64,000 nucleotides of DNA from Anaspis maculata (lineage: Eukaryota > Arthropoda > Insecta > Coleoptera > Scraptiidae). Location: contig OX421967.1 in NCBI GenBank assembly GCA_949128115.1, forward strand, positions 22,894,635 to 22,958,634. Reading direction: 5' to 3'. Below the pieces are notes generated by a model. That model was given only the letters and a program-made list of their open reading frames with translations. It had not been told where the DNA came from and ran no database searches. The position numbers and the translations under genes were made by a program. Position 1 is the first letter of the stretch. Each line of letters starts with the position of its first letter. This document shows, one piece after another, positions 1-64,000 of this stretch.

Positions 1-865
1 CAAACTTGGCATCGTCTCTTGTATGTCGTTGGAAATAGACAAATAGACAAGAGGAGCGGAATGAAAAATCCTTCAACTTTTCAAAAATAAACGAACCGCT
101 TGTTTCTCGATCTATAACTTTTGTCTTGACCAACGACCAATGTCGTTTCTTTCAGATTGGTATTCAATACTTCAAGACGAAAAATTTGATGTATCACTCG
201 TACAGTTCTGTATGCCAGTAGACATAATTTTCATCGTTTTAGGCTATAACGATCCCCCCGTGCCGTGCGAATTTGCCGCTCAATATAGGCACCAGGCGCC
301 TGTCGGACGAAACCGCTTCCCGCGCTTCACTTTGAAAAATCATATCTGCTGAACCATTGGTCCGATTCTTTGCGTACTTTCTTTTAAAATGTCTTCATTC
401 TGTTCTACGCATTTTGTCTCACATAATCACCCATCTATCTTCAATAATAAAAAAAGTACTTCAATGACGAAATTTGGACTACGTTTTCAATGCATGTCTT
501 GTTTTAACAATTTTTTGTGGACTCGCTACTCACCAGATCAGTTTTATTGTGAGCCATCCATAATCTGCTTATGTCAAGCTTTCAATCGGTAGAAGAAATA
601 TTGAAAAAATTTCAAAAATTCGCCGACAATCACGATGTGAGCTGAAAATTATTAGAAATTCGATAGCTCAAGTTCTTCGGCAAAAGAATTTTTTTCGACT
701 ATTTTGCAATCCGCGCGAACGAAATCCTTAGCGAGGTCAGATGCGCAATGAGATTCTGGATATGATGTGTATTTTTTTAACCGTGAACCTAAAAAGTGCT
801 AAGTTTTTATTTTTAGAAGCGTCGTAGAAGGGCCCTGCTCCCTGACTAATATCTCATAGTATACC
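1..865. other. Intergenic, no gene seen
   Basis: AT-rich sequence with only short open frames that lack recognisable domains or splice structure. I see no RNA gene and no clear repeat boundary before the element starting at 866. Confidence 0.5.
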
Positions 866-1199
866 TACAGGTGTTTCAAAAAAAAAAATTCAAACACCTT
901 GTATCTAAATATTGGAAACGATGCGGCTTTATCTTTTGAGTCCAGATACATAATTTGATATTTGAATAAGATCATAGGGTGTTCATTTTCACACTTCCCC
1001 CCGCCAGATTTCTCCCCGCCGAACTTTTTTCAAGAAAAACACCGGAACAGGTCGATTTTTATTTTAAGGGGGACATCTAAGACACGTATTGCCGAGTTCT
1101 CATCGATGAAAATCGATCCATTCCGGCGTTTCTCTTGAAAAAAATTTGGCGGGAAGAAATCTGGGGTGAGAAGTGTAAAAGGAGTGACGGAAAAAAGAA

Positions 1200-1470
1200 C
1201 AAAAAACAAAAGGCCGAAAACAAAACATCGAATGCATAAGGTCGAAAAAGAAAAGGTCGAATTCACAATATATCGAAAGTGATGATGATCGAAATACATA
1301 TGGTCGAAAATACATAATATCGAATAACAGAATGTCGAAAAACAAAAGGTCGAAAAACAATTGGTCGAAGAACAATTGGTCGAAAAACAATTGGTCGAAA
1401 AACAAAACGTCGAAAAGCAATAGATCGAGAAAAAAAAATCGAAAAGAAAAGGTCTAAAAAGAAAAACCGT
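1200..1470 (+). repeat. Minisatellite, left arm (GGTCGAAAAACAAAA-type)
   Basis: Degenerate tandem units of about 15-16 bp, each with GTCGAAAA followed by an A/C-rich spacer. The cleanest run is near 1333-1410, where GGTCGAAAAACAATT repeats several times. Confidence 0.8.
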
Positions 1471-1601
1471 GAAAATCGAAATTGAGCAATAGGTGTATGT
1501 ACAATTGTTGTAAAGACAAATGATTTGAGAGTTTGGGACGGGAGAAGAGAAGCACTGGGTCAAAAATCAACTAGCCCAAATTTATATCTGTAGAAAAACC
1601 T

Positions 1602-2180
1602 AATCAGGCCTTGAAAAAAAAAATACTGAACCTGACAAGGTCTGTGTAGTGTGTGCACCGATTTATGAGTATAGGTCAATTTTGCGTCAAAAAACCGAAT
1701 AAGGTCTGCAAAAAATTACTGAACCTGACGAGGTCCATGTACACAGGTTTATAAGTCCAAGTTAATTTTGCGTCGAAAAACAGAATCAGGTCTTCAAAAA
1801 AAAAATTCACTAGACCTGACGAGGTCCATGTGCACAGCTTCACGTTTCAGAGTGAATTTTGCGTCAAAAAACCAAATCAGGTCTTCAAAAAAAAACTACT
1901 AGACCTGACGAGGTCTATGTACACCGCTTTATGTGTCCAACTTGATTTTGCATCGAAAAACCAAATCAGGTCTTCAAAACAAAATATACTAATTAATGTT
2001 GCGTCAAAAAACCAAATCAGGTCTTCAAAAAAAAAAAAAAAAAAACTACTAGACCTGACGAGGTCCATGTGCACAGTTTTACATTTCAGAGTGGATTTTG
2101 CGTCAAAAAACCCAATCAGGTCTGCAAAAAAATCACTCAACCTGACAAGGTCCATGCGTGCACAGGTTTATAAGTCTTAA
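1602..2180 (+). repeat. About seven tandem ~90-bp units
   Basis: Units begin near 1602, 1699, 1786, 1876, 1965, 2015 and 2115; the fifth is truncated to about 50 bp. Each carries CAGGTCTTCAAAAAAAAA, then GACCTGACGAGGTCCATG, so most units hold a small inverted repeat CAGGTC..GACCTG around an A-run. A TTTTGCGTCAAAAAACC motif links units. Confidence 0.8.
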
Positions 2181-2384
2181 GTTAATTTACGCTGACGCTG
2201 ATCAGATTTAAAAGAATATACAGGTGTTTCGGTGGCCTAGCATAATACTTTGGGAGGTGATTTATCTCTGAAGAATAAGTCGAAAAGTGAGAGTAAAATT
2301 TTTCCTCAAGTGCTCTCTGAGGGAGTCACAGCTCCTCAATCGATCCGAATTGTAATCACATTTAAAACAGGTATTTCTAGTTCG

Positions 2385-2660
2385 ACATTGTGCTATTCGA
2401 CATTTTATTATTCGATGTTTTGCTTTTCGATCTTTTGTTTTTCGACCTTTTGGTTTTCGACCTTTTGCTTTTCGATATTTCACTTCTCGACCTTTTAGCT
2501 TTTGACCTTTTGCTTTTCGATATTTCACTTTTCGATCTTTTGATTTTCGACCTTTTGTACTTTCGACAATAGTGCTTTCGATGTTTTGTGGTTTCGTTAT
2601 TTTGTTTCTCGACTTTATGCATTCGATGTTTTGTTTTCGACCTTTTGTATTTCGATCTTT
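2385..2660 (-). repeat. Minisatellite, right arm (inverted copy)
   Basis: Same unit as the left-arm array in the opposite orientation, seen on the plus strand as repeated TTTTCGACCTTTTG. Together with the left array it makes the arms of the 866-2793 element self-complementary. Confidence 0.8.
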
Positions 2661-2793
2661 TTTCCGTCACCCGTGTAAAAGTGGACACCGTGTATATGAT
2701 CTTATCCAGATATCAAGCTACACATCTGGACTCAGAAGAAAAAGCCGCATCATTTCTAATATTTAGATACAAGTTTTTCTGAAACACCCTGTA

Positions 2794-4074
2794 CACTATA
2801 AGATACAAAAAATTTCGGTGTCCAAATTTAAATTCTACAAGAAAAATGGTTGGAAAAAATTTCTTTCCGCACCCATTTTTTCCAACAAGAAAAATTCCAA
2901 CAGGAGGGGAGGGGGGAGTCTCGGTAGATCACCCTGTACTTGCATATTTATTGAACAGCGATTGCAATTTCACATGTTTGTCTGCTTCACTGTTTCGCCT
3001 TTTTCCATTGAATACTTTAGCTTAAAAGCTGCCTACTTTTCTATACTCTATACACTCATAGAAAGGACCCACCAGATTCCTCCGCTTGAAAAGTAGTCCC
3101 GAGCGTTACCCGCGAAATATGAAATTCCAGTTAGAAAGAGGTGCTTATTTCCGCTAATCACAGCTAAGTGCTATGGTAATTTTAAATGACACCAGTTCAA
3201 TGCCAATTTTTATGAATAAGAGAATAATTTTTTTGAATGAAGCTGATTTTATTACACAACAGTCACAACACTCACAACAGCCGAGCCGACTAAGAATAGC
3301 AAACATCATAGAGAAATGGAGGTTAGAAATCATACGAAGTGTCAAACTCGCCGAATGCAATGCCATTGGCTAGGCGTAGGAATAATTTTCCCGGGTAAGA
3401 CTACCAACCGAACAAAACTAATATTATTTCCAAACGCGCCCATGTTGTAACAGTCTTTGGTGCTTTTATTTGCTATAGGTTACATCAGTGAAATTCAAAA
3501 AAGTCCGTTCTATCGCTGAACAGACTATAGTCAAGTATGTGCAATATTCGCCGAAAGAAATTGCGGATACGCTTCGGCTCTGGCCGACACGTTCTCAAGG
3601 TCGGTTAAGGGCCAAAGCTTCAATTATTTAACTTTTCTAAAGACATCTCGTGGTCGTTTGCCAAAATAATTTGGAAAAAAGGTTTTAAAAGTTGGGCGCA
3701 CCTCATGGAAAATTGACTTGTGTCACAGCACCGTGGAAAAAAAATGTGGTGCCTTTTTTCAGAGAAACTTCCGTTTGAAAGATGACAGTCAAGAACCAAT
3801 GGGCTCACCGCAGAGTGGAACCATGTCACCAATAGGCTCAAAACAAAGTACATATACCTCCTTGTAGCAGCTTTCGAGAACGATCTAAACGGTATTTCTG
3901 TCGAGGAATAAGCCCGCTGCGATTGATTCCGCAACGCCTTATTTTACCAATTCAACTTCATCTCTTCAACTTCTTGAAAGTCAGTAATGAATCGATTTCT
4001 ACAGTGGTAGTAAATGGAAATACAATACGGTGAGTTAATCAATATTCATGGTGATTTCTTAGGCTGTAAAAAGT
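2794..4074. other. Intergenic, no gene seen
   Basis: Only short frames without domain signature. An isolated terminus-like ATCACCCTGTAC near 2928-2940 looks like one end of another CAGGGTG-type element whose partner end I could not place. Confidence 0.4.
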
Positions 4075-5345
4075 TAATAGTACCTTTCATTATCCAGCGC
4101 GCCATCAGCGCGCATACTCGTCTTCTGAAGTAATGGCGTCAAATACAAAATTTGCGAACAAATGCTAGAAAATGGCGTGAAAAACCGCCATAGAGTTGAA
4201 AAATACGCGCCGCAGCGAACAGGGTAATAGGCTAGAGGTTAATACACACTAGTGATTACTCATTTTTTATCAAAAAGTCCGCATTGTTCATTAAATTATA
4301 AATAACTGCGTTTTACATTGGTCGGATGTGTGTACGCAACCCATAATGCAACCCCCAACAACTCTATTTTCAGTTTGACTAGCGAAAGTTCGCAACACTC
4401 GCTACATCAGTGTACTGCGGAATGTATTTTACTTCCAGGGACTTTTCCCACACAATTCAAGAATAGCGGCCCTGTGCTCTTCAAAGTATAAAAATCAGTT
4501 TTTTCGAAACTAAATCAGCGGTGTTATCCTTCCAAAAATCATGGAAAAACAAGTGAAAGGGGCCGTTAAACATTGTGCTCATGGGAATGGGCACAGTGAT
4601 AGTCGGTATAATGACAAAAATATGTATTTCTTTATCCGATTCCCAAAAACGTGCTTAAAATAGCGTAAAAACTTGGTACTGGAGAAATTTGAAAAACACG
4701 CAAAGTCTTGCGAGGAATGTGACAATGTGCACGGTGGGTGAAGCTGTGTAACCGGAAAAATTTCACTCCGAAACGGGTCACCAAGGATAGATTCAATACA
4801 TTCATACACAATACATTCCGGAGTACACTGATGTAGCGAATGTTGCCTAAAATCGTGGTTTTTGGGCAACTTTCGCTACAGAAGTGTAGTACCTACGGAT
4901 TATATAAAACTCCCAGGGACTTTTCTCACACGATTCAAGAATAGCGGCCCACTTGTTCACAAACGTACGACACTCGGAGCGAACTCCAAAATGGCGAATA
5001 AATAGTTGATGTTGACAGCAGACAGCAGCGGAAAGTCACGGCCGTTGCTTGTCAAACTGAAAATAGAGTTGGTGGGGGTTGCATTATGGGTTGCGTACGC
5101 ACATCCGATCAATGTAAAACGCAGTTATTTATAATTTAATGAATAATGCGGACTTTTTGATGAAAAATAAGTAATCACTAGTGTGTATTAACCTCTAGCC
5201 TATTACCCTGTTCGCTGCGGCGCGTATTTTTCAACTTTGTGGCGGTTTTTCTTGCGATTTTGTAGCATTTGTTCGCAAATTTTGTATTTGACGCCAAAAT
5301 TTGGCGCAAGCGTTGGGTATACCACTATAATGAAAGTTACTATTA
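4075..5345. mobile_element. Non-autonomous element with ~300-bp terminal inverted repeats
   Basis: The left arm (about 4075-4380) and right arm (about 5048-5345) are inverted copies. Shared blocks include TAATAGTAACTTTCATTAT-like ends, GCGTCAAATACAAAATTTGC and CAACCCATAATGCAACCCCC. The loop holds two direct ~85-bp copies ending CAAGAATAGCGGCCC (near 4390-4473 and 4866-4950), and a third related fragment occurs far away near 11115-11155. I see no coding capacity. Confidence 0.8.
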
Positions 5346-6181
5346 GGAAACAGGGTAGTAGATCCTTGATAGACCAATTCATTAGTCACGCTAAAGATTC
5401 TAGGTCTTCATTAATTCGCACATAAAATGTTCACTCTTCAAACTTCGTAATTTTCTACAAGCAAAAATAAATTTAGATAGCTACGAGTAAATAATTTGAT
5501 TTGAGAAAAAAAAAGATGCATTGTGATAATAATTATGGGCATAGTACTGCACGGTGGAACAAGGAGCAAAAACTTCAAATCCTCGTTTGCATCCAAAAAT
5601 ATCTGGCTATTACATAACTCACGTAATCAAAGGAAAGCATTCTCAAATGAATGACATCAAACGGATTTCAATATGCAACTAATTGTTCCGAAATTATTTT
5701 CCGACAAAAATAAAACGTATACGTCACAGCAGGAGTAGGCCGATGCTAGGCTACACTCGGTGCAATTCATTGATTTTAATCCAATGTGAATTTCTAAAGT
5801 TATCCCAAACGTCGTACATCATCGGTTAATTTATGATGAAAACCTACACGAAATTCTCGGAGGCTTCCGATGGGATTTCCTTTCGTCACATTTTTACGAT
5901 GAAACAAGATACGAATGCGAGCACATTAACCCTTGCTGGATTCGAAAATGTAATGTTTGACACTAAATAGTCATATTTATGTAATTTTACGTAGATTGAT
6001 GATAAAAGGGAAGACGTACGACGTGTTTATTCAAACATTTCACGTGAAAGATGATGTACGAGCGTTAGTAAAAATGAAGTGAATTATAATACGTAACAAA
6101 AATGTCATGCATCCCAGAGTCGCGATTGAAAGTTTCGATTATGGAAGTGGCGTTTCCTCTTATTTGAGATTTCGGGTACAA
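5346..6181. other. Intergenic, no gene seen
   Basis: AT-rich, no coherent frame, no clear repeat structure. Confidence 0.4.
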
Positions 6182-6630
6182 TGGGTGCTTTCCACCTAGA
6201 TGGTACAAATACCACCAGACGGAACATGTTCCACGATTGGGTACACCTAGATGGAAAGCACCGGCATCGTTGACCGACGCGACATCTCTGGTCTGGAGGC
6301 GAAAGATGACTATGGCATTCAGAAATAAATAAATGGCAGCGCAAATCTTATCGATCGTACGTTATCCCTGCAGAGAAATAAAATAAAACACGGATGCATG
6401 GATGAAACGACACAGAGAGAGACATATGACAACGGAGTGCTGGATTACAGCTGACGGTACGTCATTTGTCGCATCCGTTTCCGGTGTGCCTTCCGACGGC
6501 ACAAAATTTTAGGTGATCCACCGGACGGCACAAAACCAGGTAAGAACACGTAGATGGAAAGCACCGTTTGGAACCCGCACGTGCGCAAATGGAAGGTGTA
6601 CCAAACTTGGAGCTAGGTGGAAAGCACCCA
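6182..6630. mobile_element. Small inverted-repeat element, 18-bp perfect ends
   Basis: Ends are exact inverted copies of TGGGTGCTTTCCACCTAG (6182-6199 and 6613-6630). Two further internal copies of the core AGATGGAAAGCACC lie at about 6249-6262 and 6551-6564. No transposase frame and no confident target duplication. Confidence 0.7.
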
Positions 6631-6909
6631 ATGCAGGCGTGCAGCGACAAAGCGAGAAAAAGATGAACTACACCAAGTCATACCCAGATATGATGATCAT
6701 GCCTTTTTTCGTGGGGCCAAAGTATACTGTTCCACTATCAGCTGTCACTGTCGAAACTAACAAGCGTTGGATTTATTCTTTTCAGTAGTAGGCAATAAAA
6801 AAATCTGCGGATTAGGTACGCTGAAACAGCCCCAAGCAACGTTATAACAGCAATTTTACGCTGACATGATGCATTTTTAGATTTGATATTTGTTTTAAAA
6901 AAAAACGGT

Positions 6910-7021
6910 ATAGGCTGTCTGATTTCTACATGATTCTAGTGGACTGCGATTCAGGCCGCGATCGGCCGATGGCGACCAGAAACACAGCCCACTCGAGTCA
7001 TGTAGAAATCAGACAGCCTAT
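6910..7021. mobile_element. 112-bp hairpin MITE
   Basis: A perfect 24-bp inverted repeat starts ATAGGCTGTCTGATTTCT at 6910 and is mirrored at 6998-7021. The flanking TA on both sides fits a TA target duplication. The loop is GC-richer than its surroundings. Confidence 0.8.
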
Positions 7022-7600
7022 AGATCTAGTTTCTTCGTTTCAATTTTAAATAATAACAACGGTTTGATACTGATTTCATTTTATTTTGATTACAATGTTT
7101 GATCATTACCAACTCTTTCTTTGTGGACTGATGAACTTCCTTTTTTCACTCTGAATTTTTTTTAGTACTTTGCCCTTGCCGGATTTCAAAATATTGTCAG
7201 TGAGCTGTCTATTTGTTGCATAAATCGATGATTTATCGACTAAGACGGTTGTTTTATATTGTTTCAATTCCTATTATACTAGTGACCTTTCTGCGGACTA
7301 ATAAACGTCCCCTTTTCCCTCTAGACCTTCGACAGATTAATAGAAATCTTCATGTTGACTACACAAATCTTATCCGTTAACATTTTAATTGCAACCAACT
7401 GGATGAGGCTATGGTGGAACAAGTACTATTTTTCCTAGAGACTGACACCTATCATATTTGTCAAGCTACTTGCACCTTAAGATGTTAATAGTAGCTCTCA
7501 AACAAGATTTACAGTGGCTGCATAATAGCAGCATCAGCCCTAGAGAGCTCTCGCAACATAAGAACCTTTTGGGACGACAAAAACAAAACAATATTCACAC
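7022..7600. other. Intergenic, no gene seen
   Basis: AT-rich sequence with no frame or repeat that I can support. Confidence 0.4.
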
Positions 7601-7604
7601 ATTC

Positions 7605-7605
7605 A

Positions 7606-7635
<30 letters not shown>
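7605..7635 (+). repeat. (CATA)n microsatellite
   Basis: About eight uninterrupted CATA units, sitting at the edge of the interspersed repeat copy that follows. Confidence 0.9.
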
Positions 7636-7636
<1 letters not shown>

Positions 7637-7639
7637 TCA

Positions 7640-8470
7640 TCGATTAGTTTGACTGAATGGCCGAACTTCTCGACGCCAAAGCCTACCTAAAGGCTTTTTT
7701 GTTGATCGCACGATATGTGTGTAATCTTCGAGGATAACTGCCGAACCGTTGATCTGATCGACTTGAAATTTGGTATGCAGACATAGTTTCATCCTGGAAC
7801 GAGCTGGTTAGCTTTTGTTTGTCATCTGTCAAACAGAAGAGTGACTGTGAAAAAATGACAGAAACTATTTCTCACGGAACTCAACGGTGTGGTATGCCAT
7901 TTGAAAGCCCTTGGAAAGCTGCATTCAGAACAGTTGGAAATAATGCTCCATCCGTGTAAGTTATTGATCGACATAGCTCAATTTTATAACGCGAAAACTA
8001 ACCGATGGTCGCTGGGAATTTTCAAAGTTGCAGAAAATATTCTTCTGGTCAAAACCACTGGGGATGGCGTCGATTCATTTGCGTCATGCAACTAGATTCG
8101 GTTATACGTTATTGTGCTGCCACACTTATAATCCCGACATTGTACCCGTTGAAATTTTTTCCTTAAACAGCGCTTGTAATGGTAGAGCGTTATTGGACTA
8201 CTTTTTACGGATTTTCAAGTTGTACCTTTCCTTGTGGAAATTTATATTGATGTTAAGGTTCTGCAACCCCCTGAGACTTCTTGAGATACAGTGCTGTTTG
8301 AAGTGGTTGTATATGCAAAGTTTGTCTCCCAGGACCACGATGCTCGCTCAACGAATACGAATTTTCCAATTAGATTTTTCTTTTCGGAATAGACGTTTCG
8401 AATAAAATCATTACCTACGTCGCTGGATACCGCCGGAAAAGTATTGTGTCACCCACAACAGATATTTTAT
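7640..8470 (+). repeat. Interspersed repeat family, copy 1
   Basis: Closely resembles 33280-34810. Shared blocks include GATAACTGCCG, GGTATGCAGACAT-like sequence, TGTCATCTGTCAAAC, CTCACGGAACTCAAC and CATTTGAAAGCCCTTGGAAA near the start, and GGATACCGCCGG plus ACAACAGATATTTT near the end (8420-8465). Both copies begin next to a microsatellite. Short frames inside it are not conserved as protein. Confidence 0.75.
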
Positions 8471-11400
8471 TCGTCTTCCTTGAATTCAATTATTTTTTCT
8501 GAGCAAAAATATGAAAAATGATCGTCGTATCAATATCATATCTTCTCTACAAACGCCAGATGTCGAGTATGTCTCGGTATTTTCACTTTTTGGCATCTCG
8601 AAAACAACATTCCAGGCTGTAACAGCCGAACTGATAGGAAATACGAAAAGTTCACATAAATGCTGCAAAAATACAAACCAATTGATTTTGTGTGAAAAGG
8701 TCAGATCGAAGTGTATGCCACTAATCAGAGAGGTTGAAATGGCTTATGGCGCGATGATAATTACTTATCAACAGAACGGATCAAGTTTGCCGCCACAAAT
8801 ACGCCGAAGTGCAAAACGAAAACAAACACAACATCATCACACCGCACAATTATCAACCAACCAAAAAAACAAAATCCAAACTATTCATTGTGAATCGAAA
8901 ATGATACTCCTACCCACACTTTTATAAAGCGTCATAGTTATTTCATTTTTGTCAAGTTGTCAAAAATTTAAATTCAACCTTGTAATTGTAAAACGAACGA
9001 ACAAAAAATCTACCATTAAGCCAAAAAACAGGTGCATTCTAATCAACCGTCATAAAGCATCCCGGGTGGCTCCGGGCCGCTCCCAAACAAATCGTTACCA
9101 TAGGGATCGTAAGATACACCAATCACCGTTTCAGAATAATTTGCTCCGGGGCTCTTGGCTCCTGTCCACTGTCAGACAATAAGCTGACATGGAGCAAAGT
9201 ATGAAGCTGTGACATTGCTCTTACTTGAAAAAGAAGCTATACTTCGTCTCAACGTACCATGCGACATTTTATCTGGTAACAATGGAACTGGTACAATTTT
9301 GAAAAAAAAATCAATTCAAAACTCACCAAAAATCCCCTCAATGATTTTGGTTTTCCAAAACTGTTTAAAATACACAAAAAAAAAACTCTACACAGGCAGA
9401 TATCAAATCTCGACTGCTGAATCACAGATTTTCACCGTATTAATAGTAATTGTTGTCGTTTGGATTAAACGATACGCGAAATTAAGCTGCGCTTCAAGGT
9501 GGGCATAAATTGTAGTTTTGATGACTTGATGTGTGATAAGGACTGAGGTATTTAGTATTTTTGTGGTGATAACACGTGGGTATAGGTGCGATGACGATTC
9601 GATATAATTTCAAAATAGGTGCTAGGTACCTACCTACTTAAGACTATCTTCAGTTAAGCATCAGATAAAAACCAAATAATTTTTTTGCGTTGAGTAGCTA
9701 CACCGCGTCTATTTCCTAACATGTGTCTAAGCACGTCTATGTGTGCTCTTGGATTATTTTTACAAATTTTCACAGTGATCTAAAATTGGAGAGTATTAAG
9801 ATTTTACGGTTTTCAGTGATAAACCACATTACATTCCCGTGTCATTACATCCACATTACCATAATTATAATCATCATCGGCGCGTATCATTGGCATTCCT
9901 TTGGCGTGTTTCAGCACTTAAAAATTGGTCATATAATGTGTGTGTGTGTGTGTCTGCATGTAACTGTAATAACAGTGCAATTAATTAAATTTATCTTATT
10001 AATTCTCACAAAATACGTTATAGGTTGTGATGATGGCGAGTTGACCGCTTCCAGTTGTTATTTTCAGAATGCGAGTACAAAACAACCGTTATTATAAAAG
10101 CTTTTAAATGTAGGTACCTGAACAATGGCCGAAAAGATGCAAAGCAGTTGTAAATACAGCAGCCTCACTATTCCACAAAAATGTATTGACAGCATTGAAA
10201 AACTCCGCTCTTTTGCCCGTTTACAGACCTAAAACCTGTTGTGGCATCACAATACTTTCCCGGGACGTAAATAAGTTTTGAACAAAGCGTCCCTTCGGGA
10301 AGAAGGGATTGACTGAATAGTTGCAAAAACAAACCTAGCAGGTTAAGTATCCTCAAACTTACTGTTTACAACCATAAAAAATCTGTGAAATGTGCTTCTA
10401 TAGCACTGGGTAGATCAGTTCAGGTCACTAGGTAGTAGTCGCAATCGAAATGTTTCAACAGGTTTCTTGAAAGGTTGGTTGAATTCTGATACCCTCCTCG
10501 AAGACCACATCTCATCCTCATCCACTTTCACGTACGGCAGATTGTCCGAGAAAAAGACATTTAGATCACAACAGTAGAATCGTGTCTACTTCACAAATTG
10601 TTTCTACATCATAATTTTCGCTTCTACTCTAGACTGCTTCACCAAATAGGACTGTGTATCTTACGTGTTAACCGGGCCCATGCGCGTACAATTAGGCGCT
10701 TGATATGAAACTTCCAGACAAATAGCGTCTGTTAACACGTATCATGATTAGAAAAACTATCAATAATCGTTTGTGTAAGTGAAATTTTCAACTATTGATG
10801 CTCACTGTTTGTGAGTTGTGAGTCTGATGTTATTTTAATCTTTTAAAAATTAAAAACAATCATTTTGAAGGTGGAATAGGAAGGCACGCTTTCGGTTCCG
10901 GTTCTTACAATAAAAAATGGAAATCAACACTGTGTCATGACAAGTGTAGAAGCGAGAGTCGATACGATGAAGAAAAAGGTTTTATTTTATTCCGTTTCCG
11001 CGAACACGTGGCGTGGAAGTTTTGCTCAGGGCCCTCTTAGAGTCTCCTCTAACTAAAACCATCTTAGGCCAAAGGTAGGCAAGCCGCGAGAGCCACTCTC
11101 ACACACGTTACGTTTTAGGCAATCTTTGCTACATCAATGTACTGCGGGTTGCATAAGACTATCCGGACCAGAAGCCAGGGAGGAGAACGGCAGAAGCCTC
11201 GTTCGGGGTTGCCAAGTGAACAAGAAATATAAATTTCAATCATTTCGATACAGTAATTTCCAAATTTTGAATTTCTATTCAGTATGTTGTCAGATTTCCT
11301 AACTAGAAACGCGCAAGGAAACATATTGCAAAACAAATTGATTTTATAGGGACTATTTGAGGTGACAGTAATTGTAACATAAATTATTATTGGTAACGGC

Positions 11401-11882
11401 GGCCATGCCAAATCTGACAACATCGCGATTAACAGACTGTGGATCATTTGCGAAGTAAGCAACGAACGTCCAATATTTTCATTATTTTGTGAAAAAGAAC
11501 TATACAAAATAGAAATTTGGCTTGCGACTGGTTCTTCTTCACATTTTTAGTAACTTTTTTGTATCTACCTGGAGACTTAGTCATGATATAGCCTGGTATG
11601 CCATAGAAAAGTCGATATTTGTCTGGATGTTTCAAATTTGGCACGAAATAGCGACAGTTGCGTCCATGTTGCATCTGCGCCGTCGGGTCAGGAGAACGTA
11701 CTATTGTTTGAAATTGATTCGGGGCCAAAATGGCATTTGTGAAATTTCAAGTCCATACATAATATCTTCGAGATTTTTGAACCTGGAGAATAACAAAGAA
11801 TCAAGGAGCTATATGAAAGTCTTCAGAGAAATGAATCTCACCCAAAAATTAATCATCACATTCCAGGCTGAAATCATATCTA
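8471..11882. other. Intergenic, no gene supported
   Basis: The longest frame (8511-8927, 138 codons, plus) has no recognisable domain. A short (TG)n run lies near 9937-9952. A fragment near 11115-11155 matches the loop of the 4075-5345 element. No RNA gene is visible. Confidence 0.4.
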
Positions 11883-12614
11883 TACAGGGTGATTCAAAAA
11901 TGGCGCATTTCCTCCCGTGTACATTGTGGGAGACATTAAGGGAGCACGGAAAAAATAGTAAAAAAAAATTGGCTCATTTATCCTTCGAGTTATGAAGAGG
12001 TGAAGTTGAGAATTTAACTTCTTCAATTTGCATGATTTCAAAGCAAAGCATTGTTATTTGCGAAGAGTCACATGTCGTTAGTAGTTCCTGATTGAAAATT
12101 TCTCTTGCAACTGAGATTTGAGTCGTATTTTCATATTTCAAAATTCGTCTTCCACCCCAAAAGTGCCGTGAAAATACATTTGGCAAGTATGTTTGGTATG
12201 GTCTGGCAGGTTCTACAGAGTTTCCAGGGTAACAATCCCAACAATACAATAATGCTATTGTGATGTATAGACAATACAAATAGAAAAGACCATATGTTGT
12301 CACGGATTTTTACGGTTGCGTAAGAACCAGGCGAGTCCATCATTCATAAAAAGGTTGGCTGATTTTTGATGCCCCAGTATCCGTGACGACAGTGGTGATA
12401 ACATATGGTCTTCTCTATTTGTATTGTCTATACCTCTTTGATCTAAAGGTGCCAGGTAGGTACTAATGCAATGCTGCCAGATTGGACAGATTTGTTTTTG
12501 TTAATAACTTGCAAATCGAAGCCGATTAATTTTTTTCATTATTTTTCCCATGCTCTGTCAACGTCCATTATAACGTGCCCGAAAGGAAATGCGCCATTTT
12601 TGAATCACCCTGTA
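11883..12614. mobile_element. TACAGGGTG-ended inverted-repeat element
   Basis: Left end TACAGGGTGATTCAAAAATG and the following GCGCATTTCCT are mirrored at the right end (about 12580-12614). Inside, a second inverted pair surrounds GACAATACAAATAGAA (about 12250-12270 and 12410-12430). No coding frame is supported. Confidence 0.8.
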
Positions 12615-12800
12615 TACCAAATTTCAACTCCATCGGATCAGCGGTTTGGCGAGTATCGCAGCAGATTACAGACACACACAGCCAGACATCACTCTGGAAA
12701 TGGTTTCAATAGTCTTGGGGGACCTCAAAACGGATATATCCGTCAACACTGTTACAGACTTCCAAGTGCTAATACCGACAGCCGACAGCATCATATCACC
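12615..12800. repeat. Fragment related to the microsatellite-linked repeat
   Basis: Contains CCATCGGATCAGCGGTTTGG, a short CACACACA run and GGGGGACCTCAAAACGGATA. The last block recurs in inverse orientation near 33145-33175, next to the long (GT)n there. Confidence 0.6.
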
Positions 12801-14034
12801 GAATAATAATATTATTTGCTAAATATAAAATGGAAAGCATTCCTACTTGAATCTCAATTCTACAATAATGAACTGCGAGTATATATTATGACGACTTTTT
12901 CTTTTTCTAAAATTAGCCATTTTTCACTTTTTTCTTTGCAAAACATTGATTTCCCGCGACTGTTGCTCAAATTTCCATCCAAGGTTGTCTGCTTTACAGG
13001 AAGTGCGGTTAGCAGAGCCGTTGACCCTTGCGAATTTTCGCGTTTTCAATTTTACTTCTACTTAAATGATTAATTCAAATTCTGGATGAAAAATTAAAAA
13101 TGGATACACGATTTGTTCATTTTTTTTCTCAAAAAATATGCCCTTGATTTTTTATTTCGTTTAGTCAGACTCATACATGGATAACTTCTCCACTTCATGA
13201 CTGTAGGACTGTATATCAAAACCCATGCGTATGGCGAGATTTGCGAAACTGTAACGAAAAAGCGGCATTTATGCAAATACAACCTCCACCCTTGCACCTC
13301 GAAGTCATTTCGCGGGACCCTGTACACAATAATTTCAAGCGCCACGAAGTTCGCCTTGTTTAGAATCGAACGATACGTCATTTTGGCATTAGTTTTGGCA
13401 TTAAGAGAGAATAAGTATTTCAAGCAAAATTAAACGATCTGGCACGATTTTCAAGCGATAGAGAAATCAACCGGGAAGTTTTCTTTTGGCATTCGTTTCT
13501 CACGAAATGAGGATCGCGAATAATTAGTCTCTTTTTAGAGAAACCGACCACCTATATCGTCTTGCACGTCTCCTTATTTATAATGCAGTACCGATCTGAA
13601 AGACATCACGGGCAGCAAATCACAGGAACGGTTTTCGGTTAGTTACGTAAAACGTCTTGTGTGCTTACGCTACTGTGTTGCTTTATTTTTAGTTTCCCAA
13701 TTTCATCGCACATCCATCTGAAAATATTTAGTAGGAATGTGGCGTTTCGTATCATCAAACAAACTGATTGATATACAACCTTTCGTTTCTTTTTCCCATG
13801 CAAACGTAAATAATTATGGAGACCCTGACCTCCGGTTTCACAACCATGTGGAGCGCGCTACACGTCTTGAGAAAGGGTTACGGAAGTTGGCAGTTGGTGC
13901 ATCCAGTATTCCAGGAATCGTTTTGATTTCCTTTTGGTTCGTGAACAGAAACTGACTTGCTAGAAAAATTCAGAGAGGAGTCCCACGATTCTTTCAGGCA
14001 GCGATTATTATTATTTTTTTAGTTACTTTATTGA
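12801..14034. other. Intergenic, no gene seen
   Basis: Overlapping 78- and 109-codon frames near 13094-13433 on opposite strands are not supported by domain or splice evidence. Confidence 0.4.
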
Positions 14035-14177
14035 TAGGCGCTTTCCTTTTACAACCCAAACTAAGTATTCTGACCTAAGTTGATGGTGGTGTCTCACTTC
14101 CGCTCATGTGATTTCTCGCTTTTTCTCTCTCTAACTTAGGTCAGATCAGTGAGTTTTGTGGTAAAAAAAAGCGCCTA
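14035..14177. mobile_element. 143-bp hairpin MITE
   Basis: Ends TAGGCGCTTTCC and AAAAGCGCCTA are inverted. An inner pair TGACCTAAGTT / AACTTAGGTCA lies inside. Confidence 0.65.
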
Positions 14178-14509
14178 ATGTAAACAACAATACATTCTAT
14201 GTAAATCGCGGCTCTTGAACAAAATTTTAACAAGTAAAGGTGAACTGGTTTTGGAATGAACTTTGCAAGTAAACTTCATGTCAACTGGGCTTATTAATGC
14301 AGGTGAGCTCACTCGGAAGCACTTGTTGAAAGCGACAAACCTACGCTTGCATAGGCTATTTCGTTTAGGCAGGCCGGCAGGTGCGCATGCGCAAGCGTGC
14401 CAAATTAAAAAGAACCGTACACATGTCAAATTTGAAATTAAATGGCAACACTGCATACCCTGTCTAACCCACTTACATCCAGTTCCACCAGCGAATTTAA
14501 TTGTTGTTA

Positions 14510-14674
14510 GCTAATTGAGATATTTTCTCTGATGGATTCTAGGTCAGTGCTGATTCATGACCACGGAAAATGCATACAAGATGTGATCTAAACATTTTTC
14601 CATAATCTTTTGTGAAACTGGTGTTTTCTGTGGTCACTAAGCCAATATTCACCAGAGAAAATGTCTCAATTAGC
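14510..14674. mobile_element. Nested MITE in the left arm
   Basis: Ends GCTAATTGAGATATTTTCTC and GAGAAAATGTCTCAATTAGC are inverted copies differing at about one position. It interrupts the left arm of the surrounding inverted repeat. Confidence 0.75.
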
Positions 14675-14818
14675 AAACATTGATTAAATTAAATGACAAC
14701 AAACACGCAAATATAGGTACATCTAGCGCCTTTTAGGGCAATATAGCGGTCACCTAGCTCGCATTTTCATGAAACAAAGCTCTCCGCCTACCACAGCATC
14801 AGACGGTCGAACCGAAAC

Positions 14819-14866
14819 TGCACAGACACGTGTTTCGCCCCTACTGGGCGCTCATCAGTGCGCGAG
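14819..14866 (-). ncRNA. Hammerhead ribozyme motif (minus strand)
   Basis: Reading the minus strand: CTGATGAG (14858-14851), stem II around loop AGTA with one mismatch, then CGAAAC, then ACGTGTC, giving a GUC cleavage triplet at 14827-14825. Stem I closes with GCGCA (14863-14859) paired to TGTGC (14824-14820): five pairs including one G-U. The invariant CUGAUGA and GAAA cores are both exact. Stem III is only about two pairs, as in small metazoan type I hammerheads. Confidence 0.7.
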
Positions 14867-15078
14867 CGTTCAGCTCAACCAACCGATGCTGTGGCAGTCA
14901 GAGAACTTATGGTAATATACACCTAAGAGGACTCCTAATATGTGAGTCCTCCAAGCGGCGCCATCTATCAAAGGCATTCCGCAGATGCTGTATTTCAAGG
15001 CATCAGGCATGCGAGGGAATTAACAGAATTCCACGTAAAGCAGCACTGTCGCCAAGAGCATTGATGGTAGGTGAACAC

Positions 15079-15208
15079 ATGTATACTCAAGCCGAGTAGA
15101 GCAATGTTAAAAGACAACAAACACGCAAATATAAAGGCGCAATATTCATTTATATTTGCGTGTTTGTTGTCTTTTAACATTGCTCTACTCAGCTTGAGTA
15201 TACATGTG
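15079..15208. repeat. Near-perfect hairpin at the centre of the inverted repeat
   Basis: About 57-bp arms with almost complete identity, e.g. AGACAACAAACACGCAAATA at about 15112-15131 mirrored at about 15155-15175, around a 16-nt loop. The same GACAACAAACACGCAAATAT block also occurs at 14694, left of the left arm. Confidence 0.85.
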
Positions 15209-15550
15209 TACAGTTGCGGCCTCATAATAGTTTACACCGATGACAATCGTGTGGCCAAGCTCATTCAAAATCACGTCAAAATTGAATTAGCATGGCCACT
15301 CGATCGCCGTCGGTGTAAACTTTTATGAGGCCGCAACTTTACACCTACCATCGATGCTCTTGGCGACGGTGTTGCTTTACGTGGAATTCTGTTGATTCCC
15401 TCGCATGCCTGATGCCTTGAAATACAGCATCTGCGGAATGCCTTTGATAGATGGCGCCGCTTGGAGGACTCACATATTAGGAGTCCTCTTGGGTGTATAT
15501 TACCATGAGCTCTCTGACTGCCACAGCATCGGATGGTTGAGCTGAATGCC

Positions 15551-15600
15551 TGCGCACTGATGAGCCCCCAGTAGGGGCGAAACACGTGTCTGACCGTCTG
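15551..15600 (+). ncRNA. Hammerhead ribozyme motif (plus strand)
   Basis: CTGATGAG at 15557-15564, stem II GCCCC / GGGGC (15564-15568 and 15574-15578, perfect), GAAAC at 15579-15583, then ACGTGTC ending in the GUC triplet at 15588-15590. Stem I is damaged: compared with the minus-strand copy about 15 nt after the cleavage site are missing, leaving only two adjacent stem I pairs. Core catalytic positions are intact. Confidence 0.65.
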
Positions 15601-15701
15601 ATGTTGTGGTAGTCGGAGAGTTTTGTTCCAATGATTAAATTCGCTAGTGGAACTGGATCTTAGATACTCGTTCCTGGCTGTAACTGTCATTACTCATTAG
15701 T

Positions 15702-15990
15702 AGATAATTTTTGGGCGTGCAACGGTGGTGGGGGGGACAACCTTGACAGGTCATTGACCCCTGACCTTGACCTTGACCTCGAATTTGACCTTGACCTTGA
15801 AAGTTCATTGACCTTTGACCTTTGACTTTTGACCTTTGACCTTTCACATTTGACCTTTGACCTTTGACCTTTGACCCCTGACCTTGACCTTTGACCCTGA
15901 CCTTGACAGGTCATTGACCTTTGACCTCGACCTTGACCTTACCCTTGAAAGTTCATCCACCCAAACAGGTGGTGGGGGGAGCAAGCGGGA
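15702..15990 (+). repeat. Interspersed repeat with TGACCT array, copy 1
   Basis: Starts GTAGATAATTTTTGGGCGTG and runs into a dense TGACCT array (about 15746-15948), then a G-rich GGTGGTGGGGGG stretch. The same start sequence ends the second copy at 24204-24335 in reverse orientation. By eye there are roughly 18 TGACCT hexamers plus two inverted AGGTCA. Spacing is mainly 0 or 1 nt, so the reverse strand reads AGGTCAAAGGTCA (DR1) and AGGTCAAGGTCA. No coding. Confidence 0.85.
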
Positions 15991-16070
15991 AGAGCTATAT
16001 GGAGTGGGAACGCAACCTCAGAGAAATTGATATATACACCTAATGCCCTATACCAACGCAAACTCCAGAC

Positions 16071-16463
16071 ATGTGTATGCCAGAGATCGTGTGGAAAATT
16101 GTGCTACATGAGTTCCAAGGGGGTGCACGTATTGTTGTACTTAGTGTGGGTCAACCCTCTCCACGAAAAATTACAGTGCACTTCAAAACAAATACGCAAT
16201 CTCAGTTCGTGTGTGAACTAATCATAGGTGAAGATGTAGAACTAGGGGATTGTATACAAATCCAGTTCCATAAAAGCAGCATACAACATCAAGCCTCTGG
16301 AAGGGAGATGTACCTGTGGGGTTTCCAGTATTTCGTAGATGAATTCGAAGTGGATCTACTCTCTACAAATGACGCATGTGAACGAGGTAACATCCAAACA
16401 ACATACACAGTGTGCCAGTATGATGATGGTGTATACGTGCCCTTGGGGAGCGCAGAGGAATAA
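16071..16463 (+). CDS. Unrecognised 130-codon ORF in decayed block
   Basis: An uninterrupted frame from ATG at 16071 to TAA at 16463. The product is mixed-charge and non-repetitive, with motifs such as LHEFQGGARIVVLSVGQPSP near residue 12 and an acidic middle (GEDVELGDC). It has no signal peptide or membrane segment. The ORF is followed within 4 kb by further plus-strand coding-like stretches with internal stops. I cannot assign a family. It could be a surviving gene fragment of an integrated large DNA element or virus, or a chance frame. The position next to similar-style decayed frames is the main reason to list it. Confidence 0.35.
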   Translation: MCMPEIVWKIVLHEFQGGARIVVLSVGQPSPRKITVHFKTNTQSQFVCELIIGEDVELGDCIQIQFHKSSIQHQASGREMYLWGFQYFVDEFEVDLLSTNDACERGNIQTTYTVCQYDDGVYVPLGSAEE

Positions 16464-16601
16464 AACGTGTGCAGCGTGAACAGTTGTTTTCGTCAGTGAG
16501 AAAAAACCGAAATCCAGAAAGAATGTGAACGGTGTATAGACGGAAACTGTGCATAGAAAGTACCGAATATTGTCAGCTAGACTCACTACAAATGTGAATT
16601 C

Positions 16602-17305
16602 GACATGGGTGATCAAGATTTCTTTTCTCCGAAATTAGAAGTGGACACAACACTCCACCCTGCCAACTTGATTAAACACCGAATGATGGATGAGGATAGT
16701 TAGTTTCTATCTACCGGTGAATATTTTAAAGTTGTAATGGTACGAGATGTAACCGAATATATCGGATTTGTTTACCGCTACTGTAACAACAGAGGTCCTT
16801 TTTGTCATGGAGCTTACGCCAACTGGATACCAGTTTAACGTCACCCTGAAGCAAGGCATTCACCCAATAGATTCAAACACTGAAAAAAATCCAACAATCA
16901 CACGAAAACCTAAATCCCTTCATATCAGGATATAGTTGGGAGTCTTCGAACGCAGGTGACAGCGATAAATTCATAGTGACACTGCATCTAGCGATTAAAT
17001 ATGATTACCTGCAAACACCTAGTCCTGTTGAGATAATGATATACCATCAAAATGCTCGTCGATACAAAGTGCACCAAAACATCTCCAACCTTTCGAGTTA
17101 CAAGCTCTGTGAAGACATTGAAAACATTGAAAAACTATTCATTTTGCTCACAAGGCGATGTGAAAATCTAGAAAAATTTGAAAATTTACAAGTGATGAAA
17201 GAATGGTTGTGTAAATTTGAGGAAAACATGTTTCCAGCTTTTTATTACATGTCGAACAAGGTATGGACATGCATTAATAAAACAAACAGTATTCTAGATG
17301 CATAA
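16602..17305 (+). pseudogene. Degenerate coding stretch, unknown protein
   Basis: From ATG at 16602 one frame reads MGDQDFFSPKLEVDTTLHPA and on to 16700, stops at TAG, and continues coding-like to TAA near 16838. After a frame change, a 109-codon open frame covers 16976-17305 (SPVEIMIYHQNARRYKVHQ...). The second part is rich in K, E and N and could form helices. The pattern of in-frame stops plus a frameshift suggests decay of one or two genes. No family recognised. It lies in a plus-oriented run with 16071-16463. Confidence 0.35.
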
Positions 17306-17499
17306 TATATAGCTATTAAGTATATGTCTATGTAAATTTATAAAGAAACACATGTGAATAAAGAAAGAAACAAATAAATAGTAGTTATTTCCAACAGATG
17401 CAGCGGGGAGAGAGGAACCTTAAAGCAATTTTCCTCAAGCACACTCCACACATGCAACTAATGCACATATACGGTAAACAGAAAGAAATACCGTAAAAT

Positions 17500-19130
17500 T
17501 CTGCACACTACCAGGTGCCGCAGTGTTTACCACTCGTGATGTCAAAATTCGGGGTCCATTCCGATGTGTGTTATACCTGTCAGCTATAACTCACAATGTA
17601 CCTTGCATGCATACCGGCTATACCACCGACAATATAAGCTTCACATCAGTTTCCGAAAAAACTATGATCTCTGTGTGGTTGTTAAAAAAATATATCAAAG
17701 AAGTTTCTGGGATAGAGAGATATGAAGAATAATAAGAAGCGAAAAAAAGTTTGATAAGGATCGACTTGCGTGAATCAAAACTAACTGATACGTGAAAATT
17801 AAATCGTAAAATATGCCATGTGCTAGCAATCACCGGGCCACCGTCGTTCTGAGACAATAATAGGAGCACAAGCGCCCGCTTATGTGGTCAACCTTGGATA
17901 TGGTGTGCTAAAAACAAAAAAAAGTCATGTACCCGCAAGAGACCGCATACAAGTGTAAAAATCTGGTGAACTCACGCTTCTTCTTCTTCTCTCTCCGGAA
18001 GCTGTCGGAGGCATACTGGACCAGTTACTCATCATATTATATGTTCAATTTATACAACAATTTCTTATACAAGGAACCGTGTTATGCACACTTTTCAACA
18101 ACGTTCAATGCGCTCGATACGAAACACTCATTCGGTGGTATTTTGGTATGGAATAATATATTTGTCCTATTTTATTTTTGTATTTAATTTGATCAATTCT
18201 AACATCTAACAGGTTATCAGGTTATAGCAGACACTAACTAACCGAAACGAAGGAAGCAGAAGAGAAAGAGAAGGAAAAAAAATTCACGCGTAGGAGTGTG
18301 AGAAACAAACATTAATTAATGGTAATTCAAGTTTGTAATTTTGGTGATCAATAAAAAATGCCCTCGACCCTCAGGGTATTCGGAGTACTAGCAAACAATA
18401 AGACAGCTCCGAAATGTCCGGAAAAAAGCGGTTTCACTCAAGACTTAACCGAAACGTTTTTCACATATACCATTTAAGTCCAAAAATATCGGTTCTATGA
18501 CCTCCACATAACTCCTATTGACTTAATGTTGCCACCAAACAATCCACCACCCCCCGAAATTCATGGAAATGATGGTTTTCTGGCAGTTGTACGACTGATG
18601 TGGCTATTGTTCAAAAATTTAGCTGTCTTTTTTAGAAAAAAGGCGTTGTGCAGCACCCCACATCGATTTTTTCTCTGTCTCATCAGACAATCACTTTAAA
18701 CACTCTCAATGAAATGTATACCAAGTTTTAGTGCGTTAAGTATACGAATAAGCCGTATTCTTGTATTCTATCAACAACACTAATACTGTATACACTCAAT
18801 TATAGCATAAGTTTGCTCTAAGTATCTACTACTAATGATAATTGCATAAAAAGGCACAATTCCATGAATTAGATATAGTAGATAGAAATTCAGTTTTAGT
18901 GACGTGCGAGTGTAAAGAACCACCGCTTTCGAGGAACAGGCTACAAAAACGATACGCCGTTCAAGTATGAAGCATGGTATGAGGTGCCCGACATTAAGTT
19001 AAAACTGATGACTCCTGCTACATTTCTTCAGACTTTCCCCTCAACAAATCCAAACAATTGAATATTCTATAAGGAAAAAAAAAACCTCACATGGATAGAT
19101 ATACAATGAGTATGAGTTATGCCAGAAAAT
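17500..19130 (+). pseudogene. Further decayed plus-strand frames
   Basis: Separate coding-like pieces occur at 17523-17732, 17927-18187, about 18358-18650 (one in-frame TAA; includes YRFYDLHITPIDLMLPPNN) and about 18935-19120 (includes YEAWYEVPDIKLKLMTP). They share orientation and an amino-acid style unlike the repeat-derived frames elsewhere. I do not recognise the proteins. A captured large DNA transposon or endogenous DNA virus in decay is a possibility and is inference only. Confidence 0.3.
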
Positions 19131-20220
19131 CACTATCATGGAAAAATAATTAGAGTTACAGGAGAGTGGTGGATATAGAGGCATTCAATGTTTTTGTCAA
19201 TTTTTGATATATATCAGATATCACAAAGAGTTGATAGAAAGCTCAAAACCATCAACAAAAGATAGCAGAGATATCATAGCATGCATTTATTTCAGTATAA
19301 AGATAGTTGTAGAAAACATAGCCTTGCCCTATCTCAAAATGTAGCAATATAGCAAGAGATTGAATTCGAGTAGGTACCAATCGTTATCGGGAGAATATCC
19401 CCATAAACAAAAGAAAGTCACATGGGAAAACCCATAACACTCGTATCCAACAATTACAGGATACACATCATATGTTAAACATAACACACTAAGACCAGAA
19501 ACTGTTGAAGCTCCAAGAACTATATAGAAGCAGCAGTAGGTATACATGGTTTCTGATGAAATATCACTTATGTATAGTGTAAGGGTTGGTGATGCTACTA
19601 GCATCAGCCCAACACATAGTTGTGGTATAGTGATGGAACTGCACATGCACTTGAAAAGTTCCGAGTTCTGTAATTGGAATAGGTAGACATATAAGTTCAC
19701 TAAAAATTAACGCTGTCATGTACTAGTCTAGTAGGGAGGAATGAAACCAGTAAAGTGTGCTGTTACCTACCCCCAATAGGTTTACCACAAAGCGAGATAC
19801 TGAATGTTTATTTTTTTTCCACCTTCTCAACTAGCTAGCAATCTGCTCCACCCTGTTTTCATAGAAATTATTGTACGTTATGGTGATTTTCTCTAAAAGC
19901 TCAGTGGAGGGGTATATTAGCGGTTTTACTGAACTATGTACCATGGAAAAATCCATGAAAAGCTCTGGAAGGTAATTCATTTTATTGTTTCACAGTCTTA
20001 ACTACTGATCTAATACACTTCTATTTCGAATAATATTTTGTATATATGGTGACAATTTCCTCTGAAAGATCTGTTGAAGGGCAATGGACCCCGAATATAG
20101 CAAGATCCATGCCCCCGCGAACGTACAATGGTGTCTGTGGACTCCTGATATGCATATGAAGTGAAATAAATAAATAAAATAAATGTTTTCCTCTTTATCG
20201 AGTCCTCACCTCATAAGAGT
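19131..20220. other. No supported gene
   Basis: A 123-codon minus frame (19329-19700) is hydrophobic and Cys/Tyr-rich. The plus strand over the same bases also looks like broken coding sequence, so neither is firm. AATAAA-rich stretches lie near 20165-20185. Confidence 0.3.
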
Positions 20221-20224
20221 TTTT

Positions 20225-20378
20225 GTGCTTTATTATCAAGCGTACAAACTGTTGGAAAATCACTAATAAGCGCAAATCATGGACATGCACAACACCCAGA
20301 CAAGACCAGGAATCAAACCTGGGCCCTTTCGCACCACAGACGCCTGCTCACCCGCCTGTGCCACGGAGCCGTCTATAT
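20225..20378 (-). mobile_element. tRNA-derived SINE fragment
   Basis: On the minus strand the head reads GGCTCCGTGGCACAGGCGGG, containing an A-box-like TGGCACAGGCGG, followed by B-box-like GGTTTGATTCC about 45 nt later. This is internal RNA polymerase III promoter organisation. The sequence continues into a non-tRNA body. Confidence 0.6.
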
Positions 20379-21030
20379 GCATATAAAGTATCATTTCTAA
20401 AGAAATAAATAAGACCATCAGTGAATCTAAACGGTCCGTTAAGAAAATTTAGGTGAAACATTACTGAATGCAGGAATCAACATAGGAGTACTAACGCATC
20501 ACAGGTTTCCAGTTCCGATTATTGGTGATTTTTTGTCAAATATAGGCGTAATAGGGTAATTTGGGATCGGAAGTGGTATGCCCTCGGGTATGCCGGTTCT
20601 GGTTAATCATAGTTCTTTGAATCTCATATGCCAGTACCAGCCATCATATATCATACCAAAAATATATTTATTTCGCTGATGGTCTTTGACAATTACGAAC
20701 ATTTTACTTACGGAGCGTAATGACATAGGTCTGGAGGAGTAAACGCCACTATCAGTACCGTTGTTGTCCTGGTCGTCGTTGATACAGCTCTTTTTGATGT
20801 TAACGTCAGTAACATCCCTCCCCCCACCAAAAGAGTTTTTTACTACATAGCCCCGCTTTCCCCGTTAGGGATCTCATCAAGAACCAATTAATCAAAATCG
20901 TTGGGAAAAACCTCATGGTCTCAAGCTCTCTAAATATAGGCTAGGCTTCCCCTGCACTGAAACTGAGTCTATTGTGCTCATCTAGCCGCAAAGCGGTGTC
21001 TGGATGTTTGTAAATACCCATACCTGACTT

Positions 21031-22313
21031 CACGGGCGTGCCTAAGGGGGGGGTTTTGGGGGTTCAAACCCCCCCCATTGTAAAACGAACTCCCACTAGA
21101 TACAAATAGATTTAGATTTTGTCCAAAAAAAAAACTGCATGACAAAAAAAAATGCAAATCCCAGCAAGCGCGTGAAAATTGCCGTAGGTGATTTTTTAGA
21201 GCCCGCTGCCGGAGCAGTGCGCGCGTGGCGAGCTTTTTTTGCCGCCCGGCTGCTCGTTGCACACCTTCCAAGAACTGAAAATTTCGCATCCTGTAATTTT
21301 TTCAGAGAATCTTGTGGCTTCAATTTTTTACGGGCAACACATGATAGTGGTACATCGATCGTCATTTTCATAGACCAGTCAGTACTAGTATTACCTACTC
21401 TGCTGCTGCTGCAGTCCATTCGTTCACGGTGTCAGTGTCGATAAATGTAAAATATTAAATATTACTTGATAGGTAATATTAATTGTTAGGTACAGTTACA
21501 TTACCTATTGCCTATTGGATTGGTATTTATTTCATATTGCTTAAATTTTAGCTAACGAATGATGAAGCGGACTGCTCAACAGTCGATGTTAGGATTTTTA
21601 TCGAAAAAAACTAAAAAGTCTGAAGAGGAAGTCACGAATCAGAAGAATGTACCTCTTGAATGTGATCCTGTTCCAGGTATTATTTTTGAAATTTTTACAT
21701 TTTTCAAGCTATGGCTATAAAATATTTCACTTGGACAGGCCCCTCAAAGAGTACTGACACTGACAGTACTGACACTGGTACAATCTTGGTCAGCAACTTG
21801 GAGGTACATGATATTGGAAAATACATCTCTCACCCCCCAAGGAACGATGAAGAGAAGTTAAAAGCTCTGAAAGTACCTTGGACACCGCCAGAGACTTTCA
21901 AGTTCCCCGCCACTGGCAAAAGAAACCTTTCCTTCCAACGCAGTGAAACCCAGTGAAATTGTACATAAATTAGTTGTAAGAAGAAAGAGGCTCAATATAA
22001 TTCTTTAATAATTACTAAATCGTATAACAAGCATTTCCCATGATTTAAAGTTTTATTGTAGAAAATGTAGGTACAGGATGTTTGCGCGAAAATTCTACCT
22101 CCCACTGGGGAAGAATCCCCCCAAGAAAAATTTAGCGAAGGATATAATATATTTCGTTCAAAAGAGCTTTGAGCAGGAAGAGTAAAATTCAATACACAAC
22201 CAAAAAATTTTTTGCCTGCGGCACATTTTTGCTCGCTACGCTCGTCAATAAATCACCTTACGCCCGGCTCTGGATAGAACACCCCCCTTGGAAAAGCTAT
22301 AGGCACGCCCGTG
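21031..22313 (+). mobile_element. Non-autonomous hAT element with 8-bp TSD
   Basis: Terminal inverted repeats CACGGGCGTGCCTA (21031) and TAGGCACGCCCGTG (to 22313) are exact. The flanks are identical 8-bp duplications CCTGACTT (21023-21030 and 22314-22321), the hallmark of hAT transposition. Subterminal runs are C- or G-rich. The 1283-bp element encodes only an N-terminal transposase fragment, far short of a full hAT transposase, so it depends on a partner in trans. Confidence 0.93.
21559..21956 (+). CDS. hAT transposase N-terminal fragment, two exons
   Basis: Exons 21559-21676 and 21739-21956 join in frame across a 62-nt GT..AG intron to give 111 residues. It begins MMKRTAQQSMLGFL and is Lys-rich at first. 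It then carries a Ser/Thr/Asp linker, DIGKYI near the middle, and the motif WTPPETFKFPATGKRNLSFQ just before the stop. The last two motifs match the region that precedes the TTF-type zinc finger in ZMYM1-like/hAT transposases. The catalytic RNase H-like domain and the dimerisation region are absent. The truncated product could be a decoy or simply debris. Start chosen at the first of two adjacent ATGs. Confidence 0.75.
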
Positions 22314-22731
22314 CCTGACTTATCCAAATAACTACTTAACCTAGATAGGAATCCATCAAGGAAAACCACGGTCTCTTACACTTCAAAATTGATAACACTC
22401 CAGCGTATGCATACTACTGGAGCAATTCGACAGATCTAGTCTTTATTTTTATCGCGATTTTTACTTATTATTTACTTTAGTTTTTGAAGAAAGTCTTTCG
22501 TTTTCTAGAGGATTTGCAAATAAGGAAGGCTACATGATATATTCTTTACCAATTACGGGCTGTGATAAGTTCAAAATTTGAAATTATGATAATTTTTTTT
22601 TCAGGAATGCTATGACGTCGTATTTTACCGAATGCGTGTTAGGTGGTGCTATTAATAATAATTTTGTGAAACACCTCCTACATCAGGTTGATTTCATAGG
22701 TTTGAATATTCAACAGAGTATTTAACAATAA

Positions 22732-23070
22732 CAAGCCGGCGGTAGCTCAGCAGTTAAAGCGTTGGACTGTGAACCTAAGGGTAGTGACTTCTATACCACG
22801 GGTCAGCCGTAATGAAAAATTTACAGCTGGCGCCAACCTTTCCGGTAAGCGATCAACCCAGTCACTATAAATAATCGGGTACCTGCGCTCTATGTGTGCA
22901 AGGGGTGATAAGGCAGTTGTCTAAGGCGCGAGGCTTACCCCATCACCTCGGACCTCCAGGGATCCGTGACAATAGCCAGGTAGTGAACACAAAGAACGGA
23001 AGCTCTAGCCATCCGCTTTGTAAGCCAAGTTCCAAGTTCCTCAATTGGGTTCAAAGTCACACTATTATTC
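22732..23070 (+). mobile_element. tRNA-derived SINE with 8-bp TSD
   Basis: Head GCCGGCGGTAGCTCAGCAG carries an A-box-like segment; the B-box region is degenerate. The body extends about 270 bp. Direct repeats AACAATAA flank it (22724-22731 and 23071-23078), followed by an A-rich tail. Two short terminal frames inside are not genes. Confidence 0.6.
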
Positions 23071-23165
23071 AACAATAAAAATTGAAATCATGAGACAAAT
23101 TGTAACCAGTTTTATTATTGTAAATTTTGTTATAATTATGCTTATGAACATCATCATTTCTCGAT

Positions 23166-23603
23166 TCACATATGTTTGTAACATTCAGGTATACGTATTG
23201 AAGTAATTTCCATGCAGAAGGTGGTGGTTACATCCATAGCTCTGCCCTTTCCTTGGTAGAAGTTGGATATCATTTTCCAGATATCTTCTATACATAGCTC
23301 CCCTACATAGCGATAAGATAAATGGAATGGACTTCTTGTATATTTTTTATCGCAAAAAGTTATACCAACTTTATCATCTGCTTGTAAAGTATCAAATGCA
23401 AATTTGATTACGTCTTGAACTGCATCTCTCATCCAATCTGCAAAATTCTCAGACATAGACACAGGTTTAACTTTAAACTCTATCTTCCGACGATGTAAAT
23501 TGAACTTTTTAATCTTTGTTGTTGTATCATTCGTCATAATAAATTTCTCCATTGCTGAACAACGCGTATTGAATACCTGCGGCAAACTGAGTGGATCATG
23601 CAT
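23166..23603 (-). CDS. Unrecognised 145-codon ORF, possibly Maverick/adintovirus-type
   Basis: Intact minus-strand frame from ATG at 23603 to a stop at 23166. The product is soluble and basic near the N terminus (KIKKFNLHRRKIEF). It then shows DDKVGITFCDKKYTRSPFHL and a segment around EDIWKMISNFYQGKG, ending IRIPECYKHM. The order DKVGI, SPF.L, then a helix and a final IP/MP-type strand recalls small proteins or N-terminal domains found beside type B DNA polymerases in Maverick-like insect elements. That resemblance is from pattern memory only. No polymerase is visible nearby. Alternatives are a chance frame or an unrelated element gene. Confidence 0.35.
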   Translation of the reverse strand: MHDPLSLPQVFNTRCSAMEKFIMTNDTTTKIKKFNLHRRKIEFKVKPVSMSENFADWMRDAVQDVIKFAFDTLQADDKVGITFCDKKYTRSPFHLSYRYVGELCIEDIWKMISNFYQGKGRAMDVTTTFCMEITSIRIPECYKHM

Positions 23604-24000
23604 GTTATAATCATCATATTATGATCACTATGGTGAAATAAAAGGTACTGAGCATGCGTGAATCTTGAGGTTAGCACTCGAGAAGGAGAATGGTCAAATT
23701 TTTTCTTTTCCCAATGCTGTTATAAAGGTGTGGGTTGTTATGTTATTGTGGCTTCCTACTCAATCAGAACCATAATATTATAAATTGAGGGGTGGAGGGC
23801 AAAATGAAACTTTTGAAATAGTGTTCCGCTATACACCTTGTCCGAAACTGTTGCTGAATTTTTCTCTATTATAATTATCATGTTGTAAATAACTGAGCAG
23901 TCAGATTGCTGTCGCCCGCTTGATTGAAGGTAGGTGCGTTATAAGAACTTCCATTACATTTGTTTTGAGTAACTTTTTGTAGCACATTTTCGTGGTAAAA

Positions 24001-24200
24001 NNNNNNNNNNNNNNNNNNNNNNNNNNNNNNNNNNNNNNNNNNNNNNNNNNNNNNNNNNNNNNNNNNNNNNNNNNNNNNNNNNNNNNNNNNNNNNNNNNNN
24101 NNNNNNNNNNNNNNNNNNNNNNNNNNNNNNNNNNNNNNNNNNNNNNNNNNNNNNNNNNNNNNNNNNNNNNNNNNNNNNNNNNNNNNNNNNNNNNNNNNNN
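24001..24200. other. Assembly gap (200 N)
   Basis: Exactly 200 undetermined bases, so probably a fixed-size scaffold gap. Its right edge is inside the AGGTCA array, the likely cause of the break. Confidence 0.99.
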
Positions 24201-24203
24201 AAA

Positions 24204-24335
24204 AAGTCAAAGGTCAAAGGTCAATGAACTTTCAAGGTCAAGGTCAAATTCGAGGTCAAGGTCAAGGTCAGGGGTCAATGACCTGTCAAGGTTGTCCCCC
24301 CCACCACCGTTGCACGCCCAAAAATTATCTACTCT
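24204..24335 (-). repeat. Interspersed repeat with AGGTCA array, copy 2 (truncated by gap)
   Basis: Reverse-orientation copy of the 15702 repeat: AGGTCAAAGGTCA, then AGGTCAAGGTCA runs, then GGTTGTCCCCCCCACCACCG and CACGCCCAAAAATTATCTAC. About seven AGGTCA and one TGACCT remain visible. The rest lies in the gap. Confidence 0.85.
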
Positions 24336-24796
24336 CATTAGTGTCCATGACTCATTGTCATTGCACCACTGCTTTTGTTGCTGTTATTGTTAGAAATGAA
24401 AACTGTTACGTCAAAAGTGACAGTTGGCAGCGATATTTTGTTCGTTTCGACCGTTGTTGTCATTTTCGTTGTTAATGCACCTTCACAAATGATCACTGAA
24501 CTCAATTTCAACTAAACATTCCCTTTTGATACCAAAACCTTCGATCCGGTAACTAAAAGGGGAAACAAGAAGGAACTAAATGAACAATCCACATTTTTTA
24601 TTCTCCTTTTAGACACTATTTTAGGTGGATTGCCACTTTCGACCAATTTATTCCATTACTGACGTATATGACACAAGGCCCGATCCTCGCCCCTAAATTG
24701 AAGTTTTCGTTAGTGATAATACGTTCCTCATCTCGAAACGTATCCTCTGCTTAGTTTGACCCCGAGGAACATATCGAAAGTAGAAGCATTGTATAA

Positions 24797-25289
24797 CCAT
24801 TGTATAACTACTCCTAGTAGGCCAGCCGCCGTTCAAATTGTGCAATTTCCGGAAAGCACGGGCAGGTGGCGTGTTCAGCATTTGTCGTTTGGTCGCTTAA
24901 ATTAGTTATAGATCACGCTGTCTTCAAATTTCAACGTGGCGCCCAACTTACTGATAGATGTTGATGGTTTGGTACAAAAATTTTAATTTTTCTATTGTAT
25001 AACTATTACTAGTAGGTCAGCCTCGAATTTGGGATTTTGTCGCTAGATGTCGCCCAGAGCAATTAGCTCGCAATAAATTATCAGCGCATATGAGAAAAAT
25101 TTAAACTTCTGTACCAAACCATCAACATCTATCAGTAAGTTGGACGCCACGTTGAAATTTGAAGACAGCGTGATTTATAACTAATTTGAGCGACCAAACG
25201 ACAAATGCTGAACACGTCACCTGCCCGTGCTTTCCGAAAATTGCACAATTTGAACGGCGGCTGGCCTACTAGGAGTAGTTATACAACGG
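24797..25289. mobile_element. Inverted-repeat element, ~200-bp arms
   Basis: The left arm starts CCATTGTATAACTACTCCTA and includes AACTTACTGATAGATGTTGA. The right arm is its mirror, ending TAGGAGTAGTTATACAACGG. A third partial copy of the end (TTGTATAACTATTACTAGTA) lies in the loop near 24996. No coding. Confidence 0.85.
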
Positions 25290-27203
25290 TAGAAGGTTGG
25301 AGAGCCACTGATTTTTAGTTCTGTCACTGTCAAGGGCGTTGGCTATTTATCAAACTACTTGTACGATTATGTATGGATGAAATTTACAGTGTTGTCAACA
25401 AGACTTCTTGTAAGTAAATGATAAATTTCACTCTTGTTGTCAGCCCGAGTGTCAGCCATCTACTGAACTCCTAGGTACCTACGCATTCATTTTACAGTCC
25501 AGTTTAGGTGCAAGTCCTTATTAGTTTTGTGTACACGTAAGGCAGGGCTGGATTCGTCAAATTACTTGAGTGAACTGGTTTTTATTATTGAACAGAACCA
25601 TTCTTGAAAATTCGCTGAAAGCGATGAAGCATTCACTCTCTCAATGATTGATCTCGCTTAATACATGAAATTGTATCAATCTGAAATATTACATTACGTA
25701 ACAAGTACGGAAAGTGATACATTACGCGTACGTGTCATACGTGAAAGTAAGACACTTTACGGCGAGTTACGTACACTATTTTTCCTACGACCAGGAGAAA
25801 ATTACATCCAAATAAGGACGTAATTTTCGTGTTTTTCTGTAAACGTAGATTTTGTAAAAACCGTAAACGTAGATTTTGTGAAAGCCAGTGGATGAATAAT
25901 AATTACAAAAATTATGGTAATTTTAAATGGGTTTATGAACAAATTGTGCATGTATTTCAAATTTTCAAAAATTCAATTTTTTCACAATTTTCAATTTTTT
26001 TCTCGAAAAACACCGCTATTCCCTGACCACCCAGATTGAACAATACTGATATTTTTCCATATATTTCATTTTTTCTCAAATAACACCGCTATTTTCTGAC
26101 CAAGCCTGCCTGTGGCTGTTGTTATGCTTGAGCATCTCACAAGCGAGCGGTACACCGAACCATCGCAAAAAAATCAAGAACCCCATCAAAAACCAGTATT
26201 TCAAATTTAGATTGCTTTGAAAATCTAAAAAATGATCTTTTTCATTGAAAATTCGGGAAATTGCAGGTTTTGAACTCGCGCCCTCTGGACACACGCCTCG
26301 CGCCTGATGCAGTAGGTAGGGTTGGAGGTGGCGTCTTTCACCATCAAGCTATCAGGGTATTTTTGTCAGTCGGCCAAAACCGTCGTTTAAAGGACACGAA
26401 CAAATTCTTTTATCCTTTGAAGAGCAATAGCGGTCTAAGTCCCCGGGTACCAGCCGGGAAAAGTACGTTTTGGTCATCAATCAGCAGGTGTATGGGACTT
26501 CATTTATTAACAACGTCTCCTTGTGAGAAAACTGAAAATCCAGTAATGAAATTAATTAGTGACATTTCAACTGTCACTTTGACATTTTAGTATGTTAACT
26601 TGATTCAAAGCATTTGGGTGTATTGGATGGGGCTGGTGCAGCTCAAGATTTCTAAATGGATCCCCATTTAATCTTTTGTGGTCACATTTGCATTGCTACC
26701 AAAGAATTATTCTGCTTTATAAGTGTAGGTAAGAATTTCATTCATAACTTCACAGTTACTGTTGCTGAAAAAAAATTATGTAGGATTTCTATTTTTATAC
26801 ATCTCACCGCTAGGGTTAGGCCTTGGATAAGGTTGTATAAGCATGTCAAACCCATACTATCGGTTGAGAGGACATGACTGAGGCCAGTCCTGTAGGTGCG
26901 AATCATTGTTAATTTGCTTGTGAATGAAAGCCGGTTTTTCGAAATTTTGAAAAACCGAAATCGAAATCGTCGTTTAAATTCGTATTGATTCGTGGTCCGA
27001 ATGAACTGTGCGTTATAATAACGCACGGCTCATAACGCACAGGTTGGGTAGGTTGACGTAATTGACAACTTTCGGGCGCCCACTATAGCGTGTGAAAGAG
27101 GTCACTTTCGTAGGTGGTCGTAGGAAAATATATTAACGCGACTTTTCGGCATGACTCACGATAGAACAAAGCGTCCCCTATCCGAAAAAAAAACTAAACT
27201 CAC
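25290..27203. other. No exon seen; SINE-like fragment near 26.3 kb
   Basis: Mostly AT-rich. On the minus strand near 26255-26330 a B-box-like GAGTTCAAAACC follows a GC-rich head, suggesting an old tRNA-derived SINE. The next exon of the minus-strand gene that ends at 27204 is not recognisable here. Confidence 0.35.
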
Positions 27204-27705
27204 CTCTGCTTTTTCTGGTGTTGCTGACGGCGTCTTCGTTCTCGTCGTCCGTGTCATTCCTCACTTGCAGCTGAACGTTGCAGAACCGTTTCCGGAAAGG
27301 CGCCAAGTTCTCGATGATGTTGTCGTAGGGTATGGACGAACAGCTGTGCGTCCTGATCTTCTTCGTACCCGGCCCGCCCCTTCTGGTGTTGGAGGCGGTG
27401 CTGGCGGTCGTCTCGCCGGCCGCCGCTTCGTCCTTGGATATTTTGGTGAACGTGTACCGGTTCAGGCTCGTGGTCGTGGTGACGACTTTGACCGCGTCCT
27501 TGGTAGTGGTGGTGGTCAATTTGGTCACCTCCCGAGCAGAGGTCGGTGGCGGCACGCTGTTCGACTGGACCTGCAGCAGAGAACAAGGACGATGATAAGA
27601 AACGAACGCAGGCGATGTAATAACAGTGCGAACACTGCGAACAGCGCACAAAGGACGAAAAAAAAATCAATCAGGTTTGCGCTGTACTATAGTTTGTGTA
27701 TCTAC

Positions 27706-27748
<43 letters not shown>

Positions 27749-30700
27749 ACCGCGTTTTAATGAGGAAACGTCGGAGACACGTAATGGGTCATAAATATGA
27801 TACAAAACTGGAAAAAAAAAAGAAGAAGGAGAGAACGATGATTGAGCACTGTGAGCAGAGCAAAGTTTCTTTATTTTATTGGTAATAACACAATCGATTA
27901 TTGCAGTCACATGTACGCTGGCACCCAAAGAGAAGATTGCAGCATCCTGTGTGTTTACGATCTTTGTTCCAAGCCAAAGAAAACTGATGCGCAGCCTTCT
28001 GTATGTTGAGCTCTAAACTTTGAAAGTCGCCAATCTCACGATAGTCAAGTCAAAATTGAGGGTTTGCGCGAGCGTACCTGATCGCGATTTAGCAATGATA
28101 GAGGGTGATTTTACCATTATGAAATTATTGCCCATCCTGAGTAGCAACTGAGATCTGCATTTTCACATCTTCATTGCTTCCATTCTACAGTTGCGACTAT
28201 CCCAGAAAAGTGCCTTAATTTTGGATCCAGTAAAGTCTAGGAATGCTGAGGTACCTGTAGTGAAGTCGGTCCACACACGATCACACGAATGTGTCACGTC
28301 ACGAGCACGACCCAAACCCTACCAAACTGCCGTTACCGTATTATTTCTTGCAGACTTTTCTGGTGGCTATCCGCAGCAACTAGGGAGTCGGAAAAAACGA
28401 CCCGAAAGTGAAATGTAAATCTTTTGTAGAAATGAAGCCGAAAACGCTTTATTAGTGAAGTAGAAATTCCAAGGCCGACAGAGGCGAAAAGTGCAAGCAC
28501 ATTTCCGCTATTCTGATAAAGTGCATAAAATATTATTTTGATAGGGTAGGGAGGGAAATTGACCGATCACCAACATTCATGGGGTCGGCATAGTTTAGGG
28601 ACCACGAATCGTTCACTCTCGAGTGCGACGATCCCAAGGCCGTAACAAGAGCAATGAACTTTTCTAGCCGTCTACGTACGGCACTGCAACTGGAAATCAA
28701 ACACCGCGTCGCGGCACGAATTGCCAAATTGCTTGACATTTGAAATCTGCCAAGCGCCTAGACGACGTTGTTAGCATCCGTTACCAAAAATGCCAGCAAA
28801 TGTGCCACTGTAATCTAGACGCTGGCGACCGATTCATCATTTTATTTCAACACGAAAGTGACATATTTTCTCAAATTCCCCTAAAACTGCTGATGACCAA
28901 ACTGAGCTATCCCAGCAGGCCGCAAGTGCTATTGAACGATACAATACTGAGGTAGAAAAAAATATAAGTCTCACTTATGAAGGGAAGTTGAGCATTGCCC
29001 TAAGGTGGCCGGAATATTGGTCAAATAACACAGTTCTCCTTCAGTTCCAGTAACCTTATTGTCTGGAAGAAAATTACAATTCAGGTCCCTTCTGAAAGCT
29101 ACAAGAATGGTCTTCAACTTAACGAGCTCAAATTTTTAATTTTTGGAAACAAAAAATTATTTATTTTTCATAAAATTAAAATTTGAGCTCGTTAGGTTGA
29201 AGACTATTCTTGAAGCTTTTGAAAGAGACCTGTGGTGGAAGCGCGCCGTCAATCGGTTACGAAATTCGTGTTCGTGTACGAATTTTGCTAGCACGCCACT
29301 TTCATGTTTCGTAAATAGTGAATATCGCCTAATCCCTGGCGTCTTCTGCCCCGTGCAGAGCATGCGTTCAAACGGTTACGAAGTTCGTTTTCGTATCAGA
29401 ATTCATTCCGGATTTTGCGAGCACGCCACTTTCGTATTTCGTAGAAATCGACCAGCCCCTTGCGTATCTTAGCCACAGCCGTGTCCGCAAGCTTAGTACA
29501 AATACGAAAACCTTAGGTTTTGCGCAAAGTGTCGATCTTTCTTGTCTTTGTCTAGCATAATACAGGTGTCCCGAAAATACACCGACAACGTTCTAGGACA
29601 GCTTTCTCTCATCAAAATAAGAAGAAAAGTTCCCATGAACAGGCCCCTAAAGGTGAGACCCTGAAGATGGTTGTTTATTTAATATTTCCGAAACCATTCA
29701 AGGAAAATCCATCAAACTTGACACATTTAATAACCTTCTTAAGCTCAACAAAACTTGAATGCCTAACAAAAATGAAGTTGCTTTGAAATAGTTTTTCTTT
29801 CGCTTTGAATATCGTAATTAAAGAATCAGCATTTGTGACCACGTTTTCATACATTCAAACTCAAATATCTCGTAAACGGTGCATCTATCGAGGTTGAACA
29901 AAGGAACTTTTTTTTGGTAGAAAACTCCAATATTCCATGATTACTTGTTAGATTTGGAAACAATCCACATTCAAAAAAGTTAGGGTTATTTTTACCCCAC
30001 ACCTCAGCCTGACCCACCCCTGGTAAATTATTTTGGAATTAATCTTGCCTTATTTTATTGGGCATAAGAAGGTCAGTAGATGTGTCAAGTTTGATTGATT
30101 TCCCTTGAGCGGTTTCGGAGATATTAAATAAAAACCATCTTCAGGGTCCCACCTTTAGGGGCCTGTAGCTCCCTTAGGAAGCGTTTCCGGACCCATGTTC
30201 ATAGGAACTTTATTTCTTGTTTTGCTGAGAGGAAGCTGCCTTAGAACGTTGTCGGTGTATTTTCGGGACACCCTGTATATCTGCATCTTTCCTCTTCGTC
30301 GCTGAAATTTTAGCAATATGGCGGCCTTCATACACGGGCACGACTTTTTACGATCGTTTTCGATTGCAAAGACGAATCACAATACGCAAGTTTATACAAT
30401 AGAAAATACGCAAGCTTCGTATACAAAATTCGTAAACAGAATTCGCTCCCCGCACTGAATGGTAATTTTCTTCCACAGAATAAGGTTACTGGAACTGAAG
30501 GAAAACTGTGTTATTTGACCAATATTCCAGCCACCTTAATGGCGAGGCGGTAAAAGACCGTGGCGGCCGACCCAATCGTAGTGATGACGCGTGCACTGAC
30601 ATGCCCAAGTTTGAAGCCAAAATCCAGTTTTTGTGAAAACATCTTATTTTCTCGTTTTACACGCATTATAAATATTAAATATTGAATGCTTGAGATTAAT

Positions 30701-33700
30701 GACCTTTTTCTCAAAAAAATTACTAAAGCTATCCTTGTTTCAAATTCTTATTTTCTTGAAAAAAATCGAGTTTGTTACTAGCTGATTCCTTGAGAAAAAG
30801 TTGATTATCTCTTAAGAGTCCTCTGTACGCTTAAAGCAGCTCCGACTAAAAGGCCTCTAAATCGAAAGCGGTGATTTTCGTTAAACTGGTATTTGGTGAT
30901 TGCACTTCATATTTCCATAAAAACATGTGAGAGGAAAAAAATCCGAGAAAAACCGATCACAGCCGAAGATAGTAAAATTTTACGGGCGCCATCCTGGGGC
31001 CTTTATTTGACTTGAAAGAAAATTCCTTTTTCCAAGGAGTACTCTCTACCGTATTCTGCATCAACGTACCGGGTGATTTTTCAATAAAATATCTGGAGCC
31101 AAAGTTATTTGGCTGTGGAAATTAATAAAAAATGCTCAAAAATTTGGAGCTTCATATCTTCAGCTGAAATGTTTTTACTGAAAAACCACCCGGTACGATT
31201 GTGCAGAATACTGTTGAGAGTCCACCCTGAAAAAAAGGATTTTTGTTTCAAGTCAAATAAAGGCCCTAGGGTGACGCGCGTGAGATTTGACTATCTTCGG
31301 CTGTGATCGGTTTTTCTCGGATTTTTTCCATTAATATGTTCATATAGAGATATGAAGTGAAATCTCCAAATGCCAGTTCAAAGAAAATCACCGGCTTCGA
31401 TTTAGAAGCATTTTAGTTGGAGCCACTCTGAGCGTACAGAGGACTCTTAAAGAAACTGAGACCTTATATTCGAATTGTTTCAAGCCAGAAAAAAAAAGTG
31501 TTTTGCCCCGAGCATCTCTTCCTACTACGCCATTAGATCGGCTCCGCGGCAAGGCCGTGAATTCCCTTCATCGATTTTTTTCTTCCTTTAAAGAATCGCA
31601 CCGCTCAAAAGCACTGGCGGCCAGCCGGGGCAGATTCGTTTTGACCATCAGCAACTGTAAGAGAATCTTGAAAAATATGTCGCTTTCGCGTTGAAATGAT
31701 AAGAAATCGGTCGCTAGATCCAAGTCCACTGGAAGCACAGTACTTTTATTCTATTCCCTACGGTCGAATTTTGTGCATAAAAACCTGAGACCGATTATAA
31801 AGCCGGAGATTAGGTTTTCGAAATCTCAGCCGGACCAGGTGCTCTTTTCATGCCAGCTGCCTAATTCAGCTAATGATGCATCCACAAGAGGGAAAAGGAC
31901 GAAGCCTCTGACGACCACAGGATCGCCATCGGAACTGAGCTGATCGAAAGGGGCGACACACTTCTGACTACAGGGGTGCCTCAACCCGCCAACAGAAAAA
32001 CACAAGTGTAACTACAAACCTTGAGCTTTTCCTTTTTGCCGTTCTTCTTCTTTCCGCCGTTCGGTTTGGGTTTGGCTTTGGGTTTCTGTTGAGATGTCGG
32101 TTGCTGCTGTTGATGCCCAGTTTTATTTGGCAGTTCTTCAGCTACGGTGTGATAGCCCTTGTTGTTGCTGGCATTGGTGGCTGTCAGATCGGGCGAAGTC
32201 GAAGACTGATCTATGTATTCCAAATCGCCCGCGCCCAGCGACAAGCTCTTGTCAAGAGCTGTTGCAGGCTGATGTTCTGCGGCGCCATCTGCCGCTGAAG
32301 TTTCGTTGGTGTCTTTTTTGAGTTGCTGTTGTTGCTGCTGGTTTTGACTGGGACTGGTTAAAGCAGAGTTGTTGGAATCCTTGAAACGAAAATCTAATTT
32401 AGTTCGAGGTTAATTTAGATTTTTTCAAACCAGCTTCAACTCGTAATTTTGTTACTTCTTCGATTTTCGAACTTCGATTTGCAATAGTTGCCTCGATAAT
32501 TGTCATGATAATAAACTTGCACTGAAAGATGACACCAAGATTTATCTTTTTGGGTCACAAAATTGTCTGCCACTTCGAAATTTCTTCGAATTTCTTGATA
32601 AGGTTGTCGTAAATTGTATAAAAGATTACGTACAATTTTCAGAAGTAGTGAACAATAAGTGAAGGTTTTCAAGAAGAATATAAAAAATGCCGAAAATCAA
32701 GAATTATTCACTGAGGTCGGTCAAAACACTCGGGATTATTGTTACTTAAATTGAAACTGATTTGAATTGTTAATTACATTAATTGAAAATGTTCATCTGA
32801 AGATTGTTGAATGATAGCTTAGTTCATTTATTATACAGGGTGGCCCAACAAAAAAATTCCACCCCAGTTTTTGAGAGAACGAGCGATGAAAAAAAAAAAG
32901 CCGAAACAGGTAGATTTCATTTTCGAAGAGGACATTAAAATTATAATTATTCAGTAATGATAACCCCGAGACAGGGTTACTATTACTTCCAAAATATTCA
33001 AATGGCAATAGGGCTCTAACAGTACCTCACTTTAAAGGTCTTTGAATTCTTTCCATGACTGCCTATATTTTACTTTCCCGGCCCACCCACGAACACGGAG
33101 GGAAAGTATTGTAATCGTGCAGAAAAAAAGTTTTGAGATTTCACCGGATATATCCGTTTTGAGGTCCCCCAAGACGATTAAGACCATTTTCAGAATGATG
33201 TCTGTCTGTGTGTGTGTATGTGTGGTGTGTGTGTGTGTGTGTGTATGTGTGTGTGTATGTGTGTCTGTCTGTGATCTTCCACGATAACTGCCGTAACGTT
33301 GACTGGATCGACTTGATATTTGGTATACAAACATGGTTGTTTCCTGAAAAGAGCCCATTAGTTTTTGGCTGTCATCTGTCAAACCCAACTGTCACTATCA
33401 TCAAATGTCAGAAGCTATATCTCACGGAACTCAACTTGCAATATGTCATTTGAAAGCCCTTGGAAAACTGTATTCAGAACAGTTGGAAACATTGCCCTAT
33501 CTGTCATCTGTCAAATAATAAAAAATGTTAAAGTTCAAAACTTTACCAATTAATTATTCAAAATCTATCTGATGGATTGGAACCAGATTTGGCAGGAAGC
33601 AACACAACAAAAGAGTCAAATTGAGGCCGCAGTTGCAGTTTTCCACCATTCTCCAGTTGAGCGTAATGAATTTTCGAAATTTCTCCTGGCCGTTGCCACT

Positions 33701-36700
33701 CAGGAGGGGCTCTCGCCGGTGTTTCGACCAGCACGACACGCTTTTGTAGCAGGACTCCACTCAAAAATTTATTCCTGCTCGGGGATCGACTTTTTTTTGG
33801 AAATTTCAACTGATATCGAAAGTAGATTGTATTGAGCGTCGTGCAGGTCTATTTTCAGAGTTGACACGGTTTCGGTTTTCCGACTGTAATTTTTTCAAAA
33901 TGAAATTTGCACATTCCGTGAATTTGAGAAAAACGCAATGCAAACTTCTACATGCGGTAGGCCCCACGAAATATTAATTTTAGGTGCAGACATGCTGTGA
34001 ATAAAAGTTAGAGAAAGGATTGAGCTAATTTTTGGAGGAAAAATTTTCGAAATCGGATCAACAGTTGCCGAGTTTTCCTCTCTGGAAAAACTGCAAATTT
34101 TCCAACTTTTTATTCAGTGAACAGATTTCTCGGAATTGTTTTTTTTAGAGAATAGATAACTGGTTCTTGAACATTTTCCAATAATTTCTCTCCAATTTCC
34201 CGGAAATTTTCCTCCTGAAAATATAAAACCACTCATGCGATCGTACAAATTAAGCGGTTCTGTCACGATAATTACCGAATTATTGATCCGATCAAATCGA
34301 AATCAGGTACGGAGGCCTAAGTTCAGCCTGGAATGTTCTGATTAGACTTTGGGTGGATGATTTTGATCGGAAGCCCTCAGGTGGCACATTGGGTCTGGGT
34401 TTGTCTGCCCAAGCTCTAAATTGAAAATATAGAATTGAAATTTGACACACAGATGCAGTGAAAGTTTTCAATCAAGTTTTTGTAATTTCATCATCATATC
34501 TAAAGTAGGAACAAAAATTTCAATAAGGAACCAGCATTGCATTTTTGAGATATCACAGCAGTTAGCTACCTAGTTCTACCTTTTTGATCATTTCATCACC
34601 TTGGAAAACTGACCTAACCTGTCATTTTTTCTGTCCGCTCAACAATGGATGCAGGATGCTCGCTAAACGCTCGACTAAATAGAATTTTTTCATCAATTTC
34701 CAAATCGAATCGCCCCCTCCCGAAGGGACACTTCGATCAAAATCATTACTGACGTCTCTGGATACCGCCGGGAAAGTTTTGTGTCGCCCCACAACAGATT
34801 TTTTTTATTTGGCAGTATGTCTGCGAGTTATTCAAAATGGTCGAAAAAAAAACCTGAAAAACTCAACTATCCTAACACAATAGCGCGTTTATTTCCGAAC
34901 AAGAACTCTGCAAAACAAGCCAACATCATTCTTGAGAACAAAAAAGAGTAGGACACAAAACCTGCCACGCCTGCCTGTCACAATTGGCGAAAATCAGCGG
35001 CCACCAGAAGGCGCTGAACGCAGTCAAACATGGTGGCCCAAGAGGCCTTGACAAATAGGTACCCAGCGCACAGCCCAGCGCAGTAGCGCAGTAGCACTCG
35101 ACAGTTGACAGTACCTACTCCAAATCATAAAAATATTGACAGTTTTGACAGTTGAGAAATAAATAAATTTTTTTGTCTTTCTTGTTTACCACATCGTCGT
35201 GAATGTGAGCGAGTGAGTGTTGTAGTTTGATTTGAATTACTGCGTTAGTATACGCCGATGGACACAATGCACAATGCAGCAGCAAAAGCCGATACGTAAG
35301 TTGGTGAAATGCTGGCCGAAAAATGCAATCTCTGAATGCTTAATTACATTGCAGGTTTTGAGTTGTGTGAGCCCCTTGCACACAAGGTGGAAATACTGAC
35401 CCCCACAAGACAAGGCATAGGTACAACAGGACGCATCACGAAAATGAGCCAACAATTATCGGTTAGGCCAGAAAGATAAACATTCTTTTGGAGTAATCGT
35501 ACGACTCATACATTGACTGTGTAAAATTTCAGTAGCTAATAAGCATTTACCGCTGTCTAGAATAATAAAAATCATAGTTTATCAATAATAATTGAGTATT
35601 CTTCAATCATAAGTTTAATCATAGCTCATCGGTTGATGTTAGTGTTTCTTACAATGGAAAATATTTTCATATCGATTATGTTGTTCTAAATCTGAACTGA
35701 TGAGGCGAGTGACGGATTCTGATTTGCAGGCCAGGTATCTTCTCTCAATGCCGCTGGCGTTGATCTCCAGGCTCTCCGGCTGCTCTCACTGGCTTATCGG
35801 AGATGGCTTCACGAGTTCACAACACTGTTCCAACAACTGGGCCACAGAACCTAGCCTCCAAATGGTTTTCAATTATCCATTTATGAGACATAACAAAGCA
35901 CAAGAGTCTCAGTCGCAGTGAGCCCCAGTCACCCCACACACGATTAAATGACCTGCCTCAATCACTTCTTCGCACTTTGTCGAGTCGAGAGGGGGCTGAT
36001 TTGGTCACCAACATGACCATAAATATTGGGCAAATGAATCTGTATTATCGGCATTTTCTAAAACAAAAATAAGTTAAGAGATACTGCTACGAAATTCCAT
36101 TCCCAACGAACCCACAGTGCTTGGCCCACTGTTACGCTTTCACTGACAGCTATCACTGTTGACAGCTGTTGTGATGTAAATGCGCACTGCGTTTACTACC
36201 TATTTGTCAAGGCCCCTTGGGCCACCATGTTTTATTGCGTACAGCGCTACCACGCGGAAAAGATTTTCGCCAATAGAGTACAAATTTATCAATAAATCAA
36301 ATTTCAATCAGTAATCTGTTTCTTTCTTTTTTTATTCACTTTTCCAAAAACATACCTCGAATTAAAAAAAAAACTTGGCAATCATAAAGAGAGTTCAAAG
36401 ACTTTTGCCCTGACCCCTGCTGCCATCAAATTTTTTTGGGAGGGTAGTAACCCCGATCACGGGGGGAAAAATCATGTCTGAATTTATAATATTTGAATGT
36501 CCCCCGGCTTTTTCATTGTTTATCATCCGTTCTCTCAAAAACTGGGGTGGAAACTTTTCGTTGGGTCACCCTGTATTAGAAAGGACGAAATAAATCCACA
36601 AAACGTGCCCACTTCAAAGAACCACCAATCCAATTATTGTAAACAAACCCACGAGGTTGTAAACCTATTCATGAAAATGGTTTTCATGTTTTTCTTATCG

Positions 36701-39700
36701 TTTACCTGAGATGATTCGTATCACTCTTCACCACTATCTACTACTCCATCTCTGCGCTATCACTACAGAAATTTGCGTGCTCATATCACTATGTATCGGG
36801 GCAGCTACAAATCGATTAGTCAAAGAATTAACACCGGCATAATTTGCTTTTCCCTATACTAATTACGACTGAAATTACAAGTACGATAATTGTTCGTGCA
36901 TTGCCACAAGATCTTGGCTGTGTATTTTATTATTTGGACGCCCATGCGGCAGAGTTAAAAAAATCCAAACATAGCGAAACCAAACCAGAAGCCGATCAAT
37001 ATGTTAAATTTGAAATTCCAAATGATTACCGAAGTCTCAGGTGTCGGGATGGATAAACAAAACCTTTAAAAACCCGAAAAAGGTGAACGCCTCTCATGCT
37101 ATATTTAAACGCCGACAAAAAAAAAACACCACTTGACTAGAAGTCACACACAAAAAATGACGCAGAATTAACTACTGCTGGTTCAAATCTATTCGACCGA
37201 TCATATCGCCATCAATGGGACACGAACCCATCCACAATACTCAATAGAAGATTAGCTCAGCTACGCTCACACAAAATACGACGAACTTTACGAATAACAA
37301 CAACAATAATATCGTAGAAGTGTAGTAAAATATACGCAGCGCATGATAATTTTCATGGCCATTCCACCTCCTCCTCAATCGCTCAGTCAGTCGCCGTCGT
37401 CGTCGGTCGTCTGCTCAATTATCGCAATTATTCGATTTAATTTTTTTAAACTGACCCATTGGGACTGTACAGATCTATTTTTACAACAGCATTTAGAAAT
37501 CCAAGAGTACTCGTGCTAACGCTAATTTGCAAATTTAATTAGATAGTGATGCACGCTTCCGGAGGGAACTTTTCCCGTTGTTTGTGTCAAGAAACTTTTT
37601 TCGAAGCAAATCACAATAACGAAGGCATTATACTTATTCGAGCTGTGATTTATTGTCAACCGTTACGGGTGATAATGGTTATCGATCATTATTTCTACGG
37701 CCAGAAGGATTCCGATGTTTATGCCATTAGTCACTTGTTTGTTATCTTCCAATTGAGGAACGAACATTTTTCGCAGGACACGGCTGTGTGTCACCATCGC
37801 AGTTCTATTTTTCTGCCAACAGATCACGACACTCGGTATTTAAAATTAAAAGCCTGTCTTTGTTGTTTTATGTATTCGACCAATTAACGACAGATTGATT
37901 GTTATTATTTAATTATATTAATTGTTGAGACGATAAGAATAATTCTATTTTCGTCGTGTGTTTTCTTGTCAATAGCTTTTTAATACACAACTTGTTTGTT
38001 TTTCGGTGATTACCTAGCGAATATAAGACAAGCGTGATTGTCGTGCTTGTACCTTTCTGCCAAGTTTATACATTGTAGAATTTCATGATTCACCATGATG
38101 AGTGAACCAAATGAGGTATGAGATCAACTTGGATATGCCGAATTTTACTGCCAGGCACTCCTTCTCCGTTCAATAAGGCCGGCTAGTCGGCTACACGTTC
38201 CGTACACGACGATTAGGATGACTTTCAGAACACAGGATGACTTTGAGACAACTGACAGCTCAAACCTGTCAACATTTATTTGATGGGATTGACAGCACTC
38301 GGGAAAAGGCATGCTACTGGAGTTGACACCGTTGTTTGTTGACAGTTCAACGCTAATCTGTGGTCTATCGGAAGCTGCTGAACCTTTCCGCGAGTGTTTT
38401 TTTCTTAAAGCAGCGGGTCTATTTTGCACAGTGAGGGCGTCTAGGGCTCTTGTGCCTGTGAACAGTTGATAGCCTGGCCAACTTTCTTTAGCCTTTATCA
38501 CTTCACAAAAACACCAACTATACGTTGTTTCGAAATATTATGCCTCGAGCGACCGTGAAATTTCACGTTCGAGTTGGAAATAATGCTTTTGGCAAGCCTG
38601 ATCAATTTGAGAACATTTCAGATAATAATCTTATGATGAACTCGATTCGGTTCATTATTTTCATACTAAAATGTGAAATGTTGCGTCCGCCTAGATGCAC
38701 ACTATTTTGAAACAACGTATATTTGTGTTTTTGGCGACTGGATGCGGCTCGCGAGCTTGCCGGCAAGATTCAGATGGCTCTCGACATTGGCAGGTCGTAG
38801 AGAGCTTTCGTTTTCGACTATCAACACTGTCAACGATGTTAATGGTCAACCCCCAATGACATTCCCTCCAGACGGTCAATTCTGCGTCAGTACGGATGTC
38901 ATTTGCGGAAGTCAAAAAAATGACATCTTCTCAATTTGAGACATTAAGATAGAAGTCAATAAGTATGCGCTAGAAATACCTGATTCATGTTTTTCGGAGC
39001 GGATGTCTGCCGTGGCGGTGGCAGAGGACCGGAGGTTTGCAAGAGATTGGCAGGTTGGGGGAGGTGGTGAGCTGAGGAGGAGGAGGAGGACCCGGAAGCC
39101 GCAATGAGCTCCTGGGTGGCCTCCTCCCCCATTTCGCATGACTTGTTCGAAGTGGTCGAGGAGGTCCTCTTGTGGCTGGCCTGCTTCGACGTGTGTCTCG
39201 TCAGCGATTTCGTCCAGGCATGGAGGCTCTTCGTGCTGCCTTTGCTGTTCGTACTTGCCTCGCTTCCCTTACGTGGAATGGTCGGACTATTCGTGCTGCA
39301 AAGAATCGCCATTAAAAAATTACATTTCGATCCCCTTCTCGCAAAAATGCCGGCTTTCTTGACATTGACGGCCTTTTTCGTTACATCAAATTCAATACTA
39401 TACTCGCCCTTGACTTACATTTTTTTTTAAATATTTACGTTTAGAGTTTAGATCGACAACATAAAACAGCATTTCGCAATAAACTCGTGCCCAGGAACCA
39501 AACAAGAAATAAATATTGTAAAATATTATGTTTTAGATCGAATAAATCGTTATTTTTGCAGTGGCAGAGGAAAAAGCGAAAGGAGAGAAACGACACTCAA
39601 CATCGAATGATTAGTCGGAAGACATGTTAGTGGTCGTGAAAAAATATGTAAAAAAACAAATGCACCACTCCAATTTCAATTAAGCATCCGGCTTATCAAA

Positions 39701-40697
39701 TCTGACAAAAAATGGACTGCGCAAGAACCGATCACATTCTAATAAATGTTCGAAGAGTTTTCATAACGTGCTCGTCTTATCAAAATGACTGTTATTGTTG
39801 GGTTCCAATTAAAAAGAACGTGACTGACTCGGAATAGAAATTTATGTAACAAGTATGCCCTCCTTTGTCCTTTCCGCTCTCATTCTACGCTTTCTTGATT
39901 TGTTCTCATCCATACCTGATAAAGACAAACACCGAAGCTGGAGTTCAGTCGCAAGCAAGAAATTTTGGGCGTGTCACCAGCCCTGTCACAGTTCACAAAA
40001 ATTGGAATTCAATTCTAAACGGTTGACATACAAAAAAGTTCAGCCCGGCTATTGGCTTGGTGGGCACGACTTCAAAGTCGAGAATTCGGTGTTCGAATAC
40101 CAGCCGGGTCTGGTGGTTCTTCCCGGTACTTTGGCTTGTACCAGTAAAATATTTCTGCCGTGCGTCAAATAGCATGGGAGATTTTGTTTTTAGGTTTTCA
40201 CGAGGGTTTTCTCAAATGTAGCTCATAAAAACTTCCTAATATTTTGCAGTTGGCCATGGTGTTTGAAAATTTAAACTAGACAGGTGCCTGCAAGGGCGCT
40301 GATCAGATAGGAAAAGTGGCTCCTGATCCTTTTCTGGGGTGAATTACAGACAAAGGTCTACCTTTTGGTCAGCTACTGGCTACAGGGCAACTCATTCCAG
40401 AGGCACTTTTAGCTACAAGAGGTGGAAAAAAGTAGTTGCATCAGTCAAGAAAGCCTCAATGAACAACACGGGTATAAGTGATGAAGTGAAATGAGATCAT
40501 ACTTACTGTCCTTGTTCAAATTTCGGGCAGGACTGCCCCGTGGTTTTCGCTAGATCTGGATGGCAGGCCTGACAGCGACTCCTCCTGTTCGCTCTCAACG
40601 CCTTTGCACCCCCAGCACCTCTAGGCGACTGGCCAATCTCATGGTCATGTTTCACAACGATGACGAAACGTTTGCCGTCCTCAACTTCCAGTCTGAC
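27204..40697 (-). CDS. Unrecognised Ser/Gln/Lys-rich protein, four internal exons (partial)
   Basis: Four minus-strand exons fit in phase: 40697-40507, 39295-38980, 32379-32020 and 27570-27204. Borders are GT..AG with good donors (GTAAGT, GTATTT, GTTTGT, GTGAGT). Phases run 0, 2, 0, 0 into each exon and 1 out of the last, so all join without a stop for about 411 codons. The first exon encodes an ordered-looking segment (DGKRFVIVVKHDHEIG) plus a Cys-containing basic part. The second is Ser/Thr-rich with a poly-Ser run. The third has poly-Gln and a KPKAKPKPNGGKKKNGKK basic tract. The last ends with SLNRYTFTKISKDE and IPYDNIIENLAPFRKR, which look like conserved islands. I cannot name the family. 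The low-complexity linkers suggest a cytoplasmic or nuclear regulatory or scaffold protein (inference). Both ends lie outside the recognised exons. Confidence 0.7.
27571..29000. other. Intron sequence, no further gene seen
   Basis: Part of the large intron between the 32020-32379 and 27204-27570 exons. Apart from the (TG)n tract no repeat or RNA gene is clear. Confidence 0.45.
27707..27744. repeat. (TG)n microsatellite
   Basis: About 19 uninterrupted TG units in the intron just upstream of the 27204-27570 exon. Confidence 0.95.
29001..30538. mobile_element. Inverted-repeat element (~80-bp TIRs) hosting a second element
   Basis: Ends TAAGGTGGCCGGAATATTGG and CCAATATTCCAGCCACCTTA are inverted, with matching extending through CAGTTCCAGTAACCTTATT. 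A hairpin around GAGCTCAAATTTT lies at 29110-29207. A short block built on ACGAAATTCGTGTTCGT-like sequence is repeated directly near 29258 and 29375. TA at both termini fits TA insertion. Confidence 0.8.
29571..30277. mobile_element. TACAGGTGTCCCG-ended element nested inside
   Basis: TACAGGTGTCCCGAAAATAC at the left is mirrored by GTATTTTCGGGACACCCTGTA at the right end, with CACCGACAACGTTCTA continuing the match. Internal arms share GGTGGGACCCTGAAGATGGT-like sequence. It sits inside the 29001-30538 element. Confidence 0.85.
30816..31446. mobile_element. Palindromic element flanked by TTAA
   Basis: Arms of about 270 bp: GAGTCCTCTGTACGCT at the left, AGCGTACAGAGGACTC at the right, with GGGCCTTTATTTGACTTGAA and AACCGATCACAGCCGAAGAT mirrored further in. 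TTAA at 30812-30815 and 31447-31450 fits the target duplication of piggyBac- or Kolobok-type elements. No coding. Confidence 0.8.
33060..34810 (+). repeat. Interspersed repeat family, copy 2
   Basis: Matches copy 1 (7640-8470) over the TGCCGTAACGTTGACTGGAT-to-GTTGGAAACA region (33285-33500) and over GGATACCGCCGGGAAAGTTT (about 34760). It also shares the TTTTGAGGTCCCCCAAGACG block with 12690-12730 in inverse orientation. Copy 2 is longer, with extra AT-rich sequence between. Confidence 0.7.
33201..33272. repeat. Imperfect (GT)n microsatellite
   Basis: About 70 bp of GT units broken by TATG and GGTG. It forms the junction of the interspersed repeat copy. Confidence 0.95.
34984..36273. mobile_element. 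Inverted-repeat element with ~80-bp ends
   Basis: Left TTGGCGAAAATC ... CATGGTGGCCCAAGAGGCCT and TTGACAAATAGGTA are mirrored at 36194-36273. The body contains no coding frame that I can support. Confidence 0.75.
36576..38979. other. Intron sequence, one weak exon candidate
   Basis: No repeat pair stands out. A minus frame near 38250-38460 (product includes KKHSRKGSAASDRPQISVE) has the same Ser-rich style as the flanking exons, but no splice borders that keep the reading frame. I treat it as unproven. A 113-codon plus frame at 37546-37887 has no support. Confidence 0.3.
40044..40108 (+). other. tRNA-like 65-nt sequence
   Basis: CCCGGCT (40044-40050) pairs perfectly with AGCCGGG (40102-40108), like an acceptor stem. 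TTGGCTTGGTGGG resembles an A box and GTGTTCGAATACC a B box. The anticodon arm does not fold with a normal 7-nt loop, so this is more likely a tRNA pseudogene or SINE head than a functional tRNA. Confidence 0.45.
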
Positions 40698-41035
40698 CTA
40701 CAAGCCTCACCGGTCTTCTTCGAATAACTGCTGCGGCAGTGAGTTCGCTCCAAGTCCATTAATTAAAAAATATCCTTTGTTTTCTTTTCCAGCTGCACAT
40801 AAAATGTTTGGTCAGTATCCAAAAGAAGGGCAGACCTTATTTCTCACACAACATTTTCCCATCGTTCAACGATCACCACCAAGATGACTGGCGTTTCTTT
40901 TGCAATTTACCAGTTTTTCTCTTGATTTTTCTGTAAGAATTGGAAATGCCGTACGCTATTGTATTCTTGTGTTCACACGAACAAAAAAAAAAAGAAGTAA
41001 ATTGCACAAGAAATAGGCCCAACGGTTCCGTGGTA

Positions 41036-41177
41036 GAATTTACTAGGTGATAACAAAACTCATTTTCGGAAAGAATAAAGGTACAAAAGGTAATGACAAA
41101 TTGAATTGACATTTCATCTTACCATTTGTACCTTTATTCTTCCCGAAAATGAGTTTTGTTATCACCTAGTAAATTCA
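41036..41177. mobile_element. Hairpin MITE
   Basis: Arms of about 55 bp (GAATTTACTAGGTGATAACA ... AATAAAGGTACAAA) mirrored at 41119-41177 with only a few mismatches, loop about 30 nt. Confidence 0.85.
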
Positions 41178-41899
41178 ATTAATTTCGGCGTTTTAACGTC
41201 AACAAAAATCCAGGCGGGTCCTTGCCTTGCAGCTGCAGAAGAGCGGTTCATTCTGGCTTGGATTCTAAAACCTGGATCATTCAGTAAGTGTTTTTTCTTT
41301 TTTCTCCTTTTGATTCAAATGGTTCCGTAGTAACCCAGGCAGTTCAAAGAATTTTTTTGAAGCCCTCTTATTCCCATCAGGTCACTGATTAACAACATTG
41401 AAATTCCCAAGAACCACACATTTTTATCAATCCCTTGAAAAAACCTAGCAAAAAAAAAACGAGAAAAAACCCTACATAAAACCAACTGCAAAACGGCTCA
41501 TTTTGTTGAAAATTGAAAGTTAGATAACGTTAGATTCGGTCTCGGGTTCGTTTGACCCTCGGTTTGACCAGAAGTAAATTTCGAGGTTAATTTAAATATC
41601 CGTATTTCCTTGACCAAGTTCATCTCCACTAACCCTCGCACTAGACGTCCTTTTCTTTTCAAAACATGTTCTACTTCCGCTGCTTGCCTTTTATTAAATT
41701 TTTTACATCTTTTGAAAACGCCATCACCTGCCAGATTCCAGATTCCAATAATTGCATGTTGCAATTGCTTCTCCTCATATCATGCCGTTCATTACTTCAT
41801 TTGTGCAATACATTTGGACGATTTTTGAAGATACATGAAAAAAAAAATAGCAGGAGATATAATTCTGGATGAAGGCAAATTTAGCGTATCTGCGATGCA

Positions 41900-42551
41900 A
41901 GGTGTTTGCAAAGTTGAGATAGAAAATTGAACCGCAGGTAGAGAAATGCTTCAAGAGTATCAGAAAAATGTTGAAGAAATTTAGGGTTTTCATTTTTGAA
42001 AATATGGAGGGTCAAAAGGTGGTCCTTCGATCCCCTCTATTTTCGTTATTTGGAAAGATTTTAACTCGAATTTCAGTGAACTCTTTTCAAAAGACGATGT
42101 TTTTGAGCCTTTGAATGTGTTTTATAATTTTACTTGCTATACAGGGTGAATCGTAAATCCTGAAAACCCAGTTTTCTTCAAAAATGCATGCAGAAAATTT
42201 CATATGGAAACTATTTGTATTATTTGTTGCTCTACATAAGTTTTATAACCTCTAGAACTTTTCACGGGCATATCAATAACATACTCACCTTGTACACTGG
42301 ATAAAATTACAAAAGATAATCAAAAATTCAAAAATTTGCTTTCAAGTTTTAGGTCTGGAGAAAGAAGTTCAATAAAATCTTTCAAAATAACGCTCGAAAT
42401 AACGAGACTAGAATGGGTCGAAGGACCACCTTTTAACCCTCCATATTTCCAAAAATAAGAATCAAACTTTTTCAACATTTTTCCGGCACTTTTGGTTTTG
42501 GAGCATTTTTCTAACTGCTGTTCAATTTTCTACCCCAAGTTTGCAAACACC
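41900..42551. mobile_element. Inverted-repeat element with nested small element
   Basis: Arms of about 140 bp share AGGTGTTTGCAAA, TAGAAAATTGAAC and AAAGGTGGTCCTTCGA. The loop (42139-42297) looks like a separate 159-bp insertion starting TACAGGGTGAATCG and ending ACTCACCTTGTA. Confidence 0.75.
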
Positions 42552-43891
42552 TAAAACTTCACTAAAACAATACTGAACTTCTTCCCCAAAAATTGAAAAA
42601 AAAATGCGATTTTTTTTTTGGGAAAAAAGTAAGTGCATTGCGCTCGGCATTGTGACTACTGCAATTCGTATGCCTCAATTCCCCTCAAGCCACTTCATCA
42701 AAATCTAACCGGAGATACCTCGGATTTGATCCGGCCCAATAGCAATGGCAGATGCTTCGTTACGATTACGACCAAACCCACGCAATCGTACACGATTGCA
42801 TTCTCTAACCAATCAAAAAACACAATAGCCGAGATTATCTTTCAATGTAACTTTTCCACCATCAGACCGCCTGAGATTATAAGTTCAACTGACCAGACCT
42901 CAGTCACAGACAGATGTATTTTACCAACAAAACTACCCATACAAGACAGCATTCCCAAAATACACTAGACTATAATCTAGCAGATTTATAATTATGCAAC
43001 TGTTCCATTATCAAAGTGCCACGTCCTTTGATCAACTTCAGCTAGAGGTTGCGGCCATCATTTACATTAGGATCGCGTTACAGAGTGAAAATGGAGGATG
43101 TGTCGAGGAGTTCAAGTTGCGAATTCAACTTTTATAAAAAAACATTACAGATTTTTCCTGACACATACTATTTTTGGACGGCCCACACCAATACTCCGAA
43201 ACAGTTTATTATTTTGTTTTTAGCCAGTTTTATATGTGTTTACCCTAGAGTTTACTTGTTCCTATCTTAATTCTATGACTTACCATACTGTTGGCTCGAA
43301 TTTAGCAGAAGCGTATGAGTTCAAAAGAAGCCGTCCTTTGAAAAATTCTGTACTCCCTGGCCCCGAAGGTGACTATTACCTGTCCCTGTCAGGGTCTAGG
43401 ACCCCCAGGTTGGGTCGAAATGGGTCATGTTCCGTTGGTACAGCAAAATACGAGAAAATATTTATCAATACAGGGTAGCTTCATAGTAGACATGTCACGT
43501 TGGGATCATCGTTTGTTTTAAATTAAATATGTCACGTCACAAGTACCGCAGTAACCATATCAGCTTTCTTTACGTTATTTTCAAGTGGCGAGTCAAGTGG
43601 CTATTTCAATCGAACAAGTCATGAATTCTCTGGGCAATTCTGGAATAAATTTCTCAAAAAAACGTAAACTTTTCAAAAAAAAAGTCAACGATAAAAATCA
43701 AAAACCGTTTTGAAATATTGATGTGGGCGTTCCAAAAATAGTATGTGATACCTTGTAGCCAAAGGTATGGCTATCAGGTGACACTGAACGTTTGTTCGAT
43801 TTTCGAAATATCAATTTTTGAATTTGAAGCAAATTTTTGAATATCGCTATTTTTCGTTGAGTAGTTGAGCAATATAGGTCTGTTTCTTTGT

Positions 43892-43986
43892 CCTGCTTTA
43901 ACTTACTTGCCAAGACGTTGCCTAGCAACGACCAATCAGACAGCTCTATTTTCTGCTCTAAGCACTCCAGAGTAAGTTAGAGCAGG
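43892..43986. mobile_element. Small MITE with CAATCAGA core
   Basis: CCTGCTTTAACTTACT is mirrored by AGTAAGTTAGAGCAGG. The core TTGCCTAGCAACGACCAATC resembles segments at 47815-47850 and 56895-56925, suggesting one family. Confidence 0.6.
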
Positions 43987-45429
43987 AAAAAGAGTATTCG
44001 TGGACTTAGTAGGCGGTGTTGACAAATTTTGCCTGTTCTGTAAGTTGGTATTGTGCTATTGAATCTAATGAAAAATTATTGAAAAAAAAACCGCTCGAAG
44101 AATCTAACACAATGCTGAAATGAAGCAAATCAGAGAAAGTACCTAGGCTTAGGTAATGGTAAAGCCATTTCTGTGACTTTCAAATCATTCAAATTGTAAG
44201 ACTGACAGGTGCATATTTTGGCATTATTATTTTTATTATTAGAAGATGTTTTTCACTCTGTTTTTCACCATCTCAGCCTCGATATTGGCCTAATAAGGTA
44301 ATTAAATACATCATTATGTATTTCACCTACCACTATGATTTTTACGAGGATTATTGCTACCATGTGATACCACACAAAATCTGGAATAGGGAGTTGGCTT
44401 TGCAAACAAAATATGCATCCATTGGATTTGCAGAATTGCCAAATTTTTCGACGACAAAGCCACCCCTGATCGCGATTTTTTTTATTTTCTAGATCACATG
44501 ATATGATTATGTCTAAGCCCAGGAAGTTGGTTTCCAAATCAATTTTTAGCAAAACTGAATTGGCTTGAGTGACTGAATATTTTGTAATAGAAGCCAACCC
44601 GAGTGAATGTTGATCATCCAAAATCCAATTGACCGAGTCCAGAAGCTATGGCGCATTCGAGGGCGCATTGGCTCAAGAACCATAAATCAAAGAAAGATAG
44701 TTGACAGTGAGGAGATGGGTGATCAATGATCATTCCTGTATATTTGGGTCAAGCTGGGTGTAGTAAGGTGTGATAATCTGTGATAATCTGTAATTAATTG
44801 TAATATTGTGTAATACTGGGAAACTTCATCCCCAAGTGACTATCCCCCCCTACTATCCCCTTATGGTTAAGACATATTGTGGAAAAATTTGAGTCTCAGG
44901 TACCCCAGTGAATGATAAACCGAACATTCCCTGACAGTATGATTTCAATAATAACAAAGTTCTTGCAGCTTCCAGGAATTTTAAAAGGAATGATGTTGAG
45001 CTCAGCAATACCTGAGCGACATTTCAAGCCGATTGTCAAATTATTAATTTTTGTAGGTCAAAACCATCCTTCTGGGCCCCCTGGGCAGTATTCTATGCCC
45101 TGGGCTCCATGGCACTGGGCTAGGCATTAGTGATCAATGTTGGCGAAAGTCATCGCCCCTGAAACAAAATACTTCCAGAAAGAAAGGATTTCATGTTGAC
45201 CAACTGATGTCTGCTTGGCAACAAGGCAGCTGTCACTGCTGATGTCTCTAATGGGTCTATTTGTTTCAGGACTTTTAGTGGTGATGTCTTTCATCAGTAA
45301 TGGGAAATTGTGTGAACTAATAAGGTCTTACATCTGGAAGGCCTTCTTCCAATTTACCAAAGATTTTAGAGTTGCCTCGGGTGTTGTTCTTCCTTGAGTT
45401 TTTCGTTTTTCGTTGAGTGTCGTGGGTAG

Positions 45430-45990
45430 AGTGTGTGTCACGGAAGCAACTGATGCAAAAACCAAACCTGGAACAATACGTGTACGGCGGTGGTGAAAAT
45501 CGGCCCGGAAACCTCGACCGGTGTGTGCCCCTCGGAGAAAAATGCGCGCGCGCGCCACTGTGCCATATGTCAGTGATCAATTTTTTTGCGACCGTGAAAT
45601 CCGAGCCTGCCGCCTGCGGCAATCAATCGATTATCGACCCGCGGGCCCCGTCTGCGGGTTTCCGCCGTACCATGCGGGGAAAACCCCCGGAAAATCGCCG
45701 ATCCTGCGAGTATTTCGCCAGGATCCGCACTCGAAACGCACACGCGTAATCCAATGGAATTTTCGCAGTTGGCACCGACCGATCGGCGTGAGCGGCACAG
45801 CGACGGGTGCGGCGTCTCTCGGGGGGCACACCGGCGCGCGTTCGGAGCCCCTGCGGGGCGGAAAACTCACGTTTTTTAATGAAAATCGACAACACCCTTA
45901 ATAACGAAAAACACTTGCGTAGTCCGCCGCTGGTGGCGCTCGTTTGACGTTTCTCCAGAGCTGCCACCGCTGCGCGCGAGAATCCCCCAC
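45430..45990. promoter_or_regulatory. CpG-rich stretch, possible bidirectional promoter
   Basis: Strikingly GC- and CpG-rich compared with the AT-rich surroundings, including GCGCGCGCGC near 45544-45554. It ends about 130 bp before the start codon of the plus-strand small membrane-protein gene and faces the upstream side of the minus-strand gene whose exons begin at 40697. A shared promoter/5' UTR region is the simplest reading; no TATA box is obvious. Confidence 0.45.
45468..45566 (-). CDS. Candidate first coding exon of the 27-41 kb gene
   Basis: Inside the CpG-rich stretch an ATG at 45566 opens a 33-codon minus frame (MAQWRARAFFSEGHTPVEVS...) ending CAG before GTTTGG. It leaves at phase 0, the phase required by the exon starting at 40697. 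Phase and position agree, but the donor is weak and no homology is known, so this is a guess worth testing. Confidence 0.25.
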
Positions 45991-46106
45991 GTCACCATGG
46001 AAATAGAAAATCACCAGATTCGATTAGATAACCTCTAAATTTGACGTCTGTCTGAGTGTCTGAGTAAACACACGGAAATTTTTCTAAATCCTTTCGCCTT
46101 GCCAAA

Positions 46107-46187
46107 ATGAAACGCAGTTCGCGCGATGTTTTGCGAAAATTGCACAACGACGAGCCCCAGCCCGCCCCCAGCAAAGCAACATCATGA
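46107..46187 (+). other. 26-codon upstream ORF overlapping the SMIM29-like start
   Basis: ATG at 46107 has a strong context (CCAAAATG). Its frame (MKRSSRDVLRKLHNDE...) stops at 46187 and overlaps the main start at 46126 in another frame. It could limit translation of the downstream protein, or the true transcript may start downstream of it. Confidence 0.4.
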
Positions 46188-46469
46188 TTACAAATTCATC
46201 ATAATACCTTTGGTAGTTATTTTTGTTATTATGCTCCTATCAGCCCTTGTAAGTGCGCCTTTGTCATGTACTCCTATTTGTTCTAAACCGTGACGTTTAA
46301 GGTTTACCTGATGGCCAGGCGAAAACGCCGGATGGATGTTCTACGGCGAAACCTGATGCCGATGTATGAATTCGACTCCAACGAGCAAGAATGGGAATCG
46401 TTGGTCAACTACAACAGGTCATACACATATTTGAACTACGGCACTGATTACAACGACACCAGCATATAG
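46126..46469 (+). CDS. SMIM29-like single-pass small membrane protein
   Basis: Exons 46126-46248 and 46302-46469 join across a 53-nt intron (GTAAGTGCG ... TTTAAG) to give 96 residues. Residues 1-22 are a short polar, Pro-rich N terminus. Residues 23-44 are a hydrophobic membrane segment (KFIIIPLVVIFVIMLLSAL then VYL). A basic stop-transfer patch MARRKRRMDVLRRNLMPMYE and an acidic tail EFDSNEQEWES follow, with a Tyr/Asn-rich end. The order membrane helix, basic RxxxLRxxLxPMYxxD motif, acidic tail matches vertebrate SMIM29 (C6orf1), a small membrane protein of unknown function. The intron splits the membrane helix, so no single frame shows the gene. It lies just downstream of a CpG-rich stretch and converges on GEN1, with only 61 bp between the stop codons. 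Confidence 0.7.
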
Positions 46470-46530
46470 TATTGCCAGCAAAGGACTGATTATTTTTAAT
46501 ACAGAACGTTAATTTATTATTAAAAGTTAT

Positions 46531-49500
46531 TTATTTACAAATCGATTGGAGTCTTTCATGCAGCGGTACATAATTTTCTATAAAATCAAACTCATCACTG
46601 TCACTATCTTTACATTGCTCTTCTTTGAAAGTCTTCTCGAATACATCTTCGTTTTCATTGATGGTAAAGAAGGTGTCTTCAAGCACTTCAAATCCAAGCT
46701 TGTTTAAATTCTCACTGATGCACTTTGGAATTTTCCTCTCCATTATGTTATCTACTATACAAGATAAGTCGAAAGTTTCGTTCCCTTCATCACTCAAATC
46801 AAAAGTTTCGTTATTCTTATTAATTTCTAATGCAGCATTTTTCAAGCTTTCTTTAATACATGGTTCAATTTTGTTGACCAATTTAACTGGTGTAGATGAA
46901 ACCTGCGGTATAAGATAAGCATCCAAAGTGTTGCTTTGAACTTTCTTCTTGAGCTTTTTGATTTTTTTCGGTTTCGGTTCAGAAATTGAAATGTTTTCCA
47001 GTAAACCGCTCAAATCAGCTATCTCTTTCTTGTCCTCTTTCTTTTTCTTCGGCCTTTTCGCAGCGGGCTTGCGTTTCGAGTCCAAGAATGCCTGGACTAG
47101 ACTCGGAAGCGCTGGTTCGACCAAACTCTGTGGCTCTATGGTTGACCACAGCTTTTCTACGTCGATTTCGGCCAACTGTTGGGCGGGTATCAAATCCGCG
47201 AAAAATCCCGCACTGTCTTTCCAAATGATTTCAAATGAAGCCACACCTGGAATTGCCTTCAAATTATCCTTTCTCGAAAAAAAAAAAGTGATAAAGTAGT
47301 ACGTACCTCTGGGATTGCGTATTTTTTTAATTCGTTCTGCAGTCACAATGCCAGAAGTCGCAGGCTTCTTCTTGAGAACTTCATAGTGGACCAACTGCCA
47401 TCGCGTCAGAACTGGAAGGAATTTTTCCACTGAATAGACCTCTTCCCATCCCAAAAAGTGGTTTGTAAATTTCTGGAAATGAAATATTTTGAGCTTGCTT
47501 TAAAACCCAAGTCAGCACACTTCTAGCTCGGCACAAACTGAAATTTAGGGCGCTAGGAAAACGACAACTGACAGTACTTTTTTGCATTTCTCCTTTGTCT
47601 TTCAACAAGCTTGCCCGTCCATGCTCCTCAGAGATAATTTAAATCCCTTCTTTACGGCCTGAAGATGTTGAAATTCCCGAAATAAATGGTGGCCAACGGA
47701 ATGTCGACGATTTAAAAAATTTGTTTTAATTTACCAGCGAGGCAAGTTAAATGACAATCAGTTAATGACTTGCGACTTGATACCAAGTTGGGGTTCAGAC
47801 CGCCGTAAATGCGGTTACCATAGCAACGGCGGTTAATAACCAATCAGACCGCTGTATTTGCCAAGTTACGCCGTCCTAACTTCACGCCTACAACTTGGTA
47901 TGGAGTATGGAGCCCTTGTTCATTAAGCTGTCTAGTGTGTCTAGGGTATAAAATTATCTAACACCTTTTGCAGTAGTAGCTAATTCGCGCTGAGCTGGCA
48001 GTGTACCAGGTTGTAACACACCTCGTATACTCACAACAAATTTAATCAAATCCGGCCTTTTCCATTTCAAATTCAACTCGGAAACGTCATCTTTCCGCTT
48101 GAGGAATTCATCCACAATATTTTCGTCTGGGAAATTCGGGTCGGCCAAAGCTTTGGATCTGACACTCAGTTCGTTCTTGATGGCCAGCCTTTTGTCTTTG
48201 TATTGGGAAGCGTCACAGTCTTGTCCGGTTCTGCACTCGGTGCAACCTTTTTGTCAAACAGATATTTGTTAATAGCTATATAAATATAAGAAATGATTGG
48301 CTGAGGCAAGATGACCGGTAGCCGAATTGTTTCAGGGTGTGGAACAGGTCCTCCAGTAGGTACTACCGTGCCAAGGATCTGATGACGTCAACATTGTTTC
48401 GGAATATCCAAGTCCATAAAAGTCATGATAAACCGGAAGGAGGAAAAGTCCGAGGGAACAAATTCTTAGGGCAAGAAGCCGATCCAGGTACCATCCGGTT
48501 CAATCGGTTCAACCGATTTTGTTCAAATTTGAACCAAAATTTATAGGTCACTATTGAACAATAAAAAACGTTTATCCAATGCTATTGAATAATGCATGCA
48601 TTATTACGCGCATACGTGCCTGCATTTTTCAATACGACAAGATAAAGCACATAGTACTAGCGGTTCACAACATAATCTGGTACAATCCTGCATCCATCAT
48701 CCTGCAAAATGAATAATTTGGCCCGCTGTTCTTTTCGATTACCCCCTGCTGGTCCAGGATTTGGGGAGTACAAGGGGTACATGACTAGTTTTTGCTGCAA
48801 GCACTAAACACTGCTATTGAATCATGTTTGATGTTATTTCTGGATAACTAACTAGAGCCTGCTGATCACGATGTCGCCACTGTCAGAATGATGCGCCTGT
48901 CGGGAGACAATGTAGAGCTGCCAATTTTACTATGGGGGCTTTCTGAATTAATAAATTTTGGTCATCAAAGGGGATGTGTGGGGTACCCATCATTTCTGAC
49001 ATAATCGAGGTCTGCGAACTCATTTCTTTTTGTAAAAATGTAATGGGATGTTTTCAGCGTAGTTGAAGAAACTCTGCTAGATGTCCCTAGTGGTTCGTAA
49101 GGGGCTTGGGAACATTTGTGTTCTGTATGTTGACAGCTCAACCGACTGCTTGTTGTCGTTCAAAATTGAAATGTAACCCAAAAAATTGAGCGACGTTTAT
49201 CAAAAGTGTCAAAGTCTGAAGTGTTGAGTTTCGCTGGCCATTCTTTGTTCGTTGAACAATAACAACGAACGTGAACTGCAGCAAAACCATGCCTGTAAGG
49301 TCAAGGAATAAGAAAGTGCAACTGACGCTACTTAATTTTGAATTCAACACTTCGCCGAAGTGCTCGTCTGAAGATGCTCAACAGAGTTTAGTTTGGGTGT
49401 TATGGTTCTGGTCTCCTCCTGCTTCCTGCTTTGTGTGAAAGAAAAGGCGACATGAGAATACGAGTTAGAATCATCGATAAAACCTGGTAGTTTTTACATA

Positions 49501-52500
49501 ATCTTGTTTATTAAAAACGTTCCTAAAATAATTTGCATGGCTTTCATTCGACCTCCTTGCATAGCGCGCTGAAGTTTACGTTCAATTCAGTGGTTGTGGC
49601 TACTCTCTGGTTGTAGTCTGCAGTCTGCACTACACCTTCTAGTCTCTTCAGGCTCTCAAGCTACGAAGTTATCCACAGAACCATTTGTGGCCGCGCCTTT
49701 CACAGGGTGCGTGCTTCTCTCTTCTTTGTGTGAACAGAAATTTATGCCGCAATTTCGTCACATCACCCAGCAATAAGAAAATTGTGTTCGATGTTCAATC
49801 GATTTCTATTATTGTATCTTCATTTATACCAAGCTGTTCAGCACCAAGGAGCTTTCGTACAAAGACCGTGCGTGATGATACGGGAATGGGAAATCTGGAA
49901 CTGACAACAGCTGCCACATAGACAATTTAGCATTCGGCATATTTGGCAACGACTCTATGGCAACGACCACAACCTGTTGCAGAACCGTCACATTCAAAAA
50001 TCCCGCTGAAATATTATGGCAGCCGAACCAAGGATGTCTATACTACTGGCTGGATAAGAAACTTCGCTGCCATCTTGAAGCTTGATCTGACGCTGTGCCC
50101 GTCGGGATTGTCATCGTGACATTCGTGACGGACGCCGCCAGCCTCTTGTGCATCCATGGCGAATATTAGCTATTTTCTGTGGCGAATTATCGTTAATTAT
50201 GCCGTGCAAGCCCAATAGTGTTCACAACAAGCGGACCCCGTAACATAACACACTTTTTGTTGCAAGTAATTGTCTAATTGCTATCATTTTACAAGACCGG
50301 GCGAAGGATCGGGCCTGGCAGCAAACTTTTGAACGACAGTTTCGAGTGTGCTCTGGTGTGCTCCGATTGAACGTCACTATGGTTACGGGTGACACTTTGC
50401 CCGTCGGGATTGTCAAATCTCAGCTTCACCTTTTCGCGTCAAAACCGGCGAAGCTTCTTGTCCAGTTAGTATAGACGTCCTTGAGCCGAACTGCATCAGT
50501 GTCGCCAATTTATGATAATTGAATGTTTCTCAGCCCCTTACGAACTACCAGGGACATCTATTGAGAACCTGTCAGGAAAACATCCCATTGGTTTGAAACT
50601 GTGGAAAATATGTTGGGTCAAAATTATGATTATTGATTTTCAAACATTTACGATTGTACGATTTTTTATGCTAATATAGTTATGCAACCAAACATACATT
50701 CAAAAGACCATCTACTAGTTTTGAAATGTCTATGGGTGTAGGCGGCATATGACAGTGGCTAAATGAGCGGTGGACTATTTTCCGGGGGGACATTTGAGCC
50801 GTGGGATGAATTATTGGTGTGAAGACTCGGGGATAAATGCGTGGTGGACCATTTTCCGGTGGACGTTTTAGCAGCGGATGTCCTCGCGGTGGGAGAACTC
50901 GGGGATAAATGAGTCGTGGACTTTTTTTCCGGTGGGACGTTTGAGCTGTGCACTGATTTCGCTGTGGACCACTGAGTGGGCTCCCAATAGAGACCTGTTT
51001 TAGTAAACTTTGGTTCGAATTTGAATAAAATCGCTTAAACGGTTCAAAAGTTTTGCAAAAAAAAACAGCTTTGGAGGCCTGTATCTCCGTTATTACGTTT
51101 GCGAGAGTCTTTTTATTAAGAGAATCGCCCTTACTTTTCAATTTTCTATCTCCCTCTAAATTTTGTTGCATTAGTTTCGGGACACCTGTATAACTAAAAA
51201 TTCGAAACGAAAACAACAAACCTGATTTTGTATGCGCCTGTATCTTGCCGTGATGCCCACAGGACGTGCAGACATTTTTATCGGAAATTTTTCTTTCGAG
51301 CGTTTCGTAATGGTCACTTTTTCGACGCCAACTTCTGAGTTTCTCCAAGATTTTGTCGTCGCCAACTTGTTCGAACAGCTTCAAAACCGATTCTTTTCCC
51401 ACGCCGTGAACTCCGTCGGAATAGTCGCTGCCGCAGAGCAAGGCCAACGCAACGATTTTGTTTCTTCCCAAATCTGCACTTAAAAAATATATGTAATCGG
51501 ATTATGCCGTTAGTCACTTTGACTGAATTGATATTTTGACAGCAAAGTCAACTCCAAATACAAATAGCAAATTAATAATTCGCACTTTTCCTTTCTACAG
51601 TGATTTGAATATTAGATATGTTCTTGAGCGCATGCGCACTCCGCAAGAGTACATCTCACGCACATGAGAGATGAAGTAGTTTCCATGGAGTTTCAAGGAA
51701 CATGTGGTTGACTCTCTTCTCGATCTGCGCATGCGTTTTGAATGTTCAAAATGGAATATTCTAATTTCATTTTTTTTTATTATCAAAAGAAGGCGATACA
51801 TTAAACAGTATGAAGAAGAAAATACATATAGGGAGAGAAAAGCAGTATATAGGTACTGAATAAATATTACAAAGAACATACTCAATGCAGATTCAACCTT
51901 GGTGACGTCACAAACATCCACGGAACCACCCTTCGATGCATTTGCGCCTTGTTGGGAAATTGAAAAATTCCTGTAGACCACTCGACCTCCATAAGCGAAA
52001 CAATCCGAATCTTGGCTTATTATTCCGTCTACTAGCTGGAAAAAAATAACGAAATATAACAAATAGAAGTATAAGTTGACTGGAGAGTATTGTACCTTGA
52101 AACAACTTTTCAGGAAATGTTCATGTTTTTGTCTGGTTTCAGTGAGGTCTCAGCAGCATTTTTTATGGTACCTATGTGTAATGTCTAATAGCCCAGTAAA
52201 TAACATTGGAGTGAGTAGTTAATTCCCACAAATTTGCATGATTTTTTCTTAATAATTATGTAATGACAACTCAAAAGCAATTCAAAAGTCGAACATTGTT
52301 GGGTGTATAATTTTCATGATATACAGGTGTTTCAAATTTAAATCGCGTCCTTCCAGGAAATGATGGGAAATGTCAAAAGAAGTAGACTTTCTCGGAAAAA
52401 TATATGTCAGAAACGAATAATAACGGAGATATATAGACGTTCAAAGTTGAACTTTGAAAATCGATTTTTCGTCATAACGTTGGAATTTCTTAACAGATTT

Positions 52501-55500
52501 TGTTGAAAGAACCGTAGATTACTGAAATAAGTCTGTATCTAACAATAGTAATGCGTTCTATGAAAATTTTTCAGGGACGTGGATAATGAGGGATGCCTCC
52601 GCTTTTTCACCCCTATTTTTTACCCCTCCAAGTAATTTTGGAGATTGTTCGTACTTTTAAATCTTCCGTTCAATTTTGAAGAAAAAGTTACTCTTTCAAA
52701 ATTTTGATTGAATGCCTTGTTCCCAAGATATTTGGGTTTGAAACTGCGAAAAACACATCAAAATATCCACTTTCAAGAGCCCAAAAAATGTTTTTTCCTA
52801 AAAACTTCTCGTTTCTTAGAAAAACTCATGGTTCATCAACTGAAAACACCTAGAAAACCTATTTCAATGCAGGAATCATTAGTTATCTTGGATTTCAACT
52901 TTTTGACTTTTGAAAGTGCGATGATGGTGTTTTCGAGATGTTTTGCGAAGTTTCAACCTCAAATATCTCAAGAACGAAGCCTTCTATCAAATTTTTGCAA
53001 GAGTAACTTTTCCTTCCAAATTGAATGTAAAATTCAAAAATTTCAATAATTTACAAAATTACTCGAGAGGGTAGAAACTAGGGGTTAAAAAGCGGGAGCA
53101 ACCCCCATTATTCAAGCCCCTGAAAATTTTTGATGGAACGCGTTATTGGTGTTCGATATCGACTTATTTCAGTAAGCTTTGATTCAAATTTGAACAAAAT
53201 CGGTTGAGAAATTCCAAAGCTATGGCGAAAAAACGATTTTCAAAGTTCAACTTGAACTTATGGTTCAAACGCCTATATCTCCCTTATTATTCGTTTCTGA
53301 CATATATTTTTTTGAGAGAGTCTACTTGTTTTGGAGTTTCTCATCATTTTCTGGAAGGACGCGATATAAATCTGAAACACCCTGTATATCCGGCAAAAAT
53401 GTTGCGCAATGGAGTTTTTTTGAAGCATTGTGATCTGCGAAATTGGGCTTTATGCTTTACGCATGCAGCACGTCTCTGTCTCGACTTATTTTCCTTTCAG
53501 AATGAATTTAATTTAGATGTATTGCAAATATAATTAACATTGATAATATTAAGATTGATTTTTGTTCATAAATCAATACATTATATGTATTATCTAATTT
53601 TTGTCTAAGTAGTGTTTGTTTTAATTTCAGACTTGAACATTACCTAAAAATCAAAATTTCAAGAAAATATCAGAATATCGGATATACAGGGTGGTCCTCG
53701 TTTTATGTCATTAAATTTAAGGATCGATAGAAAATGAAAAATGAAGGGGACTTTCTTCAGAAAACATATTTGAGAAATGCCTAATAACAGAGATACAGCC
53801 CTTCAAAGTTGGAAATAAATAATCGTTTTTTTTTGCATAACTTTTGAACCGTTCAACCGATTTCATTCAAAATAGAACCAAAGGTTTACTGAAATTATCC
53901 CCTGTCGAACAATCATAACATGTTTCATAAAAAAGTTTCAGGAGCGTAGATATCAGGGGGTGTTCCTACTCCCCCCCCCCCCTATTTCTCACCCACCAGT
54001 TATTTTCAAAAACTGTTCACGATTTTGAATTCTACGTTCAATTTAGAAGAAAAAGTCACACTTGCAAAATTTTGATTAGAGGCTTCGTTTAGGAGATATT
54101 CGAGTTTGAAACTTTGGAAAACATCCCGAAATCGCCACTTTCCAGAACCCAAATTGTTTTTTTCCTGAAAATTTCCCGTGTTTTTGGAAAAATGGTGGTT
54201 TATCAACTTAGAAATTCTATAAAACCTATTTCAGCTGAGAAATCATGAGTTTCTTTGGATTTTAATTTTTAGACCTTTGAAAGTGGCGATTTCGGGATGT
54301 TTCCCAAAGTTTCAAACCCAAATATCTCCTAAACGAAGCCTCGAATCAAAATTTTGCAACCGTGATTTTCTCTTCAAAATTGAACGTAGAATTCAAAATT
54401 GTGAACAGTTTCCAAAAATGACTAGGGGGTGAAAAATAGGGGGAGAAAAGTAGGGTCACCCCCTAATGTCTAAGCCCCTGAAACTTTTTTATGGAACATG
54501 TTATGATTGTTCGACAGGGGATAATTTCAGTGAACCTTTGGTTCTATTTATAATCAAATCGGTTGAACGGTTCAAAAGTTATGCGAAAAAAACGATTCTT
54601 CATTTCCAACTTTGAAGGGCTGTATCTCTGTTATTAGGCATTTCTCAAATATGTTTTCTGGAGAAAGTCCCCTTCATTTTTCATTCTCTATCGATCCTTG
54701 TATATCGAATATATCAATAAAATATCCGATATTATGATATTTTGATATTTATATGTATAAATATCATGATATTTTCAAACCCTGCTATCAAGTGAGAAAT
54801 ATATTTATAATTGAATGACAAGCGGAATCGATTCCCATAATAAATACAGGTGTCCAATTTAAGAAAAATTTTCGATGTTTCACCCTGTAGGTACCTAAGC
54901 AGTTGAAGCAAAATGGCTTTGCGGCTACTTTACAGCAGATCTTTATTGTATGTATTATACTTCAATTACTTATCTGCATCTAATAAAAAGAATTATTGTG
55001 ATTTACATTACCAAATCTCATATTTTTTCTACCATCATCAATCACAATTTTTGATGATCCTTAGCAAAAAGTAGCTGTTCATTATAGTTTCACATTAGTT
55101 CATTTGAAGTGGTACACTTGACCTCCTGGCCTTACCGTAAGTACGATCATAGAGGCTCAATCAACAATGAGGCTCAATGGTCTAGGGGTATGATTCTCGC
55201 TTTGGGTGCGAGAGGTCCCGGGTTCAAATCCCGGTTGAGCCCTATTTTTTTTGTGATTTTTTTTTCAAATTCGAACTTATAAACGAGCTTGCATTTTTTC
55301 CACCGTGAATACCGACACGTCTCGCAACTTCCTCAATCCTTACTTTATCCTCGTTCAAATAGGCGCAAAGCGCTTCGGCCTCTCCCTGTCCTTTGACACA
55401 AGCCAAGCCCATCAGCCCGAGCATCTCCTCGCACTTTTTCAAGACGTGATTGAACCTGCTCCTGTCCTTTCCCTTCTCGCTCGGCTTGGCGTTGGCGCCC

Positions 55501-55881
55501 TCCTTTCTCGGCCTGGCCCCCTTGAACTGGACGGCGTTCCGGGCTGCAATCGTGCCGTACTTGAGCTCCGGTGCCTTGCCTTCCAGCACAAACACGGGCG
55601 ACACGTCCATCATCAGCAGACAGCAAGTGCGGAAATACAGCGTCCTGAATTTTCCCGCAATGAGACAATTTAGAAAAGTTTCCACACACTATTTATTTTT
55701 GAAATGAAATTTGAAAAATTAACCTCAAATACATGCGGGGCTGGATACTGTAATCGGTGACGCACTGGGATTCGCACACCCATCCCGAGAGGTCGATCGC
55801 CACTTTCTTGCCTTGCAGTTCGTACAGGGGCTTGCGGTCGCAAAAGGGGGTCAAAATCGGCCACAAATCTTTGATTCCCAT
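46531..55881 (-). CDS. Gen: GEN1, XPG-family Holliday junction resolvase
   Basis: Seven exons, 55881-55724, 55644-55344, 52035-51882, 51473-51222, 48246-48035, 47472-47307 and 47246-46531, give 1959 nt (652 residues) with every phase consistent. The enzyme cuts Holliday junctions and other branched DNA in the nucleus. The XPG N domain begins MGIKDLWPILTPF with Asp30 in AIDLSG. The I domain has Glu141 and Glu143 (GQGEAEAL), Asp162 and Asp164 (SQDSDCF) and Asp221 (GSDY), so the acidic metal-binding set is complete. Helix-hairpin-helix GVHGVGKESVLKL follows, then a Cys pair region (CTSCGHHG, CTECRTGQDC) typical of GEN1. A chromodomain-like strand RIKKIRNPRGVASFEIIW crosses the last splice. The C-terminal third is Lys- and Glu-rich and probably disordered. 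The last intron (60 nt) is a multiple of three without stop. AATAAA overlaps the stop codon. Introns hold several mobile elements and a tRNA gene. Confidence 0.93.
47780..47901. mobile_element. MITE in GEN1 intron 5
   Basis: ATACCAAGTTG and CAACTTGGTAT are inverted ends. The core CCATAGCAACGGCGG..AACCAATCAGA resembles 43892-43986 and 56890-56930. Confidence 0.65.
48247..49042. other. GEN1 intron 4, unremarkable part
   Basis: Only short frames. A segment near 48500-48545 (GGTTCAACCGATTTTGTTCA) resembles the interior of the TACAGGGTG-type elements. Confidence 0.4.
49043..50588. mobile_element. Inverted-repeat element in GEN1 intron 4
   Basis: Ends ATGGGATGTTTTC and GAAAACATCCCAT are inverted, and matching continues through AGATGTCCCTAGTGGTTCGT and AAGGGGCT. 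The 1.5-kb body has no supported coding frame. Confidence 0.75.
50760..50950 (-). repeat. Short minisatellite (two ~106-bp units plus part)
   Basis: Units share ACTCGGGGATAAATG and GTGGACCATTTTCCGGTGG-like sequence. This makes a Pro/Ser/Thr-rich read-through frame after GEN1 exon 4, but it lies beyond the exon's donor site and is intronic. Confidence 0.7.
50995..51196. mobile_element. Solo right end of a CACCTGTA-type element
   Basis: Ends TCGGGACACCTGTA near 51178-51191 and carries GGCCTGTATCTCCGTTATTA, shared with the 52322-53386 and 53695-54702 elements. No matching left end is found close by. Confidence 0.55.
52322..53386. mobile_element. TACAGGTGTTTC-ended element in GEN1 intron 2
   Basis: TACAGGTGTTTCAAATTTAA..CGCGTCCTTCC at the left is mirrored by GGAAGGACGCG..GAAACACCCTGTA at the right. 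The arms are long: blocks such as AACGGAGATATATAGACGTT recur inverted near 53260-53285. No coding. Confidence 0.85.
53695..54702. mobile_element. TACAGGGTGGTCC-ended palindromic element in GEN1 intron 2
   Basis: The left end and right end share GGATCGATAGA and AAAATGAAGGGGACTTTCT in inverse. Arms extend several hundred bases (GCCTAATAACAGAGATACAG mirrored near 54620-54640). The right terminus lacks about 35 bp present on the left. Interior segments resemble the 52322-53386 element. Confidence 0.85.
54703..55170. other. GEN1 intron 2, unremarkable part
   Basis: Contains a 43-bp mini-hairpin starting TACAGGTGTCC and ending TTTCACCCTGTA (about 54846-54888). Otherwise AT-rich. Confidence 0.45.
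55171..55242 (+). tRNA. tRNA-Pro (anticodon TGG)
   Basis: A 72-nt cloverleaf. Acceptor GGCTCAA (55171-55177) pairs with TTGAGCC (55235-55241), discriminator C. The anticodon loop TTTGGGT (55201-55207) gives TGG at 55203-55205 on a perfect TCTCGC/GCGAGA stem. The T arm CCGGGTTCAAATCCCGG includes the B box. A TTTTTT run ending transcription follows at 55245-55251. It lies inside GEN1 intron 2 on the opposite strand, only about 100 bp from exon 2. Confidence 0.96.
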
Positions 55882-56466
55882 TTCAAATTTCGCTCAACTG
55901 TCACTTTGGGGCGGTGCTTTGACATTTGACTGACATTGACATTTTATATGTCAACATTGAAAACGGACCTACCAAAACTCAGAAAAAGAAAAAAATGCGC
56001 TGATTTCTTCCAACGGATTTTGCTAGAGATGAATAAACTAACCGTTTCCAGTGCATTAGGATGCTGCTGCAATTTTTTATGAATATATTCAACTTTTGAC
56101 TAAAAAACTTGACGGAGTGAAACTCCCTAGGTTGTATTGATTTTTTGAAATATACCATGAATATACCCGACAAATCGGCGTGGTTCAGACATAAATGAGG
56201 CTTTGCCGTTGTTCTTTTTGCTTAGAAAACTGTTGAAAAGCGTTTCCGATTTTATCCCGGGCGTAAAATCAGAGAATTCGACTGGTTACTTTGGCAGCTC
56301 TACCGGAAACTGTCAAAAGGCCCATAACCTGCAAACTTGTGTGACGCCAGTAGAGACGCTTGGGTTTTCACGAGAATTTACAGGTAATTTGGCTTCAAAA
56401 CCGATCGAAATCGTTTGGAAACGTTGATTTCTTGCAGGATCGACGACTAGTTGCAAGATTTTCGAA
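55882..56466 (+). promoter_or_regulatory. Divergent intergenic region GEN1 / SET-like, with 5' UTR intron
   Basis: The start codons of GEN1 (minus) and the SET-like gene (plus) are 586 bp apart, so promoters must lie here. A 54-nt intron fits at 56384-56437 (CAG before GTAATTTGG, then TTTCTTGCAG), placing the SET-like start in the second exon. Confidence 0.55.
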
Positions 56467-56679
56467 ATGGGTGACAAACAGCCAGCGGCCAAGAAGCAGA
56501 AGACTTCGGCAGCGGATGCCTCTTCGGAAGGCAACAAGACGCTGGATACGAGTCAGGAGAGCGAGATGGACTCTGCGATCATCGAGCTGGAGATGTGCCA
56601 CAATGAGCTGGACAAACTGAATGAGAAAGAGAACGAAGAGGTCATCGCTATGGATCAGAAGTACAGGAAGCTGAGACAG
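56467..56679 (+). CDS. Set: SET/TAF-I-like histone chaperone, N-terminal exon (partial)
   Basis: ATG at 56467 opens a frame with a short basic, disordered start (MGDKQPAAKKQKTSAADAS), a Ser/Glu linker, then a helix with heptad character. In it, CHNELDKLNEKENEEVIAMD and QKYRKLRQ match the N-terminal dimerisation helix of SET (I2PP2A/TAF-I beta), a nucleosome assembly protein family member that binds histones and inhibits PP2A. The frame hits a stop six bases after CAG at 56679, where GTGCTG could serve as a weak donor. In SET the earmuff histone-binding domain follows this helix directly, so the rest is probably in later exons, none of which I can find before 64000. A truncated retro-copy is less likely given the 5' UTR intron. 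Symbol by homology only. Confidence 0.65.
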
Positions 56680-56987
56680 GTGCTGTAGAGTTCCTTTAGG
56701 ATTGATTCGCGCCAGTTTTCAGTTCTGGCTCCCCTTGTTAACTGGCATGCTATATAATTTATACTTTTGCTTTACTGCTCTTAAGAATGGATAATTGTTG
56801 GGGCTTAGCTTAGAATCTATCCGCTTCATATCATTGCAGACTCAGGGTGCTGTCTTGTAAGTGGGACTCACCATGACAATGGCATACAACAAGCCCTAGC
56901 AACCAATCACACTGCTGTATTTAGCAAGTCTTCCATCTTACCAGTTACCATTCCAACTTTGGGCCTCCCAACATGGAGCCCTTGCCT

Positions 56988-57120
56988 ACTTTCGTGAGTC
57001 ATGGATTGGGATGATCACATCACATCCGAGCGGTGTTTGATTGTAAGTTGTAACGCATGTTTCTAATGCTATGAGTTACTAGGTGATGTGATCATCCTGA
57101 TCTCCGATTCACGAAAATAA
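56988..57120. mobile_element. Hairpin MITE
   Basis: TTTCGTGAGTCATGGATTGG..GATGATCACATCA is mirrored by TGATGTGATCATC..CCGATTCACGAAA. It adjoins a CAATCACACTGCTGT segment of the CAATCAGA-core family at 56905-56920. Confidence 0.65.
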
Positions 57121-57767
57121 GGCCCACGGTATCAGTCGTAAGTAGATACTATGAAATCTACTCTTCATTATAAAAAAGTATTTTATGATGCTGAGGAGGT
57201 GTGCAGAAGAGTTTCTAGTTGTACCCATTAGTCGTCGCGGTACGGGCCTAAAATCGTCCAAATTCTGCACTTCTAACGATTTCGATTATTTTATGCACAG
57301 ATGATCATTTGACCTATTCAAGCGTTTTGACCCGCAGCACCACCAAATTTGCCTCTTAGGAACGGAGGGGTGGGGGGTATCTTCAGAATTTGAAGCTCCA
57401 GGTCTAGTATGGTCCAATGAAGACCCACAAAGACAAGTGAGCAGTCATTCTTGAATGATTTTTATTCGCTGATATCGATTCTCACGTGAAAAATGAGTTG
57501 CGCAATCATTTGACAAAGATAATTGGTTATAATAAGAGATAAAGATGAAATCAAGTGGTCATCTATTGAACTCTGTAGGAACTTGTTTTTTTGTGATAAA
57601 TACATGAAACCTGTTGTGACTGTTCATTATTACTTACTTCCCAAATATGGAGGGAGCACCACGCGTTCCGACGGATGACGTCGCGACGCAATATCAAAAA
57701 ACATAGTGGTCGTCATTTCCAGAATAGTCGATATATTATCATAATTTATTTGATTTCTTTCATCAAA

Positions 57768-58641
57768 CCGTATGCTTTTGAGATTCAATAACATATTTCT
57801 GTTGACTTGGGGAAACGGTGAGCTACCAGTGGTAAGTCAGGTGCCTGCTAGAGGGAACTGTGAGGTTTTTTCACCCCCAAATTTCCACGGTCAAAATCTT
57901 TGGATAAAACTTTTCAAGTTTGTCCATACGAATAATTATGTCATCTGGTCAACATTCTTCATGTTTCGTCCTTCTAGGGACTCCTCAGCATGGTTTATAC
58001 AGATTTTGCAACCGCGCGAGATCATTCAGACTACCTAGTAAAGTAACCGATTTTGGAATACCGTTTTGCTTGAAATGGGCGAAAAAGGAGTAAATGCAAT
58101 TTCTGTGATTCTAGTGTTAGGGTATGGATAAAGTCAGCCGAATATGAATAAAGTAAATACGTCTGAAAAAAGCACCAATATAAAAATCTTAAATTCCACT
58201 CAGCCCAAAAGATGGGTCGGTAATGTGGAATACTCGTATATCCGAATGTGGACAACTGCATTCTCTGCGAAAAAGAAAAGGGTGTTCCACATTTGGTCCG
58301 GTATTCCACAATAATAATAAAACCAATGAAGCCCGCTAGTCGAGTGGAATGCGTGTCCGCTCGGCAAGTGGAACTCCCGGGTTCGATTCCCGGCACAGTA
58401 GGTCTGGGTTTGTGCTATGGAAACAAAGTTCCTCAGTTTGTGATATTTGGGAATCAAATTCAGCAAACTCCTATGACATATGAAATGCCGATAAGGATAA
58501 AAACAAACAAATAAACAAACAAACAATTTGGGGGTGAAGAAACCTCACAGTTCCCTCTAGCAGGCATCTGACTTACCACTGGTAGCCCACCGTTCTCCCA
58601 AGTCGACAGAAATATGTTATTGATTCTCGAAAGCATATGGT
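57768..58641. mobile_element. Inverted-repeat element inserted into the left arm
   Basis: Ends (CGTATGCTTTTGAGATTCAA at left, mirrored at 58615-58641) are about 110 bp long and run through CAGTTCCCTCTAGCAGGCA. The uninterrupted right arm of the host palindrome gives the empty-site sequence, so the insertion is certain. The exact target duplication is not clear. Confidence 0.85.
58331..58530 (+). mobile_element. tRNA-derived SINE with (AAAC)n tail
   Basis: GCCCGCTAGTCGAGTGG contains an A box and GGGTTCGATTCCC a B box about 45 nt later. The body is about 110 bp and the tail is AAACAAACAAATAAACAAAC. The tRNA-like part could fold an anticodon arm, but the acceptor ends do not pair, so it is a SINE rather than a tRNA gene. 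Confidence 0.8.
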
Positions 58642-61457
58642 TTGCACAGGTGTCCTCAAGTAGAAATGAGTTTAACAAAATTGTCACCAAAAACTGTTGA
58701 TGGGACCATGTAATAGAGGTTCTGGGGAGCACAGAAATGTATCTAACAAAATCGTAGCTGAACCCGAACGGCAATTATTCAATGTTTAAGATTATTAGTT
58801 AGAAATGTCGTAATGAAAATTTGGCTTCGGGTTTTTTCAAATTTTTAGAATAACTAAGATTGTCTGAACGGTTAATTTTGCATCTCTCCCAATATCTAAA
58901 AAAATCTCTGTGGATAGATTCATACCCTTCTGTTCCAATAAGAGTCCAAGACCTCCATTGTTGAGGAACTTCAACAAGTTTTTGAGATGACATGAATTTC
59001 CAAAGCTTCTGATAACACCCTTGTCCCAAAACACTTTGATAATATATTTATGCCCTCTTCGTAAGGTCCAGCTATAACCTCTGCAGTGCTGAAACACTTT
59101 TCAATAATTTTGTTCATCGTTTTGAAGCCAGACACAAACGGAATCACGCAAAGTACTCCCACATTTTTTACGGATCATTGCGACTGTCGCTTTCCTTTGA
59201 AAGTTTCCGACAGGAGTTCTCTTCAAAAATCTTATGTTGGTAACTTTTGGCGACCAAGTTTAGTTCCTTGGGCCACAGCAAACTTCATCACACCCAAGTA
59301 TCGGCACAAGACCATTCCAAAATAAATGGTTCACAAACCCTTAAAGGAGATGCTTCGAAAAGAGGGGGGTAATTATGCTGTGACAATCTTTTGCAAAGTT
59401 CTCCTTTTTTTCCTGCAGAGCAAAATTTTCAATCAATGCGCCTCAAATCTTCGTAAGTCTTCATACTCGTAACCATCTCTTTCTGTTTATTTTCTTCACA
59501 AACCTCATTCAACGTAATTTCATCGAATTTCCCTCGTAAGTCTTTTAGAGTGATGAAGCAGTACGGACATGGAAGTAGCCGTAGTTGTTTGCTGGTCATT
59601 GATCAAAAGAAGTTAAAATTCCTGAACAAATTTCAAAGGAATTGCATTGATATTGGTCATTTCGAACATCAACTTGATTTTAATTGGTCTAGAAGATGCG
59701 GAAATAATTTTAGAGAAAGAGGAAAAGAAAAATTACACAGGCAGCAAAAAAGTCGTTACATAGATTGACGATCGATTAAAAAAAAAGGGGGGAATCAACC
59801 AGTTTCAATAGGCTTATGAATGGTTTGCATTGTACCCCAGGTGAAAAAAACCTATATGAAAATATCGAGTTGATATGTTTCAAATGACCAACATCAATGG
59901 ACTTGGGTTTAAATTTGTTTCGGATATTGAACTTATTCTCTTGATCAATGACCAGCGAATGGCTACACGGCAACCATCCCCGTACTGCCTTATCACTCTA
60001 AAAGACTCACGAAGGAAATTCGACAAAATGACGTTGAAATGAGGTTTGTGAAGAAAACAGAAAAAAAATGGTTACGAGTATGAAGACTTATGAAGATTTG
60101 AAGGCGCATTAATGAGAAATTTTGCTCTGAAGAAAGAAAGAAGTTTTCAAAAGAGTGTCACAAGCTCAATCAACCCCCCTTTTTTCGAAAAAGACTGCAT
60201 AATTCCATAGTTGCATCTTTTCAAGGGTTAGTAAACCATTTGTTTTGGAATGATTTTGTGCTGATACTTTGGCGTGATGAAGTTTTGCTGTGGCCCAAGA
60301 AGTTGAACTTAGTGGCCAAAAGTTACCACGACGAGATATTGAGAAGGAACACCTGCCAAAAATTTCCAAAGATGAGCGCCGGTCTAACTGATCCGGAAAA
60401 CGTAGAAAATGTGGGAATACTTTGAGTGATTCCGTTTGTGTCTGGCTTCAAAACGATGAACAAAATTGTTGAAAAGTGTTTCAGCACTGCAGAGGTTGTA
60501 GCTGAACCTTACGAAGAAGGCATAAATATATTATAAAAGTGTTTTGGGACAAGGGTGTTATCAGAAGCTTTGGAAATTCATGTCATCTCCAAAACTTGTT
60601 GAAGTTCCTCAACAATGGAGGTCTTGGACTCTTATTAGAACAGAAGGGTATGAATCTATCCACAGAGATTTTTTTAGATATTGGGAGAGATGCAGAATTA
60701 CCCGTTTAGACAATCTTAGTTATTCTAAAAATTTGAAAAAACCCGAAGCCAAATTTTTATTACGACATTTTCAACTAATAATCTTAAAAATTGAATAATT
60801 GCCGTTCGGGATCAGCTACAATTTTGTTAGATACATTTCTGTGCTCCCCAGAACCTCTATTACAAGGTCCCATCAACAGTTTTTGGTGACAATTTTGTTG
60901 AACTCATTTCTACTTGAGGACACCTGTGTTTGATGAAAGAAATCAAATAAATTATGATAATATATCGATTATTCTGAAAATGACGACCACTATGATTTTT
61001 GAAATTGCGTCGCGACGTCATCCGTCGGAACGCATGGTGCTCCCTCCATATTTGGGAAGTAAGTAACAATGAACGGTCACACCAAGTTTCATGTATTTAT
61101 CACAAAAAAAACAAGTTCCTACAAAGTTCAATAGATGACCACTTGATTTCATCTTTATCTCTTATTATTACCAATTATCTTTGTCAAATGATTGCGAAAC
61201 TCATTTTTCACGTCAGAATCGACATCAGCGAATGAAAATCATTCGAAAATGACTACTCACTTGCCTTTGTGGGTCTTCATTGGACCATACTAGACCTGGA
61301 ACTTCAAATTCTGAAGATACCCCCACCCCTCCGTTCCTAAGGAGCAAATTTGGTGGTGCTGCGGGTCAAAACGCTTGAATAGGTCCAATGATCATCTGTG
61401 CCAAAAATAATCGAAATCGTTAGAAGTGCAGAATAATTTGGTGTACCGCTACGACTA

Positions 61458-62316
61458 CATCACAAAGCCACTAATCTTATTAAGGCGGAAATGTGGCAGG
61501 AAGTTCAAAATGGTGCTTTATGACAAATTCCCGCCACTTTTAAATGGTCTGGTCCTAAATTTGTATGATGAAACATGACATCTCGCATATCTTGTGAGGC
61601 AGCAGGAAGTCAGTTGAAATAATATAAAGTTGTTTTTTTTTTTCCTTTTCAACTAAAACTTTATAATTTTCAAAGTATTATAACTAATTTTGTTCAAATG
61701 TCATGCCCCCAGTTTTATAACGCTATCCGATAGCTTTTTTTCATTCCCTCCCATTTTACTAGGGGTACTCTACCCTTAAACTTCATATTTTTCGAGATCA
61801 TCGGAATTTCCCACAAAATTTTCTACTTTTAAGCCTCGAATATGATTGAAATGTCAAAATTCAAAATGGCGGACACAACTGAAAATGAGCCTTCTTTCGC
61901 AGTCGTTTTTTTAAATTGAAATTGACAGATGACAGAACTAGACACGTTTTTGAAAAACGAACTGCTTTTTACATTTTGACACCAACACCACAACTAGCTC
62001 AATGGACCTATTTCTTTTTCACGCCCCTTTTGCCTCCTATCGCCGCTCATTGGCTAGATTTGCCTCACAATCTCCCGTAGCAACTCTGTCAGTGCCACTG
62101 ACTTTCTCCTTGTCATTACCCCCGACAACGATATGTTACAATTTGTCATCAGTTGTCAGTAGAACAGAACCAAAAGTCTTGCCACGCTGCAACCTGCAAC
62201 CTACAGACTCGACAACGCTTTACTTCTTTACAAAAGTGTAGTGTAAGCATCAAATGAAGGGGAACCAGCGTGATAAGGGGATGAAGTATAGTGTGAAAGG
62301 ATATTTTGAAGACGTA
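61458..62316. other. No gene seen on the plus strand; host flank of the palindromic insertion
   Basis: AT-rich. On the minus strand the last part (62239-62325) continues in frame with the THAP-like frame at 63252-63531 if the 62326-63242 element is ignored. Confidence 0.45.
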
Positions 62317-62644
62317 CTTGTGAATCAAGGCTGGTCGACGTTATGTTGTACTATAGGTTGCCTCATCCAGTTCATGAGTGACGTCACAAGATACCCTCCG
62401 GGAACTTGATTTTGGCTGAAAGTGATGTCGCTTTTTTCGTTTGACATTTTGGATCTTATTTCGACGGAAATCCACCAAATTTCTGAACTGGACGAGAAAT
62501 GGTTGATGCACATTCAACGATTGGTGGTTTTTAAATGAATCGGGCATGCTTTTATCCACCAAAACACAATTTGAACCGCCGAACTGTCAAGCCCAAAAAC
62601 AAGGCGATAACGTTATCACGAGGTGAAGCGGACCGCGCATCTGT

Positions 62645-62716
62645 CACCGGGTAGCTCATTGGTTAAGAACCTGACTTTCAACAGGAAGGTAGTGGGATCG
62701 AACCGCAGCCGTGCCG
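62645..62716 (+). other. tRNA-like segment, left arm
   Basis: GGGTAGCTCATTGG resembles an A box and GTGGGATCGAACC a B box, with CCTGACTTTCAACAGG between them as an anticodon-like arm. Acceptor ends do not pair. Followed by a run of nine T, which could terminate RNA polymerase III. Confidence 0.6.
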
Positions 62717-62852
62717 AATTTTTTTTTCTTCAAAAACACCCAAATTGTGATTTTTAAAATTAAATATGAGTTGGGCAACACTAATTTGAACTTTGTTTTC
62801 TCTTTCTAATTTTTAAAATCGCAATTTGGGTGTTTTTGAAGAAAAAAAAGTT

Positions 62853-62924
62853 CGGCACGGCTGCGGTTCGATCCCACTACCTTCCCGTTGAAAGTCAGGT
62901 TCTTAACCAATGAGCTACCCGGTG
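62853..62924 (-). other. tRNA-like segment, right arm
   Basis: Mirror copy of the left-arm segment with about one difference (CCCGTTGAAAGTCAGG in place of the left-arm TCCTGTTGAAAGTCAGG equivalent). Transcription from both would converge on the centre of the palindrome. Confidence 0.6.
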
Positions 62925-63251
62925 ACAGATGCGCGGTCCGCTTCACCTCGTGATAACGTTATCGCCTTATTTTGGTCTTGACAGTTCGGCGGTTCAAATT
63001 GTGTTTTGGTGGATAAAAGCATGCCCGATTCATTTAAAAACCACCAATCGTTGAATGTGCATCAACCATTTCTCGTCCAGTTCAGAAATTTGGTGGATTT
63101 CCGTCGAAATAAGATCCGAAATGTCAAACGAAAAAAGCGACATCAGTTTCAGCCAAAATCAAGTTCCCGGAGGGTATCTTGTGACGTCACTCATAAACTG
63201 GATGAGGCAACCTATAGTACAACATAACGTCGACCAGCCTTGCTTGTGAAT

Positions 63252-63700
63252 AACCTGGAGGTAAAAGCGGAGTGCTACAGGAGCCAGAAAAAGAAACAAG
63301 CTTCTCAAGAAAATGTCCGGAATAGCATTTGTTTTCAGCGTCATCTTTGTACCTATCACTGGATGAATAGAAATCTTCCACTCTGAAGTGCCGTGAGCAC
63401 ACCAAAACTGAAGCAAAATATTGAGGTTTTGTTGTGAAGTTGTAGTGGGTAATCGCCAAATAGGAAGGTGAGATAGCATTTCCAGCACTTTGAACGGTAA
63501 TTTGGGTGACCCCGCTTTTGGCTTTGTGCAACTTGTAAAACAGCTGAAATTGTTTCGTTCGCCTTCAAATTCTTCCTGGTGCCGGTGTCTTCCAATGGCG
63601 GCCATCCATTTATTTCGCTTATTTTCGTCGGCAGGAAAACCGTAGAACGAAACATTTGAGGAAAATATTCCCTTGGACTAGTGCGGACAACTTTTCACAC
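63252..63700 (-). pseudogene. THAP-domain-like fragment interrupted by the palindromic element
   Basis: On the minus strand, 63675-63560 encodes SSNVSFYGFPADENKRNKWM and AAIGR, matching the F.FP.D...R..W....R core of THAP zinc fingers. After an AT-rich piece and an acceptor-like TTGCTTCAG, VCSRHFRVEDF (about 63400-63365) matches the THAP Cys-His-Phe motif. The same frame then runs to LLPPGYSQ at the edge of the 62326-63242 element and, skipping it, continues to a stop near 62239. The first zinc-binding Cys pair is not visible and no good donor links the two THAP pieces. It may be a decayed gene or part of a transposon-derived (P-element-like) protein. Confidence 0.5.
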
Positions 63701-64000
63701 AATATACGAGCATTTTTCGAATTATTCGATCAGTGTAGCGACACGACACAGGTTGCAGTCATAAGTGACAGTGACAATTCTAATTCATTGTGACAGTATC
63801 GCCTTCCTCGAATTTCGCGCCTAATAATTGAAGGCCTTCAATTGGCCAGGGGTGTGGCTTAAAATTGTTCATCCTTGTCTGAACGTCTCTGTTCCCCATA
63901 AGAAATAGGTCTATCATTCGTTGAGGAGATGTGGCAAATTTAAAAAAAAACTTGTTTGCCATTGTTTCGATCCAAAACGAATAGTAAAAAATATTATTTT
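63701..64000. other. Right edge, one unassigned frame
   Basis: A 60-codon minus frame (63962-63780, starting MANKFFFKFATSPQRMIDLF) has sensible composition but no recognised family. It could be an upstream exon of the THAP-like gene or chance. Confidence 0.25.

Follow-up and report, generated by a model that had tools for sequence, protein, structure and literature searches.

Animal retrozymes have been described as tandem hammerhead units for which Penelope elements are a strong candidate helper (PMC7229834). Penelope-like elements are likewise named as likely retrozyme helpers in PMC7761336, where the two are noted to have type I hammerheads in common and to co-occur. In Penelope elements themselves, the pseudo-LTRs (pLTRs) may be inverted, mostly head-to-head, with a tail optionally present on one of them and a duplication of the target (PMC3846280). 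A Penelope enzyme studied in purified form cleaves both target strands and extends them, and two internal start sites delimit the tail (PMC11167929). Among the titles and abstract openings that we searched, we found no mention of retrozyme copies that are inverted or tailed.

Here we analyse a locus in a stretch of 64,000 nucleotides of the Anaspis maculata genome (the window), together with related copies elsewhere in the genome. Like the retrozymes it has a short unit with a hammerhead, and like the Penelope elements it is inverted, tailed on one side, and bounded by a duplication.

Two mirrored hammerheads in one insertion

The window contains two type I hammerhead cores, at 14832-14858 on the minus strand and at 15557-15583 on the plus strand, facing outward. 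The minus core reads CTGATGAG...CGAAAC from 14858 to 14832, with its GTC triplet at 14827-14825; the triplet of the plus core is at 15588-15590. The arms that carry both cores (14823-15073 and 15342-15592) have a complementarity of 95%, and they are extended by the pairs 15072-15135/15149-15212 and 14770-14808/15592-15630. An earlier sequence-only reading of this DNA had placed one core on each strand, in mirrored arms of an inverted repeat, and its positions, GTC triplets, and mirror placement are all borne out. So is its account of the plus copy: this copy has a perfect stem II of 5 bp (GCCCC/GGGGC) and, compared with its relatives, lacks 15 nt of the 3' strand of stem I after GTCTG (junction 15592/15593), a loss that probably disables its ribozyme. 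Stem I of the minus copy, which the same reading had described, was found intact. That copy also has a G.G mismatch in the native register of stem II, a detail absent from the earlier reading, and RNAfold favours a shifted register in which a core G is paired. The folding energy of the long hairpin around it is -64.9 kcal/mol for the ribozyme strand and -42.2 kcal/mol for the complement. Both copies carry the conserved core letters and have one damaged stem each; both ribozymes are predicted to be impaired, and the window copy as a whole is probably inert.

Scored with the Rfam model Hammerhead_1 (RF00163), the plus copy reaches 22.7 bits and the minus copy 19.2 bits. The gathering score is 34, so identification within the window alone depends on the letters of the core and not on the covariance model. 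A loose form of the core pattern occurs 10 times within the window against 5.8 expected, which is unremarkable. A third core-like match, at 57964-57988 on the minus strand (CTGAGGAG...CGAAAC), has a stem I that is unconvincing by eye, is absent from the Rfam result for the window, and is probably due to chance.

The two hammerheads belong to one and the same retro-insertion, of which each represents one half, and which lies within an older palindromic MITE (Table 1). When the flanks of the window insertion are joined, they align with an uninterrupted palindromic MITE at another locus (L010) with 185 identities over 262 columns; this empty-site alignment is good at both ends and over the junction, and poor in its middle part. 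The MITE within the right arm is an insertion later than the retrozyme arms. The sequence-only reading had taken the block at 14.5-15.7 kb for a relic of a hammerhead-carrying Penelope element or retrozyme, a view that is now supported. New with respect to that reading are the single insertion with its duplication, the ORF-less 419-bp unit present in many copies, the varying inner junction, and two distinct fixed 3' sites.

Several other features of the window were observed. A minisatellite of the TTGACCT type occupies 15740-15948; some 100 bp separate its start from the right end of the insertion. Three minus-strand segments (46534-47499, 50680-51501, and 55242-55688) appear by eye to be pieces of a gene for a GEN1/XPG-family nuclease; the protein of the first has 15 database matches, including proteins bearing PF18704 and one from Callosobruchus chinensis (31% identity). 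A stretch at about 24000-24200 translates as X and is possibly a gap.

Table 1. Features of the insertion and its surroundings in the window
Feature	Position	Strand	Basis or remark
Whole retro-insertion, inverted head-to-head retrozyme arms	14691..15631		941 bp including the later MITE; 10-bp duplication at its bounds
Target-site duplication, left, TGATTAAATT	14681..14690		Flank comparison
Target-site duplication, right, TGATTAAATT	15632..15641		Flank comparison
Long arm, its 3' end ('tail') near 14691	14691..15135	-	Full unit plus wrap-around, from unit position 13 to position 40 of the next; 92% by blastn to the 419-bp unit
Short arm, ending 3' with unit position 384 (...TTTTGTTCCA)	15135..15631	+	Unit positions 418-75 and 72-384, split by the MITE
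Secondary MITE in right arm (GTTGCGGCC.../...GGCCGCAACTT)	15213..15339		TACA repeats on both sides
Older palindromic MITE, left part, host of the insertion	14480..14690		Repeat and empty-site comparison
Older palindromic MITE, right remnant	15642..15656		Repeat and empty-site comparison
Minus hammerhead core	14825..14858	-	Predicted cleavage 14825/14824; stem II with G.G mismatch
Long hairpin (extended stem I) enclosing the minus hammerhead	14778..14896	-	Folding energy, both strands
Plus hammerhead core	15557..15590	+	Perfect stem II; predicted cleavage 15590/15591
Site of the 15-nt loss in stem I	15588..15600	+	Comparison with the other aligned hairpins

The repeat family, its unit, and its ends

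The pattern CTGATGAG-N(4-30)-CGAAAC was searched in the genome (758 Mb in 50 contigs) and matched exactly at 997 + 957 = 1,954 places, versus 20 + 26 = 46 for a reversed control pattern; the cores of the window are therefore not chance occurrences, and other genomic copies that keep the core, as the sequence-only reading anticipated, are abundant. This copy count is that of one pattern search, and the structure of the element as described below is that of loci on one chromosome. Among the first 100 places listed, a stem II is possible in 75 and impossible in 25, and 15 have a long spacer and resemble, by eye, two unrelated repeats. Exact-core pairs less than 1 kb apart in these 100 places have the minus core on the left and the plus core on the right in all four cases. 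Two repeat families that fit the loose core with long spacers (CTGATGAGCTTCTTTGTG... and CTGATGAGCCCCCTACTT..., in which stem II is seemingly impossible) inflate counts of the loose pattern; G000:C1:10617913 and G000:C1:11710625 are examples.

We picked 36 loci of the window's family, here called family A, by eye from these first 100 places, taking known pairs first and omitting some family-A-like places; all 36 lie on contig C1, and with the window they make 37 loci. The unit was defined from L009 and then refined, and the ends of the arms were defined by chained matches against it. Family A has a period of 419 bp, no ORF, and a hammerhead that starts at unit position 293 (u293). The end of the unit is joined directly to the start of the next, without an intervening ORF, in the window and in L019, L040, L017, L009, and, a hAT insertion aside, L038; direct copies exceeding one unit are found in L019, L038, and L040. 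In the plus copy of the window, an ATG within the core opens a frame of only four codons before a stop (ATG AGC CCC CAG TAG).

L038 was considered as an autonomous Penelope element and rejected, as the gene between its two units (4 kb) encodes a hAT transposase (Pfam PF05699); a second ORF there has no match. The hAT element is flanked by an 8-bp duplication, CCATCGAT, read by eye, and L038 is thus a direct retrozyme dimer split by a hAT element. Within this dimer the hAT element spans 3281-7187, with one ORF of 303 aa, another of 385 aa that gives the PF05699 match, and the TIR TAGGGATGTCCAA. By eye, a short element whose TIR begins identically is present inside an arm of a sister family, family B, at L027 (about 2384-2580).

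Copies of family A have two recurrent 3' ends: one, called short, at about u385 (...GCTTTGTTTCAT), and the other, called tail, 72 nt past the short end, around u38 of the following unit (...GTTTGTTGTCTTTTAA). Inverted loci make up 19 of the 37, and in all 19 the minus arm is on the left and the plus arm on the right, with the 3' ends outward (head-to-head). The remaining 18 are single-orientation loci, among which we count L039, where a second piece in opposite orientation is 2.1 kb away. L010, in which a palindrome at 550-4600 holds two mirrored family A insertions, each beside an intact palindromic MITE, was counted once; the palindrome may be a genuine inverted duplication or may result from the assembly.

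Of the 19 inverted loci, 14 allowed the classification of both 3' ends (all except L013, L033, L034, L045, and L046). One end is short and the other is tail in 13 of these 14, a result with a chance of about 0.001 of being equalled or exceeded under an independent coin toss; the exception, L043, is short at both ends and may be two insertions. Target-site duplications with a score of at least 8 flank 10 of the 14 classified loci, versus 2 of 182 mismatched pairs of flanks, and all ten of these loci have the mixed short and tail ends. The duplications in the ten are about 8-14 bp long, the window included, and that of L024 (score 8) is displaced by a few bases from the predicted ends. No duplication scoring at least 8 was found in L012, L030, L037, or L043, and among the single-orientation loci tested, 1 of 11 reached that score (L036). 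No inner junction common to two inverted loci was seen among the inverted loci of the unit-match table; since the junctions differ, the inversion seems to be made anew at each insertion.

Family B, whose stem II is ACC/GGT, looks the same in its short and tail ends and in its duplication, as far as these can be read from the sequence of L050. Two outward-facing hammerheads lie there between copies of TATTCCAGAATA at 1437 and 2070, a duplication of 12 bp. By eye, the left arm ends in ..TTCCAT and the right arm 44 nt beyond the equivalent ..CTTCAT; the local alignment of arm to arm extends about 20 nt past ..CAT with gaps, so the position of the short end is a judgement. L027, which is also inverted, has no target-site duplication that we could find.

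The expectation that a covariance model would recognize these ribozymes holds for family B and fails for the two copies in the window. In a scan of 16 fetched loci at Rfam gathering scores (the family B loci L026, L028, L049, and L051 were left out), all three family B loci scanned passed, in five places and with a maximum of 46.5 bits, both hammerheads of L050 being among those above the threshold; none of the 13 family A loci scanned reached the 34 bits of the gathering score.

The structure of family A was examined in an alignment of 41 hairpins, two of them from the window (L020, L022, L029, L032, L036, and L046 are among those left out). A structure of 39 pairs has 92.5% of its cells paired across the 41 hairpins, versus 30-43% for structures with one side shifted by 1-3 columns, a comparison that favours the structure because it was derived from one of the aligned sequences, which are moreover related. 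Cells changed on both sides number 34, versus a mean of 14.1 after shuffling (reached in none of 500 shuffles), and the pairs with a double change number 11 versus 6.9 (reached in 8 of 500). The double changes are concentrated in the outer stem I hairpin (30 cells), with two cells each in stem II and the inner part of stem I and none in stem III, whose helix consists of two pairs and an ACGU loop. The hairpin around the hammerhead thus covaries in the 41 family A copies, and covariation in the stems of the core is thin. Departures to wobble pairs outnumber those to A.C by 89:40 when counted by cells and by 27:20 when counted by positions (p 0.38), and we do not rely upon them.

Origin of the inverted copies

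We consider it probable that these copies form a non-autonomous, ORF-less retrozyme family, with a 419-bp unit and a type I hammerhead in a long hairpin, that inserts by Penelope-type target-primed reverse transcription, probably from two sides. A Penelope-like reverse transcriptase with a GIY-YIG endonuclease would make a staggered cut in both strands of the target, and each new 3' end would serve as primer for the copying of retrozyme RNA, with one of two internal start sites used per end. The two partial cDNAs would then be joined in mid-element, giving a palindrome with one tailed arm. Cleavage by the ribozyme would yield RNA that is of unit length or circular, and the template would be RNA that is uncleaved or re-ligated, either a multimer or a circle.

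The state of this template can be approached through the inner ends of the arms. The arms run intact through the hammerhead cleavage site, and some go more than once round the unit. None of 46 inner ends falls within 10 nt of the cleavage site, where about two would be expected by chance, so that there is no excess. Nine loci (L014, L022, L029, L031, L032, L033, L036, L039, and L041) were left out of this count, some of them because a start at unit position 282 resembled an alignment artefact, and adding them changes nothing. There is accordingly no sign in these ends of a hammerhead-cleaved linear monomer as template; uncleaved RNA or a circle would fit them better.

A stricter form of the proposal is that retrozymes of this genome insert by two-sided priming in which the two start sites of the RNA are divided strictly, one to each DNA end, on a circular or uncleaved template. 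We put this forward tentatively, as a reading that may well prove wrong. It would make the palindromes with one short and one tailed arm the first genomic record of retrozyme integration, and of Penelope machinery carrying it out. In the in vitro study, start sites showed no difference from strand to strand, and the hammerhead proved dispensable for insertion (PMC11167929); both results count against the proposal as a whole.

An inverted arm could also arise by self-priming, in which the cDNA of a Penelope-type insertion folds back and copies itself, as has been proposed for the Penelope elements of Adineta (PMC3846280). A palindrome is present at the junction of the window copy, and a 2-nt indel that distinguishes subfamilies is the same in both arms in 10 of 10 pairs (by eye, in the hairpin alignment), so the two arms of an insertion probably derive from a single RNA or source. 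The two arms of an insertion are often not each other's nearest relatives, a point that weighs against copying of one arm from the other; it is a weak one owing to later mutation, and the relationships are too noisy to settle the template. It is the ends that tell the two mechanisms apart. Copying by fold-back is expected to give equal 3' limits, yet 13 of 14 classified loci pair a short end with a tail; two-sided priming fits this rule better, and we regard self-priming as unlikely.

Alternatively, the copies might be truncated derivatives, solo pLTRs, of an autonomous Penelope element with its ORF elsewhere, in which case there would be no separate retrozyme family. A pLTR with a tail is an established Penelope architecture (PMC11167929, PMC3846280), and Penelope pLTRs are known to carry hammerheads (PMC7761336). 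The direct joining of the unit's end to its own start in six loci, without an ORF in the junction (the hAT insertion of L038 aside), is difficult to reconcile with this explanation, as is the early stop after the ATG in the core of the window's plus copy. A Penelope-type reverse transcriptase beside the arms, which the sequence-only reading had led one to look for, did not appear either: when 36 ORFs of at least 150 aa, the longest in 43 fetched loci, were scanned against Pfam, none matched GIY-YIG. With these points against it, an origin as solo pLTRs seems improbable.

Two of the 36 ORFs, in L028 and L048, matched RVT_1. The fragment in L028 (819-2106, minus strand) follows a family B hammerhead of the same strand, with a distance downstream of about 0.8 kb. 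We rejected L028 as an autonomous element on account of weak matches to R2-type proteins and a maturase, an adjoining ORF that is unmatched, and the absence of GIY-YIG; one homologue of the reverse transcriptase piece was found. We tentatively take the piece to be part of an unrelated LINE.

Had a foldback DNA transposon or a MITE captured hammerheads in its terminal inverted repeats, it would be DNA-borne and would keep a fixed palindrome. Such an element would account for long inverted repeats, terminal duplications, and the want of an ORF. The inner junction varies among the inverted copies, however, 18 of the 37 loci have a single orientation, and some have direct tandem units. The outer ends, moreover, are unequal, one having 72 extra nt, and the ribozyme strand of the hairpin pairs better than its complement, all of which makes such a transposon very unlikely. 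It is scarcely credible that a tandem satellite containing hammerhead-like cores was duplicated in inverted form by chance, with no transposition involved: animal hammerheads are indeed frequent in tandem repeats (PMC7229834), but these copies are dispersed, with duplications and an empty site, and all 19 inverted loci share one orientation.

Relation to known retrozymes and Penelope elements

Judged by its sequence, the family of the window appears to combine a retrozyme unit with Penelope integration. Previous proposals have linked retrozymes to Penelope helpers, and ORF-less retrozyme copies that bear the Penelope signature of tail, inversion, and duplication constitute structural evidence for that link. 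The rule of one short and one tail end further provides a means to tell two-sided priming from self-priming.

As ribozymes, the cores of both families share with Hammerhead_1 of Rfam (RF00163) the conserved core, stems I-III, and the GUC cleavage triplet. Sister family B lies above the gathering score of that model, whereas the window copies and the scanned family A loci lie below it, and stem I of family A is far longer.

With the animal non-LTR retrozymes (Cervera and de la Pena 2020, PMC7229834), the family shares a short unit without an ORF (419 bp here versus about 170-400 nt published) and a type I hammerhead whose helix III has two pairs and a tetraloop. Some copies in direct partial tandem and duplications longer than 4 bp are further points of likeness. 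The published retrozymes are presented there as direct tandems, whereas the present family shows head-to-head inversion and asymmetric ends in 19 of its 37 loci.

With the Penelope elements of Adineta (PMC3846280) and Poseidon of Anolis (PMC11167929), as those sources depict them, the family has in common head-to-head inverted repeats with an optional tail on one and target-site duplications, of 8-10 bp in those elements and about 8-14 bp here; Poseidon, too, has a hammerhead within its repeat. The family differs from them in that no reverse transcriptase/GIY-YIG ORF was seen in the 36 ORFs scanned, in a tail of 72 nt as against 30-40 nt, and in a family A unit that closes on itself.
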